Source: Burkholderiaceae bacterium (GTDB lineage Bacteria; Pseudomonadota; Gammaproteobacteria; Burkholderiales; Burkholderiaceae). From it: a stretch of 64,000 nucleotides of DNA. Numbering within the stretch: the stretch's first letter is position 1; every line of letters begins with the position of its first letter. The stretch lies in the NCBI GenBank assembly GCA_947448625.1, contig CANFOT010000005.1:42568-106567 (forward strand), given 5' to 3'. The notes under the pieces are model-generated. The model was not told where the DNA came from and did not search any database. It saw nothing but the letters and a program-made list of their open reading frames with translations. The translations under genes were made by a program, and so were the position numbers. Positions 1 through 64,000 of this stretch are shown here, piece after piece.

Positions 1-516
1 GTTTAAGCGTGAAGTCAACATAGCAACGCGTGCAGACTTCGCTTTAACTTCTGGCTCAACCGCAACAATACCTAAGGCACGTTTTTGATTTGGCCAAATA
101 ATGAACCAAACGTTGAAGGCCATTACCAGAGCAATCCACATACCCAAACCGATTGCGCGGAATGGAGCTTGCAAAGTAAATGCCTGATGCGCGTAGCCAT
201 TCAACACAGCCAAGAATAAACCGCTAACAACGGTAAATAAGGCGGCCCAACGGAACCAAAATAATGCTGCTGGAGCAATTACTTTTCCGATTGCAGGTTT
301 CTGCTCATCAGGAATTTTTGGCATTGAAGGAATCTGCACAAAATTGAAATACCAAAGCAAACCAATCCACATCACGCCAACCATCACGTGAATCCAGCGA
401 AATAAGAAAGGCAATTCAATTGAGCCCAGGTTAGCACCTAAAGCTAAGACAATTAAAACGAGGAGCACAAAACCAGCTAAAACTGTGCGCCCCAATGAGG
501 TCAAAATGGATGACAT
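1..516 (-). CDS. PuuD-like (DUF989) urate hydroxylase family membrane protein, 3' end missing
   Basis: Reading the minus strand from the ATG at 516 gives an open frame of 172 codons that runs off the window, so it is absent from the ORF track. The start has a strong ribosome binding site (AAAGGAGATAG). The product begins MSSILTSLGRTVLAGFV and holds several hydrophobic helices, including one with FRWIHVMVGVMWIGLLWYFN and one with MWIALVMAFNVWFIIWPNQK. This His/Trp-rich pattern is that of the PuuD/DUF989 family, often mislabelled as a NusG antitermination factor. Some PuuD proteins oxidise urate and carry a C-terminal cytochrome c domain. Whether this one does cannot be seen. No purine catabolism genes are adjacent, so the substrate is uncertain. 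Confidence 0.7.
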   Translation of the reverse strand, partial: MSSILTSLGRTVLAGFVLLVLIVLALGANLGSIELPFLFRWIHVMVGVMWIGLLWYFNFVQIPSMPKIPDEQKPAIGKVIAPAALFWFRWAALFTVVSGLFLAVLNGYAHQAFTLQAPFRAIGLGMWIALVMAFNVWFIIWPNQKRALGIVAVEPEVKAKSARVAMLTSRLN

Positions 517-599
517 AAATCTATCTCCTTTATATAAGAATTCGTTGTAACTATAAACGATTCTAGTGTTTTCGTTTAAGGGGCCTAAAAATGCCGATT

Positions 600-1376
600 T
601 TACTGGGCCGTCCAGCCGCCATCCATGTTCCAGGCCGCTCCACGAACCTCAGAGGCGTCGGGGCCGCACAAGAAAACTGCCAAGGCTGCTAATTGTTCCG
701 GGGCCACAAACTCTCCTGAGGGCTGCTTCTCAGAAACTAGGGCTTTCTTGGCCTCCTCATTCGTAACTCCATCACGTTCTGCACGAGCATCTACCTGCTT
801 TTGCACCAAGGGGGTGAGGACCCATCCCGGGCAAATCGCATTACAAGTGATTCCTGTTTTGGCATTCTCAAGAGCGGTCACTTTAGTTAAACCAACGATG
901 CCATGCTTTGCGGCCACATAAGCAGATTTTTGGACAGAACCCACCAAACCATGAACGGAGGCGATATTAATAATTCGCCCCCAATTACGTTTCTTCATTC
1001 CTGGCAAGGCATAGTGAGAGGTATAGAAAGCTGAGCTTAAGTTAATGGCGATGATGGATTCCCACTTATCAGCTGGAAAATCCTCCACACTTGCAGTGTG
1101 CTGAATGCCTGCGTTGTTCACCAATATATCTAGTGAGCCAAACCGTTTCTCGGTTTGCTCAATTAAATCTTCAATCTCGCTAGGCTTACTCATATCCGCA
1201 CCGTGATAATCAACCTCGACACCATACGATTTAATTGCAGCAATGGCGACATCCTTCTCGCCAAATCCATTAACCATGATGTTGACGCCCTGCTTTGCCA
1301 ATCCGATCGCCATTGCCAAGCCAATACCACTAGTTGAGCCAGTGACAAGCGCTGTTTTACCTTTTAATAGAGACAT
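600..1376 (-). CDS. bdhA: D-3-hydroxybutyrate dehydrogenase (SDR family)
   Basis: This 258-residue short-chain dehydrogenase should interconvert 3-hydroxybutyrate and acetoacetate with NAD in the cytoplasm, a step in using the storage polymer polyhydroxybutyrate. The nucleotide-binding motif TGSTSGIG is at residues 12-19, NNAG lies near residue 90, and the catalytic Ser and YVAAK are in the stretch IASVHGLVGSVQKSAYVAAK, which is characteristic of the 3-hydroxybutyrate dehydrogenase branch. The ORF track starts four codons earlier, but the ATG at 1376 is preceded by GAGGG at good spacing and fits the family N-terminus. The gene lies 52 bases downstream of the YqaA-type gene on the same strand. 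No other PHB gene is in the window. Confidence 0.85.
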   Translation of the reverse strand: MSLLKGKTALVTGSTSGIGLAMAIGLAKQGVNIMVNGFGEKDVAIAAIKSYGVEVDYHGADMSKPSEIEDLIEQTEKRFGSLDILVNNAGIQHTASVEDFPADKWESIIAINLSSAFYTSHYALPGMKKRNWGRIINIASVHGLVGSVQKSAYVAAKHGIVGLTKVTALENAKTGITCNAICPGWVLTPLVQKQVDARAERDGVTNEEAKKALVSEKQPSGEFVAPEQLAALAVFLCGPDASEVRGAAWNMDGGWTAQ

Positions 1377-1428
1377 AGTTGCCCTCACGAGATTTTTTCA
1401 AGAAAAATATAGGATACAACGGAAGAAT

Positions 1429-1932
1429 TTAGATCAAGTGAAGCCAGTGCCCCAATTGATGCCAAACACTATTGGGGACCATGGTTAGCAGCCAAGTGAT
1501 CGTCAGATAACGTAAGAGTTTGCCAATAAACATATAAAAGAGGCAAGGCGCCCAAGCCAACCGCAACCATCCCGCAGCTAAACAGAGGGGGTCACCAAAT
1601 CCGGGGAGCCAGGATAAAAGCAGCATCTTTGGCCCCCGCTTTTCCAGCCAGCGCTGCATTCTGCCATTGGTAGGCCCCTTTAGGGATTCGAAGCTATTGC
1701 GACTAATAAGGCCAAGCCACCAATCAAACATACCTCCCAGGGTATTACCAATGGTGGCAACCGTAATGGCAATCCAATATAGATGAGGATTTAAGGTAAT
1801 GTAACCAAAAAGCATTGGCTCAGAACCCACGGGCAGCAAAGTTGCAGATACAAATGCGCTAATAAATACCGCTGGTAAACCAATCGAGGGCATTCCGAAG
1901 AAATCAAAGAATTGACCCAGCATTTGCTCCAT
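1429..1932 (-). CDS. YqaA/DedA (VTT domain) family inner membrane protein
   Basis: A 167-residue membrane protein with four or five hydrophobic segments. The N-terminal half has GMPSIGLPAVFISAFVSATLLPVGSEP, then GNTLGGMFDWWLGL, a basic cytoplasmic-looking linker (GRMQRWLEKRGPK), and WLPGFGDPLCLAAGWLRL. These are hallmarks of the YqaA branch of the DedA/VTT superfamily, whose members affect membrane homeostasis and lipid scrambling. A specific substrate is not known. Start choice is uncertain: ATG at 1932 has no clear binding site, and ATG at 1923 has GGAG only three bases upstream. The gene is divergent from the acyl-CoA dehydrogenase across a 180-base region. Confidence 0.75.
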   Translation of the reverse strand: MEQMLGQFFDFFGMPSIGLPAVFISAFVSATLLPVGSEPMLFGYITLNPHLYWIAITVATIGNTLGGMFDWWLGLISRNSFESLKGPTNGRMQRWLEKRGPKMLLLSWLPGFGDPLCLAAGWLRLAWAPCLFYMFIGKLLRYLTITWLLTMVPNSVWHQLGHWLHLI

Positions 1933-2112
1933 TAAGCAAAGGCTCCAGTCAGACTAGCGATTGAGGACATGATCATCATCTTAGTATGCCCCAACGGGGT
2001 CAAGACCAAGCATAAGTATCACAATCGTCGCCCATGTTGAGTCTCCCGTGATTCTGAATTCTTGCTTAAACTACAGTATTGATATGCCAATTAACTCTAT
2101 TTACACGCTCAT

Positions 2113-3288
2113 ATGCCAATGAATCACCCCATCCCTAAGCCAGACCAATATCAAGATATGCGCGAAGCCTTGCGTGACCTCTGCGGAAGCTTTGACTCCG
2201 CCTATTGGCAGAGGGTGGATCATGAAAGAACCTACCCCGAGGCGTTTGTTGATGCCATGGCTCAGGCGGGCTGGTTAGCCGCCTTGATCCCAGAAGAATT
2301 TGGCGGCTCAGGGCTAGGTCTTGCTGAGGCATCCGTCATCATGGAAGAAATTAATTTCTCTGGCGGTAATGCAGGCTCTTGCCATGGGCAAATGTACAAC
2401 ATGGGCACTTTATTGCGCCACGGCTCCGATGCGCAAAAGAAACTGTATCTTCCAAAAATCGCCACTGGCGAATTACGCCTTCAGACTATGGCGGTTACCG
2501 AGCCAAGCACCGGTACCGATACCACCAAACTCAAAACCACCGCTATTAAAAAGGGTGATAGGTATGTCGTAAATGGCCAAAAGGTATGGATCTCTCGCAT
2601 TCAGCATTCCGACTTGATGATCCTCTTGGCAAGAACCACCCCTTTAGCGGAAGTAAGCAAGAAGTCAGAGGGTATGTCGATCTTTATTGTTGACCTGAAA
2701 GAAGCTATTGGCAAAGGCATGGATATTCAACCAATCGCCAATATGGTCAATCATGAAACTAATGAAGTGTTCTTCGATAACCTGGAGATTCCTGCTGAGA
2801 ACCTGATTGGGGAAGAAGGTAAAGGATTTAAATACATCTTGGATGGATTAAACGCTGAGCGCACCCTCATTGCAGCTGAATGTATTGGTGATGCCTATTG
2901 GTTTGTGGATAAGGCTCGTCGCTATGCTAACGAGCGCGTAGTATTTGATCGACCCATTGGCCAGAATCAAGGCATTCAATTTCCGATTGCGGATTCATAT
3001 ATTGAGACAGAAGCAGCAAACCTCATGCGCTTTAAAGCATGCGCGCTTTTTGATGCCAAGCAGCCGTGTGGTGCTGAATCCAATATGGCCAAGTACTTAG
3101 CCGCCAAAGCATCCTGGGAGGCTGCCAACGTATGCTTACAAACTCATGGCGGCTTTGGCTTTGCCAATGAATATGATGTCGAGCGCAAGTTCCGAGAAAC
3201 CCGCCTCTACCAAGTGGCACCCATTTCAACTAACTTAATTTATTCCTACATGGCTGAGCATGTTCTTGGCCTTCCACGTTCCTTCTGA
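2113..3288 (+). CDS. Acyl-CoA dehydrogenase family protein, catalytic base apparently in helix G
   Basis: A 391-residue flavoenzyme of the acyl-CoA dehydrogenase fold: N-terminal helices, the FAD/substrate strand segment AVTEPSTGTDTTKLK and NGQKVWISR, then the C-terminal helical domain with RPIGQNQGIQFPIAD and QTHGGFGFANEYDVER. In most relatives the catalytic glutamate sits in a YEGT-type motif near the C-terminus. Here that position reads LYQVAPISTN, with no Glu. A Glu is found instead in GLNAERT (residue 249), the helix G position used by isovaleryl-CoA and long-chain enzymes. The protein is therefore probably active, with an unknown, perhaps branched or carboxylated, CoA substrate. It is followed 11 bases later by a CoA-transferase, so the two likely act in one pathway. 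Confidence 0.85.
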   Translation: MPMNHPIPKPDQYQDMREALRDLCGSFDSAYWQRVDHERTYPEAFVDAMAQAGWLAALIPEEFGGSGLGLAEASVIMEEINFSGGNAGSCHGQMYNMGTLLRHGSDAQKKLYLPKIATGELRLQTMAVTEPSTGTDTTKLKTTAIKKGDRYVVNGQKVWISRIQHSDLMILLARTTPLAEVSKKSEGMSIFIVDLKEAIGKGMDIQPIANMVNHETNEVFFDNLEIPAENLIGEEGKGFKYILDGLNAERTLIAAECIGDAYWFVDKARRYANERVVFDRPIGQNQGIQFPIADSYIETEAANLMRFKACALFDAKQPCGAESNMAKYLAAKASWEAANVCLQTHGGFGFANEYDVERKFRETRLYQVAPISTNLIYSYMAEHVLGLPRSF

Positions 3289-3299
3289 TAAGCACCAAT

Positions 3300-4484
3300 A
3301 TGAGCATTCGCCCCTTAGATGGCATTACTGTTGTCGCACTAGAGCATGTCATTGCCGCACCCTTTTGCACTCGTCAGTTGGCTGATTTGGGAGCGCGCAT
3401 CATTAAGATTGAACGACCCGGGGAAGGCGATTTTGCTAGGGGATATGACACCCAAGTGGAAGGACTTTCCTCCCATTTTGTTTGGGTAAATCGATCAAAA
3501 GAAAGTCTCACACTCGACCTCAAAAAGGAATCTGCATTAGCAATATTGAGGAGCTTGTTAAAAACCGCTGATGTCTGTATACAAAATCTTGCTCCTGGTG
3601 CTGCAGCTCGCATGGGGCTGACTGCCGAAGCACTGCAAAAAGATAATCCCGGATTAATTCTTTGCTCAATCTCCGGCTATGGTAACGATGGTCCCTATCG
3701 AGACAAGAAAGCTTATGACCTTTTGATTCAAAGCGAAGCAGGCTTTTTATCAATCACTGGCACACCAGAAGCGCCTAGCAAGGCTGGTAACTCCATAGCG
3801 GATATTGCCGCAGGAATGTATGCCTACAGCAATATTCTGGCCGCCCTACTGCAAAGAGGAAAGACCGGTAAGGGAACAGTCATTGATATTTCAATGCTCG
3901 AAGCTCTCAGTGAATGGATGAGCTTTCCAATGTATTACGCATACAAAGGCGCGAATCCACCATCCAGGAATGGTGCATCCCATGCCACTATTTACCCATA
4001 TGGCCCGTTCAAAGCTGGCGATGGGAAAACGGTGATGCTAGGGCTGCAGAATGAGCGGGAATGGGTGCAGTTTTGCGAAATTGTTTTAGAAAATAACGCC
4101 CTTGCCCAAGATGATCGCTTTGATAGAAACTTTAAGCGCAATGAGAGGCGCGCCGAACTTCTGGAAATTATTAATAGCTGCTTTAGCCAGATTACAGCCG
4201 AACAATTAATTGCTCGGCTAGAAAAGGCTCAGATTGCCAATGCCAGACTCAATGACATGGAGGGCCTCTGGAAGCATGAGCAATTAAAGGCGCGCAATCG
4301 TTGGACTGAGGTCGGCACTCCTAATGGCGATATTGCAGCAATGCTACCGCCCGGGGTAAATGACAGCTATGAATATCGCATGGATCCAGTTCCTGCTGTA
4401 GGACAGCACACCGATGCCATTCTCTCGGAATTAGGCATGTCACCTACTGAAATTGAGGAGCTCCGAGCTGAAGGTGCTGTTTAG
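3300..4484 (+). CDS. Class III (CaiB/BaiF family) CoA-transferase
   Basis: A 394-residue family III CoA-transferase. The start MSIRPLDGITVVALEHVIAA, the segment GARIIKIERPGEGDFARGYD, and ADIAAGMYAYSNILAALLQR with the presumed catalytic Asp are typical of the formyl-CoA transferase / CaiB fold, which moves CoA between carboxylic acids through an aspartyl-CoA intermediate. Its substrate cannot be told from sequence. It lies 11 bases downstream of the acyl-CoA dehydrogenase and is probably cotranscribed, so one simple model is activation of a free acid followed by alpha,beta-oxidation. The last four bases overlap the end of the convergent cardiolipin synthase gene. Confidence 0.87.
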   Translation: MSIRPLDGITVVALEHVIAAPFCTRQLADLGARIIKIERPGEGDFARGYDTQVEGLSSHFVWVNRSKESLTLDLKKESALAILRSLLKTADVCIQNLAPGAAARMGLTAEALQKDNPGLILCSISGYGNDGPYRDKKAYDLLIQSEAGFLSITGTPEAPSKAGNSIADIAAGMYAYSNILAALLQRGKTGKGTVIDISMLEALSEWMSFPMYYAYKGANPPSRNGASHATIYPYGPFKAGDGKTVMLGLQNEREWVQFCEIVLENNALAQDDRFDRNFKRNERRAELLEIINSCFSQITAEQLIARLEKAQIANARLNDMEGLWKHEQLKARNRWTEVGTPNGDIAAMLPPGVNDSYEYRMDPVPAVGQHTDAILSELGMSPTEIEELRAEGAV

Positions 4485-5956
4485 AGCAAAGGTGATACTA
4501 GGTGGGCCGCATTCTCCAGTAGAACTCGCCAATGCGGCCGCTGAGCCCAAGCTACTGGATCCACCATATCGGATTGATCTAAGTAGGACTCAATTAAGGT
4601 CTCGAGCTTCGTGCAAAACTGATCGTTGTACACGATTAAACTAATTTCAAAATTCAGACGCAAGCTGCGTTGATCAAAATTCACTGAACCAAACACCGCG
4701 ATTTTCTTATCTATCAATAAGCTCTTAGTGTGCAAAAGACCACCATGGAATTCGGCAATATTGATACCGGCACTCATCAGGTCAGAATAGAAACTGCGGC
4801 TACTCCAAGCAACCAAAGTTGAGTCATTTAACTTGGGGACGATTAGGGTTACCTTCACGCCGCGACCGGCAGCAGCCATTAGCGCCTGAATCAGACCATC
4901 ATCAGGGCCAAAGTAAGGTGTAGTAATAGTGAGCTCTTCTCGAGCATCCATGATGGCTGAGAGCAACACCTGATACAAAATATCGTCGCGATAGACCGGC
5001 CCAGAAGCAAACTCTTGAGCTAGCACTTGACCCTCGGCTGGACTTCGATCTGGAACCACGTCACTAAAATGCGTAATCCTGGGATTGTCAACACTCCAAT
5101 CAAATGAGAAGGTCAGTTCAAACTGAGATGCAACAGGCCCCTCGATTCTGACCATCGCATCCACCCACTCACCTACACCTGAATCTTGCTTGAAGCTCCG
5201 TGGGTCGACCATATTCATACTGCCAGTCCAAACAATGGTGTTATCGATTACAAAGATCTTGCGATGCAGTCTTAAGTCAGCCCGGCGAAATTGAAAGCGC
5301 CCAAACTGAATTGGCAATGCCTCAGTTACCTGAATGCCAGCGTTTCTAAAACGATTTGGCCAGCTGGATTTAAACCAATCTTTACTGCCGAGAGAATCCA
5401 GCAATACCTTGCAAGCAACACCGCGTTGAGCCGCCGATATCAGGGCCTCACCAACGCGATCAGCATCACCGCCTAGAGCCCAAATATAGAACTCCAAATG
5501 CAGCGTTTTCTTTGCTTGATTAATCTCATCAACAAAGCTCTGCAAGATCTCCAGTGAATTAGTGAACAACTCAATTTGGTTACCCGCGATTACTGGCGAT
5601 CCATTCTTTGATTCCGCCAACAGACTAAGGGCCCTACCCTCGATCGGCAACAGCTTTTTATCAGCCAAATAGCGCTTGCGCATGTCTTCGGTAATGGCTG
5701 CATACTCTTTATCCATTCGAATAATTTTGCGAGTCAGCTTGCGACCCACCGGGCGCTCACCAATCAAGATGTAAAGGCTTATCCCTACGAGCGGGAATAA
5801 AACCACAATCAAAAACCAGGCGATCGCAACTGCTACAGGTCTCCTCACAGAAATCATGCGAACACCAAAAAGCAAGACGATCGTTGCGTGAGCAATGGGG
5901 ACCCAAATTAATGAGAAGCCGAAAATAGATCCCAATAGATAATTTAAAATATTCAT
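4481..5956 (-). CDS. cls: Cardiolipin synthase (phospholipase D superfamily)
   Basis: A 491-residue membrane-bound cardiolipin synthase. Two N-terminal transmembrane segments form a PLDc_N region (residues about 10-70). Two HKD motifs follow: HRKIFVID beginning at residue 231 and HTKSLLID at residue 409. The enzyme joins two phosphatidylglycerols, or phosphatidylglycerol and another phospholipid, into cardiolipin at the inner membrane. The N-terminal helices make it more ClsA-like, yet its partner is an EEP-family protein directly upstream with an ATGA overlap, the order seen for ybhP-clsB in Escherichia coli. Its 3' end overlaps the convergent CoA-transferase gene by four bases. Confidence 0.9.
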   Translation of the reverse strand: MNILNYLLGSIFGFSLIWVPIAHATIVLLFGVRMISVRRPVAVAIAWFLIVVLFPLVGISLYILIGERPVGRKLTRKIIRMDKEYAAITEDMRKRYLADKKLLPIEGRALSLLAESKNGSPVIAGNQIELFTNSLEILQSFVDEINQAKKTLHLEFYIWALGGDADRVGEALISAAQRGVACKVLLDSLGSKDWFKSSWPNRFRNAGIQVTEALPIQFGRFQFRRADLRLHRKIFVIDNTIVWTGSMNMVDPRSFKQDSGVGEWVDAMVRIEGPVASQFELTFSFDWSVDNPRITHFSDVVPDRSPAEGQVLAQEFASGPVYRDDILYQVLLSAIMDAREELTITTPYFGPDDGLIQALMAAAGRGVKVTLIVPKLNDSTLVAWSSRSFYSDLMSAGINIAEFHGGLLHTKSLLIDKKIAVFGSVNFDQRSLRLNFEISLIVYNDQFCTKLETLIESYLDQSDMVDPVAWAQRPHWRVLLENAAHLVSPLL

Positions 5957-6705
5957 AAGATTTCAAGTTCCGCAGTAATACCCAAGTGATCAGACAATTT
6001 CAACCATTCATGCAGAACTTCTGCAGAATGAATTTTCAAGCCGCGCACATAAATGCGATCCATCGGCAGCATCGGCTTCACACTGGGAAATGTTTTTGCA
6101 GGGGCACCAGTAAGCACCTCAAATACCTCACCAAAGCCAGCCGCCCGCATCGGTGCACTCACACGATTTCGCCAATCATTGAAATCACCAGCCACAATTG
6201 TGGGGCCGTTACCCGCAAGGGTATCAATGTAATGAATAATCTCATCTAATTGACGCTCTCGCCCTCTTTCAAATAAAGCCAGATGCACACAAAAACAATG
6301 AATCGGCGTTGGAAAACCCTCTAACTGGGTAATGCTGTGAAGTAAGCCTCGCCTCTCAAATCGATAGGCTGAAATATCGTAATTCTCACCTTTATGCAAC
6401 GGTCTTTTGGAAAGAATTGCATTGCCATGATGACCATCTGGATATTCGACGTTTTTTCCATAGTGCGAGTCACGCCAAAAGTCTTCAGATAAAAAATGAG
6501 TAAGCTCTGTCAATGGCCATTGACCAAACCGCCTAATGCGCCCACGGTGTTCTTGCTGAAGCTCTTGTAGGAAAAGTAAATCCGGATGATGGCTACGCAT
6601 CTTTTGACGCAGCTCATAGATCGTTGACCTTCTATGCAAAGGAGATAAACCCTTATGCACATTCATAGTCATGACACTAAAGCGACCGAACTTCATTTCC
6701 ATCAT
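5953..6705 (-). CDS. Endonuclease/exonuclease/phosphatase (EEP) family protein, YbhP-like
   Basis: A 250-residue protein of the EEP fold, which includes DNase I-like nucleases and phosphodiesterases. Recognisable motifs are TMNVHKG near the N-terminus, LFLQELQQEHRG with the metal-binding Glu, GNAILSK, VHLALFERGRERQLDE, VAGDFNDWR, and the C-terminal SDHLGI. It lacks an evident signal peptide. It starts at a TAATG junction with the upstream BFD-type gene and overlaps cls by ATGA, so the three are probably one transcript. The conserved pairing of such proteins with cardiolipin synthase suggests a role in membrane lipid metabolism, but its substrate is unknown. Confidence 0.8.
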   Translation of the reverse strand: MMEMKFGRFSVMTMNVHKGLSPLHRRSTIYELRQKMRSHHPDLLFLQELQQEHRGRIRRFGQWPLTELTHFLSEDFWRDSHYGKNVEYPDGHHGNAILSKRPLHKGENYDISAYRFERRGLLHSITQLEGFPTPIHCFCVHLALFERGRERQLDEIIHYIDTLAGNGPTIVAGDFNDWRNRVSAPMRAAGFGEVFEVLTGAPAKTFPSVKPMLPMDRIYVRGLKIHSAEVLHEWLKLSDHLGITAELEIL

Positions 6706-6905
6706 TAAAACTGTCCTGCAGCACGTTGTCGCCTTACGCGCGCCAAATAGATTTCACCCTCAACTAAGTCTTGGCACTGCATGCACTTATTGCAAATAGA
6801 GGCCTGCTCACGCAACGCATCGATAGAGTCTATTGGATGGGTATCGAGGTATTCGCGAAGATCGGTATCAAGGACCTCGTTACAGAGACAGATAACTTCA
6901 GCCAT
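6705..6905 (-). CDS. BFD-like [2Fe-2S]-binding protein
   Basis: A 66-residue protein with the bacterioferritin-associated ferredoxin (BFD) cysteine pattern: ICLCN at residues 5-9 and CNKCMQC about 30 residues later. The family usually binds a [2Fe-2S] cluster; in Bfd proper it helps release iron from bacterioferritin. The C-terminal part ARVRRQRAAGQF is basic. No bacterioferritin gene is nearby, so the partner is unknown. It is the first gene of the probable BFD-EEP-cls transcript, divergent from tupB across 65 bases. Confidence 0.82.
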   Translation of the reverse strand: MAEVICLCNEVLDTDLREYLDTHPIDSIDALREQASICNKCMQCQDLVEGEIYLARVRRQRAAGQF

Positions 6906-6970
6906 GACTTAAAAAAAGGAATTTGTTTGCATTTGTCCCATTTTGCCATCCCCTTGCTAGAATCACTCCC

Positions 6971-7666
6971 ATGTTCACAACCTTTCAGGATGCCTTTGCA
7001 CTCCTTGTACATTTAGATGCCGGCGTTCTTGGCATTGTGCTCGTCTCGCTGCAGGTTAGCTTAAGCGCATTGCTGCTGGGAACCCTGTTTGGCCTACCCA
7101 TCGGCGCCCTTCTGGCTACCGAGGAATTTAAGGGCAAACAAGCAATTACGGTCACTCTCAATACCCTGATGGGCGTTCCAACAGTGATAGTTGGCGTGGT
7201 GGTCTACCTCCTGCTCTCCCGCACAGGGCCTTTGGGGGTATGGGGCTGGCTTTTTACACCCAATGGCATGATCCTGGCTCAAACGCTGCTGACAACCCCT
7301 TTAATTGCCGCTCTAAGCCGCCAGATTCTGGAAGATGCCTGGAGAATTCACCGAGATTCCTTTATGGCGCTGCGTCTGCCTAGAACCTCTGCCCTCAAAT
7401 GGTTGGTTTGGGACTGCCGCTTTTCCCTCACGATTGCTATTTTGGCTGGTTTAGCCAGAGCAATATCGGAAGTTGGCGCCGTCATGATCGTAGGTGGAAA
7501 TATTGATCACTCCACCCGCACCATGACCACGGCTATTGCCCTTGAAACTAGTAAAGGCGATCTCCCTCTTGCGCTTGCCCTGGGTATCGTACTTTTATCC
7601 ATTGTGCTTCTCGCCAATCTATTTACATTTGCAGTTCGCCAAGTTGCGGAGCGCCGCTATGGTTAA
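6971..7666 (+). CDS. tupB: Tungstate ABC transporter permease TupB
   Basis: A 231-residue inner membrane permease with five or six transmembrane segments. The EAA-type coupling loop is around DSFMALRLPRTSALKWLVW, followed by ARAISEVGAVMIVGGNI and MTTAIALETSKGDLPLALAL, strongly typical of TupB rather than of molybdate ModB. The chosen ATG at 6971 gives the normal N-terminus; the ORF track uses a TTG 16 codons earlier. No Shine-Dalgarno is seen before the ATG, and a TAGAAT hexamer at 6958-6963 would put transcription start at or next to the ATG, so a leaderless mRNA is possible. The stop overlaps tupC by eight bases. The gene lies beside a formate dehydrogenase locus, an enzyme class that can use tungsten. 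Confidence 0.87.
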   Translation: MFTTFQDAFALLVHLDAGVLGIVLVSLQVSLSALLLGTLFGLPIGALLATEEFKGKQAITVTLNTLMGVPTVIVGVVVYLLLSRTGPLGVWGWLFTPNGMILAQTLLTTPLIAALSRQILEDAWRIHRDSFMALRLPRTSALKWLVWDCRFSLTIAILAGLARAISEVGAVMIVGGNIDHSTRTMTTAIALETSKGDLPLALALGIVLLSIVLLANLFTFAVRQVAERRYG

Positions 7667-8369
7667 GCCACCAGAAAACTTTAGTCGATTTATTGAGCTT
7701 AAAGATGTCATTGTGATTAGCGATGGGCGAACCATTTTAGATATCGCACATGCTTTGATTCCAACTGATCGTATTTGCGCTTGCATTGGCCCCAACGGGG
7801 CTGGGAAAACAACATTGCTAAAATTGCTTGATGGTTTAATCAAGCCAGATTCAGGAAGCATCACTCACTCCTCCGGGCCAATCAAGTCATCCCTGGTACT
7901 GCATCATTCGCCAATGATAAAAGCATCCGCAAGAGTCAATCTCGCAATGGTAAGGGATGCAGATGCGTCAATTGGCTCAGCAGAAATCGATGGGATCATG
8001 GAGCAAATTGGCTTAAGTCATCTTGCCAACAGTCCTGCACATAGACTCTCAGCCGGTGAAAGACAAAAGCTGTGTTTAGGGAGAGCGATGTTGCAAAAGC
8101 CAAACCTAGTTTTACTTGATGAGCCAACTGCCAACCTAGATCCCAATACGACCGAACAAGTCGAAGAAATTATTCGACAATTTAAAACTCAAGGATCTGA
8201 TGTCGTCTTTACCTCCCATCAACTTGCACAAGTTCAGAGACTGGCGGAGTACATCGTCTTTATTGATCAGGGTCAGATAAAAGAAAAAGGACCCACAGGT
8301 CCTTTCTTTAGCGATCCCCAAACACAAGCAGCTAAACACTACCTGCAACAAGAATTAGTCTCAGACTAA
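7659..8369 (+). CDS. tupC: Tungstate ABC transporter ATPase TupC
   Basis: A 236-residue ABC ATPase. It has Walker A GPNGAGKTT, signature LSAGERQK, Walker B LVLLDEPT, and the switch His in VVFTSHQLAQ. The ATG at 7659 overlaps the tupB stop, so translation is probably coupled; the ORF track start at 7536 lies inside tupB and is rejected. The gene ends exactly one base before the convergent small secreted-protein gene, with no intergenic DNA. A terminator-like hairpin serving the opposite strand is embedded in its 3' part (the codons for KEKGPTGPFFS). No tupA gene for the substrate-binding protein is adjacent. Confidence 0.87.
   Translation: MVKPPENFSRFIELKDVIVISDGRTILDIAHALIPTDRICACIGPNGAGKTTLLKLLDGLIKPDSGSITHSSGPIKSSLVLHHSPMIKASARVNLAMVRDADASIGSAEIDGIMEQIGLSHLANSPAHRLSAGERQKLCLGRAMLQKPNLVLLDEPTANLDPNTTEQVEEIIRQFKTQGSDVVFTSHQLAQVQRLAEYIVFIDQGQIKEKGPTGPFFSDPQTQAAKHYLQQELVSD
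8279..8305 (-). terminator. Probable intrinsic terminator of the formate dehydrogenase operon, inside tupC
   Basis: On the minus strand the sequence reads AAAGGACC, loop TGTG, GGTCCTTT, then TTCTTTT: a perfect eight-base stem followed by a U-rich tract. It lies about 65 bases past the stop of the last gene of the formate dehydrogenase operon and within the coding sequence of tupC on the other strand. On the plus strand the hairpin is followed by CTTTAG, a poorer tract. Assignment is by inspection only. Confidence 0.65.
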
Positions 8370-8645
8370 TTACTTTGCTGCTGGTGTAGCTGCCGCAGCT
8401 ACAGGAGCGACAAATGGCGGGGGAGCCACACAAGCTGCCGGCGCTGGAGTGCCGGAAACCCTAAAACGATCTGCTACCTTATTTTGAGCTTGGCAAAGTT
8501 GAAATGCACCAACTTTGTCGCCATAAGCAGCCTTTGCCTTAGCTAAATTTGCAGCCTCCTGAGCCTCAGGTGTTAGTGGAGGCAGGGCAGCAAAAGCAAC
8601 AGTAGTTACCAATGAACCGAATGTGAAAGCAATGATTTTCTTCAT
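8370..8645 (-). CDS. Small secreted protein at the end of the formate dehydrogenase operon
   Basis: A 91-residue protein of unknown function. The ATG at 8645 opens a clear Sec signal peptide (MKKIIAFTFGSLVTTVAFA), so the mature protein should be periplasmic. The mature part has a short helical region (TPEAQEAANLAKAKAAYGDK), two cysteines (QLCQAQNK and PAACVAP), and a Pro/Ala-rich C-terminus. The ORF track start at 8711 would lie inside the upstream cytochrome subunit gene and lose the signal peptide. The gene is 10 bases downstream of the gamma subunit, so it belongs to that transcript. A structural or heme/FeS-related accessory role is only a guess. Confidence 0.7.
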   Translation of the reverse strand: MKKIIAFTFGSLVTTVAFAALPPLTPEAQEAANLAKAKAAYGDKVGAFQLCQAQNKVADRFRVSGTPAPAACVAPPPFVAPVAAAATPAAK

Positions 8646-8655
8646 AGCTTTTTCC

Positions 8656-9711
8656 TTATTTATTAATCTTGTTATACCAAATCTCATGATGCTCTTTGGC
8701 CCAGGTTGCATCTACATAGCCATCCTTCATGCCATCAATAGATCCTTGCATACCAATCGTACCAATGTAGATGTGACCCATTGCCATTGCCATCATTAGG
8801 ATAGCGGCTGAACTATGAATGATATTAGCTAACTGCATAGTGCCGCGTAGGTACTGAATATCCATAAATGGAACAATCATATCGAGCACGAAACCTGAGG
8901 CTGAAATAGTGAGTCCCAATACAACCATACCAAACCAGAACCAGATTTTTTCTCCCATATTGAAGAAACCAGCGGGTACATGTTTACCACTCAGCATTCC
9001 GCCGAAGGTGAGGAGCCAATTAAGGTCACCCTCTCCTGGGATATTTCTGGTTGCAAAGAGTAGGAAGAAAATCACAACGCTCAAAGTAAATAGCGGGCCA
9101 GAATAATTGTGGATATTTTTGCAAACCATCAAAAATGAGCCATAGGTAGCACCACCCATTAATGGCATTGCAAAGTACTTGCCGTACAAAATGAGTAAGC
9201 CAGTCAATGCCAGCGCAATAAAGCTAAATGCCATCGTCCAGTGAGTGAAGCGCTCAAAACCATTAAAACGCTTGATCTTGACACCAGACATCGGAGCATG
9301 AAGTTTAATTGGACCCTTAACTAGGAAGAGCGCAGCAATACCAAAGAAAGCAATGGCAAGCAACCAAGCGCCGTATACGGTAATGATGCCATTACGAATC
9401 AAACGCCATTGCTGACCAGAACGCTGAATCAGTACGCTCGCCTCTTTGTCCGGAATGCTAACGTAGTTGTAAGGATCGCTATTAGCCGTATCCCAAATTG
9501 CACCTTCTTTAGGCGCCGTATTTGCAGGCTGAGATTGTGCTTGAGTGCCATTGGGAATGCTATTGAGATTCTTGGGAATATCAATCCCACTTGGTGTTGG
9601 CAATGGCTGCATTGGCGCACGTTCCGCCAGGCAAACTCCGCTTAACAAACTAAGCGATACACCCAGAGCCAAAACCCAAGAGCGACTAACGCTTGAAAAT
9701 GATCGATTCAT
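8656..9711 (-). CDS. Formate dehydrogenase gamma subunit (cytochrome b556)
   Basis: A 351-residue membrane subunit. A signal peptide (ending near SGVCLAE) precedes a periplasmic stretch of about 70 residues. Five further hydrophobic helices follow, including one just after RNGIITVYGAWLL and the canonical four-helix cytochrome b region. Candidate heme ligands are in RFTHWTMAF, NIHNYSGPLF, NIIHSSAAI and GHIYIG. The subunit takes electrons from the FeS subunit and passes them to quinone. At 351 residues it is longer than the Escherichia coli FdnI (about 217) because of the N-terminal extension, as is common in betaproteobacteria. Upstream lie the small lipoprotein and the FeS subunit genes. Confidence 0.88.
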   Translation of the reverse strand: MNRSFSSVSRSWVLALGVSLSLLSGVCLAERAPMQPLPTPSGIDIPKNLNSIPNGTQAQSQPANTAPKEGAIWDTANSDPYNYVSIPDKEASVLIQRSGQQWRLIRNGIITVYGAWLLAIAFFGIAALFLVKGPIKLHAPMSGVKIKRFNGFERFTHWTMAFSFIALALTGLLILYGKYFAMPLMGGATYGSFLMVCKNIHNYSGPLFTLSVVIFFLLFATRNIPGEGDLNWLLTFGGMLSGKHVPAGFFNMGEKIWFWFGMVVLGLTISASGFVLDMIVPFMDIQYLRGTMQLANIIHSSAAILMMAMAMGHIYIGTIGMQGSIDGMKDGYVDATWAKEHHEIWYNKINK

Positions 9712-9758
9712 ACAAATATCCTTAAACGTTTTCGTTTTATTTATTGTTGTTTAACTGA

Positions 9759-9995
9759 TCACTTAGCGCGTGAATACTCAGATTGGTTCTGATTGCGCTT
9801 GTTAATCGCTTCAGTCCAGCTCGCCTGATCACCCGGAGTCCAGCCCTTAGTCATGAACCCGTTATCAGCACCCATATAAGGAGCTACATCAGGACGCTTT
9901 GCAGCTTTCGCTGCAATCTCAGGAGGCTCAGAACAAGCGGCTAACAATGCGCCCACTGCTACGCACAAACCGAGAGTTTTGAAATTCATTTTCAT
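9759..9995 (-). CDS. Small lipoprotein of the formate dehydrogenase operon
   Basis: A 78-residue putative lipoprotein. From the ATG at 9995, which has AGGAGT six bases upstream, the sequence reads MKMNFKTLGLCVAVGALLAAC, a signal peptide with lipobox LAAC. The mature part is hydrophilic (PDVAPYMGADNGFMTKGWTPGD ... ERNQ-rich end). Its start overlaps the stop of the FeS subunit gene by ATGA, so the two are translationally coupled. No family is recognised. Its position between beta and gamma subunits suggests an accessory or assembly role at the membrane. Confidence 0.75.
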   Translation of the reverse strand: MKMNFKTLGLCVAVGALLAACSEPPEIAAKAAKRPDVAPYMGADNGFMTKGWTPGDQASWTEAINKRNQNQSEYSRAK

Positions 9996-10651
9996 GACTT
10001 TACTCCTGGAATTTTGTCGGCAGGCGTAGGTGTTGGTGCAGGCGAGCCTGAAGAACCATATGCAGTAGACCAACCGAAGATCTCATTGCTTGGATATCTT
10101 CCATTTGCCTCGCGAACTGAAACACGTTTGGCGTAAATAGTAGAAATTACCTCACTATCGCCACCAATCAAAGCCTTGGTTGAACACATCTCGGCACATA
10201 AAGGCAACTTACCCTCAGCCAAGCGGTTACGACCATACTTTTCAAACTCAGCAACACTACCGTTAGCTTCAGGGCCGCCGCTACAGAATGTGCACTTATC
10301 CATTTTGCTGCGGGAACCAAAGGCACCCTTGCTCAAGAACTGAGGGGCGCCAAATGGACAAGCAAATGAACAGTAGCCGCAACCAATACAGATATCCTTG
10401 TCATGCAAGACTACGCCTTCATCTGTTCGATAGAAACAATCCACTGGACAGACGGCCATACAAGGCGCATCTGAGCAGTGCATACAAGCAACTGAAACTG
10501 ATTTCTCTTGCCCGATCACGCCGTCATTAACCGTAACAACACGGCGACGAGTAATACCCCAAGGAACTTCGTTTTCGTTTTTACAAGCTGTGACACAGCC
10601 GTTGCACTCAATGCATCGCTCTGTATCACAAATAAATTTCATTCTTGCCAT
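9992..10651 (-). CDS. fdh3B: Formate dehydrogenase beta subunit (FDH3-type, four [4Fe-4S])
   Basis: A 219-residue electron-transfer subunit. Four cysteine groups are visible: CIECNGCVTACK, CMHCSDAPCMAVCP, CIGCGYCSFACP, and a fourth shared set formed by CTFCSGG with CAEMCSTKAL, giving four [4Fe-4S] clusters. It carries electrons from the catalytic subunit to the cytochrome b subunit. Unlike Escherichia coli FdnH (about 294 residues) it has no C-terminal membrane anchor; it ends in a Pro/Ser-rich tail (SSGSPAPTPTPADK). It follows the catalytic subunit gene by 28 bases and overlaps the small lipoprotein gene by four. Confidence 0.9.
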   Translation of the reverse strand: MARMKFICDTERCIECNGCVTACKNENEVPWGITRRRVVTVNDGVIGQEKSVSVACMHCSDAPCMAVCPVDCFYRTDEGVVLHDKDICIGCGYCSFACPFGAPQFLSKGAFGSRSKMDKCTFCSGGPEANGSVAEFEKYGRNRLAEGKLPLCAEMCSTKALIGGDSEVISTIYAKRVSVREANGRYPSNEIFGWSTAYGSSGSPAPTPTPADKIPGVKS

Positions 10652-10679
10652 GGTGTTCTCCTGACTTTATCTTTTTAAC

Positions 10680-13664
10680 TTAGGCAAATTTTTCGATTTG
10701 GCACATGGTGGTTTTGGTTTCTTGCATCATCGTCACCATGTCGTAGCCGTAGGTTGTCGCAGTATTTACCGCCTCACCTAAAACTACTGGGGCAGCGCCC
10801 TCTGGATAATATTTACGCAAGTCATTGCCCTGCCACCAGCCAGCAAAGTGGAATGGCACAAATGCGGTACCTTGATCAACGCGTGGGGTTACCAATGCGC
10901 GCACTTTAATCTGGGCACCAGTTGGTGACTTGACCCAAACATAATCCCAGTTCTTAATACCGCGAACTTCTGCAGCCTTAGGATTGATTTCCACAAAGTT
11001 CTCTTGTTGCAACTCAGCCAACCATGGGTTAGAACGAGTTTCGTCCCCTCCACCTTCGTACTCAACCAAACGACCAGAGGTCAAAATGATTGGGAACTTT
11101 TCGTAGAGCTTTTCATTCAGATTCTTATCTTGAACTGTTTTGTAGAGGGTCGGCAAACGCCAGAAATTCTTCTTATCGGCTGCAGTTGGGTACTTACGCA
11201 TCATTGGCTCGTTAGTACTAAATAACGCCTCACGATGAGTTGGAATTGCATCCGGGAAGTTCCATACTACTGCGCGTGCTTTTGCATTGCCGAATGGATG
11301 ACAACCATTTTTCATCACAACGCGTTGAATACCACCGGATAAGTCAGTCTTCCAGTTCTTGCCTTCGGCAAGCTTTTGCTCTTCTTCGGTAAGCTGATTC
11401 CACCAGCCTAGCTTTTTCACGAGCACATGATCAAACTCTGGATAGCCGGTAGTAATAGCTGAACCCTTAGAGTAAGACCCATCTTCCGCCAATAAATTTT
11501 TGCCATCCTTTTCCACGCCGAAGTTCGCGCGGAAATTGCCACCACCCTCCATAACACTCTTGCTAGTGTCATAAAGATTTGGTGAGCCTGGATGCTTGAT
11601 GGCGGCGGTGCCATAGCAAGGCCAAGGCAAGCCATAGTAGTCACCGGTTGTGTCGTAACCTGACACTGGATCTACGCCACCACGCGACTTCAACGTCTTC
11701 GGATCAAATGTCCCAACCATTCTCATGTGGGCCTTTAAGCGCTCAGGAGTTTGGCCGGTATAACCAATAGTCCAGCAAGAGCGATTGATTTCACGCAAGA
11801 TATCTTCAATTTGCGGCTCTCTCCACTGCTTACCAGCAAACTTCGAGCTCAAGATCTTGTAATTCTTGGACAGCTCTTCACCGAAGCCAAGGCGATCAGC
11901 AAATGCCTGCATGATTACATGGTCAGGCACAGACTCAAATAATGGATCAATCACTTTCTCACGCCACTGCAATGAGCGGTTTGAGGCGGTAGCCGAACCT
12001 GTTGTTTCAAACTGAGTCGTTGCCGGCAAGAGGTAAACATTGCGATTCTTATTTACTGTATCGCCCTCAGCAGCTGGCATTGCTGCCATAGCTGCTGTAG
12101 CGCTTGGATATGGGTCGACAACAACCAATAAATCCAACTTATTCATCGCACGCTTCATGTCCAAACCGCGAGTTTGTGAATTAGGTGCATGACCCCAGAA
12201 GAACAAACCCTTTACATTGGTTTGCTGATCAATCATGTCATTCTTCTCAAGGACTGCATCAACCCAACGAGAAACCGTGGTGCCTGACTTCTCCATCATA
12301 TCGGGTGCATAGCGACCTTTAATCCACTCGTAATCTACGCCCCATACGGTAGAAAAATGCTTCCATGAGCCCGCTGCAAGACCGTAGTAACCAGGCAATG
12401 AATCTGGGTTAGGACCAACGTCAGTTGCACCTTGAACATTATCGTGACCGCGGAAAATATTCGCGCCACCACCAGACTTACCAATGTTGCCTAAAGCCAA
12501 TTGCAAAATACAAGAAGCGCGAACCATGGCATTACCAATGGTGTGCTGTGTTTGACCCATACACCAGACTAAAGTGCTTGGACGATTCTTCGCCATAGTC
12601 TCAGCCACTTTGTAAACCTGAGCCTCAGGAACGCCGCAGGCCTCTTCCACATTCTTAGGAGTCCACTTTTCCATCACTTCTTTGCGGATCTCATCCATGC
12701 CGTATACGCGGTCATTGATGTACTTCTTATCTTCCCAACCATTGTTAAAGATGTGATACAGAACACCAAACAAGAATGGAATGTCCGAACCAGAACGGAT
12801 GCGGACGTATTGATCAGACTTGGCTGCAGTACGGGTGTAGCGTGGGTCAACGACGATAACCTTGCAACCATTTTCTTTAGCATGCAACAAGCTGAGCATC
12901 GACACTGGATGCGCTTCTGCAGCATTTGAGCCAATGTACAAAGCTGCCTTAGCGTTCATCATGTCGTTATAGCTATTGGTCATCGCACCATAGCCCCAGG
13001 TGTTTGCTACACCGGCAACAGTAGTGGAGTGGCAAATACGCGCTTGATGATCTGTATTGTTGGTTCCAAAGAAAGAAACCCACTTGCGCAATAAATAAGA
13101 TTGCTCGTTATTGTGTTTTGAAGATCCAATAAAGAACATTGCATCCGGAGAGTACTTGCTGCGGATGTCCTTCATCTGCGCAGTAATTTCAGTTAAAGCC
13201 TGGTCCCAAGAAATACGTTGATATTTACCATCAACCAACTTCATTGGATAACGCAAACGGAAGTCACCATGTCCGTGCTCACGCAAGGCGGCACCTTTGG
13301 CACAGTAAGAACCCATATTAATTGGGGAATCAAAGACGGGATTTTGGCGAACCCAAACACCATTCTCAACGGTTGCGTCAGTAGCGCAACCTACAGAGCA
13401 GTGAGTACAAATTGTTCTTTTGACTTCGATCTTGCCTTTGCCATCAAGCATTGCTTTACTTGGCTCAGCTACCGCTTTTTGCACCAAGCTTAATTGGCTT
13501 GCTGCAATACCAGCACCGACACCTACACCAGATCGCTTGAGGAAAGTACGGCGATCCATGGTTGGCACTGCAGATTGCAGACCGCGCGAGAGGCTGCCGA
13601 TGAGACGTGATGCAGGCGTAGCGCGACTGCTTTGTGGGGTATTGGATTTACGAGTCAGACTCAT
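10680..13664 (-). CDS. fdhA: Formate dehydrogenase catalytic (alpha) subunit, Cys-type, Tat-exported
   Basis: A 994-residue molybdopterin oxidoreductase that should oxidise formate to CO2 in the periplasm. The N-terminus has a Tat signal (MDRRTFLKRSGVGVGAG). The proximal [4Fe-4S] motif is CTHCSVGC with a fourth Cys in GSYCAKG. The metal ligand is in ARICHSTTVAGVANTWG: Cys211, codon TGC, where Escherichia coli FDH-N has selenocysteine, and the adjacent His and GAMTNSYNDM are kept. The bis-pterin dinucleotide regions and a C-terminal molybdopterin-binding domain are present throughout. The start at 13664 has AGGGA upstream. Molybdenum or tungsten could be the metal; the nearby tupBC genes favour tungsten (inference). 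Confidence 0.93.
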   Translation of the reverse strand: MSLTRKSNTPQSSRATPASRLIGSLSRGLQSAVPTMDRRTFLKRSGVGVGAGIAASQLSLVQKAVAEPSKAMLDGKGKIEVKRTICTHCSVGCATDATVENGVWVRQNPVFDSPINMGSYCAKGAALREHGHGDFRLRYPMKLVDGKYQRISWDQALTEITAQMKDIRSKYSPDAMFFIGSSKHNNEQSYLLRKWVSFFGTNNTDHQARICHSTTVAGVANTWGYGAMTNSYNDMMNAKAALYIGSNAAEAHPVSMLSLLHAKENGCKVIVVDPRYTRTAAKSDQYVRIRSGSDIPFLFGVLYHIFNNGWEDKKYINDRVYGMDEIRKEVMEKWTPKNVEEACGVPEAQVYKVAETMAKNRPSTLVWCMGQTQHTIGNAMVRASCILQLALGNIGKSGGGANIFRGHDNVQGATDVGPNPDSLPGYYGLAAGSWKHFSTVWGVDYEWIKGRYAPDMMEKSGTTVSRWVDAVLEKNDMIDQQTNVKGLFFWGHAPNSQTRGLDMKRAMNKLDLLVVVDPYPSATAAMAAMPAAEGDTVNKNRNVYLLPATTQFETTGSATASNRSLQWREKVIDPLFESVPDHVIMQAFADRLGFGEELSKNYKILSSKFAGKQWREPQIEDILREINRSCWTIGYTGQTPERLKAHMRMVGTFDPKTLKSRGGVDPVSGYDTTGDYYGLPWPCYGTAAIKHPGSPNLYDTSKSVMEGGGNFRANFGVEKDGKNLLAEDGSYSKGSAITTGYPEFDHVLVKKLGWWNQLTEEEQKLAEGKNWKTDLSGGIQRVVMKNGCHPFGNAKARAVVWNFPDAIPTHREALFSTNEPMMRKYPTAADKKNFWRLPTLYKTVQDKNLNEKLYEKFPIILTSGRLVEYEGGGDETRSNPWLAELQQENFVEINPKAAEVRGIKNWDYVWVKSPTGAQIKVRALVTPRVDQGTAFVPFHFAGWWQGNDLRKYYPEGAAPVVLGEAVNTATTYGYDMVTMMQETKTTMCQIEKFA

Positions 13665-13726
13665 ATGATGTCCCTGAGAAATATTTTTATTTAATTATTT
13701 AGAAACGACTTCATTAGCAAACCGCT

Positions 13727-13948
13727 TTAAAGCATGGTGGTTTCGTAATACTTGCGAACATGGGCCGACAGTTGATAACCATCATCTTTGCCCTGAACGG
13801 TGCTGCCAATTTCCTGAATCACCGCTTTGCCAATAGGCGTTTGTGACGCAATGGCAACAGCTCCAACTGCGGCGCCCGCTCCAATAAAAAACTGACGGCG
13901 TGAAGGCTTATTTTCTTCTGCAGATGCAGTGGTGGATTTAGTACTCAT
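13727..13948 (-). CDS. Formate dehydrogenase region Tat-signal protein
   Basis: A 73-residue protein with twin-arginine signal KPSRRQFFIGAGAAVGAVAIA. It matches the small 'formate dehydrogenase region TAT target' family found just upstream of fdh catalytic genes; the C-terminus DGYQLSAHVRKYYETTML is typical. The start ATG at 13948 has GGAG seven bases upstream. Its job is not established; an assembly or co-export role with the catalytic subunit is assumed. It is separated from the TorD-type gene by 123 bases that hold a dyad and an FNR-like box, so a second promoter may lie there. Confidence 0.82.
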   Translation of the reverse strand: MSTKSTTASAEENKPSRRQFFIGAGAAVGAVAIASQTPIGKAVIQEIGSTVQGKDDGYQLSAHVRKYYETTML

Positions 13949-13971
13949 CGTATGCTCCGTTTTAGTGCAAA

Positions 13972-13985
13972 TTGATATGGGTCAA
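13972..13985. promoter_or_regulatory. FNR/Anr-like dyad upstream of the fdh structural genes
   Basis: TTGATatggGTCAA matches the FNR-family consensus TTGAT-N4-ATCAA at nine of ten positions. Its near edge is 24 bases upstream of the ATG of the small Tat gene. That is too close to the start codon for ordinary class II activation, so if real it would more likely repress, or serve a promoter placed differently. Visual assignment only. Confidence 0.35.
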
Positions 13986-14054
13986 GTTTAATCGGAAATT
14001 GCATATTTGACATATTTGCGCAATAAAACTTTAGTAGTAGAAAGATCAATCCAT

Positions 14055-14076
14055 TTTGATGCAATGCAACATCAAA
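14055..14076. repeat. Inverted repeat at the torD-like stop
   Basis: TTTGATG and CATCAAA flank an eight-base loop (CAATGCAA). The repeat spans the last bases of the chaperone gene and the start of the intergenic region. There is no U-tract on either side, so it is a poor terminator. It could be an operator or a processing hairpin. Confidence 0.4.
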
Positions 14077-14716
14077 TCATGTCAAAACTCTGCCCCTCAA
14101 TGGCTAGGAATTCTCTAGTTAATGCCGCGATGGGATGGTAAAGATGCATCTCAGGAATACCCTCAATTGCATCGCATAATTCGTCATACCAAGGGCGAAT
14201 GTGATCGTTGAAAAAGACCTTTTGATTTGTAAGATTTGAGATCTCTACATCGTCGCCCGCTATCAGGTAACGCATCACCTCGCACAATGCTGATAAGTGA
14301 TCCTCAGTCTCGGTGACCTCCTCCGCTGCCTCCAAACCAAAAAGCTCTATAGCACGACGAATATCTACCAAAGGCTTTTCATTTAAATGGCCCGCCATGT
14401 AAAAGGAGCCATTCAAAATCACATTAGGTCGACCAACACTGATGAAATTGAGATCAAACTCATCATGCCAAGCTTTGGCAGGATTATTTTTCGCCACCTC
14501 AACAACGCTATGCCATACCTTAGCCAGTGGTGCATCTTCGGATTGAACATCCTCCCCATTTGGAATGGATGAGGCTATTTGATCCAATAACTCCTGGTCT
14601 GGCGGCAAATGAAAGAATCTAGCAATCAAGCCATATAAATCTGCTCTAGCCAAATCCTCTGGCAAACCGACATCGCCCACCTCGGTAGTGGCGCTCCCTT
14701 TTAATTGTTCACTCAT
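14072..14716 (-). CDS. TorD/DmsD-family molecular chaperone
   Basis: A 214-residue, mostly helical, acidic protein of the TorD-like redox-enzyme maturation protein family. Typical features are the N-terminal RADLYGLIARFFHLPPDQELL, the central EFDLNFISVGRPN and the pattern YMAGHLNEKPLVDIRRA, and EDHLSALCEVMRYLI. Such proteins bind the Tat signal of molybdo- or tungsto-enzymes and hold them until the cofactor is inserted; here the client is presumably the catalytic subunit encoded downstream. The ATG at 14716 overlaps the upstream ferredoxin gene stop by ATGA; the ORF track start at 14758 would lie inside that gene. Confidence 0.85.
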   Translation of the reverse strand: MSEQLKGSATTEVGDVGLPEDLARADLYGLIARFFHLPPDQELLDQIASSIPNGEDVQSEDAPLAKVWHSVVEVAKNNPAKAWHDEFDLNFISVGRPNVILNGSFYMAGHLNEKPLVDIRRAIELFGLEAAEEVTETEDHLSALCEVMRYLIAGDDVEISNLTNQKVFFNDHIRPWYDELCDAIEGIPEMHLYHPIAALTREFLAIEGQSFDMI

Positions 14717-16803
14717 ATCTCTTTTTTCACCATATCTACAACACGACAGTCGCTGCACATTTTTAACCTATCAAGCGCTGCACCCGCAAAAGCGCCATGG
14801 GCACTCAACTTCACCAACATGAGATCGACCATCTTCGCAGTTCCAAATACCTTGCCACAGCTAATGCAGTGAAAAGGCTTAGTCTCGTTGAGCTCCACTT
14901 TTTGTTTGCGCTCCTCCACTGACTGCAAACGAGGAGCTAAAGTTAAAGCTTGCTCTGGGCAAGTTTTAACGCAGATACCACATTGAACGCACTGCTTCTC
15001 TATAAAGGAAAGCTTGGGCTCATCAAGGTTATCCAATAGCGCACCCTCAGGGCAACTACCCACGCAAGACATACACAGTGTGCAGGCATCTTTATTGATA
15101 TTGAGACCACCCAAGAAGGAGGACTGTGGCAAAGCGGCGCCACCAGCTGGAAGTGGTGCTTTAGCTTGCTTTTGCAAGTGTTCCAAGACCATCTCGACAG
15201 TTTCACGCTTTTGATTGCCCAGCCCGAAAGTGGCAGGCGAGCAAATTGCCGGCAAAGCTCCACGCTGACGTAGCTTGCCCATAGCTGCAGATAAGGGCTG
15301 TAGATCATCAGTAGAGTCAATTTGTATTAGCGAGAATCTGGCATCGAAACCATAGGCAGACAAAATCGCATTACCTAAATCACATTGCGTTTCGAGTGCC
15401 GCACGATAAGCGGGATCCTCATCGCCCGTGAGCAATAAAATAAGCTCACCAAAACCATAACTAATTGCGCCAAGCCATAAATCCAGGCCAGTGGAAGCTA
15501 TGTGCTCTATTCCATAAGGCAATACAAAAGATGGCAATCCCTCAAATTGCTTTGGCCTTAGGTGAGCTAAACGCCCAAGAGAATCTATGGCTTGTGTTCC
15601 CGTCTTCAGCGTATGGAGCAATAATGCCGGCGCTTGAGCTTGACTGGTCTTAGCGCTCTCGGCAATAAATACATTGGCGAGAGTTTTAATCTCTTTACCC
15701 TGATGACTGACGCTTGGATAGTTGTAGCGCATCGCGCCCGATGGACAAACTGTTGAGCAAGCTCCACAGCCCATACACAAATTAGGATTAACCTCTACTG
15801 TGCCCTGGCCATTCTTAAACAAGGAGGAGATGGCGCCTGTAGAACAGACATCGATACAGGCACTGCATCCTACTTTGCCATTACGGCCATGCGCGCAAAT
15901 CTTTTCGGTATAGGCAAAGTACTTAGGCTTTTCAAATTCTCCGACTAAACCCAATAATTGGTTTGCCACCAAGGCTTGCTCAAGCGGATCTTTTCCCGGA
16001 GCAAAATAACCTTGTGGTGTTTGACTCATGCGCATCTTAGGGTCAGCGCGCAGATCCATAATCAAATCAAACTCGGAACTACGTTGACGATCTATTCGAT
16101 CGAAATTGATGGCACCAATACCAGCACAAGCTGTAATGCAGGCGCGATGAGATTTACATTTATCTAAGTCAATTTGAAATGCGTCATCAATTGCACTTTC
16201 TGGGCAAACCTCAACACAGGCACCGCAGCGAGTACACATCTCTGGATCAATCGGGTTTTGCAAAATCCAGTCAACTGAAAAATTTCCCAAATATCCATCT
16301 AGCTTGCTCACTTCACCGGTATAAATCGGAAAGTTTCTTGCAATTGGTAGCGCACCAGGCTCTGTACATAAAGCAGAGACATCAAGAGAGTCGCCGAGTT
16401 TTTCAGCCCAGGGCAATGCTTGATCGGCAGGCCCAATAATCAACAGACGTCCCTGGCTTTCGTAATTAACGACCGGCACAGGCTCCGCTTCAGGCATATC
16501 TGCCAAGGCGAGTAAGGCGGCAATTTTCGGAGTGGATGTTTTAGCTTCTTGTGTCCAGCCAGCCACTTCACGAATATTGATAAAGCGTAATGGCGCCACT
16601 AAAGGCTTTGCTGATTGCTCGGCAAGCTCTCCAAATAGAGCGCTCTCCTGGGTGCATGCGATAACAATAGAGTCACTGCCATCAAACGCTTTAATGACCG
16701 AACCAAGCTCCTGCCTACACAAAGAGGTATGCATAGTGAGCCCTAAAGCCTTTGAATCTAAAGGCATGGTTCCATTGCAATTACAGACTAATTTTTGACT
16801 CAT
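14713..16803 (-). CDS. Large poly-[4Fe-4S] ferredoxin-like protein of the fdh locus
   Basis: A 696-residue soluble protein rich in cluster motifs. In order: CNCNG at the N-terminus; CTRCGACVEVCPESAI with CKSHRACITACAG; CAHGRNGKVGCSACIDVC with CMGCGACSTVCPSGAM; CTLCMSCVGSCPEGAL with CVQCGICVKTCPEQAL; and a C-terminal CISCGKVFG ... CSDCR pair that looks like a separate metal site. At least five or six [4Fe-4S] clusters are implied. Non-ferredoxin segments of about 150 residues separate the first and middle groups. This type recurs beside DUF3305/DUF3306 and TorD genes in betaproteobacterial formate dehydrogenase loci. Whether it carries electrons or delivers clusters is not known. It overlaps the chaperone gene by four bases. 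Confidence 0.82.
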   Translation of the reverse strand: MSQKLVCNCNGTMPLDSKALGLTMHTSLCRQELGSVIKAFDGSDSIVIACTQESALFGELAEQSAKPLVAPLRFINIREVAGWTQEAKTSTPKIAALLALADMPEAEPVPVVNYESQGRLLIIGPADQALPWAEKLGDSLDVSALCTEPGALPIARNFPIYTGEVSKLDGYLGNFSVDWILQNPIDPEMCTRCGACVEVCPESAIDDAFQIDLDKCKSHRACITACAGIGAINFDRIDRQRSSEFDLIMDLRADPKMRMSQTPQGYFAPGKDPLEQALVANQLLGLVGEFEKPKYFAYTEKICAHGRNGKVGCSACIDVCSTGAISSLFKNGQGTVEVNPNLCMGCGACSTVCPSGAMRYNYPSVSHQGKEIKTLANVFIAESAKTSQAQAPALLLHTLKTGTQAIDSLGRLAHLRPKQFEGLPSFVLPYGIEHIASTGLDLWLGAISYGFGELILLLTGDEDPAYRAALETQCDLGNAILSAYGFDARFSLIQIDSTDDLQPLSAAMGKLRQRGALPAICSPATFGLGNQKRETVEMVLEHLQKQAKAPLPAGGAALPQSSFLGGLNINKDACTLCMSCVGSCPEGALLDNLDEPKLSFIEKQCVQCGICVKTCPEQALTLAPRLQSVEERKQKVELNETKPFHCISCGKVFGTAKMVDLMLVKLSAHGAFAGAALDRLKMCSDCRVVDMVKKEI

Positions 16804-16813
16804 GGATTTCTTC

Positions 16814-17374
16814 TTAACTGTTTTTCTTATCTACAGGCAAAGAATCTTTATTCCCCGCCTCCTGAATAGAGGTTTCTGAGGATGTTAAATCAGCCTGAGG
16901 AGTTAGGGGTAAGGCCTGCCCGTCAGGTTCAGGCAATTGATTAGTAGCAGTTTGCACGCTGGGCGCTTCTTCAGCGCCATCTTTACGGAAAATATTGAGC
17001 ATGTCCGATTGCACCATACGCTTGAGCATTTCCAGTGGAATTGGATCGGGCCTAGAGTAATCATCTATATAGATATCTAGACCATCCATCACATTAAAGT
17101 GTGGATCAGAAAACATCTTCTTCATTGCAGCTTGTTGAACTGCGGGATCTACATCCGGCCTCATAAAAGCCGAGAAATCAGGGGCAAGGCGATCTATTTT
17201 CTCAACGTCCTCCAGAGTCGCCGACGGAAGCATTTCTTGAGTATCCGCCGAAGACTCCTTTAGCTCAGAGCTGTCTGCTAATTCTCGCTTACCCTGGTCA
17301 GCCGATATTTTCTCAGCCTCAAGCGGCTCCCCAGACTTAAGACGCGACCAACGACCCAGAAATCCGCCAGCCAT
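16814..17374 (-). CDS. DUF3306 domain protein
   Basis: A 186-residue hydrophilic protein starting MAGGFLGRWSRLKSGEP, the usual DUF3306 opening. The conserved core is around FSAFMRPDVDPAVQQAAMKKMFSDPHFNVMDGLDIYIDDY. It is flanked by low-complexity Glu/Gln/Ser-rich segments and is probably largely disordered at both ends. There is no signal peptide and no cysteine motif. Function is unknown, but the gene co-occurs with DUF3305 and formate dehydrogenase genes, which suggests a maturation role. Its start overlaps the stop of the DUF3305 gene by one base. Confidence 0.82.
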   Translation of the reverse strand: MAGGFLGRWSRLKSGEPLEAEKISADQGKRELADSSELKESSADTQEMLPSATLEDVEKIDRLAPDFSAFMRPDVDPAVQQAAMKKMFSDPHFNVMDGLDIYIDDYSRPDPIPLEMLKRMVQSDMLNIFRKDGAEEAPSVQTATNQLPEPDGQALPLTPQADLTSSETSIQEAGNKDSLPVDKKNS

Positions 17375-17913
17375 TAATCTTTCACCCCACGATTGGCGCC
17401 CTTGAAAGATTCGGGGCGATGACGCTTTTTGGGTTCAGGGCGGTAATGCTCATTAACAAATTCCTGCAACCAAGAGGCATGCTCCGAAGCTAAAGGAACA
17501 CTATCAACAGACTCACCACCATCTAACAAGCGACCTGCTTCGTTATAGCTGACACTGATGCGATGCGGAACAGCAATTGTTAGCTCAGATTTAGTCGCCT
17601 CGATAGATTGAGCATCAATATAGCGCTCGATATCTTCTTCTAAACGCCACATCACAAACCAACAAGGTTGAGTTGCCGAGAGGTTGAGGTAGTAGCCCTC
17701 ACCTTCATCCGGAAAAAGATTCAACTCATAACCCGTAAATAACCAAGACTCACCCTCATCATCGCGTCCCAAAAACCGCCCAATAATTTTGTTTTCCACA
17801 TTTGCAGAATTAGTGTATTGACCAAAATCTGGCAACACTTCCTGTGGCGCCCATCGATATGAAATCCAGGGGTTATCAACAAACTGCTTGCGCATGAGTA
17901 CCGCAAAACGCAT
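17374..17913 (-). CDS. DUF3305 domain protein
   Basis: A 179-residue cytoplasmic protein. The N-terminus MRFAVLMRKQFVDNPWISYRWAPQEVLPDF matches the DUF3305 pattern, followed by LFTGYELNLFPDEGEGYYLNL and CWFVMWRLEEDI. The C-terminus is basic (RPEPKKRHRPESFKGANR). Function is unknown. It sits six bases after apbC/mrp and one base overlaps DUF3306, so these genes form one transcript. The association with an FeS carrier upstream and a poly-FeS protein downstream supports a role in making or loading formate dehydrogenase (inference). Confidence 0.82.
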   Translation of the reverse strand: MRFAVLMRKQFVDNPWISYRWAPQEVLPDFGQYTNSANVENKIIGRFLGRDDEGESWLFTGYELNLFPDEGEGYYLNLSATQPCWFVMWRLEEDIERYIDAQSIEATKSELTIAVPHRISVSYNEAGRLLDGGESVDSVPLASEHASWLQEFVNEHYRPEPKKRHRPESFKGANRGVKD

Positions 17914-17919
17914 ATGGCC

Positions 17920-19008
17920 TTAAGTATTCTGAACCACGATGTTGGGAAATTTACTGCTCATATCTTTTGAGAGTGCTGCAACCTTAATGGCTACTTGTCT
18001 TGCAATAGCCTTATAAATTACACTGATAGCGCCATCCGGATCGGCCACCACTGTTGGGCGACCTGCATCAGCCTGCTCACGAATAGATAAGTTCAGGGGC
18101 AATGAGCCTAAAAAGTCTACGCCGTACTCTTGACACATCTTCTGGCCGCCACCCGTACCAAATACGTGCTCTTCATGACCACAACTTGGGCAGATATAGG
18201 TACTCATATTTTCGATAATGCCCACAATCGGCACGCCGACCTTCTCAAACATCTTTAAGCCCTTGCGTGCATCAAGCAAAGCAATATCTTGAGGCGTAGT
18301 AACAATCACTGCGCCAGTAACGGGCACCTTCTGCGCAAGTGTCAATTGAATATCTCCGGTACCAGGAGGCATATCCACAATCAGGTAATCCAAATCGCGC
18401 CAACGGGTTTGACGCAGTAATTGCTCCAAGGCAGATGTCACCATGGGGCCGCGCCACACCATAGGGGCATCATTGTCAATTAAGAAACCAATTGAACTTG
18501 CTTGAAGGCCATGACCTTCCATTGGCTCCATTGTATTTTCTTCAACCGATTCAGGTCTACCGGTAATACCCAGCATCATCGGCTGACTTGGGCCATAGAT
18601 GTCAGCATCCAGCATGCCAACTTGTGCGCCCTCAGCAGCTAATGCCAATGCGAGGTTGACTGCAGTGGTCGATTTTCCGACTCCACCCTTACCGCTAGCG
18701 ACTGCAATAATATTTTTGACGCCTGGCAACAACTTCACTCCGCGCTGCACTGCATGCGCAACAATTTGGCTGCTGACATTAACGCTGACATTTTTAACAT
18801 CAGGCAATTCACGGAGAACGGCAATAATTGATTTACGAATAGCATCAAACTGACTTTTTGCTGGATAGCCCAAAACAATATCCAGGCTAATATCGCCACC
18901 GTCAACACGCAAGTTTTTAACACTCTTTAACGTTACAAAATCAATTTGGGTGTTTGGGTCAATCAGACCCTTTAATGCTGCTTGCACAGCCTCTACAGTA
19001 AGCGCCAC
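17920..19008 (-). CDS. apbC: Iron-sulfur cluster carrier protein ApbC/Mrp
   Basis: A 362-residue P-loop ATPase that binds and transfers [4Fe-4S] clusters to apoproteins. An N-terminal MIP18/DUF59 domain (residues about 1-90) is followed by the deviant Walker A ASGKGGVGKSTTAVNLA, the switch region DADIYGPSQP, DMPPGTGDIQLTL, and the cluster-binding CPSCG near residue 275. Mrp is widespread, but here it heads a locus with many FeS subunits, which need a supply of clusters. A small hairpin (19043-19061) lies in its leader. Confidence 0.93.
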   Translation of the reverse strand: MALTVEAVQAALKGLIDPNTQIDFVTLKSVKNLRVDGGDISLDIVLGYPAKSQFDAIRKSIIAVLRELPDVKNVSVNVSSQIVAHAVQRGVKLLPGVKNIIAVASGKGGVGKSTTAVNLALALAAEGAQVGMLDADIYGPSQPMMLGITGRPESVEENTMEPMEGHGLQASSIGFLIDNDAPMVWRGPMVTSALEQLLRQTRWRDLDYLIVDMPPGTGDIQLTLAQKVPVTGAVIVTTPQDIALLDARKGLKMFEKVGVPIVGIIENMSTYICPSCGHEEHVFGTGGGQKMCQEYGVDFLGSLPLNLSIREQADAGRPTVVADPDGAISVIYKAIARQVAIKVAALSKDMSSKFPNIVVQNT

Positions 19009-19042
19009 CGACTTCTCCTAAGAAAAACAATCCCGCAAGGGG

Positions 19043-19061
19043 CTCAATATAATTTATTGAG
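19043..19061. repeat. Hairpin in the apbC/mrp leader
   Basis: CTCAATA and TATTGAG form a seven-base perfect inverted repeat around TAATT, 35 bases upstream of the mrp ATG. It is AT-rich and of unknown meaning; it could be an operator. Confidence 0.35.
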
Positions 19062-19107
19062 ATGTATTACAAATAATGGAATAGTGGGTAGATTAACCGC
19101 ACATCTA

Positions 19108-19140
19108 AAAAATTGCTTAAACGAGATCAGGAGATCTCGT
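19108..19140 (-). terminator. Probable terminator after pitA
   Basis: On the minus strand ACGAGATC, loop TCCT, GATCTCGT forms an eight-base stem 10 bases past the pitA stop, followed by TTTAAGCAATTTTTT. The U-tract is interrupted but ends in six Us. It would separate the phosphate genes from the formate dehydrogenase locus. Confidence 0.55.
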
Positions 19141-19149
19141 CAAATTGAC

Positions 19150-20160
19150 TTAAAAAATGAGGAGACTAAGGTAGTAAACCGCCATAGACATCAATGCAGT
19201 CGCAGGAATCGTGAAGATCCAGGCCCAAACGATATTGCCCGCAACACCCCAGCGAACAGCACTGGCACGCTGAGTAGAGCCAACGCCAACAATAGCCCCA
19301 GTGATTGTGTGGGTAGTAGATACCGGAACGCCAAGAGCGGTTGCCATAAATAAGGTAATCGCCCCACCTGTTTCAGCGCAGAAACCACCGACAGGTTTGA
19401 GTTTGGTGAGCTTCTGACCCATCGTCTTAACAATCCGCCAACCACCAAACATCGTACCCATCGCAATTGCAATGTAACAACAAATAATGGTCCAAGTAGG
19501 CGGCATGCTCGCTCCCGCTTCTGCATAACCAGTGATGATCAGCAACAGCCAAATAATACCAATGGTCTTCTGAGCATCATTACCGCCATGACCCAAGCTG
19601 TATGCGCTAGCAGAAACTAGCTGTAGACGTCTAAACCAGCGATCGGTTTTGGAGAGGTTGGCATTGCGACAAACCCAAGCTACCAACAACATCATCAAGG
19701 AGCCCAGCAAGAATCCAACCAAAGGTGAGATGAAAATAAAAGACACGGTCTTGATAATTCCTGACCACACCAAACCATCAACACCAGCCTTAGGCAAAGC
19801 CGCTCCAACGAGGCCGCCAATTAGGGCATGGGAAGAGCTAGAGGGAATGCCGTAATACCAAGTAACCACATTCCAAATAATGGCACCCACGAGGGCTCCA
19901 AAGATCACGTGCAAATCTACTGCACTGGGATGAACGATCCCCTTGCCTACAGTAGCAGCAACGCTGAGATGGAAAATGAAAATCGCTAAGAAGTTGAAGA
20001 AGGCCGCAAATACAACCGCCTGCTGGGGTTTAAGAACCCCGGTAGAGACAACGGTAGCAATCGAGTTAGCAGCATCATGAAATCCATTCATGAAGTCGAA
20101 TGCCAAAGCCAGCGCCACCAAAAGCGCTACCACCCAAAATGCGACTTCTATTGAGGCCAA
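19150..20160 (-). CDS. pitA: Inorganic phosphate transporter (Pit family)
   Basis: A 336-residue membrane protein with about ten helices. The two internally repeated signature segments are GFHDAANSIATVVSTGVL near the N-terminus and VSTTHTITGAIVGVG near the C-terminus. SSSHALIGGLVGA and HGGNDAQKTIGI are also typical. Pit proteins import metal-phosphate complexes using the proton gradient. The start codon at 20160 is TTG with AAGG upstream. It is 11 bases downstream of the DUF47 gene, the usual partner. Confidence 0.9.
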   Translation of the reverse strand: MASIEVAFWVVALLVALALAFDFMNGFHDAANSIATVVSTGVLKPQQAVVFAAFFNFLAIFIFHLSVAATVGKGIVHPSAVDLHVIFGALVGAIIWNVVTWYYGIPSSSSHALIGGLVGAALPKAGVDGLVWSGIIKTVSFIFISPLVGFLLGSLMMLLVAWVCRNANLSKTDRWFRRLQLVSASAYSLGHGGNDAQKTIGIIWLLLIITGYAEAGASMPPTWTIICCYIAIAMGTMFGGWRIVKTMGQKLTKLKPVGGFCAETGGAITLFMATALGVPVSTTHTITGAIVGVGSTQRASAVRWGVAGNIVWAWIFTIPATALMSMAVYYLSLLIF

Positions 20161-20171
20161 CTTATTTAACC

Positions 20172-20819
20172 TTAAGAATTTTCAAGAACGATGCCTTCAA
20201 CCAAATTGGCAACATCCTCACATTTATCGGTAACTTCCTCGAGCAACTCATAAATGCGTTGCAGCTTAATCAGCTCTCGCACTTCAATGTCTTCGCGGAA
20301 TAACTTAGTAATGGCGGTGGAGAGCAAACGATCTGCTCCGGACTCTAGATGGTCGATCTCATCACAAGTCTTCAGGGCTGCCTTTGCAACCTCTGGATCA
20401 GAGATGTCTTTTAGCATGCCCACAGCGTTTCTCATACCAATACAACATTGATTGCAGAGCTCAGCCATGTGCAACATCTCATTAGTCATTTGCTTGACGT
20501 TATACAAGTGCATGGCTTCCGTGCCGTTCTGAATCAAGTCAGCAACGTCATCCATCGTATTGATGAGGTCAAAAATCTGGTCGCGATCAATCGGCGTAAT
20601 AAATGTCTTGTGGAGGCGACGATGCACTTCTTTCACAACATCATCGCAAGCGTGTTCTGCGCTATCCACGTCTTGCGTGTATTTCGCACGCAACGCTTCA
20701 TCGTTGTAATGCTCGATGAATTTCAGAAAAGATTCGGATGCCGCAACAATATGCGCTGCATGCTCATTGAACAATTCAAAGAAATTGCCATCGTGAGGCA
20801 TTAACTTACTGAAGAACAT
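20172..20819 (-). CDS. DUF47 family PhoU-like protein, Pit partner
   Basis: A 215-residue all-helical protein of the DUF47 (YkaA/PhoU-like) family. Conserved stretches are DGNFFELFNEHAAHIV, HACDDVVKEVHRRLHKTFITPIDRDQIFDLI, and LQRIYELLEEVTDKCEDVANLVEGI. Members bind metal ions through acidic E/D motifs and are thought to control the partner Pit transporter. It is the first gene of the two-gene operon; no Pho box was recognised upstream. Confidence 0.88.
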   Translation of the reverse strand: MFFSKLMPHDGNFFELFNEHAAHIVAASESFLKFIEHYNDEALRAKYTQDVDSAEHACDDVVKEVHRRLHKTFITPIDRDQIFDLINTMDDVADLIQNGTEAMHLYNVKQMTNEMLHMAELCNQCCIGMRNAVGMLKDISDPEVAKAALKTCDEIDHLESGADRLLSTAITKLFREDIEVRELIKLQRIYELLEEVTDKCEDVANLVEGIVLENS

Positions 20820-20886
20820 AATTCACGATCCTTTAGGAACAAAAAGTTGCGAGATTGGCTAACTTGTCGACATTCTAAACAATGCC

Positions 20887-21081
20887 TTAATTCGATACGG
20901 GAAATCCGGCATCTGTTATAAGCTCTGCGGCCAATTCAGGGGAGAGGGTTGTTTCGAGGGTGACAAGTTGAGCTGCCAGGTCAGCCTGTACTTGAGCATG
21001 GGGGTCTTGAGCTTGCACCGCCCGTGTAACCGCATTAATACAGCCACCACAAGTCATTCCTGAAACCTTGAGCGTAAACAT
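20887..21081 (-). CDS. copZ: CopZ-like copper chaperone (heavy-metal-associated domain)
   Basis: A 64-residue single HMA domain protein, MFTLKVSGMTCGGCINAVTRAVQ, with the copper-binding CxxC in GMTCGGC and the later alternating pattern LVTLETTLSPELAAELI. It should carry Cu(I) in the cytoplasm and hand it to CopA, encoded divergently 76 bases away. Length and motif are normal for the family. Confidence 0.88.
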   Translation of the reverse strand: MFTLKVSGMTCGGCINAVTRAVQAQDPHAQVQADLAAQLVTLETTLSPELAAELITDAGFPVSN

Positions 21082-21117
21082 GACTGCCCCCTTATTTAAC
21101 TGTCAAAATAGTGCTTG

Positions 21118-21148
21118 TTGATGGCTTTTTTCCACCCTACGGTAGATT
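21118..21148 (+). promoter_or_regulatory. Candidate copA promoter with 19-base spacer (MerR-type spacing)
   Basis: TTGATG (21118-21123) and TAGATT (21143-21148) are separated by 19 bases that contain ACCCTACGGT. A 19- or 20-base spacer with an inner dyad is the hallmark of promoters opened by MerR-family regulators such as CueR, but this dyad is short and does not match the usual CueR box. The ATG of copA is nine bases after the -10 element, so the mRNA could be almost leaderless. Confidence 0.35.
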
Positions 21149-21157
21149 ATCTTCCAT

Positions 21158-23455
21158 ATGACCCCCCAAAAATCGACTAATTCCGAGTTTTTTACCTTAG
21201 ATATAGGCGGAATGACCTGCGCCTCATGCGTCAGCCGGGTAGAAAAAGCCTTAGACAAAATTCCTGGGGTTGAGGCGGCCACCGTCAATTTAGCCACTGA
21301 GCAAGCACGCGTTCGTATAAAGCGGGGCTCCTCTAACCTAGCGGACATCATTGCCTTAGTTAAAAAAACGGGTTACGAGGCCAAAGAAAGTTCTATTCAC
21401 AGCCACATAGACAAGAATTCCGCCAAGTCTTTTTGGGCTGCAGATGGCCTAGGCCGGGTCATTCTTAGCTTCTTACTTTCCGCCCCACTCTTTTTACCGA
21501 TGCTCCTCATGCCTTTTGGCATTCATTGGTCTTTATCGGGTTGGTGGCAATTAGCATTAGCTACACCCGTGCAATTCATATTGGGATGGCGTTTTTACAA
21601 GGCAGGCTATAAATCTTTGGTGGCGGGCGCGGGAAATATGGACCTACTCGTTGCCCTGGGCACAAGTGCTGCCTACGGACTAAGCCTTTACATCCTCCTG
21701 ACCTCAAGTCACGCGCATGAGCTCTACTTTGAGGGATCAGCAGTCATTATTTGCATGGTCTTGTTGGGTAAATGGCTAGAAGCACGTGCAAAGCAACAAA
21801 CCAGCGAAGCGATTCGCGCCCTGCAAAAACTCTGGCCCGAGCATGCCAAGGTTCTGAATGCGAATCTTGAACTCCAGAGTAATACCGGAATGGGTGCGGA
21901 CCAATACCGCGACCTGCCTTTAGATCAAATACTGCCCGGGGATCGTGTTTTGATACTCCCTGGTGAAAGAATCCCAGTAGATGGCGTCATTATTTTAGGC
22001 AGCAGTCATATTGACGAATCCCTGCTCACCGGCGAAAGCGAGCCCGTTAAAAAAGCAGTGGATTCGAAAGTGATTGGTGGCGCCCTAAATGGTGAGGGCG
22101 TGCTTGTAGTAATTGCTCAAGCAGTTGGTGTTGAAAGCGTGCTCTCGCAAATCATTAACTTAGTCGAAGAAGCCCAAACTCAAAAAGCGCCTATTCAAAA
22201 ATTAGTGGATCAGGTAAGCGCTATTTTTGTGCCCACCGTCATTGTTCTTGCAATCATTACCGGCATAGGCAACTGGCTTTACTTTGACTCAATATCTACC
22301 GCCATATTGCGGGCCGTCTCCGTCCTAGTTATTGCCTGTCCTTGTGCGCTCGGCTTAGCCACACCAGCCGCAATCATGGCCGGCACTGGAATAGCTGCAC
22401 GCTTTGGCATTCTGATCAAGGATCCACAAGTGCTGGAGCTGGCGCATAGACTCAATATCGTTGCTTTTGACAAGACCGGCACACTAACCATTGGCAAACC
22501 ACGGATGCTTGCCCTCGTCCCATTAAATGCCTCAGATAGCGATACCGATCAAATTCTTGCAACTGCTGCAGGCCTGCAACTGGGAAGTGAGCACCCTCTG
22601 GCCATAGCCTTGATTGATGCGGCCAAAGAAAAGGGTATTACACCCATCCCCACTTCAGGCAGCAAAGGGTTGCCTGGTATTGGCATTGAAGGGACCCCAA
22701 GTACCGGCTCCTTTGCAGGCCAAACCCTCCGTTTGCAAAGTGTGGTCTCACTCGAGGGCAGCAATCAATACGCTACTATTTTGGCGGGAGCACAGGCTTA
22801 TTTTGAACAAGGTCAAACTGTTTCTGTATTGATGAACTTTGATGGTGAAGGTAGCGATGGCAGTAAAACAACATCGCCAATTGCATTGATTGCCTTTGGT
22901 GATGAACTGAAGTCGAATGCCAAACCAGCAGTCGATGCACTACATGCATTACATATTCGGACGGTAATGCTCTCTGGCGATAATTTGGCTGCCGCAACCC
23001 GCGTAGGAAAAACGATCGGTATTGATGAAGTCTTTGCTCAGATCATGCCTAGCAATAAAGCAGAAATTATTCAAAAACTGCAAACCCCAATTGAAGGTAA
23101 GAAACATTTTGTAGCGATGGTTGGCGATGGCGTCAACGACGCGCCAGCATTAGCGATGGCAGATGTTGGTATGGCGATGTCTACTGGCACTGATGTAGCA
23201 ATGCAAGCCGCAGGCATTACCTTAATGCGAGGCGATCCCACTTTAGTCGCGGATGCGATTGACGTCTCCAAGAAAACTTGGAACAAGATTCGTCAAAATT
23301 TATTTTGGGCGTTTGCATTTAATACGATTGGTATACCGATGGCAGCATTGGGTTATTTGTCACCGATGCTGGCTGGGAGCGCAATGGCACTATCTAGCTT
23401 TTGCGTATTAAGTAATGCCCTACTCTTGAAGCGCTGGCGCCCTACGCACACTTAA
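21158..23455 (+). CDS. copA: Copper-exporting P1B-type ATPase CopA
   Basis: A 765-residue inner membrane Cu(I) exporter. One N-terminal metal-binding domain carries GGMTCASC (residues about 13-20). Eight transmembrane helices follow, with the ion-path CPC at residues 394-396, the actuator TGES, the phosphorylation site DKTGTLT (Asp438), the nucleotide-domain HP in GSEHPLAIAL, and the hinge GDGVNDAPAL. It has one metal-binding domain, where some relatives have two. It is divergent from copZ. No CueR-type regulator gene is present nearby. No ribosome binding site is visible before the ATG. Confidence 0.95.
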   Translation: MTPQKSTNSEFFTLDIGGMTCASCVSRVEKALDKIPGVEAATVNLATEQARVRIKRGSSNLADIIALVKKTGYEAKESSIHSHIDKNSAKSFWAADGLGRVILSFLLSAPLFLPMLLMPFGIHWSLSGWWQLALATPVQFILGWRFYKAGYKSLVAGAGNMDLLVALGTSAAYGLSLYILLTSSHAHELYFEGSAVIICMVLLGKWLEARAKQQTSEAIRALQKLWPEHAKVLNANLELQSNTGMGADQYRDLPLDQILPGDRVLILPGERIPVDGVIILGSSHIDESLLTGESEPVKKAVDSKVIGGALNGEGVLVVIAQAVGVESVLSQIINLVEEAQTQKAPIQKLVDQVSAIFVPTVIVLAIITGIGNWLYFDSISTAILRAVSVLVIACPCALGLATPAAIMAGTGIAARFGILIKDPQVLELAHRLNIVAFDKTGTLTIGKPRMLALVPLNASDSDTDQILATAAGLQLGSEHPLAIALIDAAKEKGITPIPTSGSKGLPGIGIEGTPSTGSFAGQTLRLQSVVSLEGSNQYATILAGAQAYFEQGQTVSVLMNFDGEGSDGSKTTSPIALIAFGDELKSNAKPAVDALHALHIRTVMLSGDNLAAATRVGKTIGIDEVFAQIMPSNKAEIIQKLQTPIEGKKHFVAMVGDGVNDAPALAMADVGMAMSTGTDVAMQAAGITLMRGDPTLVADAIDVSKKTWNKIRQNLFWAFAFNTIGIPMAALGYLSPMLAGSAMALSSFCVLSNALLLKRWRPTHT

Positions 23456-23456
23456 G

Positions 23457-24263
23457 CTATTTGGGGTTTCTGCGCAGTAACTCAATGTCGCCATAGAGAG
23501 CCCGAGTCTCCGATTTAGTGTTATCAGTATCAGTAAGAAGTGCGATGCCAATGATATTGCCGGGCGACTCACCATAAGCCAGTTTGTAATCTGCCGCCAA
23601 ATCTCGCTCATGTTTGCGCCATTCCCCCAGGCTATCCCAACCAGAGTCCACCACAATCATCTTGACGCGAGAGGTATGTGCGTTATTCAAAACAGTGTTG
23701 ACTGGATTCTTGCCTGACCAGATATACATCACCGTGGCATAAGGCATCTCTTGGCCGCTAATCAAACTAGCCATCTCAAAGGTCAGTTTTTCTTTTAAGG
23801 GGAGCTTAGATTTATTGCCATCAAAGGCTACCAAGATACGGAGCGGCGCATCGTCACGTTGACTATCCGCATTATCTGCTTGCGGCATTGCCCCTACCGC
23901 CTTCCATTCCCATTGAAGCCATAAGTTTTGCGCCGAGCGGGGTCGAAGCTTTACCGCAAGACCGGAGGCTGATGTTTTCGAATTGGCGGAAAGTACGGTG
24001 CGACCCTGATAATTCTCGAGACGGTAAAGCGTGTTCTTTTTATAAGGTGCAATGCGATAGAAATGCCAACCTTCAGGCATACCATCACGCGGCTTCTCAG
24101 CCGAGAACTTCGGTAAATCCTCTTGCGCAGGTAATTGATCGGCATTAAACGCTTGCCCCGACTCATTTTCAATCGAATTCCCGGTCAAGCCGGCACAACC
24201 CACCAAAAAGGTGACCACAAGAATCAAAACTAATAGGGCTCGAAAGTGGTTTTTTGTCAGCAT
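23457..24263 (-). CDS. DUF3047 domain lipoprotein
   Basis: A 268-residue protein of the DUF3047 family. Typical segments are PEGWHFYRIAPYKKNTLYRL, ASGLAVKLRPRSAQNLWLQWEWKAVG, DDAPLRILVAFDGNK, MYIWSGKNPVNTVL and GESPGNIIGIALLTDTDNT. From the ATG at 24263 the N-terminus is MLTKNHFRALLVLILVVTFLVGC, a lipoprotein signal peptide; the ORF track start at 24323 adds 20 residues and would overlap the divergent gene. Function is unknown; the core resembles carbohydrate-binding beta-sandwich proteins. It converges with copA, one base apart. Confidence 0.78.
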   Translation of the reverse strand: MLTKNHFRALLVLILVVTFLVGCAGLTGNSIENESGQAFNADQLPAQEDLPKFSAEKPRDGMPEGWHFYRIAPYKKNTLYRLENYQGRTVLSANSKTSASGLAVKLRPRSAQNLWLQWEWKAVGAMPQADNADSQRDDAPLRILVAFDGNKSKLPLKEKLTFEMASLISGQEMPYATVMYIWSGKNPVNTVLNNAHTSRVKMIVVDSGWDSLGEWRKHERDLAADYKLAYGESPGNIIGIALLTDTDNTKSETRALYGDIELLRRNPK

Positions 24264-24311
24264 CTCTTCGATTGTCCCAAAGAATCGGGGGCTTAAGTCT
24301 AAAATCATCAT

Positions 24312-25808
24312 ATGCGCCATCAATCTCCATCAAGCTGGGCCGCCATCAGCATCTGTATTGCCGCAGTAGTGCATTTTGCACTCGGCTTCTCGATTGAGTT
24401 CTCTGTGGATGAAGCTCATTACGCTTTATATGCAAAACATCTCGCTTGGAGTTATTTTGATCACCCGCCACTGGTCGGCTGGATTCAGTGGCCTCTAGTT
24501 ACCCTAACTTCTTCAGAGGGGATCATTCGCTTGGTTCCGGAATTGCTATGGGTGAGCTCTACCTTCCTTGTCTATCAAGTGACTTTAGAAATTCATCGCT
24601 TGATGCAGGGACATAATGCAGGCTACCTCAGCAATACCCTTCCCTCGCCCAAGCTATGTGGGTTCATGGCTATTCTTGCAATCATTGCAGCCCCACTGCC
24701 CCATGTTTTAGCAATTGGTCTTTTGCCTGACACCCTACTTGCACCTTTAAGCCTAGGACTCATGTTGATGGCCTTACGCTGGACCCGAAAGGATCGATTC
24801 TCACTTGCAGACTGGATCCTTACCGGCTTGCTGCTCGGCTTAGCAGGTCTTAGCAAGTACACCGCTGCCTTTACTGCATTTGCTTTGCTATTGGTATTTT
24901 TAGCCTCGCCCAAAAAAGCCTGGATCACTAAAGCTGGTTTCTGGATCGCGGCAGCAATCGCCTTAACAGTAATTAGTCCCGTACTTTACTGGAACTGGAT
25001 CAACGACTGGATCTCATTTAAATATCAAATTGCTCATGGCAGCGGTAGCACTTGGGCATGGCGCAGGGTTGCAGCATTTACGGGCATTCAGATTGCGTGC
25101 TTCGGACCGCTCCTACTTTTAGGCGCCTATCTATTTATCAAGAATTGCTTGCACTCACAGAAGTTCGTTCTCATTGCTTTGTTGAGCTTCTTTGCAATCC
25201 CATTCGCAATTTTTGCTGCGCTATCAGGAGGCGGCAGCCTACCCCACTGGACCACTCCCGCTTGGTTTTGTCTTGCGCCTTTTGCCGGCATTGGCCTGGC
25301 TAAAGCATGGGCCTTGCAATATCGCATGGCAATTCGCGCCCTACTTATTGGACAGCTATTGATTTGCTTGCTGGGTTTTGGATTTGTTTTGGCTGGGGGC
25401 ATCAATACAGCAGCCATTAAATCCAACCCAATCGCCGATCTCTACGGCTGGAAACTCGCTGGCCAAAAAGCAGCCCAGTTGGCCGAGGCCACTAAATCAA
25501 ACGGTATCGCAGTGCAAAACTGGACTCTGGGCAGTAGAGTAGCTTGGTATGCCAGCCCCCTACCTATCTTCATTTTGGATGAGCGACAAGATCAATTCGA
25601 TCTCTGGTTTGGGCGATTACCGGCGGGTGCAAGCGTCCTACTCATTAACTGGTCCGGAATGGCTTTCAAGCCACCGGTCGGGGGCAATCTGTCTTTTGAG
25701 CTGTGTGAACCTCTAGATAGCCTAGAAATAATCCGATTTGGGCGGGTTTTATCGAAATTTGACTATAGCCTCTGTCGCAACTGGCAAGATGCTGGGTTAG
25801 CACGTTAA
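24312..25808 (+). CDS. Glycosyltransferase family 39 / ArnT-like membrane protein
   Basis: A 498-residue polytopic membrane protein with roughly ten to twelve hydrophobic segments. The first periplasmic loop contains VDEAHYALYAKHLAWSYFDHPP, with the acidic residue and DHPP typical of GT39/PMT_2 enzymes such as ArnT. These transfer a sugar from a polyprenyl-phosphate donor to a lipid or protein acceptor on the periplasmic side. The soluble C-terminal part is short. It begins a plus-strand run with a flippase-like protein, a GT9 enzyme and a PAP2 phosphatase, which suggests modification of an envelope glycolipid. Confidence 0.82.
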   Translation: MRHQSPSSWAAISICIAAVVHFALGFSIEFSVDEAHYALYAKHLAWSYFDHPPLVGWIQWPLVTLTSSEGIIRLVPELLWVSSTFLVYQVTLEIHRLMQGHNAGYLSNTLPSPKLCGFMAILAIIAAPLPHVLAIGLLPDTLLAPLSLGLMLMALRWTRKDRFSLADWILTGLLLGLAGLSKYTAAFTAFALLLVFLASPKKAWITKAGFWIAAAIALTVISPVLYWNWINDWISFKYQIAHGSGSTWAWRRVAAFTGIQIACFGPLLLLGAYLFIKNCLHSQKFVLIALLSFFAIPFAIFAALSGGGSLPHWTTPAWFCLAPFAGIGLAKAWALQYRMAIRALLIGQLLICLLGFGFVLAGGINTAAIKSNPIADLYGWKLAGQKAAQLAEATKSNGIAVQNWTLGSRVAWYASPLPIFILDERQDQFDLWFGRLPAGASVLLINWSGMAFKPPVGGNLSFELCEPLDSLEIIRFGRVLSKFDYSLCRNWQDAGLAR

Positions 25809-25868
25809 TTCCTTAAATTTAAGACCATTTCAGGACCCTTCGGCGCTCAAGGCATTATCCTTACGCCT

Positions 25869-26912
25869 ATGAGTTCACAACCCCAAGCCACCCCAAAAGC
25901 CACATCTGGGTGGAAAGCAATCCTCAAGCGGGCCTGGCCCACTATTCGCATTTTGCTATCTGTCGGCCTTCTGTGGAAAGCAAGCAGCGGAATCGATTGG
26001 CATGCACTTTTAGATTCAGGAATTCAAATGCAGCCCTGGTGGTTTATGGCTGCGGTCCTAACCATGTTGAGCGCCTTTATTTGTGGCGGATTGCGCTGGG
26101 GATTTTTGATGCGCAAGGTCGGCTTTCACGGAAGTCTCACAAAATTTGTGGTCCTCTACTTTGCTGGTGGACTGATTAACCAAGGCTTGCCAAGTACGCT
26201 TGGCGGAGATAGCTATCGTGCCATTACAGCAACCCATTTAAATGGCAGCGGCAAATTAACCGAAGCAAAGGAGCTCGATGAAGAACTTCATCACTCAGTT
26301 GACTTGGAGCATGCCGCCCCCAAACTGCGCCTGAGTTTTTCAATGGTTTTGGTAGACCGCCTCCTTGGTTTAGCGGGAAATAATTTACTGGGCGGACTCG
26401 GTCTGATTCTAGGTGGTGCAACTTTAGCTGCCTGGGGAACAGACTTGGGTTACGGCGTCACTGGCATCATGGTTGTAGCGGGTTTATTTATCGCTGCAAT
26501 TTTGGCCTGGGGTCCTAGCTGCAATCTCTTGCAAAAATTATTGGACCGCCTGCAAATGAACCACGCCCTGCCAGGCATTAAGCTGGCGTTTTCTTGGCCC
26601 ATGAATGTGGCACAGGCTGCATTTGCAATTGGGATTCACTTTCTCACGATCTTGACACTCTTATGTTGTCTAAAGGCGTATGGAGTAGATGCCCCCATTG
26701 AAGCTCTCATGATTGGATTGCCCGCTCTGAGTCTGCTACTGATGCTCCCCATCAGCATCTCCGGCTGGGGCCTGCGAGAGGCCACACTTTCCTCCGTTCT
26801 GGCATTGTGGGGTGTAAGCCCATCCATCACCGTCCTGGCCTCCATTAGCTACGGCGCCATTACAGTCCTATCTGTATTACCTGGCGCTTACTTTTTATTA
26901 AAACGGAAATAA
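25869..26912 (+). CDS. UPF0104 / lysylphosphatidylglycerol synthetase TM-region-like flippase protein
   Basis: A 347-residue membrane protein with about eight helices. Family features are FAGGLINQGLPSTLGGDSYRAI, SMVLVDRLLGLAGNNLLGGLGL and MLPISISGWGLREATL. The family includes the membrane domain of MprF and YbhN, which are thought to move lipids across the membrane. It has an acidic/His-rich cytoplasmic insert (EAKELDEELHHSVDLEHA) that is unusual in length. It follows the GT39 gene by 60 bases and precedes the GT9 gene by 17. Confidence 0.8.
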   Translation: MSSQPQATPKATSGWKAILKRAWPTIRILLSVGLLWKASSGIDWHALLDSGIQMQPWWFMAAVLTMLSAFICGGLRWGFLMRKVGFHGSLTKFVVLYFAGGLINQGLPSTLGGDSYRAITATHLNGSGKLTEAKELDEELHHSVDLEHAAPKLRLSFSMVLVDRLLGLAGNNLLGGLGLILGGATLAAWGTDLGYGVTGIMVVAGLFIAAILAWGPSCNLLQKLLDRLQMNHALPGIKLAFSWPMNVAQAAFAIGIHFLTILTLLCCLKAYGVDAPIEALMIGLPALSLLLMLPISISGWGLREATLSSVLALWGVSPSITVLASISYGAITVLSVLPGAYFLLKRK

Positions 26913-26929
26913 TTCTTTAGAGCCCTACT

Positions 26930-28189
26930 ATGAGCATTAGCGTTAACACCATGCGTGCAATCGACCACTGGGTCGGGGTACCACTCTGCGCAGTAGCAAG
27001 TCCAATAGTTACCTTGGTTGATCGCGTCAAGAATATCTTTACTCGCGACCTAGAAGCCCCACGCAAACTACTCTTCATTGAATTATCGGAAATGGGTAGC
27101 GCCATCTTGGTTGATCCAGCCATGCGCAATGCACAGGCCCGTGGTGCTGAATTATTTTTCCTGATATTCAAAAGTAATCGCGCCAGCCTCTCTTTACTAA
27201 ATACGGTCAAGCCTGAGAATATTTTTACAATTGACTCTTCCAGCCTGGGTGGCTTGATTATAGATACATTTAAATTTTTAATAGTAGCCCGCAAACACCA
27301 GATAGATACCGTAGTTGATTTGGAATTATTCTCCCGATTTACTGCGCTACTCACAGGTCTTTGTGGTGCACGTCGTCGCGTGGGTTATCACATCTTTCAT
27401 GGTGAGGGCTTGTGGCGCGGATTTATGCTAACTCGTAAAGTGCATTACAACCCGCACATCCATATTACGAAGAATTTCCTGTCTCTGATTCATGCGGCAT
27501 TTGCCAAAGAGATTGAAGTGCCATTTAGCAAAATCCATATTGCAGATTCTGAAGTTCACTTAGAGCAAGCAGTAATTGATCCGACAGTCTTGAACAAAGT
27601 GAGCGAGCGCATTGAGAAACTTGCCGCAGATGCCAGCATTGCATTTAAGCAAGGTCAGCAACGCCTCATTTTGGTAAATCCCAATGCCAGCGACTTATTG
27701 CCGCAAAGACGTTGGGCGCAGCAGCGCTTTTCTGAGCTCATTCAAGGATTAAACCAACGCTATCCAAACGATCTCATCCTCATCACTGGCTCCCCCGCTG
27801 AATTTCAGTATGTTGAAAAGGTGCGTGTAGTTGCCAATGTTAATAATGCCCTGAACTTTGCGGGCCAAGTTAGCTTCGCAGAACTGCCGCCGCTCTACAC
27901 GCTATCTGATGTCATGGTAACCAACGATTCTGGTCCCGGCCACTTCTCTGCTGTTACTCCATTGCGTACAGTCGTCCTATTCGGACCAGAAACCCCGGCA
28001 CTCTATGGATCGGTTGGTAAGTCAATTTCGATTACAGCCAATTTAGCATGCTCTCCCTGTGTCAGCGCAGCCAATCATCGCAAGACACCATGTCACGACA
28101 ATGTCTGCATGCAGGCCATTACTGTTGCGCAAGTACTAGAGAAGATGGTGCATCAGCTAAATGAAGCCGATCAAGAGCGGGCACGATAA
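26930..28189 (+). CDS. Glycosyltransferase family 9 (heptosyltransferase-like)
   Basis: A 419-residue GT-B enzyme of family 9. The N-terminal domain has LLFIELSEMGSAILVDPAM in place of the usual GDxxLTTP-type motif, and the C-terminal domain has LVNPNASDLLPQRRWAQQRFSELI, the acceptor/donor site VTNDSGPGHFSAV and FGPETPALYG. Family members add heptose or related sugars to lipid A core. A cluster of cysteines and histidines near the end (CSPCVSAANHRKTPCHDNVC) is common in this subgroup. It is cytoplasmic, with a possible membrane-facing N-terminus. Confidence 0.83.
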   Translation: MSISVNTMRAIDHWVGVPLCAVASPIVTLVDRVKNIFTRDLEAPRKLLFIELSEMGSAILVDPAMRNAQARGAELFFLIFKSNRASLSLLNTVKPENIFTIDSSSLGGLIIDTFKFLIVARKHQIDTVVDLELFSRFTALLTGLCGARRRVGYHIFHGEGLWRGFMLTRKVHYNPHIHITKNFLSLIHAAFAKEIEVPFSKIHIADSEVHLEQAVIDPTVLNKVSERIEKLAADASIAFKQGQQRLILVNPNASDLLPQRRWAQQRFSELIQGLNQRYPNDLILITGSPAEFQYVEKVRVVANVNNALNFAGQVSFAELPPLYTLSDVMVTNDSGPGHFSAVTPLRTVVLFGPETPALYGSVGKSISITANLACSPCVSAANHRKTPCHDNVCMQAITVAQVLEKMVHQLNEADQERAR

Positions 28190-28194
28190 TTCGC

Positions 28195-28992
28195 ATGATT
28201 GAGCAGCGCAAATCGGTTTTAGCAATTGCATCTTTTTGGACCTGGTGTATTCCGCTTTTACCACTGGGGCTAGCAATTGCTATTTACTATGCCGAATTAC
28301 AAACCTCGACATTTTTATTCATCAATCGATATACCCAGCTTCTTCCAGACACCTTATGGACTTGGCTTACTTTCATAGGTAATGGCTGGGGTATCTTTGC
28401 ACTTTGCTTCCCTCTTTTGTTGTTGGCACCCCGATTACTGAGCGCCGGCCTTTTAGCCTCACTCATTGGTGGCGCGTTTAGCCAAATCATTAAACCTTTT
28501 TTAGACTTCCCTCGCCCTGCTGGGGTATTAGCTCTGGAAGATTTCTATCGCATTGGCGAGCCCTTGCTGCATAGGGCCATGCCCTCCGGCCACACACTCA
28601 CAGCTTTTGCGGTCGCTTCTGGAATTTACTTTGCAAGTGATCGAGAAAAAAGATCGTCTTTGTGGTGGGTCTTCATCATTGCCGGCTTTGCAGGCATCTC
28701 ACGCAACGCACTTGGCGCTCACTGGTTTACCGATGTACTGGCAGGCTGCGCTATTGGACTGTGGTCGGGGATGCTTGGTGCTGTAGTAGCTCAATTCATT
28801 CCGGATACCCAGCTAGCACCTAATAAAATTGGCCCCCGCTTGCTTGCATTCGGAGGTCTCGTGACAATCTACGCCCTACTTACACAAACCTTAGACTCCG
28901 AACTGAATCAGTCTTTGCAGTATGCCTGTGTGGCATTAATTAGTATCACCCTGACTTTATTTATTAAAGCGCAAAAACCTAAGGCTATTTAA
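28195..28992 (+). CDS. PAP2-family membrane phosphatase
   Basis: A 265-residue membrane protein with about seven helices and the complete three-part phosphatase signature: KPFLDFPRP (K-x6-RP), PSGHT, and SRNALGAHWFTD (SR-x5-H-x3-D). Enzymes of this type dephosphorylate undecaprenyl pyrophosphate, phosphatidic acid or lipid A phosphate at the periplasmic face. The genomic setting with GT39, flippase-like and GT9 genes favours a polyprenyl-phosphate or lipid A substrate. It is five bases after the GT9 gene and two bases before rlmJ. Confidence 0.85.
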   Translation: MIEQRKSVLAIASFWTWCIPLLPLGLAIAIYYAELQTSTFLFINRYTQLLPDTLWTWLTFIGNGWGIFALCFPLLLLAPRLLSAGLLASLIGGAFSQIIKPFLDFPRPAGVLALEDFYRIGEPLLHRAMPSGHTLTAFAVASGIYFASDREKRSSLWWVFIIAGFAGISRNALGAHWFTDVLAGCAIGLWSGMLGAVVAQFIPDTQLAPNKIGPRLLAFGGLVTIYALLTQTLDSELNQSLQYACVALISITLTLFIKAQKPKAI

Positions 28993-28994
28993 AG

Positions 28995-29861
28995 ATGTTT
29001 AGTTATCGCCATGCTTTTCATGCAGGTAGTCATGCTGACATCCTGAAGCATCTCGTATTGATTCATCTAGTTGACTACCTACAAGAAAAACCGGGTGCCC
29101 TGACTATTGTTGACACGCATGCTGGCGCTGGAATTTACAGTCTAGTAGATGGCTTTGCTACAGTCAGCAAAGAGGCGGACCAAGGAATTGATCGCTTAGC
29201 TACATTTGCCAAGAATAACCCTGTAAGCTCAGGGATTGCCAATTACCTCGATTGCATTCGCGTAGAGAATGCTGAGGATGACATCACGGTCTACCCAGGA
29301 TCCCCATTTATTTTGGCGCACTTACTCAGAACGCAGGATCGCCTGAAGCTCTTTGAGCTACATCCTAAGGAGATTGATATCTTGCGCCATAACATCGGCG
29401 AACTTAGGCAGTCGAAGCAAATCGACATTTATGCAGAGGACAGCTTTGCAAGGTTGAAGGGGTTAATGCCGCCACCCAGCAGACGTGGGCTGGTATTGAT
29501 TGACCCCTCTTATGAAGATAAGCAAGACTACCGATATCTCGAAACCGCTATGGAGGAAGCGCTACACCGCTTTGCTACCGGGTGTTATGCAATCTGGTAT
29601 CCATGTCTCTCCAGAAGAGAATCAGCCGCCCTACCGGATCATATGAAAAAGATTGCAGCGGCCCATAAGCGCTCTTGGCTACATGTTGAACTTCGAGTTG
29701 AAAACGCACCTAAAGAGCGTCGGCTTCAGGCCAGTGGCATGTTTGTCATAAATCCACCCTGGACCCTAGAAAAACAGCTAGCCGAAAGTCTACCCATTCT
29801 CGTTAAAGCGCTGGGGCAAGATAGTGGCGCTGGATTTGTATTAAAGAGCTTTGAGGCTTAA
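28995..29861 (+). CDS. rlmJ: 23S rRNA (adenine(2030)-N6)-methyltransferase RlmJ
   Basis: A 288-residue methyltransferase. The N-terminus MFSYRHAFHAGSHADILKH is diagnostic of RlmJ. VDTHAGAGIYSL is the AdoMet-binding motif and LVLIDPSYEDK is the adenine-binding catalytic DPPY-like motif. A conserved MFVINPPWTLE follows near the C-terminus. It methylates A2030 of 23S rRNA during ribosome assembly. It starts two bases after the PAP2 stop, so translation is probably coupled. Confidence 0.93.
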   Translation: MFSYRHAFHAGSHADILKHLVLIHLVDYLQEKPGALTIVDTHAGAGIYSLVDGFATVSKEADQGIDRLATFAKNNPVSSGIANYLDCIRVENAEDDITVYPGSPFILAHLLRTQDRLKLFELHPKEIDILRHNIGELRQSKQIDIYAEDSFARLKGLMPPPSRRGLVLIDPSYEDKQDYRYLETAMEEALHRFATGCYAIWYPCLSRRESAALPDHMKKIAAAHKRSWLHVELRVENAPKERRLQASGMFVINPPWTLEKQLAESLPILVKALGQDSGAGFVLKSFEA

Positions 29862-29876
29862 AACTTTAGGGTCTTT

Positions 29877-30512
29877 TTAGTCCAGCACCTGGATCAGGAT
29901 TTCATTACGACGCATGAATGGCAAAGTCCAAGGTGGGTTATAGCGCGCAAACTGAGGCTCACCAATTGGCTTTAAATTCTTAGTCTTGATCCAATCGCGC
30001 AGCGCCTGAGTTTTTTCCTTCACCTTCTCTTCATTATAAAAACCAGAAAAGGTAATTACCGCCCTTTTCTCTGCAGGCACTTCTCTTATTTTGATCTGCG
30101 GATTTATCGGCTTAGGTAAGCTTGCCATGGTGTATTCCGAGGGCATCACAAAGGACACAGTCCATTGATTGCCAGCGCCCACAGGAAGCATGTTGCTCTC
30201 GATGATTACAGGAGCAGTCATGGCAATCTTCGCACTCTTATTTTGATCGCTTGGCTCTATTCCAACGGGGGCGGTCATTGAAATTTTTTCAGAGACCTGA
30301 TTACTCCCAAAGATATAAGCGGCAATTAAGCGAAATCCCTGGCTAGAAGCGGCATCTAAGTCACCGCCCACTTTGACTTCCGCAGCAATGAGGGGCGCAT
30401 AGGAACGCAACTCAAATGGTTCAGATTTATCGAGAAGGACGTACTTTGGTTCTTCGACCGCCATTGCAGCACTCGCAATCAATAAGCTGGTTAAAAATGC
30501 TAATACTCGCAA
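29877..30512 (-). CDS. SOUL heme-binding family protein, exported
   Basis: A 211-residue SOUL-family protein with a Sec signal peptide (MRVLAFLTSLLIASAAMA). Conserved segments are VLLDKSEPFELRSYAPLIAAEV, GFRLIAAYIFGSNQVSEKISMTAPV, VSFVMPSEYTMASLPKP, and YNPPWTLPFMRRNEILI. Relatives bind heme or other porphyrins. The start appears to be TTG with AGGGG seven bases upstream; no ATG is available before the signal peptide. It is the last gene of the queE-queD-tadA-ldcA-SOUL run. Confidence 0.82.
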   Translation of the reverse strand: MRVLAFLTSLLIASAAMAVEEPKYVLLDKSEPFELRSYAPLIAAEVKVGGDLDAASSQGFRLIAAYIFGSNQVSEKISMTAPVGIEPSDQNKSAKIAMTAPVIIESNMLPVGAGNQWTVSFVMPSEYTMASLPKPINPQIKIREVPAEKRAVITFSGFYNEEKVKEKTQALRDWIKTKNLKPIGEPQFARYNPPWTLPFMRRNEILIQVLD

Positions 30513-30536
30513 ATGGAGCCCCTTAATAAGGATTTT

Positions 30537-32406
<1,870 letters not shown>

Positions 32407-32447
32407 AATTACTCTTCTGAATACTTAAATACTGCTTTATAAAACCG

Positions 32448-33101
32448 CTATCGAATACCGATTATTTTATGGGTCTGCACACTCAAGCGCCACAATGGCC
32501 GCTTTTGACATAGGCGAACTGCCAATGCCATATTGTCTTGGAGATTTGGACCATCCATCGCCTGCAAAAATCGATTGCGGTAATCCATCTTCTCAAATCG
32601 AGCCAATAGAGTCTCAATGGAACTATGGCTAGCTTGAGGAATAACAAGCTTAATCTCATCAGCCTGCAATACAAGCAGCTCAGAGCCAGCTTTAGGGCTT
32701 ACGCATACCCAGTCAATCCCATTGGGAACTTTGATCGTTCCATTAGTTTCAATAGCAACAGCAAAGCCTTTTGCATGCAAAGCATCAATCAACGCAGCAT
32801 CAAGTTGCAGCAATGGTTCTCCGCCAGTAAAAACAACATAGCGTTGCTGAGGACCGGCCGAAGTGCTGTTCCATGCCTCCTCTATGGCGTCCGCTAACTG
32901 AGAGGCGGTTTCAAACTTTCCACCACCAGCACCATCACTGCCCACAAAGTCGGTATCGCAAAATTGGCAAACTGCAGTGGCACGATCTTCTTCTCGACCA
33001 CTCCATAGGTTGCAGCCAGAAAAACGACAAAATACAGCCGCACGACCAGCATGGGCGCCCTCACCCTGAAGGGTCGGAAAGAGTTCTTTTACGGTATACA
33101 T
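32448..33101 (-). CDS. queE: 7-carboxy-7-deazaguanine synthase QueE
   Basis: A 217-residue radical SAM enzyme that contracts the 6-carboxytetrahydropterin ring to 7-carboxy-7-deazaguanine. The N-terminus MYTVKELFPTLQGEGAHAGR is diagnostic. The cluster-binding region CRFSGCNLWSG ... CQFCDTDF has the extended spacing seen in QueE of many proteobacteria rather than the simple CxxxCxxC. FTGGEPLLQL and ETNGT contact AdoMet and substrate. Confidence 0.92.
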   Translation of the reverse strand: MYTVKELFPTLQGEGAHAGRAAVFCRFSGCNLWSGREEDRATAVCQFCDTDFVGSDGAGGGKFETASQLADAIEEAWNSTSAGPQQRYVVFTGGEPLLQLDAALIDALHAKGFAVAIETNGTIKVPNGIDWVCVSPKAGSELLVLQADEIKLVIPQASHSSIETLLARFEKMDYRNRFLQAMDGPNLQDNMALAVRLCQKRPLWRLSVQTHKIIGIR

Positions 33102-33129
33102 AGCTAAGTGCTGATTTTAAGCGCTTTAC

Positions 33130-33858
33130 TTACTTCCAGGACACAAGTTCCCACTCTAAATAATCTTCCCAAAGGGCGTTACTCCAGAACATACCAGCCC
33201 ATAGATAGCGTCCGTAGCCACGGCGGATGACCCAACGACCTACCTCAGGTGATAGCCACATATCTTCCTGGCGATAGCTGGCCACCCTAAAAACGTCATT
33301 GCTCTCAAAATAAGGTGCTTCATTTCGATATTTCAAGGTGGAAAATTGACCCGCAGGGACAGTTACGCCCTCCCACTGAAGCGCTGACACACTCAAGCCC
33401 CAGTAATAACTACTATCAGGGTAAGCAACAACTTGGTAACGAGTGCGGTAAAAGCCTGACCATCCCGGAACCATCTGCTCAGGCCACAAAGGTAAGGCCT
33501 GCTGAAATTTTTGAGGAGGGCTCCAATGTGGATCCTGAAGGATATAACCCCAAGGCTCCTGGATTTCATCTGGAAGTGGCCCAGCTTTTAAACCGCTTCG
33601 TTGAATCCGAACCTGAGACCCTATGGAAACCACTTTTTCAGTAACAATATCAACCAACTCTTGATTGAAAACATTGCGAACGTGATAGACCCATTGCTGC
33701 CCCACTTGTGGCGCCCTCACCGCAGGAGGGTTTATGGGCTGAGGCAAGGGTGTTGAGGGCGGATAAGGCTGCGCAGAGATACAGGCTGCCAGCAAAGCTG
33801 GCAATCCCAGCAATAGAAGTTTTGATACAGCGTTTATTTGTAAGAGCTGAGTTGCCAC
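33130..33858 (-). CDS. Putative lipoprotein, paralogue of the next gene upstream (Sec type)
   Basis: A 242-residue protein of unknown function. The likely start is GTG at 33858 with AAGG ten bases upstream; it overlaps the upstream paralogue by 25 bases. The N-terminus ends in LLLLGLPALLAAC, a Sec lipoprotein signal. The mature part is beta-rich and Trp/Tyr-rich, with RAPQVGQQWVYHVRN, LPLWPEQMVPGW, EGVTVPAGQFSTLKYRNE and SPEVGRWVIRRG. The same blocks occur in the neighbour, so the two arose by tandem duplication. No catalytic motif is evident. Confidence 0.75.
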   Translation of the reverse strand: MATQLLQINAVSKLLLLGLPALLAACISAQPYPPSTPLPQPINPPAVRAPQVGQQWVYHVRNVFNQELVDIVTEKVVSIGSQVRIQRSGLKAGPLPDEIQEPWGYILQDPHWSPPQKFQQALPLWPEQMVPGWSGFYRTRYQVVAYPDSSYYWGLSVSALQWEGVTVPAGQFSTLKYRNEAPYFESNDVFRVASYRQEDMWLSPEVGRWVIRRGYGRYLWAGMFWSNALWEDYLEWELVSWK

Positions 33859-34532
33859 TGATAACTACCTTCTAGGATTGCACCCCCAATTTGCCCTTGA
33901 ATTTGATAGGAGCCAGATGCTTCTCGGGCAACCCAACGACCAATCTGCGGAGCAAACCACACCGTGTCTTTGCGGATGCAATCGACTTTATTTGGATCAT
34001 CACTCTCATAATTAATGAGCGTTTGAAAACGCAGTGCTACAAACTCTCCGGCTGGAACAGTAATTTTTTCCCAGCCCTGAACGCTCATATATTCCTGCCA
34101 ATTCATTCTGTATTCAGGATTTCCAGCAATGCTGTATTTAGTGGTGAACTGCTTTCCCCAATTAACAGAAAGTTGCTCCGGCCAAAGCGGCAAAGATGGA
34201 TTGAAATTCAGTAAGCGTGGCCACTGGGTATCTGTAGAAACCATGCCCCATGAAGTTTGTACTTCACTAGGCAATTGGGTGCCATCAGATGTCATACGGT
34301 CAATCACAATATTGGAGCCAATACTGGCAACACGTTCATTGATAACATCCAAGGTTTTGCCATTGAAGGCATCCCTCTTAATATAAGTCCACTCCTGCCC
34401 CACTTGCGGCAGACGAACTAAGGGAAGAGGCTTTGGTTGAGTCACTGGAATGCCATGCTCATAAGAAAGACCACCACAAGCTACTGGGGCCAAAGCGGCT
34501 GATGCGATGAAAGTGCGGCGAGATAAATTCAT
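33834..34532 (-). CDS. Putative lipoprotein, paralogue of the next gene downstream (Tat-like signal)
   Basis: A 232-residue protein of unknown function, clearly homologous to its downstream neighbour. The start ATG at 34532 follows AGGGG. The N-terminus MNLSRRTFIASAALAPVACGG has twin arginines and a lipobox-like cysteine, so it may be exported by Tat as a lipoprotein, whereas its paralogue has a plain Sec signal. Shared blocks are RLPQVGQEWTYIKRD, LPLWPEQLSVNW, EKITVPAGEFVALRF and APQIGRWVAREAS. The repeated pattern suggests an immunoglobulin-like or lipocalin-like beta fold, but this is a guess. Confidence 0.75.
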   Translation of the reverse strand: MNLSRRTFIASAALAPVACGGLSYEHGIPVTQPKPLPLVRLPQVGQEWTYIKRDAFNGKTLDVINERVASIGSNIVIDRMTSDGTQLPSEVQTSWGMVSTDTQWPRLLNFNPSLPLWPEQLSVNWGKQFTTKYSIAGNPEYRMNWQEYMSVQGWEKITVPAGEFVALRFQTLINYESDDPNKVDCIRKDTVWFAPQIGRWVAREASGSYQIQGQIGGAILEGSYQWQLSSYK

Positions 34533-34589
34533 GGTTCTACCCCTAGAGATTGAATGAAGTAACTGAGAAAAGATTAGCTATGCAAAAGT

Positions 34590-36485
34590 TTATATATATC
34601 TCAATATTTTGGCTATTTTATTGCGCCCCACTGAGGCCTTTGGAATTTCAGGCATATCAAACCAGCGATGCACATCCTCCTCAAAGCCAACACCATGCAT
34701 AAAGTTATAAATCGCTTTTTTAAGGCCCGCACCAAGAAGCTCATGATCAACACCGCTCGGATCAATAAATGCGACATCATTTTTTGCAAAACTGATCTCC
34801 GGCAAGGGCACCAAAGAAATACCATAGGCTTTTGGATCTAGACCTACTGGGGAATGCACAGTACATGTAAATCGATGAAAGAAACCACTCTGAATACACC
34901 CATTTTCAAAAAGCTGACGAACGTACTCAAGAGAATCGACAGTTTCTTGAACAGTTTGTGTGGGGAACCCATACATCAGATAAGCGTGGACCAGGATGCC
35001 TGCATCAGAAAAGCCTTTAGTCACTTGAGCAACTTGCTCAACTGAAACACCTTTTTTCATGAGGTCTAGCAGCCTATCTGATGCCACCTCCAATCCACCA
35101 GACATAGCTATACAGCCGCTTTGTGCCAGCAACTCGCTTAACTCAGGAGTAAATGTTTTCTCAAATCGGATATTTCCCCACCAAGAAATTACCACCTTGC
35201 GACGAATTAATTCCTCAGCAAGGGCTTTTAATATTTTAGGCGGCGCTGCCTCATCCACAAAATGAAAGCCGGTCTGGCCAGTCTCTGCAACAATTGCCTC
35301 AATGCGATCAACTAGAAGGCTTGCTGAAGCAGTTTCGTAACGAGAAATGTAATCCAGACTTACATCACAGAAACTGCACTTTTTCCAATAACAGCCATGG
35401 GCCACAGTGAGCTTGTTCCAACGCCCATCACTCCACAGACGATGCATGGGATTGAGCATATCCAATAATGATAAATAGGAATTCAGTGGCAGGCCATCCC
35501 ACGTTGCAGTTCCCACGTCCTCAAAAGGAACATCAGGCTCCTGCCAGTTAACATAGCGGACCTGATGATTCGCATTGCAAATAAATGTACGAACCAATCT
35601 CTCCGCAGAGCGCTTGCCGCTTAAATGCTCTATCAGCGCAAGTAAAGGTCGCTCACCAGAATCCAGGGTGATGTAATCCACAAAATCAAATATGCGGGAA
35701 TCGCTTAACTCACGTAACTCCGTATTAACGTACCCGCCACCAAGACCAATTTTGATGCTGGGGTAATGTAGCTTGATGGTTTGAGCAATTCGCAATGCGG
35801 CGTACATTGCGCCAGGAAATGGAACCGACAATAGAACGAGAGTTGGCTTATGTTTCTCAATTGAAGACTTTGTTAGATCTTGCAAATGCAAGTCCATTAA
35901 TGTGGGGTTAGCCATCAAGGCATCCGCCAAAGGCGTAAACGTAGGCTGGCTACCCGCCAATGATTCTGCATAGCGGACAAATTCAAAACGCTCATCTACC
36001 GCATCACGGAGTACATCGGATAAATCATTGAGGTATAGAGTTGCCAAATGACGCGCTCGATCCTGGGAGCCTAATGCGCCAAATGCCCAGGCCAATGAAT
36101 CGCCATCCCCTTCCTCATCGTAAGCATCTAAAGATACAAAACGTGGGCCCTCGGGCAATAAGCTGCGGCCATTAATGCGATGAGCAAGGGTACTATCGCG
36201 CCCCTGCAAAAATGCAATCACTAAAGCAATGGTACTTTGGTAAGCAGCAAAGTAATCCAGAAAGAAATTGACGCTCCCACTGCGATTTTCTTCGGGGATC
36301 TTCAGTGCTTGATCTTTCATCTCTAGTAAACCTTGCGGAGTAAAGAAACCAAGGACCAAGGCTAATGCCAAGTCTTCTTGAGCTGCATCAAAACCTTGTG
36401 ATCGCAAGAAACCAGTGAGATAAGCCGTTGATGGATACGGCGTATTGAGCTGCGTCATTGGCGGAATGAGGCTGAGAATTTTCAT
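34590..36485 (-). CDS. B12-binding-domain radical SAM protein, unknown function
   Basis: A 631-residue protein. The N-terminal third (MKILSLIPPMTQLNTPYPS ...) and a segment near residues 210-260 (LVLLSVPFPGAMYAALRIAQ, IKIGLGGGYVNTEL) resemble a cobalamin-binding Rossmann domain. The radical SAM core begins at CYWKKCSFC (Cys365, Cys370, Cys373), then GFHFVDEAAPPKIL, ISWWGNIRFEK and MSGGLEVASDRLLDLMKKG. The class includes methylases, cyclases and peptide-modifying enzymes; the substrate is not deducible. Its ATG overlaps the stop of the DUF455 gene by ATGA, so the two are coupled. Confidence 0.85.
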   Translation of the reverse strand: MKILSLIPPMTQLNTPYPSTAYLTGFLRSQGFDAAQEDLALALVLGFFTPQGLLEMKDQALKIPEENRSGSVNFFLDYFAAYQSTIALVIAFLQGRDSTLAHRINGRSLLPEGPRFVSLDAYDEEGDGDSLAWAFGALGSQDRARHLATLYLNDLSDVLRDAVDERFEFVRYAESLAGSQPTFTPLADALMANPTLMDLHLQDLTKSSIEKHKPTLVLLSVPFPGAMYAALRIAQTIKLHYPSIKIGLGGGYVNTELRELSDSRIFDFVDYITLDSGERPLLALIEHLSGKRSAERLVRTFICNANHQVRYVNWQEPDVPFEDVGTATWDGLPLNSYLSLLDMLNPMHRLWSDGRWNKLTVAHGCYWKKCSFCDVSLDYISRYETASASLLVDRIEAIVAETGQTGFHFVDEAAPPKILKALAEELIRRKVVISWWGNIRFEKTFTPELSELLAQSGCIAMSGGLEVASDRLLDLMKKGVSVEQVAQVTKGFSDAGILVHAYLMYGFPTQTVQETVDSLEYVRQLFENGCIQSGFFHRFTCTVHSPVGLDPKAYGISLVPLPEISFAKNDVAFIDPSGVDHELLGAGLKKAIYNFMHGVGFEEDVHRWFDMPEIPKASVGRNKIAKILRYI

Positions 36486-37306
36486 GCTACTTGAGCCTTA
36501 TTCTCGCCAAGCGGCTCTAGCAAGCTCAATTCTTCAGACGTAAATCCTGCTTGCTCACGCGCCTCGAGATTAAATGGCCCTCTCAAAGTTGGCGCACGAT
36601 ATTTCTCGGCCAACTCTCGATAAGTCGTAATTGGGGATAAGTTGTCATTGGTACATAAGAAATTAAACCAACGATTGCCAACAAGTACATGACCAATTTC
36701 ATCATGAAGAATGATTTCCAGAATCTCTACGGCGCGATCATCTTTGATTTGCTTGAAGCGATCCCGAATCTCCGGAACCGCATCAAGACCTCTTGCTTCC
36801 ATTGTCCTGGGAACTAAAGCCATTCGAGCTATTACTGAATCGGTTGTTCTCTCAACCATCTCCCACAAACTATTGTGAGCCGGGAAATCGCCGTAGCCAA
36901 ATCCAAAGAGCGCTAAATGGGCATTAATCAAACTGAAGTGGTAGGACTCTTCTTTGGCAACTCTGAGCCAGTCTTCGTAATAAGCCTTAGGCATGTTCGG
37001 AAAACGCCAAATCGCATCCAGCGCTAAATTCATGGCATTAAATTCGATATGCGCGAGGGAATGCCACAGAATAGCTCTACCCTCAACCGTATCCATTCTT
37101 CTTTTGGGAACAAACTTCGGCGCTACTAAGTCTGGCTTAGTAGGCCGCCCAGGAAGATGAAGGTGTTGGGTGCCAAGGTTGCCAGAAGGATCCAAGGCAA
37201 CGCGCCCAGCTTGATACTCATCGAATAAATGCGCTAGCTGGCTAACCTTGGATTGCAGATTGGTATTTGCCAGTATTGCGAGGGAAGTTTCTCGTAACTC
37301 AAGCAT
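36482..37306 (-). CDS. DUF455 ferritin-like domain protein
   Basis: A 274-residue protein of the DUF455 family, related to ferritin-like di-iron proteins such as MiaE. Putative metal-binding motifs are HSLAHIEFNAMNLA, AKEESYHFSLINAHL and LHDEIGHVLVGNRWF; also GYGDFPAHNSLWEM. I prefer the ATG at 37306; a GTG at 37345 would add 13 residues and overlap guaA, and neither has a strong binding site. It may hydroxylate or otherwise oxidise a substrate. It is translationally coupled to the radical SAM gene downstream, suggesting sequential modification of one substrate (inference). Confidence 0.83.
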   Translation of the reverse strand: MLELRETSLAILANTNLQSKVSQLAHLFDEYQAGRVALDPSGNLGTQHLHLPGRPTKPDLVAPKFVPKRRMDTVEGRAILWHSLAHIEFNAMNLALDAIWRFPNMPKAYYEDWLRVAKEESYHFSLINAHLALFGFGYGDFPAHNSLWEMVERTTDSVIARMALVPRTMEARGLDAVPEIRDRFKQIKDDRAVEILEIILHDEIGHVLVGNRWFNFLCTNDNLSPITTYRELAEKYRAPTLRGPFNLEAREQAGFTSEELSLLEPLGENKAQVA

Positions 37307-37335
37307 GGATATGGGCAAAGGCAGACTTAAGCTGC

Positions 37336-38943
37336 CTATTCCCACTCAATAGTTGCCGGTGGTTTTCCACTGATATCGTAGACCACACGATTAATGCCAC
37401 GTACTTCATTAATGATTCGATTGGATACTTTGCCGAGTAAGTCATGCGGCAAATGCGCCCAGTGTGCAGTCATAAAATCTTGTGTTTGCACGGCTCTTAG
37501 CGCTACAACATATTCATAGGTTCTGCCATCGCCCATGACGCCTACAGACTTCACCGGCAAGAACACGGCAAAGGCTTGGCTAGTGAGGTCATACCAAGAT
37601 TTCTGACTCACCTCATCAATCGTATTGCGTAGCTCTTCAATGAAGATAGCATCAGCGCGCTGCAAAAGACTTGCAAAATCAGATTTCACTTCGCCTAAGA
37701 TGCGCACACCAAGCCCAGGCCCTGGGAATGGATGGCGATATACCATCTCACGTGGCAGACCTAAAGCAACGCCTAGTTCACGTACCTCGTCTTTAAATAA
37801 TTCTCGTAATGGCTCAAGTAGCTTGAGGTGCATATCTTCAGGCAAGCCACCCACGTTGTGGTGACTCTTAATCGTATGTGCACCCTTCTTGCCTTTACCG
37901 GCAGACTCAATGACGTCTGGATAAATAGTGCCTTGAGCAAGCCACTTGGCATTTTGAATCTTGCCGGATTCAGCCTGGAAAATCTCAACGAATTCTTTTC
38001 CAATGATTTTCCTCTTAGCTTCTGGATCAGCAACGCCAGCAAGTTCAGACATGAATTTCTCTTTGGCATCCACTCGAATCACTTTGACGCCGAGGTTGCG
38101 GGCAAACATCTCCATCACCATGTCGCCTTCATTTAAACGAAGCAATCCATGATCAACGAATACGCAAGTGAGTTGCTCACCAATTGCACGATGAATTAAT
38201 GCCGCCGCCACACTAGAGTCAACGCCACCAGACAAACCGAGAATGACTTCCTCATCACCAACTTGCTTACGAATATGCTCAACAGCCTCGCTAATGTAGT
38301 CACCCATCACCCAGTCTGGTTTGCACTGACAGATCTCATGTACAAAGCGAGCTAAGATAGCCTCACCTTGTAATGTATGGGTTACCTCAGGATGGAACTG
38401 GAAGGCATAGAAACGACGCTCTTCATCGGCCATACCTGCAATTGGACAGGACTCAGTTGACGCCATCAGCTTGAAAGCTGGCGGTAAAGTGGTTACCGAG
38501 TCACCGTGACTCATCCATACCTTCAAAATGCCGTGACCTTCACTAGTAGAAAAGTCTTGTATACCTTTGAGCAAATTGGTGTGACCATGCGCACGCACTT
38601 CCGAATAACCAAACTCACGTGCTTTACCTAGCGATTCAGCAGATGCAACGGCGCCACCCAATTGGGTTGCCATGGTTTGCATGCCATAGCAGATGCCAAG
38701 AACAGGAACCCCTAATTCAAAAACGATTTGCGGCGCACGAGGGCTACCTTCTTCCGTTACAGAACTTGGACCGCCAGAAAGAATGATTCCTTTGCCACCC
38801 TGCTCTTGAATAAATTTGCGAATCAATTCTGGGTCGCAATCATAAGGATGGATTTCAGAATAAACGCGGGCATCACGCACGCGTCTGGCAATCAGTTGGG
38901 TGACTTGTGAACCAAAGTCGAGAATCAGTATTTTGTCGTGCAC
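37336..38943 (-). CDS. guaA: GMP synthase (glutamine-hydrolysing)
   Basis: A 535-residue enzyme that aminates XMP to GMP. The glutaminase domain has [10 protein letters not shown] with the catalytic Cys and [10 protein letters not shown] with the His. The ATP pyrophosphatase domain has [11 protein letters not shown], and the C-terminal dimerisation domain ends PPATIEWE. The ORF track starts at a TTG (38964). I choose the GTG at 38943, which gives the usual [14 protein letters not shown]-terminus and leaves 13 bases to the guaB stop. The pair makes GMP from IMP. Confidence 0.95.
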
Positions 38944-38956
38944 GAAAGAATCAGTC

Positions 38957-40432
<1,476 letters not shown>

Positions 40433-40449
40433 CTAGTCGCAAAAACCGA

Positions 40450-40785
40450 TTATAGCCTCCTAGCCTTTCTTTTAGCTGCGGCAGCCTGGAATTTGGCATC
40501 TTGGTTCTGGTTGGCCTTCTTGCGGCGGACGGCCTTAGGGTCTACCAAGAGCGCGGAATACAGCTCAAGACGATCACCCTCATAAATTGGGCTATCCCAG
40601 TCCTTGCGCTTGCCAAAGACGCCAAAACAGCCTTTCCTAGCCAAGATGGGATCATCAGAGCCTTTGGCGATTCCAGTCTGAATAAGAGCAAGACCCACCG
40701 TAGGAACTTCAGAGGGTGATAAATGTAGGCTAAAGCAGCTTAACTTGGGCTCGCCTAAGCGAGCATCGCATAGGAAAATCTCCAT
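40450..40785 (-). CDS. RnfH family protein (UPF0125)
   Basis: A 111-residue protein with a ubiquitin-like beta-grasp fold. Family landmarks are PTVGLALIQTGI, KGCFGVFGKRKDWDSPIYEGDRLELYSALLVDPKAVRRKKA. The C-terminus is strongly basic (AAAKRKARRL), longer than in the short RnfH proteins. The ATG at 40785 leaves four bases to the ratA-like stop; the ORF track start overlaps that gene. RnfH is commonly paired with a RatA-like gene. Function is not settled. Confidence 0.83.
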   Translation of the reverse strand: MEIFLCDARLGEPKLSCFSLHLSPSEVPTVGLALIQTGIAKGSDDPILARKGCFGVFGKRKDWDSPIYEGDRLELYSALLVDPKAVRRKKANQNQDAKFQAAAAKRKARRL

Positions 40786-40789
40786 GAAC

Positions 40790-41224
40790 TTACTGCCCAT
40801 AGAGATCTTCGGCGCGCTTAACAAAACAATCTACAAATGTGCCTGCTATGTGAGCAAAAACTGGGCCAATCACCTTATCTAAAATCGAACTCTTGAACTC
40901 CCAATGGAGCTTAAACTCCACCTTGCAAGCATCCTCCTTCAGGGGGATGAAGTTCCATTGACCTGAAAAATGCTTAAAAGGGCCATCTACAAAGACCATA
41001 TCAATGGTTTCGGGGCGATGGTTGATGTTTCGAGTGTGAAAGTACTGATTAATACCCTTAAAGTGGATTTTGATTTTGGCATCTAAGACAGCCTCAGTTT
41101 GCTCAAAAATTTCCACTCCCCCGCACCAGGGCAAGAAGTCTGGGTAGTGCGCAACGTCAGTTACCAGACCATACATGCGGTCGGCTGACTGGCCAATTAA
41201 AACGGTCTTGTAGACGTCTGCCAT
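40790..41224 (-). CDS. ratA: RatA-like START-domain protein (ubiquinone-binding / RatA toxin family)
   Basis: A 144-residue single START/polyketide cyclase domain protein. MADVYKTVLIGQSADRMYGLVTDVAHYPDFLPWCGG is the usual start, followed by FVDGPFKHFSGQWNFIPL and IAGTFVDCFVKRAEDLYG. Members bind coenzyme Q like yeast Coq10; the Escherichia coli homologue RatA was reported to block 70S ribosome assembly. The divergent smpB starts 26 bases away, a conserved neighbour. Confidence 0.87.
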   Translation of the reverse strand: MADVYKTVLIGQSADRMYGLVTDVAHYPDFLPWCGGVEIFEQTEAVLDAKIKIHFKGINQYFHTRNINHRPETIDMVFVDGPFKHFSGQWNFIPLKEDACKVEFKLHWEFKSSILDKVIGPVFAHIAGTFVDCFVKRAEDLYGQ

Positions 41225-41250
41225 AATCGATCTTGAGAAGCCAAATAAAT

Positions 41251-41703
41251 ATGAGTATCGTCGATAACAAAAAAGCCTTCTTCGATTATTTTATCGAGGA
41301 ACGGTTCGAGGCGGGGCTGGTTCTGGAGGGCTGGGAAGTAAAAGCCATCCGCGCCGGACGCGTCCACATTAAAGAAGCGTATGTCGTCATCCGTCGGGCG
41401 GAGCTATTCCTGATCGGCTGCCATATCACCCCGCTCCTATCGGCCTCTACCCACATCGTTCCAGATAGCACCCGCACCCGCAAACTTCTCCTCAATGCGA
41501 TTGAGATTAAAAAGCTCATCGGCAAGGTCGAGCAAAAGGGCTATACCCTGGTTCCATTAAATTTGCATTTCTCGAAAGGGAATGTGAAATGCGAGATTGG
41601 GCTAGCCCGCGGCAAAAAACAACACGACAAGCGTGCGGCAACCAAAGAACGGGAGTGGGAAGTTCAAAAAGGTCGCATCGCTAGAGGCGATTTAAATGCC
41701 TAA
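41251..41703 (+). CDS. smpB: SsrA-binding protein SmpB
   Basis: A 150-residue RNA-binding protein that delivers tmRNA to stalled ribosomes. The oligonucleotide-binding barrel has [27 protein letters not shown]; the C-terminal tail [14 protein letters not shown] is typical. The ATG at 41251 is preferred over the TTG at 41233 in the ORF track. No tmRNA gene was recognised in the window. Confidence 0.94.
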
Positions 41704-41733
41704 TTAGGCAAAAGATTCAAAGCTAGGCATTAA

Positions 41734-41750
41734 TGCACTAATTTAGTGCA
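41734..41750. promoter_or_regulatory. NtrC-like binding site upstream of the Anbu operon
   Basis: TGCACTAATTTAGTGCA is a near-perfect palindrome (TGCACTAA, T, TTAGTGCA). It fits the NtrC half-site consensus TGCACY-N5-RGTGCA exactly, and contains GCAC-N7-GTGC. It lies 64 bases upstream of the ATP-grasp start codon and three bases from the candidate sigma-54 element. A rho-independent terminator for smpB is less likely because no U-tract follows. Confidence 0.45.
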
Positions 41751-41753
41751 GAT

Positions 41754-41768
41754 GGGCACCAAGCTGCT
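41754..41768 (+). promoter_or_regulatory. Candidate sigma-54 promoter (-24/-12) for the Anbu operon
   Basis: GGgcaccaagctGCt keeps the essential GG-N10-GC spacing of sigma-54 promoters. The -12 part (TGCT) fits TTGCW well; the -24 part (TGGGCA) is weaker against TGGCAC. The expected transcription start would be near 41779, giving a leader of about 35 bases. The NtrC-like site is unusually close for an enhancer. Confidence 0.3.
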
Positions 41769-41813
41769 CCACCCCTAGCATTTTCACCCCTTCAAAGGCA
41801 TTAGTTTGTAACT

Positions 41814-43226
41814 ATGAAATTGCCATTTGACGAAATGCTCGACGCCAGCGGAAAAGCGCGTCCCCATTACCAAGTCTTCCACAACTGGTTAAAGCAACAG
41901 AGCGACACCCTCATGGGTCTCAAGCGCGCTGAAGCTGACCTTATCTTCCGACGAGTCGGCATCACCTTTGCCGTTTATGGGGATGACCTAGGATCAGAAA
42001 GAACCATTCCTTTTGATCAAGTACCCCGCATCTTTACTGCCAAAGAGTGGGAGCAACTCGAGGCAGGCCTGCGTCAACGGGTTAAAGCACTCAATCGCTT
42101 TATCTACGATGTGTATCACGAAGAAGAAATTATTAAAGCAGGCATCATTCCTGCGGAGCAAATTTATAACAATGCGCAATATCGTCCAGAGATGCGTAAC
42201 GTCAACGTACCACGAGATATTTATGCTCAGATAGCTGGGATCGATATCGTGCGTGCTGGTGAAGGTGAGTTCTACGTTCTCGAAGATAACTTACGCGTTC
42301 CATCCGGCGTCTCTTATATGGTGGAAGACCGCAAGATGATGATGCGCCTCTTCCCGGACCTTTTCCAAAAATATCGCGTTGCCCCAGTGGAACACTACCC
42401 CGATTTTCTGCTGGAGTGCTTAAAGTCCGTTAAGCCGGATGATGTCAAAAAACCCAATGTTGTGGTGCTGACTCCAGGAATGTACAACTCTGCGTATTTT
42501 GAACACAGCTACCTAGCCCAGCAAATGGGTGTTGAGCTAGTTGAAGGTAAAGACTTATTTGTAAAGAACGAACAAGTCTTTATGCGCACTACTCAGGGGC
42601 CCGAACGCGTGGATGTCATTTATCGCCGCGTCGATGACGACTTCCTCGATCCCCTTGCTTTCCGGTCGGACTCGACCCTCGGTGTTGCGGGATTACTCTC
42701 TGCACATCGCGCTGGAAATGTCACATTAGCCAATGCGATTGGCACTGGTATTGCTGATGACAAGTCAATCTACCCATATGTACCCGACATGATCGAGTTC
42801 TATTTGGGTGAGAAACCCATTCTCAATAATGTCCCCACCTTCCAATGCCGTAAGCCAGACGACCTTGCTTACACTTTAGCCAATTTAGACAAGTTGGTTG
42901 TGAAGCTAACGCATGGTGCTGGCGGCTATGGCATGCTCGTTGGGCCAGCATCAAGCAAAGCCGAGATAGAGGAATTTCGTGGACACCTGCTGGCTAATCC
43001 AGATAAATATATTGCTCAACCGACGCTAGCCCTCTCAACCTGTCCAACATTTGTTGAAGCTGGTGTAGCGCCTCGCCATATTGATTTACGTCCATTTGTT
43101 CTGTCTGGAAAAACAATCAAGATGGTCCCAGGCGGCCTTACCCGCGTTGCCCTCAAAGAAGGTTCTTTAGTGGTGAACTCCTCACAAGGTGGCGGCACTA
43201 AAGACACCTGGGTTCTAGAAGAGTGA
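41814..43226 (+). CDS. Circularly permuted ATP-grasp protein (Anbu operon)
   Basis: A 470-residue protein of the circularly permuted ATP-grasp family (DUF404/DUF407 type). Conserved blocks are GITFAVYGDDLGSERTIPFD, QIYNNAQYRPEMRN, FYVLEDNLRVPSGVSYM, VVLTPGMYNSAYFEHSYLA, VDVIYRRVDDDFLDP, KLTHGAGGYGMLVGP and RHIDLRPFVL. ATP-grasp enzymes join a carboxylate to an amine or thiol; members of this group were predicted to make short peptides or tag proteins. It is the first gene of a four-gene operon with alpha-E, transglutaminase-like and Anbu genes. The NtrC/sigma-54-like elements lie just upstream. Confidence 0.9.
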   Translation: MKLPFDEMLDASGKARPHYQVFHNWLKQQSDTLMGLKRAEADLIFRRVGITFAVYGDDLGSERTIPFDQVPRIFTAKEWEQLEAGLRQRVKALNRFIYDVYHEEEIIKAGIIPAEQIYNNAQYRPEMRNVNVPRDIYAQIAGIDIVRAGEGEFYVLEDNLRVPSGVSYMVEDRKMMMRLFPDLFQKYRVAPVEHYPDFLLECLKSVKPDDVKKPNVVVLTPGMYNSAYFEHSYLAQQMGVELVEGKDLFVKNEQVFMRTTQGPERVDVIYRRVDDDFLDPLAFRSDSTLGVAGLLSAHRAGNVTLANAIGTGIADDKSIYPYVPDMIEFYLGEKPILNNVPTFQCRKPDDLAYTLANLDKLVVKLTHGAGGYGMLVGPASSKAEIEEFRGHLLANPDKYIAQPTLALSTCPTFVEAGVAPRHIDLRPFVLSGKTIKMVPGGLTRVALKEGSLVVNSSQGGGTKDTWVLEE

Positions 43227-43240
43227 AGGAATAAGTAAAT

Positions 43241-44248
43241 ATGTTGAGTCGCACCGCAGATTGCCTTTACTGGATGGCACGCTACACAGAGCGAGCAGAA
43301 AATACTGCCCGGATGTTGGATGTTAACCATCAAACCTCCCTACTTCCACAGCCTGCAGAGTTTCTCGAGCAAAGCTGGAAGAAGCTGCTTACGATCTCCA
43401 AGCTAGAAGAATCCTTTCTGCAGAAATACGATGTAGTCACTCGCGAAAATGTCTTGGACTTCATGATTTATGAGACCAGCAATCCATCCAGTATCGTGTC
43501 CTGTTTATTTGCCGCCAGAGAGAATGCGCGCGTCATTCGGGGCAAAATTACTTCCGAGGCATGGGAAACACAAAATACTACTTGGCTAGAATTACAACGC
43601 ATCTTGGAAGCCCGTCATCAAGCGGACCCCAGTAGATTGCTTGATTGGGTAAAGCATCGCTGCCATCTATTTAGAGGCGTGATGCATGGCACCATGCTCA
43701 AGAATGAAGCTTTTTATTTTATGAATGTAGGCACCCTTCTAGAGAGAGCCGATAACACCGCTCGTATTTTAGAGACTAAGTATGAAGGTCAATCCGCACT
43801 AGAGGTATTGCATTCCGACAAACAAGGTAATGAAGTTAGTGCTGAGCTTGTGGAGGTGATTGACGGGGCTGATGGCGACTTTTTTGATTTCTATCACTGG
43901 GCCGCCCTACTCCGCTCAGTCTCTGCCTTTGAGATCTATCGTCAGATTTACTCTGATCAAGTAACGCCAAAACAAGTGGCGCAGCTCTTAATTTTTAACA
44001 AGCAGATGCCGCGCTCACTAGTTTGCTGCGTCAACGAACTCATTCCCCTGATTGCAGAAATGAAGAATCAGCAATCCAAAGAGATTGAACGTCTTCTTGG
44101 GAAGCTAAAGGCAAGCTTAGACTATTCCGATATTGATGAGGTGTTCTCACAAGGGCTAGAAGAATTTATTGAAGAGTTCTTGGAGCGCATCAATCATATT
44201 GCCGATGAATTCAGCAACGCTTACCTCATTCCATTAGCAGTAGCTTAA
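43241..44248 (+). CDS. Alpha-E domain protein (Anbu operon)
   Basis: A 335-residue all-helical protein of the alpha-E family (DUF403). The N-terminus MLSRTADCLYWMARYTERAENTARML is diagnostic. YETSNPSSIVSCLFAARENARVIR and FYFMNVGTLLERADNTARILE follow as an internal repeat-like second half. The family almost always neighbours the ATP-grasp partner, in some genomes fused to it, and its job is unknown. It starts 14 bases after the ATP-grasp stop. Confidence 0.9.
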   Translation: MLSRTADCLYWMARYTERAENTARMLDVNHQTSLLPQPAEFLEQSWKKLLTISKLEESFLQKYDVVTRENVLDFMIYETSNPSSIVSCLFAARENARVIRGKITSEAWETQNTTWLELQRILEARHQADPSRLLDWVKHRCHLFRGVMHGTMLKNEAFYFMNVGTLLERADNTARILETKYEGQSALEVLHSDKQGNEVSAELVEVIDGADGDFFDFYHWAALLRSVSAFEIYRQIYSDQVTPKQVAQLLIFNKQMPRSLVCCVNELIPLIAEMKNQQSKEIERLLGKLKASLDYSDIDEVFSQGLEEFIEEFLERINHIADEFSNAYLIPLAVA

Positions 44249-44256
44249 AGATCGCC

Positions 44257-45054
44257 ATGCACCTGAAAATTCGTCACCGTACAGAATACCGCTATGAAAC
44301 GCCGGTACACTACTCCATCCAAGAGTTACGTCTCACACCACCCGATGTAGCGGGTCAAACAATCGAAAAGTGGAAAGTTAGCACGCCAATTAAAGCAAGC
44401 ACGTCACTTGATGCCTTTGAAAACCTGTACAGCGTTTTTGTTCAAGAAACCTCCTATACCTCAATGATGATTGAAGCTGAAGGGGAAGTCCACACTCAAG
44501 ATGCCTATGAATTTATCGATGCACCTAAGGCTGTATCGCCATACCATCTATTGCAGCAAACCAATTTAACGGAACCCACAGCTGAAATGCTCGAAGTTTT
44601 CTCTAGCTCGCTCCCGAAAAAAAAATCTGTTGATGAAGTTATGGCATTAGCTGCAGCAGTACAAAGCACCATCCTATACTTCCCCGGACAAACTAACTTT
44701 GCCACAACTGCCGCCCAATCCTTTGCCATGAAATCCGGCGTTTGCCAAGACCATGCGCATATCATGCTTGGCTTGTGTCGCGCCTCTGGCATTCCAGCTC
44801 GCTATGTCAGCGGCTACTTCTTTGCTGAAGACTCCCCCAATCTTGCAAGTCACGCTTGGATTGATTTCTGCGCCGACGTTGATAAAAAACTCTGGCTAAG
44901 CATTGACATCACCAATGCCTGCTTTACTGATGCCCGCCATATTCGCCTTGCTATTGGAAGGGATTACTACTCAGCAGCCCCCGTTAAAGGCGTCCGCTCG
45001 GGTGGAGGCGGTGAAGAGTTAAGCGCTAATATCTCCATTACCCAACTGATCTGA
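44257..45054 (+). CDS. Transglutaminase-like cysteine peptidase family protein (Anbu operon)
   Basis: A 265-residue protein with an N-terminal beta domain (MHLKIRHRTEYRYETPVHYSIQELRLTPP) and a transglutaminase-like core. The catalytic triad is visible: Cys163 in SGVCQDHAHIMLGLCR, His199 in SHAWIDF and Asp217 in SIDITNA. Such enzymes cleave or form amide bonds; in this operon a peptidase or ligase acting on the ATP-grasp product is plausible. It lacks a signal peptide, so it acts in the cytoplasm. It starts eight bases after the alpha-E stop. Confidence 0.9.
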   Translation: MHLKIRHRTEYRYETPVHYSIQELRLTPPDVAGQTIEKWKVSTPIKASTSLDAFENLYSVFVQETSYTSMMIEAEGEVHTQDAYEFIDAPKAVSPYHLLQQTNLTEPTAEMLEVFSSSLPKKKSVDEVMALAAAVQSTILYFPGQTNFATTAAQSFAMKSGVCQDHAHIMLGLCRASGIPARYVSGYFFAEDSPNLASHAWIDFCADVDKKLWLSIDITNACFTDARHIRLAIGRDYYSAAPVKGVRSGGGGEELSANISITQLI

Positions 45055-45110
45055 ATCAACTCTTACTGAAGTCAAGTAAGGGATAATTCCAAGAAATAAT
45101 TAAAGGGAAT

Positions 45111-45119
45111 ATGGGATGA
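45111..45119 (+). other. Two-codon ORF (ATG GGA TGA) overlapping the Anbu start
   Basis: ATG GGA TGA ends in a TGA that overlaps the Anbu ATG as ATGA. The AAAGGG ribosome site is three bases from this ATG and about eight from the Anbu ATG, so the latter is favoured. It may be chance or a minimal coupling device. Confidence 0.25.
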
Positions 45120-45997
45120 CTTATTGCGTTGGGCTTTGCCTAAAAGATGGTTTAGTGTTTTTATCGGACACTCGCACTAATGCGGGTGTTGATCAAGTCG
45201 GCACCTTTAGGAAAATGTCTTTATTCCAGAAGGATAAGGATCGTTTCTTTACCCTGATGAGCGCAGGAAATTTAGCCATCACCCAAGCAGTAAAAGAAAT
45301 TTTGCTACAAGGTGAGCTTCTTGATGGCAAGAATCTATGGAATGCAGAAAGCACTCATGATGCAGCCGTTGTGATCGGCAATGCGATCAAGCGAGTTTAT
45401 GAAAGAGATCACAAGGCGCTAGAAAAGGCAGGTATTGACTTCAATTGCAACCTGATCTTTGGCGGGCAGATTAAGGGTGAGCGCCCAAGACTCTTTAATA
45501 TCTATTCTGCCGGTAATTTTATTGAGGCAACGCCTGAAACTTGTTACTTTCAGATTGGGGAGTCCAAATACGGCAAGCCAATCCTGGATAGAGTCATCAG
45601 CTTTGATACACCCCTCAATTTGGCCACTAAGTGCGCCCTGATTTCAATGGACTCAACTCTAAACAGCAATATTTCTGTTGGCCTACCACTCGATCTTCTG
45701 GTCTACGAAAAGAACTCCTTGCAAGCTAGCAAGCTCGTCACCATGGATGAATCAAACCCCTACTTCCAGATGATTCATCAACTTTGGGGTGAGAAATTAC
45801 GTTCCGCATTTAACTCCATTGCTGAGCCAAGCTGGTCGGGGGCTACACCATCCAAATCGATTGCCTCACCGGCCAAGAAAATGGGTGCGGTGCCCATTCA
45901 TCGCGCTAACAAGGCCCCAAAGAAGGCGGCCATACCTGCTAAAACTGTCGGCAAGCCAATCCCCAAGAAAAAAGTGGCTACTAAAGGTAAACGCTAA
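45116..45997 (+). CDS. Anbu-type proteasome-homologue peptidase with lysine-rich C-terminal tail
   Basis: A 293-residue Ntn-hydrolase of the Anbu (ancestral beta-subunit) family. After Met removal the nucleophile is Thr1 of TYCVGLCLKDG; Asp17 is in LSDTR and the catalytic Lys in TFRKM (residue 32). Core features include LMSAGNLAIT, FNCNLIFGGQI and IGESKYGKPILDR. Anbu forms helical or ring assemblies; its natural substrates are unknown. From about residue 238 a basic, low-complexity tail of about 55 residues (PAKKMGAVP, APKKAAIPAK, PIPKKKVATKGKR) extends beyond the usual Anbu core. It is 61 bases after the transglutaminase gene. Confidence 0.9.
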   Translation: MTYCVGLCLKDGLVFLSDTRTNAGVDQVGTFRKMSLFQKDKDRFFTLMSAGNLAITQAVKEILLQGELLDGKNLWNAESTHDAAVVIGNAIKRVYERDHKALEKAGIDFNCNLIFGGQIKGERPRLFNIYSAGNFIEATPETCYFQIGESKYGKPILDRVISFDTPLNLATKCALISMDSTLNSNISVGLPLDLLVYEKNSLQASKLVTMDESNPYFQMIHQLWGEKLRSAFNSIAEPSWSGATPSKSIASPAKKMGAVPIHRANKAPKKAAIPAKTVGKPIPKKKVATKGKR

Positions 45998-46018
45998 TTT
46001 AGATGATCACCCTAAAAC

Positions 46019-46051
46019 AAAAGGCCCAGACAATTTATCTGGGCCTTTTTT
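46019..46051. terminator. Bidirectional intrinsic terminator between Anbu and ppsA
   Basis: AAAAGGCCCAGA, loop CAATTTA, TCTGGGCCTTTT, then TT on the plus strand; on the minus strand the same stem is followed by TTTTGTTTT. A 12-base stem with U-tracts on both sides fits a terminator shared by the two convergent genes. Confidence 0.85.
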
Positions 46052-46084
46052 ACATCGGATTGACTTATTTTCAGTCAGAGCAAA

Positions 46085-48487
46085 TTACGCCTCTTTCTTA
46101 CCCAGCATTTCCCAAGTAGCTACTACGCTATCTGGATTGAGTGAGATTGAAGTAATGCCCTTGGCGACTAACCAGCGCGCAAAGTCTGGATGGTCTGAAG
46201 GGCCTTGACCACAAATACCAACATATTTATTTTGCTTACGACAAGCCTCAATTGAGCGAGCAATCATGAACTCAACCGCAGGATCACGTTCATCAAAATC
46301 GATTGCCAACAACTCCATACCGGAGTCCCGATCTAGACCGAGAGTTAACTGAGTCATATCGTTTGAACCAATTGAGAATCCATCAAAGTGTTCGAGGAAT
46401 TGATCCGCCAAAATAGCATTAGATGGGATCTCGCACATCATAATGAGGCGCAAACCTTTTTCACCGCGCTTGAGGCCAAACTTTGCCATCATGTCAATCA
46501 CGCGTTCAGCTTGCTTAATGGTACGAACAAACGGTACCATGATCTCAACGTTATCCAGGCCCATATCTTCACGAACGCGCTTCATTGCTGCGCACTCTAA
46601 GGCAAAGGCCTCGCCGAAATCTGCTGATACGTAACGTGATGCGCCACGGAATCCTAGCATTGGGTTCTCTTCGTCTGGCTCATAGCGTGAACCACCAATG
46701 AGTTTCTTGTACTCATTTGACTTAAAGTCAGACAAACGCACGATCACAGGTTTTGGATAGAAAGCAGCAGCAATCGTTGCTACACCTTCAACCAACTTAT
46801 CTTCGTAGAACTGCCGTGGGCTTGCATAACCGCGAGCAACGCTTTCAACAGCACGCTTGAGATCGGGGTCAATGTTTGGATATTCCAACACAGCCCGTGG
46901 GTGCACACCAATGTAGTTATTGATGATGAACTCGAGACGAGCCAAACCAACACCGGCATTCGGGATTTGACAGAAATCAAAGGCTAACTGAGGATTACCA
47001 ATATTCATGGTGATCTTTACTGGTATCTCTGGCAATACGCCACGAGAAACTTCAGTCACCTCAGTTTCAATCAAGCCATCATAAATATGACCTTCGTCAC
47101 CTTCCGCACAAGATACGGTAACCATCATGCCGTCCTGCAGATGCTCAGTCGCATCGCCACAACCCACCACCGCAGGAACACCTAACTCACGCGCAATAAT
47201 CGCTGCGTGACAAGTACGGCCGCCGCGATTAGTCACAATCGCAGAAGCGCGCTTCATTACTGGCTCCCAGTTAGGATCAGTCATATCGGCAACCAATACA
47301 TCACCCGGTTGAACGCGATCCATCTCGCTTGGGTCACGAATAACGCGAACTGGGCCCGCACCAATCTTTTGACCAATCGCACGACCTTTAGCAAGAACCT
47401 TAGATGTGCCTTTGAGTTTGTAACGCATCTCAACCTGGCCAGCAGCTTGACTCTTCACGGTCTCTGGGCGCGCTTGCAAGATGTAAATACGACCATCTTG
47501 ACCATCTTTACCCCACTCGATATCCATTGGACGACCGTAGTGCTTTTCAATAATCACGGCATATTTTGCTAATTCGGTAATGTCGGCATCCTCCAATGAA
47601 AAACGATTGCGTTTTTCTGGGGCAACATCAACAGTGATTACCTTCTCAGCAGAGCCTGCAGGTGCGAATTGCATCTGAATTAATTTAGAGCCTAAAGAGC
47701 GACGGATAATCGCCTTCTTATCCTGCGCTAAAGTGGTTTTGAATACATAGAACTCATCCGGATTCACAGCACCCTGCACTACTGTCTCACCCAAGCCATA
47801 GCTTGAAGTAATAAACACCACATCTTCAAAACCAGACTCAGTATCCAAGGTAAACATGACACCAGCGGCGCCTAGGTCAGAACGCACCATGCGCTGAATA
47901 CCGGCAGATAAGGCAACTTCAGCGTGAGCAAAGCCCTTATGTACGCGGTAAGAAATTGCACGATCGTTATACAAAGAGGCAAATACTTCACGAATCTTCT
48001 TCAGAACATCGTCAATGCCTTCAACGTTCAAAAATGTTTCTTGTTGTCCGGCAAATGAAGCGTCAGGCAAATCTTCTGCAGTCGCAGAAGAGCGGACTGC
48101 AAAAGAGCCTTTGCCAGAATCATCTAACTTCTTAAATGCCGTACGAATCTCTTCATCAAGACGCGGTTGGAACGGAGCAGTCTCAATCCAGCCACGAATT
48201 TCTTTGCCTGCTTCAGCTAAGGCGCGCACATCATCAATATTGAGATTTTCCAAACGCTGCTGAATGCGCTCAGTCAAATTGTTGTGTTCTAAGAAATCAC
48301 GAAATGCCAGTGAAGTGGTTGCAAATCCAGTAGGCACACGAACACCCGTAGAAGACAACTGAGAAATCATTTCACCGAGTGAAGCATTTTTACCGCCGAC
48401 TGACTCAACATCAGTCATTCGGAGTTGCTCAAAAGGCAAAACGTAAGCGTTTTCTACACTGCTATTTTGTTGCTGTTGGTTGGACAT
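46085..48487 (-). CDS. ppsA: Phosphoenolpyruvate synthase
   Basis: An 800-residue enzyme that turns pyruvate and ATP into phosphoenolpyruvate, AMP and phosphate, for gluconeogenesis from C3 compounds. The N-terminal nucleotide-binding domain has [11 protein letters not shown] and [20 protein letters not shown]. The swivelling His domain has [16 protein letters not shown] with the phosphorylated His. The C-terminal PEP-binding barrel includes [17 protein letters not shown] and [12 protein letters not shown] with the catalytic Cys. The regulator ppsR is divergent 106 bases away. Confidence 0.95.
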
Positions 48488-48593
48488 AAAATACTCTCTA
48501 AAGATAAGGAAACTGGTCGAGCGGCCGAATAAAATACGGCATACTTCAATAACTTCATATTGTAGTGCTGACCACGACTTTTAGGCCAATCTC

Positions 48594-49421
48594 ATGTCTA
48601 CCCAAACCCGCATTGTTTTTATTGTTTCTGACGGCACCGGCATTACCGCCGAGAACTTCAGCCAATCGATTTTGGCCCAATTTGAGGCTACTTTTAAGCA
48701 CATTCGGGTGCCTTTCGTAGATAGCCCTGAAAAAGCCCATGATGCCGTTTCTAGCATCAATCAAGCGGCCTCCAAATACGGGGTGCAACCCATCGTTTTC
48801 ACTACTTTAGTGAATCCCGAGCTCAACAAGATTGTCGGCAAGGCTAATGGCTTGATTTTGGACATGTTTCAGACTTTTGTGGCACCTTTAGAGCAGGCCC
48901 TAGGCGTCAAGTCAACCCATGCCATGAACCGCCTCCACCACAATGCCGATACCGAGGCCTACAAAAACCGGATTGAGGCCATTAACTATTCCCTAGCCCA
49001 CGATGATGGCCAATCGAACCGCAACCTGGCGGAAGCGGATGTCATTCTCGTCGGTATATCTCGGGTGGGTAAAACACCAACCAGCCTTTACTTGGCCATG
49101 CAATATGGCATGAAGGCAGCTAACTACCCCCTCATTCCAGAAGATTTTGAACGTGGGCAACTACCAAAAGATTTAATCCCCTACCGCAATAAGATTTTTG
49201 GCTTGATGATCGATGCAGAGAGGCTATCGGAGATACGTAATGAGCGGCGCCCAGGCAGTAACTATGCCAAGCTAGAAAACTGCCGTTATGAGATTAATGA
49301 AGCCACCGCCATGATGAAAAAAGAATCTATTCCTTGGGTAGCCACAACTAGCAAATCGATTGAAGAGATCGCTACCACCGTATTGCAATCTATTAAGTCA
49401 GATAAAACAATCCTGGGCTAG
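48594..49421 (+). CDS. ppsR: PEP synthase regulatory protein (kinase/pyrophosphorylase, DUF299)
   Basis: A 275-residue bifunctional regulator that switches phosphoenolpyruvate synthase off by ADP-dependent phosphorylation of a threonine and on again by phosphate-dependent removal. The P-loop-like motif GISRVGKTPTSLYLA, the N-terminal IVFIVSDGTGITAENF, and SNYAKLENCRYEINEA are diagnostic. It is divergent from its target ppsA. The two genes' start regions share a 106-base promoter interval. Confidence 0.94.
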   Translation: MSTQTRIVFIVSDGTGITAENFSQSILAQFEATFKHIRVPFVDSPEKAHDAVSSINQAASKYGVQPIVFTTLVNPELNKIVGKANGLILDMFQTFVAPLEQALGVKSTHAMNRLHHNADTEAYKNRIEAINYSLAHDDGQSNRNLAEADVILVGISRVGKTPTSLYLAMQYGMKAANYPLIPEDFERGQLPKDLIPYRNKIFGLMIDAERLSEIRNERRPGSNYAKLENCRYEINEATAMMKKESIPWVATTSKSIEEIATTVLQSIKSDKTILG

Positions 49422-49456
49422 TCCTTTTATTTATTTTGCTTCGCCGTGTCTTTTCT

Positions 49457-50281
49457 CTAGCTACGGCGCACTCTCACCGTTTCAAATAAACAGATAGCTG
49501 CAGCGGTAGATACATTCAAGGACTCCACTCGCGGGTCAATTGGTATAGAAACGCCTTTAGCTTGAGCCATAAGGTCTTCAGAAACGCCCTGACCTTCACT
49601 TCCCATCACCCAAGCAACTGGGTGGATTAACACCTTTGGCATATTAAAGAGATCGAGCTCAGCATCGGCAGTAGCAGCTAACAAAGGTGCAGTCACTGCA
49701 CTGAGTACTTGCTGAGTTGACCAGCCCTCATAAAGATCAAGCAATCGATGTGCTCCCATACCAGCGCGCAACACCTTGCTTGACCATAGGTGAGCACATC
49801 CAGTAATTGCAATCACTTGAGTAATGCCTGCTGCTGCGGCAGTGCGCAAAATAGAACCTACATTTCCTGCGTCTTGTATGCGATCCAGAATAATGACATC
49901 ACCAGAAATCGTAGCAACGGACTTCTGTGGATTTAAAGCTGTTTGAGGAAGATCTAACAGCCCTGCGATCTGAGGGGCGTTGACTAAATCAGTCAGCAAG
50001 TCCCATAAGCCCTTATCAAGCTGATAGACCCGAGTCTCAGGACAAATTTCTACATGGTCGTATACAGCCTGGGCAATTTCTGGGTTTTGCAAACCCAACT
50101 CAGAGGTGATCAGGGTCTTAAGTGCTGGATTACCCACCCAGGTTTGCACTAAATGAATGCCCTCCAATAAGGCCTGACCGCAAGCAAATCTTGCCTTTTG
50201 ACCTTTGGGGCCTGTAGCCTGTAATTGTCGAACGTCCCTGAATAAGGCGTTGTCTTTTGAGCTAATAAATTCAATTTTCAT
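49457..50281 (-). CDS. TrmH/SpoU-family RNA methyltransferase
   Basis: A 274-residue knotted (SPOUT) methyltransferase. The N-terminal substrate-binding domain is followed by the three SpoU motifs: LDRIQDAGNVGSILRTAAAAG, WVMGSEGQGVS and SLNVSTAAAICLFE. It should methylate ribose 2'-OH in rRNA or tRNA; RlmB, TrmH-like and TsnR-type members look alike, so the exact target is unclear. It starts nine bases after the rnhB stop. Confidence 0.88.
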   Translation of the reverse strand: MKIEFISSKDNALFRDVRQLQATGPKGQKARFACGQALLEGIHLVQTWVGNPALKTLITSELGLQNPEIAQAVYDHVEICPETRVYQLDKGLWDLLTDLVNAPQIAGLLDLPQTALNPQKSVATISGDVIILDRIQDAGNVGSILRTAAAAGITQVIAITGCAHLWSSKVLRAGMGAHRLLDLYEGWSTQQVLSAVTAPLLAATADAELDLFNMPKVLIHPVAWVMGSEGQGVSEDLMAQAKGVSIPIDPRVESLNVSTAAAICLFETVRVRRS

Positions 50282-50289
50282 AGATGGGA

Positions 50290-50883
50290 TTATCGATCAT
50301 GAAGTGCCAACACATTGCGGACGGGGGAAAAGCTGCGGCGATGCTCGGAGCAGGCGCCAAACTCTTTTAAGGCGGCAAAATGTGCCTCTGTTGGGTACCC
50401 CATGTGCTGAGCAAAACCGTACTGCGGATGCAGTTCATGCAAAGCCAGCATTTGACGGTCACGAGTAACTTTGGCCAAGATAGAGGCCGCTGAAATTGCA
50501 GGCTCCTTAGTATCACCCTTGATAATTGCCTCGGCCGAGATGGGGAGCGTAGGACAGCGATTACCATCAATGAGGGCTTTTTCTGGCCAAGCACCCAAAC
50601 GCGTAGTGAGATCTTCAATGGCTCGCCGCATTGCCAACATGGTTGCCTGCAATATATTGATCTCATCAATCTCTGCCGGACTAGCCTCACCAATACCCCA
50701 AGCTTTTGCCTTGAGCTGAATCTGCTCAAATAGAAATTCACGTCTGGCAGCTGATAACTTTTTGGAATCCTTTAATCCAGCGATGGGATTCTCGGGATCT
50801 AGAACAACAGCACCAGCAACAACTGCACCCGCCAATGGTCCACGCCCTGCTTCATCGACACCACATACCCAAATCACGCTCAC
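50290..50883 (-). CDS. rnhB: Ribonuclease HII
   Basis: A 197-residue enzyme that cleaves RNA in RNA-DNA hybrids and at embedded ribonucleotides. The metal-binding motif [12 protein letters not shown] is near the N-terminus; ALIDGNRCP and SIAKVTRDR-like [13 protein letters not shown] follow. The start is GTG at 50883, overlapping the lpxB stop as GTGA. The order lpxB-rnhB is widely conserved. Confidence 0.94.
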
Positions 50884-52082
50884 GCATGAACCCGATTTTT
50901 ACCGGCGGCGATAGTTTGCGCTACAGCCTGCGCAACTAATAAACCCGTCGGCCTACGCAAGGTCTCATGCATTTCCGCAAAACGTGTTTTCAGTTGAGTA
51001 ACTTTGCTGGGATTGTTTAACCAAACCAATAGTGCGTCGGCTAAGTTAGCCGGAGTAGCAGCATCCTGCAGAAGCTCTGGGACAACGAACTCACCACATA
51101 AAATATTTGGTAAACCGACGTACGGTAAATAACCCTGCCGCTTCATAATCTGCGCAGTCAACCAAGGCACCTTATAGGAAATCACCATAGGTTTTTTCCA
51201 AAGCGCAGCCTGTAATGTCGCTGTACCGCTGGCAATCAACACTACATCTGCAGCCTCCAATACGGCGTCGGCCTCACCATCAATTAAATAAATACTGAGC
51301 GCAGGATTTGTCTCTAAAGTGTTGTTGAGTAAATTCTCAAGCGAGCTACGCAAGCGTGGTGTAGCAACTGGAATAATAAAATGCAGAGCTTGTCCTGGCA
51401 TGCGCTTTGCAAGCTCTGCCATTGTTTCGAAAAAAACCGGCGCAATATGCTCAATCTCTGAGCTGCGACTACCCGGCAGAACGGAGACAACAATCCCACT
51501 CAATGTATTGATGGGAAGATTTAATAGACTTTCGATTCTCTGTTTCGCGTTAGCTGGGTTTGACTCCAAGGGAATCTCGCTCGCCAGTGGGTGGCCTACA
51601 TATGTAGCACTCATGCCAGCGCGTTCGTAAATCTCAGTTTCAAAGGGGAAGATGCAGAGCATGCGCTCTACAGCCTGCTTAATTTTTGTAATGCGCCCCG
51701 CGCGCCATGCCCAAATGGATGGGGATACAAAGTGCAAGGTGGGAATGCCCGCTTTTCTCAAAGCTAACTCAACGCCTAAATTAAAGTCAGGCGCATCAAC
51801 GCCGAGATATACGTCGGGACGACCTTCGCCAAGTAGATTAGTAATGAGTTCTTTACGTAGCCTCAGAATGGCGGGCAACTGTTTGATAGCCTCTACGTAA
51901 CCACGCACACTCAATGTCTCCATTGGCCAATCCGACCGCAAACCTTCTGCCTGCATACGCGGACCACCAATACCATAGACCTCTAAATTGGAGGTATCGG
52001 GGATCTGCTTTAGCGCACTCAATACTGGCGCAGCCAGCAAGTCACCCGAAGGCTCTCCGGCAACACAAGCAAGTTTGGACAC
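50880..52082 (-). CDS. lpxB: Lipid-A-disaccharide synthase
   Basis: A 400-residue GT19 enzyme that joins UDP-2,3-diacylglucosamine and lipid X to form the lipid A disaccharide at the inner membrane. [18 protein letters not shown] near the N-terminus, [14 protein letters not shown], and [12 protein letters not shown] are diagnostic. The ORF track start at 52133 lies in lpxA; the GTG at 52082 gives [14 protein letters not shown] and leaves 10 bases to the lpxA stop, with AGAGTAAG upstream. Confidence 0.93.
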
Positions 52083-52092
52083 TAGACTTACT

Positions 52093-52890
52093 CTATCGAA
52101 TAATGCCGCGTGTAGAGGCGGCAATAAAGTCATGGAACTCTGTTAACTTTTCTGCAGTAGCGACATCAGATGCGCTGGCAATCGCCATCTTCTGAATCTC
52201 CACCTTAGCCTCTTCAAAACTTAAGCCATCTTTATAGAGAACCTTGTATGCCTGACGCAATGCAGAAATGGTTTCGCTTGAGAAACCACGTCGCTTGAGG
52301 CCTTCCACGTTAATGCCGTGTGGAGAAGCCTTATCACCAGCTGCAATCACAAAGGGCGGAATGTCCTGCACCAATGCAGAAGCACCACCAAGCATTGCGT
52401 GCTGTCCAATGCGAACAAATTGATGCACACCAGACATGCCGCCCATAATTGCCCAGTCACTAACCTTCACGTGTCCAGCAATTTGCGCATTGCTAGAAAA
52501 AATCGTGTGGTTACCAATTTGGCAGTCATGTGCAATATGCACATAAGCCATGATCCAGTTGTCATTGCCAATACGGGTGATACCCTCATCCTGCGAGGTG
52601 CCCGTATGAATAGTGGTGAACTCACGAATGGTATTGCGGTCACCAATAATTAATTGCGTAGGCTCGCCACGGTATTTCATATCCTGAGGAGCGCCACCGA
52701 TAGCAGCAAAATGGGCAAAGATATTTTCTTTTCCGATCGTGGTGTAGCCCTCGATCACACTATGGGAGCCTATCTTGCTACCACCGCCGATTTTGACATT
52801 CGGCCCAATAACAGAATAAGGACCAATCTCTACGTCGCTAGCGATTTCGGCCTTGCTATCAACTACAGCGGATGCATGAATCCGAGTCAT
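52093..52890 (-). CDS. lpxA: UDP-N-acetylglucosamine acyltransferase
   Basis: A 265-residue left-handed beta-helix enzyme, first step of lipid A synthesis, adding a hydroxyacyl chain to UDP-GlcNAc. Hexapeptide repeats run from [20 protein letters not shown] to about residue 190, followed by the helical C-terminus [22 protein letters not shown]. The true start at 52890 forms a TAATG junction with fabZ; the ORF track start would overlap it. Confidence 0.95.
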
Positions 52891-53339
52891 TACGCACCTT
52901 TCGTACGAACAGCACAAGTGATATTCGCTTCAGCAGCCAATTCACCATCGACCGTAGCCTGCACCTGGAACTTATAAATACCAGCACGTTCACGCTCTAA
53001 TTTAGCTGTCATGATGAGCTGATCACCGGGTAACACTGGCTTCTTAAAGCGGGCGCCATCGATACCAGCAAAGTAGTAAACAGCATTCTCTTCACGCACC
53101 TCAGAAAAAGTAAGGAGCGCCGCAGTTTGAGCAAGCGCTTCAATAATCAGAACTCCAGGCATTACTGGAAAATCTGGAAAGTGGCCTTGAAAGAACGGCT
53201 CATTCATTGTCACATTCTTGAGCGCAGTAATGCTTTGGCGGGGCTCAATCTCCAATACCCTGTCAACCAATAAAAAAGGGTAGCGATGCGGTAACAACTT
53301 CAAAATTTGATTGATGTCGATGGCGATGGGTTTGCTCAT
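52890..53339 (-). CDS. fabZ: 3-hydroxyacyl-ACP dehydratase FabZ
   Basis: A 149-residue hot-dog fold dehydratase in fatty acid elongation. [14 protein letters not shown] and the catalytic region [23 protein letters not shown] supply the His and Glu. It competes with LpxA for the hydroxyacyl-ACP pool, which fits the shared operon. The start has AGGTAAATAC upstream. Confidence 0.95.
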
Positions 53340-53389
53340 GTATTTACCTACTGAATAAAGTTTTCAAATTTTTTAATGTGGTGACGAAG

Positions 53390-54445
53390 TTATTTAGATT
53401 TATCTAATAATCGCAAGCGTTGACGTATTTTATCGAGACCCCGTAAAATCGCCGCGTTTTTCTCCCATGCGCTATGAAGCATTGAAGGATAAACACCGGT
53501 GTAATGCTGGCCTGGCTCTGTAATCGAGCGAATAATTGAAGTATTACCAGATACCGTTGTTCTATCTGCAATAGTCAGATGCCCAGCAAAATTCGCTGCA
53601 CCGCCAATAATGCAGAAGTTACCAATCTTAGTGCTTCCTGAAATCGCCGCACAACCGGCAATCACGCAGCAATTACCAATCACCACGTTATGCGCAATTT
53701 GGACTTGATTATCAATCTTGGTACCACTACCAATAATGGTATTGCTCATGGCGCCACGATCAATAGTCGTTGATGCACCGATTTCCACATCATTTCCAAT
53801 GGCAACCGCTCCAGTTTGCGGAATCTTCACCCACTCACCACCAGCAGCGGAAAAGTCAGGGGCAAAACCAAAGCCATCTGCACCAATCACTGCCCCGCTG
53901 TGAATAATGCAGCGTTCACCAATAGTGATTTCCGAGTAAATCGATACATTGGGGTAAATAAGTGTGTCACTGCCAAGACTGGAGTTTCTTGCGATAGAGG
54001 TATTGCCCAGCAAAATAACTCGTTCGCCCAATTTCACGCCAGGGCCAATTTGTACAAACGGTCCGATATGGCAGTTTGGAGGAATACTTACCGATGGGTC
54101 AATGACAGCACTGGAGTGGACGCCCGGCGCATAAACGGGAGCCGCTGTTTTTGCAAAGTGCTGCGCCATTCTGGCGAAAGTAGCATAAGGATTTTTAGAG
54201 ACAAAATACACGCGCTGGGCAGAATGCACGCTCGGATTTGCCTGTAAGAAATCAAGATCTGCCTTGCTGACGATCAAGCCACCAGCCGAGCTATCACTGG
54301 CCTGCTGGCGATAAAGAGGATTAGAGAGAAAGGATATTTCGCTTGATTTAGCTCGCTCGAGAGGCGCCAACCCCTGGAGCGCGAGGGAGCCATCCCCCAC
54401 CAAGCTTACTTGAAACTGTTCGGCCAGCTCGATGGCGGTGGGCAT
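53390..54445 (-). CDS. lpxD: UDP-3-O-(3-hydroxyacyl)glucosamine N-acyltransferase
   Basis: A 351-residue left-handed beta-helix acyltransferase, the third step of lipid A synthesis. The N-terminal uridine-binding domain ([14 protein letters not shown]) precedes many hexapeptide repeats, with the catalytic His region [14 protein letters not shown]. The C-terminal [21 protein letters not shown] is typical. It lies five bases after the skp-like gene. Confidence 0.95.
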
Positions 54446-54450
54446 AAAAC

Positions 54451-54978
54451 TTACTTAAGACTATTCAAAGCCTTGATGACATCATCAGTAACGTCAATCT
54501 TTGGATTGGCGTAGGCTGGGTCCTGAATAATGACATCAATTTTTCTTTGGTCGGCAATTTGCTTGAGCGCTTGATTGGCTTTTTCAGCAATCTTGGCGCG
54601 CTCTTCAAAGTTACGCTGATTCAAATCCTCAGTATATTCACGCTGCTTGCGTTGAAGCTCACGGTCTTGATCGGACAACTCGCGCTGGCGACGCACGCGA
54701 TCTGCCTCGGACATAACAGCTGAATCACGATCTAATTTTTCAGCGGCAGACTTAATTTTTTGGGCGCTTTCACGAATTTCGTTCTGACGCTTCATAAACT
54801 CGTTTTGCAACTTAGTCTGACTTGCTTGGGCCATATTGGACTCGTTGAATACTTTCTCAACGTTCACAGCGGCAACCCGAGTACCAACCTCTTGGGCAAG
54901 TGCCTGTGGCAAGGCAATGGCAGAAGCAATAGCGATTACGCCGAACTGAATCCATTTCAAAGATAGATGAAGCTTCAT
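54451..54978 (-). CDS. skp: OmpH/Skp family periplasmic chaperone
   Basis: A 175-residue protein with signal peptide [28 protein letters not shown]. The mature chain has a short beta core ([14 protein letters not shown]) and long charged coiled-coil arms (REL-, [21 protein letters not shown]). Skp holds unfolded outer membrane proteins on their way to BamA, encoded just upstream. The ATG at 54978 is preceded by AAGGAAAG; the ORF track start is a TTG six codons earlier. Confidence 0.92.
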
Positions 54979-54996
54979 AAAACTTTCCTTAAGCAA

Positions 54997-57345
54997 TTAA
55001 AACGCTGTACCAACTTGGAACTGCAAACGCTGAATATTATCCGTTGGTAACGATTTGATCGGAATACCATAACTGAATTTCAATGGGCCCAGTGGTGATA
55101 TCCATGATAAACCCAAGCCATAAGAATATCTCAAGACAAGATTGATATTTTGAGCATAAACGTTACCGCCGTCTACGAAGCCAAATACCCTCAAGGTTTT
55201 ATCAACCCCGGACCCTGGAACTGGAACAGTGTATTCCACGTTAGTAACAATTTTAGACTGGCCACCGGTTGGTTGATTCAGACCCGTGTTCACGTTATAA
55301 AAAGTTGGGCCAAGAGATCCTGGTGAATAGCCTCGCACCGAACCAATACCACCAACATAATAGTTTTTGGTAATCGGGAATGGGTACTTACCGTAAGCCT
55401 CGCCGTAACCAACTTCTCCATTGAAAGATAGGATGTTGCCTTTTGAGAAAGAGTGGTACTTTTGATACTGACCAAATAGGCGGTAGAACATCATGTTGCC
55501 CAGCGGAGTACCCGCCTCAGCGCTCAACTGCTGCAATGATCCGGTTGATGGAATGAGTGCGCTGTCTCGACCATCTCTCGACCAACCTACAGTGACCGGC
55601 ACGTTGTATGTTGTCAGCGTATCAGGATAGCCAGGCGCTGGAACACCGTAATCCTGCATATAAGTTAAATAGGGCTGAGGAGTATTCGAGCTTGATGAAA
55701 TCCTAAAAGCCTCAATACCTGTACCAAAGAAAACCCGGTCTACCTCAGTGTAAGGGACGCCAAACTTAATATTTGATCCTACGGACTTGATTTGGTAATT
55801 GGGATCGCCCACGTAATACAGTGGCTTGGACGAGCGATAGTACAAATCGGTATAGCGACTAATACCTTCTTCAGTGAAGTACGGATCATAGTTTGACAGG
55901 GCCAAACTCTGATTGATCTTACCAAGGGACATATTAAGTCCTACTGATGTTCCAGTACCGAAAGCATTCTCCTGATTAATACCAGCAGATAAGATCAATT
56001 TCTCAGTTGAGGAAAATCCCGCCCCTAGAGTAACTGCCCCTGTAGGCTTCTCAGTGACCTTTACATTGACATCAACTTGGTCAGCAGTTCCAGGCACGTC
56101 TTGCGTGGAAATATCGGTCTCAGTGAAATAGCCCAGTCGGCCCAAACGCTTTTTCGACAAATCAATCTTTTCGCTATCAAACCAAGAGCTTTCGAACTGA
56201 CGCATCTCGCGACGAATTACCATATCGCGGGTCTTCGCATTACCAGTCACGTTAACTTGACGCACATAGACGCGGCGACCTGGATCTACCACAAGGGTTA
56301 AATCGACTTCACTTAAGTCGCGACGGATGTCTGGCTGTGGATTAATGGTCGCAAAAGCATAGCCATAAGAACCTAGAATTTCTGCGATCGCCTTAGTGCT
56401 CTCAGTCAGCTTTGCTGATGAAAATGTATCTCCTGATTTAAGGGTAACTAGCTGAGTGAGCTCGGCTTCTTTGCCCAGTAAATCACCGGCTAAACGCACA
56501 TCCTTAACAGTGAATTTATTGCCCTCACGAATACTGATGGTGAGATAAATACCTTTTTTATCTGGCGTAATCGAAACCTGGGTGGACTCAATCACAAACT
56601 CAAGGTAACCGCTATTGAGGTAGTAAGAGCGAATATTTTCTAGGTCGGCAGTGAGTTTTTGTTTGGAGTACAAATTATCTTTGCTATACCAAGATAACCA
56701 TCCACCAGTCTTGAGCTGCATTTGACCTCTAAGATCGCTCTCGCTGAACACGCTATTACCAATGAAATTGACCTCCTGAATCTTAGCTACAGGACCTTCA
56801 TCGATATTGAAATAGACAGCCACTTGATTTCTCTCAACTGGCGTTACGGTTGCCACAATCTCAGAGGCGTAGAGGCCTTTTCCAACATAAGCTCGCTTTA
56901 ACTCTTGCTCCGCCTTGTCGATGAGCGCTTTGTCATAAAAACGAGCCTCTGCTACACCAACAGCCTTCAGTGACTTGCGAATATTTTCCTGGTCAAATTC
57001 TTTCATCCCAGTAAATTCAATGCGAGAAATCGTTGGGCGCTCCTCAACGATCACAATTAAGACGTTACCTTGTGCCTGAATCTGCACATCTCGAAAGAAG
57101 CCAGTGCTATACAAAGCCTTGATGGCATCTGCACCCTTTTCTTCAGTAAAGGTATCGCCCACCTGAACTGGCAAATAGCTAAACACCGTGCCCGGTTCAA
57201 CTCGCTGCAAACCCTCGATGCGGATATCTTTAATAACAAAGGAGTCAGCCGCATGGGCATTTATACAAAAACCAGCAGCAGCAATAAAGACGACTTGAGC
57301 AACAAATCGAGTTACGGAGCGAAAAGAAGGGATTAGAAAATTCAA
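54997..57345 (-). CDS. bamA: Outer membrane protein assembly factor BamA
   Basis: A 782-residue outer membrane protein with signal peptide (ending at CINAHA), five POTRA domains (about residues 35-430) and a C-terminal 16-strand barrel that ends in FQVGTAF, the usual terminal Phe. VRGYSPGSLGP is the barrel VRGF/Y-type motif. It inserts beta-barrel proteins. The start codon is TTG, overlapping the rseP stop as TTGA; no ATG or GTG exists before the signal peptide, so coupling to rseP is likely. Confidence 0.96.
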   Translation of the reverse strand: MNFLIPSFRSVTRFVAQVVFIAAAGFCINAHAADSFVIKDIRIEGLQRVEPGTVFSYLPVQVGDTFTEEKGADAIKALYSTGFFRDVQIQAQGNVLIVIVEERPTISRIEFTGMKEFDQENIRKSLKAVGVAEARFYDKALIDKAEQELKRAYVGKGLYASEIVATVTPVERNQVAVYFNIDEGPVAKIQEVNFIGNSVFSESDLRGQMQLKTGGWLSWYSKDNLYSKQKLTADLENIRSYYLNSGYLEFVIESTQVSITPDKKGIYLTISIREGNKFTVKDVRLAGDLLGKEAELTQLVTLKSGDTFSSAKLTESTKAIAEILGSYGYAFATINPQPDIRRDLSEVDLTLVVDPGRRVYVRQVNVTGNAKTRDMVIRREMRQFESSWFDSEKIDLSKKRLGRLGYFTETDISTQDVPGTADQVDVNVKVTEKPTGAVTLGAGFSSTEKLILSAGINQENAFGTGTSVGLNMSLGKINQSLALSNYDPYFTEEGISRYTDLYYRSSKPLYYVGDPNYQIKSVGSNIKFGVPYTEVDRVFFGTGIEAFRISSSSNTPQPYLTYMQDYGVPAPGYPDTLTTYNVPVTVGWSRDGRDSALIPSTGSLQQLSAEAGTPLGNMMFYRLFGQYQKYHSFSKGNILSFNGEVGYGEAYGKYPFPITKNYYVGGIGSVRGYSPGSLGPTFYNVNTGLNQPTGGQSKIVTNVEYTVPVPGSGVDKTLRVFGFVDGGNVYAQNINLVLRYSYGLGLSWISPLGPLKFSYGIPIKSLPTDNIQRLQFQVGTAF

Positions 57346-58475
57346 GGTGAAAGGTAGCGTTGCAAATCGTTAAACAAGGCTAGCAAGGAAAGGGATATCA
57401 GCAGCAAAAAACCCACTTTTTGGAGCTTTTCCTGCAGGGATAATGACATTCGCTTACCAGCAACCAACTCCCATGCATCATACAGTAGCTGACCCCCATC
57501 AAGCATTGGCAGGGGCACTAAATTCAAAAGCCCAATACTGATACTCATGAGGGCCAAAAAGGCTGCAAATGGCTGCCAACCTACCTGGGCAGACTTCCCC
57601 GCCATATCAGCAATACTTAAGGGGCCGCCAAGCTGTTTTAGGGTTGTTTTCCCTGTAAATAAACCCAGCATGAGCCTCAGGGAGACCTTGGTAATCAAAT
57701 ACACCCGCTGACTGGCAAACCCTAGGGCATCTAGAGGCCCCAACTTGAGCTCCTTCCACTCCGAAGGTGGGCTGATTTGTGGAAGCAAGCCCAGCGTTTG
57801 AAATGGGTCAGATTCGGGTGCAATTGAAGGCAAATCAGCCTGCCGAAAGGTAGCAATTCGACGCCCGCCAGAAATATTCTGCAGCTCCAGAGCGAAGCCC
57901 TGCTCCCGAGTGACTGCGTCCAAGAGGAGCCAACGCAAGGCATTCCAGCTCGGAACCGAATCAAACTCCTCAAGAATCGGCGTGCTGCTGTAGTTAGATG
58001 ATAGATATTGCCAGCCAATAACCTGGTCACCAACCACCACCCCGAGTTTTGCGGCAATGGATTGCTCGGGCGGAGTCTGGAGTTGAGCTGGTAACTGGGG
58101 GGCGCCTGAGACATAAATTACCGAGAACAACATCACCGCCAAAAGGAAGTTGGCGAACGGTCCAGCAGCAACAATCAAGGAACGTTGCCATAGCGGCTTT
58201 ACATCGAAAGATTGGGCGCGCTCGTCCGCCGGAATAGTTTGCTGGCTATCACGCCCATCCAGTAATTTGACATAGCCACCAAGTGGAATAGAGGCAAGAA
58301 CCCACTCTGTGCCGTTATTGGCACGATAAGTAAACAGCGGCTTGCCAAAACCTAAAGCAAAGCGCAGCACTTTCACGCCACATAAACGTGCAGCTAAAAA
58401 ATGGCCATACTCATGAAAACTGACTAATACGCCTAGCGTAACCAGGAATGCAGCAAGAGTGATTAAAGCCTGCAC
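57342..58475 (-). CDS. rseP: Site-2 protease RseP, short form with one PDZ region
   Basis: A 377-residue inner membrane zinc protease that cleaves anti-sigma factor or remnant signal peptides. HEYGH (His21, Glu22, His25) is in the first helix and NLVPLPMLDGGQL in the third. Between helices 2 and 3 there is room for only one PDZ domain (about residues 130-225), whereas RseP of Escherichia coli (about 450 residues) has two. The start codon is GTG. It is 12 bases after dxr. Confidence 0.92.
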   Translation of the reverse strand: MQALITLAAFLVTLGVLVSFHEYGHFLAARLCGVKVLRFALGFGKPLFTYRANNGTEWVLASIPLGGYVKLLDGRDSQQTIPADERAQSFDVKPLWQRSLIVAAGPFANFLLAVMLFSVIYVSGAPQLPAQLQTPPEQSIAAKLGVVVGDQVIGWQYLSSNYSSTPILEEFDSVPSWNALRWLLLDAVTREQGFALELQNISGGRRIATFRQADLPSIAPESDPFQTLGLLPQISPPSEWKELKLGPLDALGFASQRVYLITKVSLRLMLGLFTGKTTLKQLGGPLSIADMAGKSAQVGWQPFAAFLALMSISIGLLNLVPLPMLDGGQLLYDAWELVAGKRMSLSLQEKLQKVGFLLLISLSLLALFNDLQRYLSP

Positions 58476-58487
58476 GAATCTACCGAT

Positions 58488-59678
58488 CTATTTCTTAATT
58501 GCACGAATAAATTGAACGGCCGCTTGACGAGCCAGAACATCAGCCTCAAGAATCGTATCCAGAGAATCTGCAGCAACTGGAGATAAGGCACTTAAACAAT
58601 GCTCAACTACGTTTGGAATGGACAAGTAAGGTAAACCTTCGTCCAAGAAAGCCGCAACAGCAACTTCGTTGGCAGCATTCAATACTGCAGGAGCGGTACC
58701 CCCCGCTTTCGCAGCAACAAAGGCCAAGCTCAAACATGGGAATTGCAAGAAATTGGGCTCCGTGAAGCTCAGACCCACCAACTGCGTTAAATCTAAAGGC
58801 GAGACACCAGCATCAATACGTTCCGGCCAAGCCAGGCCATAAGCGATTGGCGTGCGCATATCGGGCTGCCCCATTTGTGCCAGCACCGAGCCATCCCGAT
58901 ACCGCACCATGGAATGAACCACACTCTGCGGATGAATTAATACCTTAATTTTTTCTAGCGGTAAACCAAACAGCCAAAAAGCCTCGATAACTTCAAGCCC
59001 TTTATTCATCATCGTTGCAGAATCAACTGAAATCTTTCTGCCCATCACCCAGTTGGGATGAGCGCAAGCCTGCTCAGGAGTAATGTCAGCCAATTGTCCA
59101 ATAGGGCGATCTCTGAATGGTCCGCCAGAAGCAGTTAACCAAAGCTCCTCAACCCCCAGATGATCTGATGGATTTTTTGTGAAGCGATCAGGCAGGCATT
59201 GAAAAATCGCATTGTGCTCACTATCAATGGGGAGTAACTCTCCGCCCCCTGCTTTCATAGCTTGCATAAATAAATTGCCCGACATCACCAGCGCTTCTTT
59301 ATTGGCCAGCAGCACCCTCTTTCCAGCTTGCGCTGCAGCTAAGGCAGGAACCAGACCAGCAGCACCCACAATCGCTGCCATGACGGTATCGCATCCAGAA
59401 TCTGTTACCGCCCTAACCAAGGCTTGAGGCCCATAGAGCACTTCAGTAGAAATCTTTTTTTCCTGCAAAAGACGACTCAATTGAGAGGCGCCCTCAGCGT
59501 CAGCCACCACTGCAATAGCAGGCTTAAACTCGATACATTGCTCAGCTAAGCGCTCAATTTGTTTTGCTGCAGTCAGAGCCACCACGTTGAAGCGCTCAGG
59601 ATGGGCACGGATCACATCTAAGGTATTGACGCCAATCGATCCTGTAGATCCTAAGATGGCAACCTGCTTAAGAGACAT
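58488..59678 (-). CDS. dxr: 1-deoxy-D-xylulose-5-phosphate reductoisomerase
   Basis: A 396-residue NADPH-dependent enzyme that makes 2-C-methyl-D-erythritol 4-phosphate, the second step of the MEP isoprenoid pathway. The N-terminal [16 protein letters not shown] binds [19 protein letters not shown] carries the metal-binding Asp and Glu; the C-terminal helices are intact. The ATG at 59678 overlaps the cdsA stop as TGATG. Confidence 0.95.
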
Positions 59679-60505
59679 CAAATTAATCCAGCTAGCAATG
59701 CGGCAATCGGCATTGTTGGAATGAGAGCATCAACACGATCGAGTACGCCACCATGACCGGGCAGCAAATGACTGCTATCTTTAACGCCAGCCAAGCGTTT
59801 TAATTGAGATTCAAATAAATCTCCAAAGACGCTGAATGCTACCAAGACCGTCACCATCAAGAACATCGGCACCCAACCAAATCGGATAGCCCAAGCGCCG
59901 AATAGCGTGTCGCCAAGAGGTAAATACACTACGCATAAGAATGCATAAAGATAGCAAAGCACTAAACCACCTAGTGCACCCTCAATCGATTTCCCTGGGC
60001 TAATGTGTACAGCTAACTTATGCTTGCCAAAAGCTTTGCCGACAAAGTACGCACCGATATCAGCAACCCAAACGAGGGCCATGCTGCTTAATAAAAAAAC
60101 TAAGCCCAACTCACGCAAGAAAACCAATGCGAACCAAGTTGCTGGAAGAATGATCAAGCCCAGGATGCTGTAAAAAGGTTTGAGTTTTGGGAGTGAGAGA
60201 TTCATCCCTTTTGACAAAATGAACGGCGCCAGAAAGAACCAAAATAAGACTGCGATCATGAGCAAAGAGAACTGCCATGAAATCGCTTGCATACCCAATA
60301 AAAATAAGATGATCGCCAAGCAAAAAGCGGCATAGAGCCATGCAGCCTTCTTTGCTTCTGGCGCAATCATGCGACTCCACTCCCAAGCAGCAGCCACTAG
60401 CGCAACTAGGAAAAAAGCGCCCAAATAAATCGGCGGCAATAAAAACAAGATGGGCAATAGCACTGCCATCAAAATGGTGGCAGTAATGATTCGGGTTTTT
60501 AGCAT
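59678..60505 (-). CDS. cdsA: Phosphatidate cytidylyltransferase
   Basis: A 275-residue membrane enzyme with about seven helices, making CDP-diacylglycerol from phosphatidic acid and CTP. The diagnostic signature is in the C-terminal part: [20 protein letters not shown] followed by [10 protein letters not shown]. It supplies all phospholipids. It follows uppS by 17 bases. Confidence 0.93.
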
Positions 60506-60522
60506 ATGGGGATGTAAGTTAC

Positions 60523-61296
60523 TTAGACTGCGTCGCTCAATGGCTCAGAAGCAAGCTGAGCGCTAGTGCGTCCAAAACGACGCTCGCGCTGACTAAACCA
60601 GTCGAAAGCTTTGTGCAATTCAGCTTCATCAAAATCAGGCCAGAGTGTATCCGTGAAATAGAGCTCGGTATATGCCAGTTGCCACAACAAGAAGTTGCTT
60701 ACCCGCTGCTCGCCACCAGTGCGAATAAATAAATCCGGCTCGGGCGCATAAGCCATTGATAAATGGGGCTGCAGCAACTCCTCAGACACCCGCTCCGGTT
60801 TCAAGCCTGGATTTGCAGTCAAACATTGGCGCATTGCCTGCAAAATATCCCAACGTCCACCGTAGTTGGCGGCAATCGTGAAAGTCAGCCCTTTACAGCT
60901 GGCAGTTTTTTCTTCGGAAAATTGCACCATCTCCTGAATTGCAGAATCAAAACGACTTAAGTCACCAATCAGGCGTAAAGAGATGTCATTTTCGGCAAGA
61001 CGGGAAACTTCGCTTTTTAATGACTTCAGAAACAACTTCATCAAGAAACCCACCTCTTCGGGTGGACGACGCCAGTTCTCAGAACTGAACGCAAATACGG
61101 TGAGATATTCCACACCAAGACGGCGACATTCTTGAACAATCTTGCGCACGGCACCCAAACCCTCAGAGTGCCCCGCTACACGCGGCATGAAACGCTTACT
61201 AGCCCAACGTCCATTGCCGTCCATGATGATGGCTACATGGCGAGGAATAGCGCTAGTCTCTGGAACAACCAAGGTAGAGCTAGTATGTTGTGTCAT
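60523..61296 (-). CDS. uppS: Undecaprenyl pyrophosphate synthase
   Basis: A 257-residue cis-prenyltransferase that builds the C55 carrier of peptidoglycan and LPS sugars. [16 protein letters not shown] holds the catalytic Asp, and [20 protein letters not shown] the diphosphate-binding Arg residues. The start at 61296 is in accord with the family, though a few N-terminal residues are variable. Confidence 0.95.
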
Positions 61297-61326
61297 AAAG
61301 CGAATAATAAGAAATTGATCTGACGA

Positions 61327-61887
61327 TTAAACCGTCATGATCTCTTTTTCTTTTTCTGAAACTATCTTATCAACGTCCACAACTGCGCGATCGGTCATCT
61401 TCTGAATTTCATCGGTAGCACGACGCTCATCATCCTCGGAAATTTCTTTATCCTTAGTGAGGCGCTTGAGGTGCTCATTAGCATCACGACGTAAATTACG
61501 CACAGCAATCTTGGTATCTTCGCCTTCGTTTTTGACAACCTTAGTTAAATCACGACGACGCTCTTCAGTCAATGCAGGCATTGGTACCCGAATCACAGTA
61601 CCTTGCGACGCTGGATTAAGACCCAAATCAGAATCGCGAATCGCCTTCTCAATCACAGCTACCATCGTCTTTTCAAATGGCTGAACGTTGATCGTTCTAG
61701 CATCAGCCAAACCTAAGCTAGCCACTTGGCTGAGCGGCGTTGGGTTACCGTAGTAATCGACTTGGATGTGCTCCAAAATTCCTGGGTTTGCACGGCCAGA
61801 GCGAATCTTCGCCAAATTGGTTTTCAAAGCCTCAAGAGACTTCTGCATCTTTTGGTCGGTAGTGGTTTTAATTTCTGCTGCGGACAT
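61327..61887 (-). CDS. frr: Ribosome recycling factor
   Basis: A 186-residue protein that splits post-termination ribosomes with EF-G. The start [22 protein letters not shown] and [18 protein letters not shown] are typical, and the long three-helix bundle ends EKEKEIMTV. The ATG at 61887 follows GGAGG; the ORF track uses the TTG just before it. It is 11 bases after pyrH. Confidence 0.96.
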
Positions 61888-61898
61888 CAAGCCTCCTA

Positions 61899-62609
61899 TT
61901 AGACGTGTACTAAAGTACCTTCAGATTCACCTTGAACCACGCGCATTAAGGCGCCTGGCTTGAGAATTGAAAATACCTTGATTGGTAATTTGCGATCACG
62001 ACACAAGGCAAAGGCCGTTGCGTCCATCACCTGTAGGTTTTTAATAATGGCTTCATCAAAAGTGATTGTTTTGTACAAAGTAGCCGCTGGATCTTTCATT
62101 GGATCGGCACTATAAATACCATCTACCTTGGTAGCCTTCAGAACGATTTCAACACCCATCTCTGCACCACGCAAAGCAGCTGCAGTGTCGGTAGTAAAAA
62201 ATGGATTCCCCGTACCAGCAGCGAAGATTACAACCTTACCTTCACCTAGGGCGCGGATTGCACGGGGGCGAATATAGGGCTCAAGCACTTGGTCCATTCT
62301 TAAGGCAGATTGCACGCGAGCCTCTACGCCTTTTTGGCGCAAAGCATCTTGCAATGCAAGGGAGTTCATCATGGTAGCAAGCATTCCCATGTAGTCAGCT
62401 GTTGCTCGATCCATGCCGGCAGCGCCACCTGCTACACCCCGGAAAATATTTCCGCCGCCGATCACGATAGCCAACTGAACGCCGCTATTCACTACGTCGG
62501 CGATTTCCTTCACCATGGAATCAATGGTAACCGGATTGATGCCAAAAGCATCATCCCCCATTAGGGCCTCACCAGAGAGTTTTAAAAGAACACGTTTATA
62601 GGCTGGCAT
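61899..62609 (-). CDS. pyrH: Uridylate kinase
   Basis: A 236-residue hexameric UMP kinase. [16 protein letters not shown] is the phosphate-binding start; [11 protein letters not shown] and [16 protein letters not shown] are diagnostic. It provides UDP for pyrimidine nucleotides. Its leader contains a nine-base stem hairpin (62630-62652). Confidence 0.96.
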
Positions 62610-62629
62610 CGTTTTATTTTCCGTAATTT

Positions 62630-62652
62630 GCTAAGCAATTTACTTGCTTAGC
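62630..62652. repeat. Perfect hairpin in the pyrH leader
   Basis: GCTAAGCAA, loop TTTAC, TTGCTTAGC: a nine-base perfect inverted repeat starting 21 bases upstream of the pyrH ATG. No U-tract follows on the minus strand. It may be an operator or an RNA leader structure. Confidence 0.5.
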
Positions 62653-62717
62653 TTATTGATCTTTAAGTACTTTTCAATATCTCGCCCAAATTATAAAGGG
62701 CTTGGCACCGATCAAAC

Positions 62718-62753
62718 AAAAGGGCATAGAAACCGAGGTTTCCATGCCCTTTT
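62718..62753 (-). terminator. Probable terminator after tsf
   Basis: On the minus strand AAAAGGGCAT and ATGCCCTTTT form the outer stem, with GAAACC/GGTTTC inside and one mismatch, followed by GTTTG. It lies 46 bases after the tsf stop and would end most rpsB-tsf transcripts. Confidence 0.7.
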
Positions 62754-62766
62754 GGGTATTGCAACC

Positions 62767-62786
62767 TTGCTGGGCAGGCCCAGCAA
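62767..62786. repeat. GC-rich hairpin between tsf and its terminator
   Basis: TTGCTGGG, loop CAGG, CCCAGCAA: an eight-base perfect stem immediately upstream (in transcription order) of the tsf terminator hairpin. It has no U-tract and may stabilise the 3' end. Confidence 0.5.
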
Positions 62787-62798
62787 TCTTGAAGCTAA

Positions 62799-63677
62799 TT
62801 AAGCACCTTTAGCAGCGGCAACCTGAGCGGCAACTTCAGCCGCAAAGTCGTCTTGACGCTTCTCAATGCCCTCACCCACCACAAACATCGTGAAACCCTT
62901 GATTGTTGTATTGGCAGCTTTAAGCATTTGCTCAACTGATTGCTTGTCGTTCTTAACGAAAGTTTGGTTCAATAAAGACACCTCTTTGAGGTACTTCTGA
63001 ATAGAACCTTCAACCATCTTTTCAACGATTTCTGGTGGTTTGCCAGATTCAGCAGCCTTTTGAACGGCAACACTACGCTCAACAGCAATTGCTTCAGCAG
63101 GAACATCAGCCATCGACAAAGCCACTGGCTTCATCGCAGCAATATGCATTGCAACGTCTTTAGCCGCAGTCTCATCACCGTCGAACTCAACCATCACACC
63201 AATACGAGTACCGTGCAGGTAAGAAACCAACTTATCGCTACCAGCGAAACGCTTGAAGCGACGCGGCATGATGTTCTCGCCGATCTTACCGATCAAGGCG
63301 CTACGAACTTCATCAACAGTTTGACCGTTCATTGGCAACGCAAGCAATGCAGCAACATCTGCCGGATTCTTTTCTGCAACCAATTTCACGCACTCACTTG
63401 TAAACGCCAAAAAGTCATCGTTCTTAGAAACGAAGTCAGTTTCGCAGTTCACTTCAAGCAAGGCGCCAGTAGTGCCGTTGATGAATGAAGCAACAATACC
63501 TTCAGCAGTAACGCGGGACGCAGCTTTACCAGCTTTGCTACCGAGCTTTACACGCAAAATTTCTTCTGCACGAGCCATATCGCCATCAGCCTCAGTCAAT
63601 GCTTTTTTGCACTCCATCATCGGAGCATCAGTCTTGGCGCGTAACTCGCCAACCATTGCAGCGGTAATAGCGGCCAT
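62799..63677 (-). CDS. tsf: Translation elongation factor Ts
   Basis: A 292-residue nucleotide exchange factor for EF-Tu. The start [33 protein letters not shown] is diagnostic, and [14 protein letters not shown] contains the TDFV motif that contacts EF-Tu. Its ATG overlaps the rpsB stop as TAATG, closer than in many bacteria, where the two are separated. Confidence 0.97.
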
Positions 63678-64000
63678 TATTCAGCTTTCCCTTCTTCAAC
63701 AAACTCTTCTTCGCCTTCTTTAACAGCGGTCAAGATTTCTTGAACTGAGTTTGATTTACCTTCGAGGATTGCGTCAGCAATACCGCGAGCGTAGAGAAGA
63801 ACAGCTTTGCTGGAGTCATCATTACCAGGGATGATGTAATCAACACCTTCTGGTGAGTGGTTGGTATCCACTACAGCGATAACGGGAATACCAAGCTTGT
63901 TAGCTTCAGTAATGGCAATCTTGTGATAGCCAACGTCCACTACGAAAATCGCATCAGGAACGCCATTCAAATCTTGAATACCGCCAAGTGCTTTTTGCAA
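63677..64000 (-). CDS. rpsB: 30S ribosomal protein S2, 5' part missing
   Basis: The C-terminal 107 codons of S2, open to the window edge. [22 protein letters not shown] and [26 protein letters not shown] are conserved, with an acidic tail [13 protein letters not shown]. The full protein is about 245 residues, so roughly 140 lie outside. The 'M' at the start of the ORF track entry is an in-frame TTG Leu codon, not the true start. Confidence 0.96.

Follow-up and report, generated by a model that had tools for sequence, protein, structure and literature searches.

A predicted NtrC operator before the ligase/Anbu operon of Polynucleobacter, and a possible role for NtrC at sigma-70 promoters

Homologs of the operon considered here are known to respond to nitrogen. 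In Burkholderia cenocepacia, the homologous operon is activated by NtrC and controlled by NtrC together with sigma-54; its representative in strain H111, I35_5080-83 (DUF404-DUF407/DUF403/transglutaminase), shares the ligase, Alpha-E and transglutaminase gene families and the regulator with our locus (PMC5491218). The Anbu operon of Pseudomonas putida, PP_2685-2688, which likewise holds Anbu, a transglutaminase and partner genes, is induced by nitrogen limitation (PMC5666114, PMC7801951), although its host comes from another bacterial order than Polynucleobacter. As for the regulator, NtrC proteins that lack the GAFTGA motif and act at sigma-70 promoters have been described in Rhodobacter capsulatus and Caulobacter (PMC10274813). 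Binding of ATP, rather than its hydrolysis, is essential to the R. capsulatus protein, and the Caulobacter protein, which is needed for glnA expression, has an eight-residue deletion of the loop and also represses developmental genes (PMC10274813). Both hosts are Alphaproteobacteria, whereas Polynucleobacter belongs to the Betaproteobacteria. In the open-licence literature, we found no description of a GAFTGA-less NtrC in Betaproteobacteria, nor of a sigma-70-type NtrC or nitrogen induction of Anbu in Polynucleobacter.

The window, the whole stretch of 64,000 nucleotides analyzed here, is assigned to a freshwater Polynucleobacter genome, with the closest named relatives of its ligase protein being Polynucleobacter records at 97-99% identity. 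It contains a four-gene operon for an ATP-grasp ligase, an Alpha-E protein, a transglutaminase and Anbu (ancestral beta-subunit), which is the gene set described for Anbu operons (PMC5666114). The features are collected in Table 1.

The palindrome before the ligase gene

Between smpB and this operon lies TGCACTAATTTAGTGCA, which fits the NtrC consensus letter for letter, as the initial annotation had claimed. The window has no other exact match and the whole assembly just one more, upstream of amtB, while two sites with one mismatch each, 52 bp apart, are found upstream of glnA-ntrB-ntrC. The consensus read backwards served as a control for the scan: it gave no matches in this genome at zero mismatches, and 6 against 14 for the operator when one mismatch was allowed. 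With two mismatches, a scan of the window returned chance numbers only, and matches of this kind were left out of the analysis. Exact sites are widespread in the genus, occurring in 145 of 151 genomes.

Table 1. Position and nature of the features around the predicted NtrC operator (window coordinates)
Feature	Position	Strand	Remarks
smpB	41233..41703	+	Upstream neighbor in the same direction; ends 30 bp 5' of the palindrome
Predicted NtrC operator TGCACTAATTTAGTGCA	41734..41750	.	Perfect TGCACY-N5-RGTGCA; centre 72 bp 5' of the ligase ATG (41814)
GG-N10-GC	41754..41767	+	Separated from the palindrome by three bases; sigma-54 promoter reading rejected
Conserved GCACCAAGCTGC with GCACC, putative third NtrC half-site	41756..41767	+	In direct orientation; spaced 21-22 bp from the first half-site
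Candidate sigma-70 -10 hexamer TAGTTT	41802..41807	+	62.5 bp from the palindrome centre; weak, inferred
Circularly permuted ATP-grasp ligase (COG2308)	41814..43226	+	First gene of the operon; PF14403 8.9e-167
Alpha-E protein	43241..44248	+	PF04168 4.4e-98
Transglutaminase-like protein	44257..45054	+	PF08379 and PF01841
Anbu, proteasome-like	45116..45997	+	PF00227 0.00012, just below cut-off; gene set as in PMC5666114

The initial annotation had made its reading depend on the palindrome recurring before orthologous operons, and it does recur. A clear palindrome precedes the ligase gene in 51 of 61 genus upstreams (window included), its centre nearly always 70-74 bp before the start codon, and among 69 named Polynucleobacter-type records, a set that overlaps in part with the 61 upstreams, 66 have it at -70 to -73. 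So fixed a position is far beyond chance. Across relatives, the letters of the NtrC core are invariant and those between the half-sites vary. Since the same operator stands at glnA-ntrBC and amtB and is conserved before orthologues of the operon, nitrogen control is likely, and the palindrome would be the NtrC operator that confers it. The part of the annotation that proposed nitrogen control is thus strengthened, also by the NtrC- or nitrogen-controlled homologous operons described above. An operator common to glnA, amtB and the ligase/Anbu operon has the appearance of an NtrC regulon.

NtrC and rpoN across the genus

The NtrC protein of this genome scores 657 bits against TIGR01818 (cut-off 558.6), has the receiver, AAA+ and Fis-type HTH domains of its family, and is encoded in the order glnA-ntrB-ntrC; 115 of the 116 good genus genomes encode NtrC. 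Its loop reads GAFPGA in place of GAFTGA, and thus lacks the motif expected of a sigma-54 enhancer-binding protein, while Walker A and the phospho-acceptor aspartate are kept. An absent GAFTGA together with a retained aspartate and ATP-binding motifs is the sequence signature of a sigma-70-activating NtrC of the R. capsulatus type, and the two systems are further alike in having NtrB and nitrogen-gene targets. They differ in that the loop is deleted in R. capsulatus (PMC10274813) but mostly substituted in Polynucleobacter (GAFPGA, AQFGNT, GAFANA); GAFSGA, GAFQGA, GAVPGA and GAFANA-like loops also occur in the genus. The best reading is that a sigma-70-type NtrC arose in Betaproteobacteria independently of R. 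capsulatus.

Across 60 sampled genomes, rpoN accompanies all 14 GAFTGA or GSFTGA loops and 21 of the 46 other loops (Fisher p 1.4e-4, a statistic that ignores relatedness). Nearly all of the rpoN-positive genomes without a GAFTGA loop (19/21) encode a second activator, mostly of the DctD-like kind, as against 0/25 of the rpoN-negative ones; where the loop of the second activator was read, it is an intact G[SA]FTGA, and in the example examined the protein is DctD-like and encoded next to a sensor kinase. In an NtrC tree computed from sequences whose loop had been masked, GAFTGA disappears on two occasions and does not come back. This history and the pattern of second activators point the same way as the association between loop and rpoN.

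The initial annotation had also tied its sigma-54 proposal to the presence of rpoN. We did not find rpoN in the window's own assembly, which is 82% complete, nor in 68 of the 116 good genus genomes, and several close relatives with near-complete genomes lack the entire 7.7-kb segment around it. Its distribution is patchy, with 11 changes on the NtrC tree. In one genome (G079; L306, L288), rpoN sits in a segment that close relatives do not have; about 30 kb away from it are the genes of a DctD-like activator with its sensor kinase.

Some lineages show further changes in NtrC. In the AQFGNT subclade (L151, L153, L155), the whole loop is rewritten and all members lack rpoN. In another subclade (L129, L131-L138, L141, L171), the Walker B aspartate has become glycine (LFLGEIG), so that ATP is probably not hydrolyzed; by analogy with R. 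capsulatus NtrC, this would suit a regulator that no longer hydrolyzes ATP. G106 (L167) has a broken NtrC and in G103 none was found; both genomes also have a broken ligase gene, a joint decay that probably reflects genome reduction.

The GG-N10-GC element and a third half-site

The initial annotation read the element that follows the palindrome as the -24/-12 part of a sigma-54 promoter. The letters are indeed there, but the promoter is not borne out. The GG-N10-GC pattern occurs 559 times in the window, where 538 +/- 24 are expected, or about once every 115 bases. At this position, the full -24/-12 score has a p of about 0.07 (partial score 0.73), and the match to TGGCAC-N5-TTGC is only partial. 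Relatives have other letters at the GG but keep GCACC-AAGC-YGC, and a significant sigma-54 consensus is seen in 3 of 61 genus upstreams, which is the chance level. With no rpoN found and the T of GAFTGA missing from NtrC, the proposed control of the operon by sigma-54 falls as well. This sets the locus apart from I35_5080-83 of B. cenocepacia H111, which is sigma-54-dependent. Among 27 orthologous operons of other genera in the Burkholderiaceae, 18 are preceded by a full sigma-54 consensus, and in Janthinobacterium an NtrC palindrome lies about 56 bp further upstream of a sigma-54-type promoter. Given these promoters and the upstream site in Janthinobacterium, the ancestral operon was probably an ordinary NtrC/sigma-54 target with a similar layout.

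What is conserved next to the palindrome is a GCACC at a distance of 4 or 5 bp, which places it 21 or 22 bp behind the first half-site. Of 51 upstreams, 47 carry it, as do 21 of 25 once near-duplicates are removed (chance 0.005). In diverged species, TGCACC alone is left of the conserved block, and in one upstream (L094) exactly 10 extra bp, about one helical turn, separate the palindrome from the half-site. On this comparative evidence, the element once taken for -24/-12 is a third NtrC half-site repeat. The annotation had been puzzled by the gap of three bases and had offered direct contact among its explanations; with the second element as a half-site rather than a sigma-54 promoter the puzzle is gone, and direct contact comes closest to the evidence. 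Third half-sites were also sought at the other promoters, where they occur at 8 of 28 amtB and at none of the glnA promoters, and we rejected the arrangement as a general rule for NtrC promoters.

Promoter geometry and competing readings

To locate candidate -10 hexamers, every offset from the palindrome was scanned with no prior choice and compared with shuffled sequence. The top-scoring hexamers of amtB (an invariant CATAAT) and glnA (TAAATT) share an offset of exactly 41.5 bp, and both exceed the shuffles by far. CATAAT displaced TATATT at 32.5 bp, an earlier candidate for amtB. Before the ligase gene, the offset of TAGTTT is the best downstream of the palindrome in 35 non-redundant orthologues, with a mean above all shuffles; TAGCAT (41776-41781) was rejected here because it is not conserved. 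The offset of TAGTTT differs from that at amtB and glnA by 21.0 bp, or two helical turns, which would centre NtrC near -51 at those two genes and near -72 at the ligase/Anbu operon. Positions near -51 and -72 are in phase with those known for class I/II activators. NtrC sites in R. capsulatus lie more than 100 bp upstream, unlike the single palindrome with half-site predicted here. TAGTTT is a weak -10 (3/6) that scores below those of amtB and glnA; it would imply a nearly leaderless message, and constraints on the translation start could also conserve sequence at this place. The -10 of the operon is the weakest link of the sigma-70 reading.

Other features of the two nitrogen promoters deserve mention. 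Upstream of glnA (L016 4173-4186, and relatives), GGCATnnnnnATGCC forms an inverted repeat that also fits GG-N10-GC. It is kept 80 bp before glnA across the GAFPGA clade, rpoN-negative genomes included, and may be either a relic of a sigma-54 promoter or another element. The second NtrC site of glnA (L016 4106-4131) abuts TGCAATAAT, a clade-conserved sequence resembling an extended -10, which bound NtrC would occlude; occlusion of this kind by NtrC is known from glnAp1 of Escherichia coli. A small Rap1a-type protein (L015 3620-3982) is encoded divergently from amtB, with the NtrC operator common to both, and a close amtB homologue was not found in four good genomes (G011, G016, G026, G033).

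Taken together, we favor the reading, at a probability of roughly 0.68, that NtrC in the Polynucleobacter lineage acts as a close-range sigma-70 activator of the ligase/Anbu operon and is no longer a sigma-54 motor. The change from GAFTGA to GAFPGA would have ended its role as a sigma-54 enhancer motor, and the predicted operator would bring the four genes into the nitrogen regulon. Phosphorylated NtrC would bind the palindrome and the third half-site 21 bp further on, and would recruit or contact the ordinary sigma-70 form of RNA polymerase, always from the same face of the helix, at amtB and glnA from near -51 and at the ligase/Anbu operon from two turns further away. The operator and its conservation, the half-site, the losses of loop and rpoN and the common phasing of the candidate -10 hexamers are seen directly in the sequences; from them we infer that NtrC binds, that it activates and does not repress, where transcription starts, and that the operon responds to nitrogen. 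Several points speak against the sigma-70 reading. Apart from the weak -10, they are the GGCATnnnnnATGCC repeat that persists at glnA in rpoN-negative genomes, the scarcity of third half-sites at amtB and their absence at glnA, and an assembly that is only 82% complete. In addition, some species of a GAFTGA clade that possess rpoN (G063, G104, G125, with the loop read for G063; L107-L109) have the same layout of palindrome plus half-site, so that the layout and the loss of the loop do not strictly go together. Rewiring of the promoter may precede loss of the loop, or the layout may fit either sigma factor. For the history of the system as a whole, we see about even odds that, within this one genus, two independent conversions turned NtrC from a sigma-54 motor into a close-range sigma-70 activator, that the glnA, amtB and Anbu promoters were rebuilt on a phase rule of 41.5 bp between NtrC centre and -10, alone or with two turns added, and that rpoN, left mainly to serve a DctD-like activator, became dispensable and was lost repeatedly.

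It is also conceivable that NtrC, bound between smpB and the ligase gene, acts as a repressor by obstructing either a sigma-70 promoter or transcriptional read-through. Repression is common for operators near promoters, and the second glnA site next to TGCAATAAT could be of this kind; Caulobacter NtrC, too, represses sigma-70 genes (PMC10274813). We nevertheless regard repression as unlikely, as the homologous operon of B. cenocepacia is activated by NtrC (PMC5491218), that of P. putida is induced by nitrogen limitation (PMC5666114, PMC7801951), and the candidate -10, in phase with those of amtB and glnA at a shift of 21 bp, suits activation. Less probable still is a layout that represents a compromise, where NtrC works with sigma-54 in species that have rpoN and with sigma-70 only where rpoN is gone. 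Such a compromise would accommodate the patchy, often-changed distribution of rpoN, the layout shared by L107-L109 and the conserved GG-N10-GC-like element at glnA; however, the loop is lost in rpoN-positive species too, nearly all of which have another activator that accounts for rpoN. A sigma-54 promoter at GG-N10-GC, activated by NtrC bound three bases upstream, has in its favor the letters, the partial score and the true sigma-54-type promoters of the homologous operon in other Burkholderiaceae, but the unconserved GG, the chance-level frequencies in the window and the genus, the GAFPGA loop, the missing rpoN and the rpoN-less complete relatives that share the layout make it very improbable. 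In this strain the palindrome forms a perfect inverted repeat of 8 bp, at 30 bp from the end of smpB, but a role as RNA or terminator element of smpB, or as the site of another regulator, is hardly credible, considering that no T-run follows it, its middle varies while the NtrC core letters alone stay, and matching operators occur upstream of glnA and amtB.

Returning to the sigma-70 reading, NtrC is the textbook sigma-54 activator, and in this genus its loop, the sigma factor and the promoters can be observed at various points of a transition. With culturable species at hand, the conversion of an enhancer-dependent regulator into an ordinary activator would become testable. A further suggestion of our analysis is that the ligase/Anbu system, which is poorly understood, stays under nitrogen control even when the transcription machinery is exchanged, and such retention would argue that the system serves nitrogen or protein-turnover needs.
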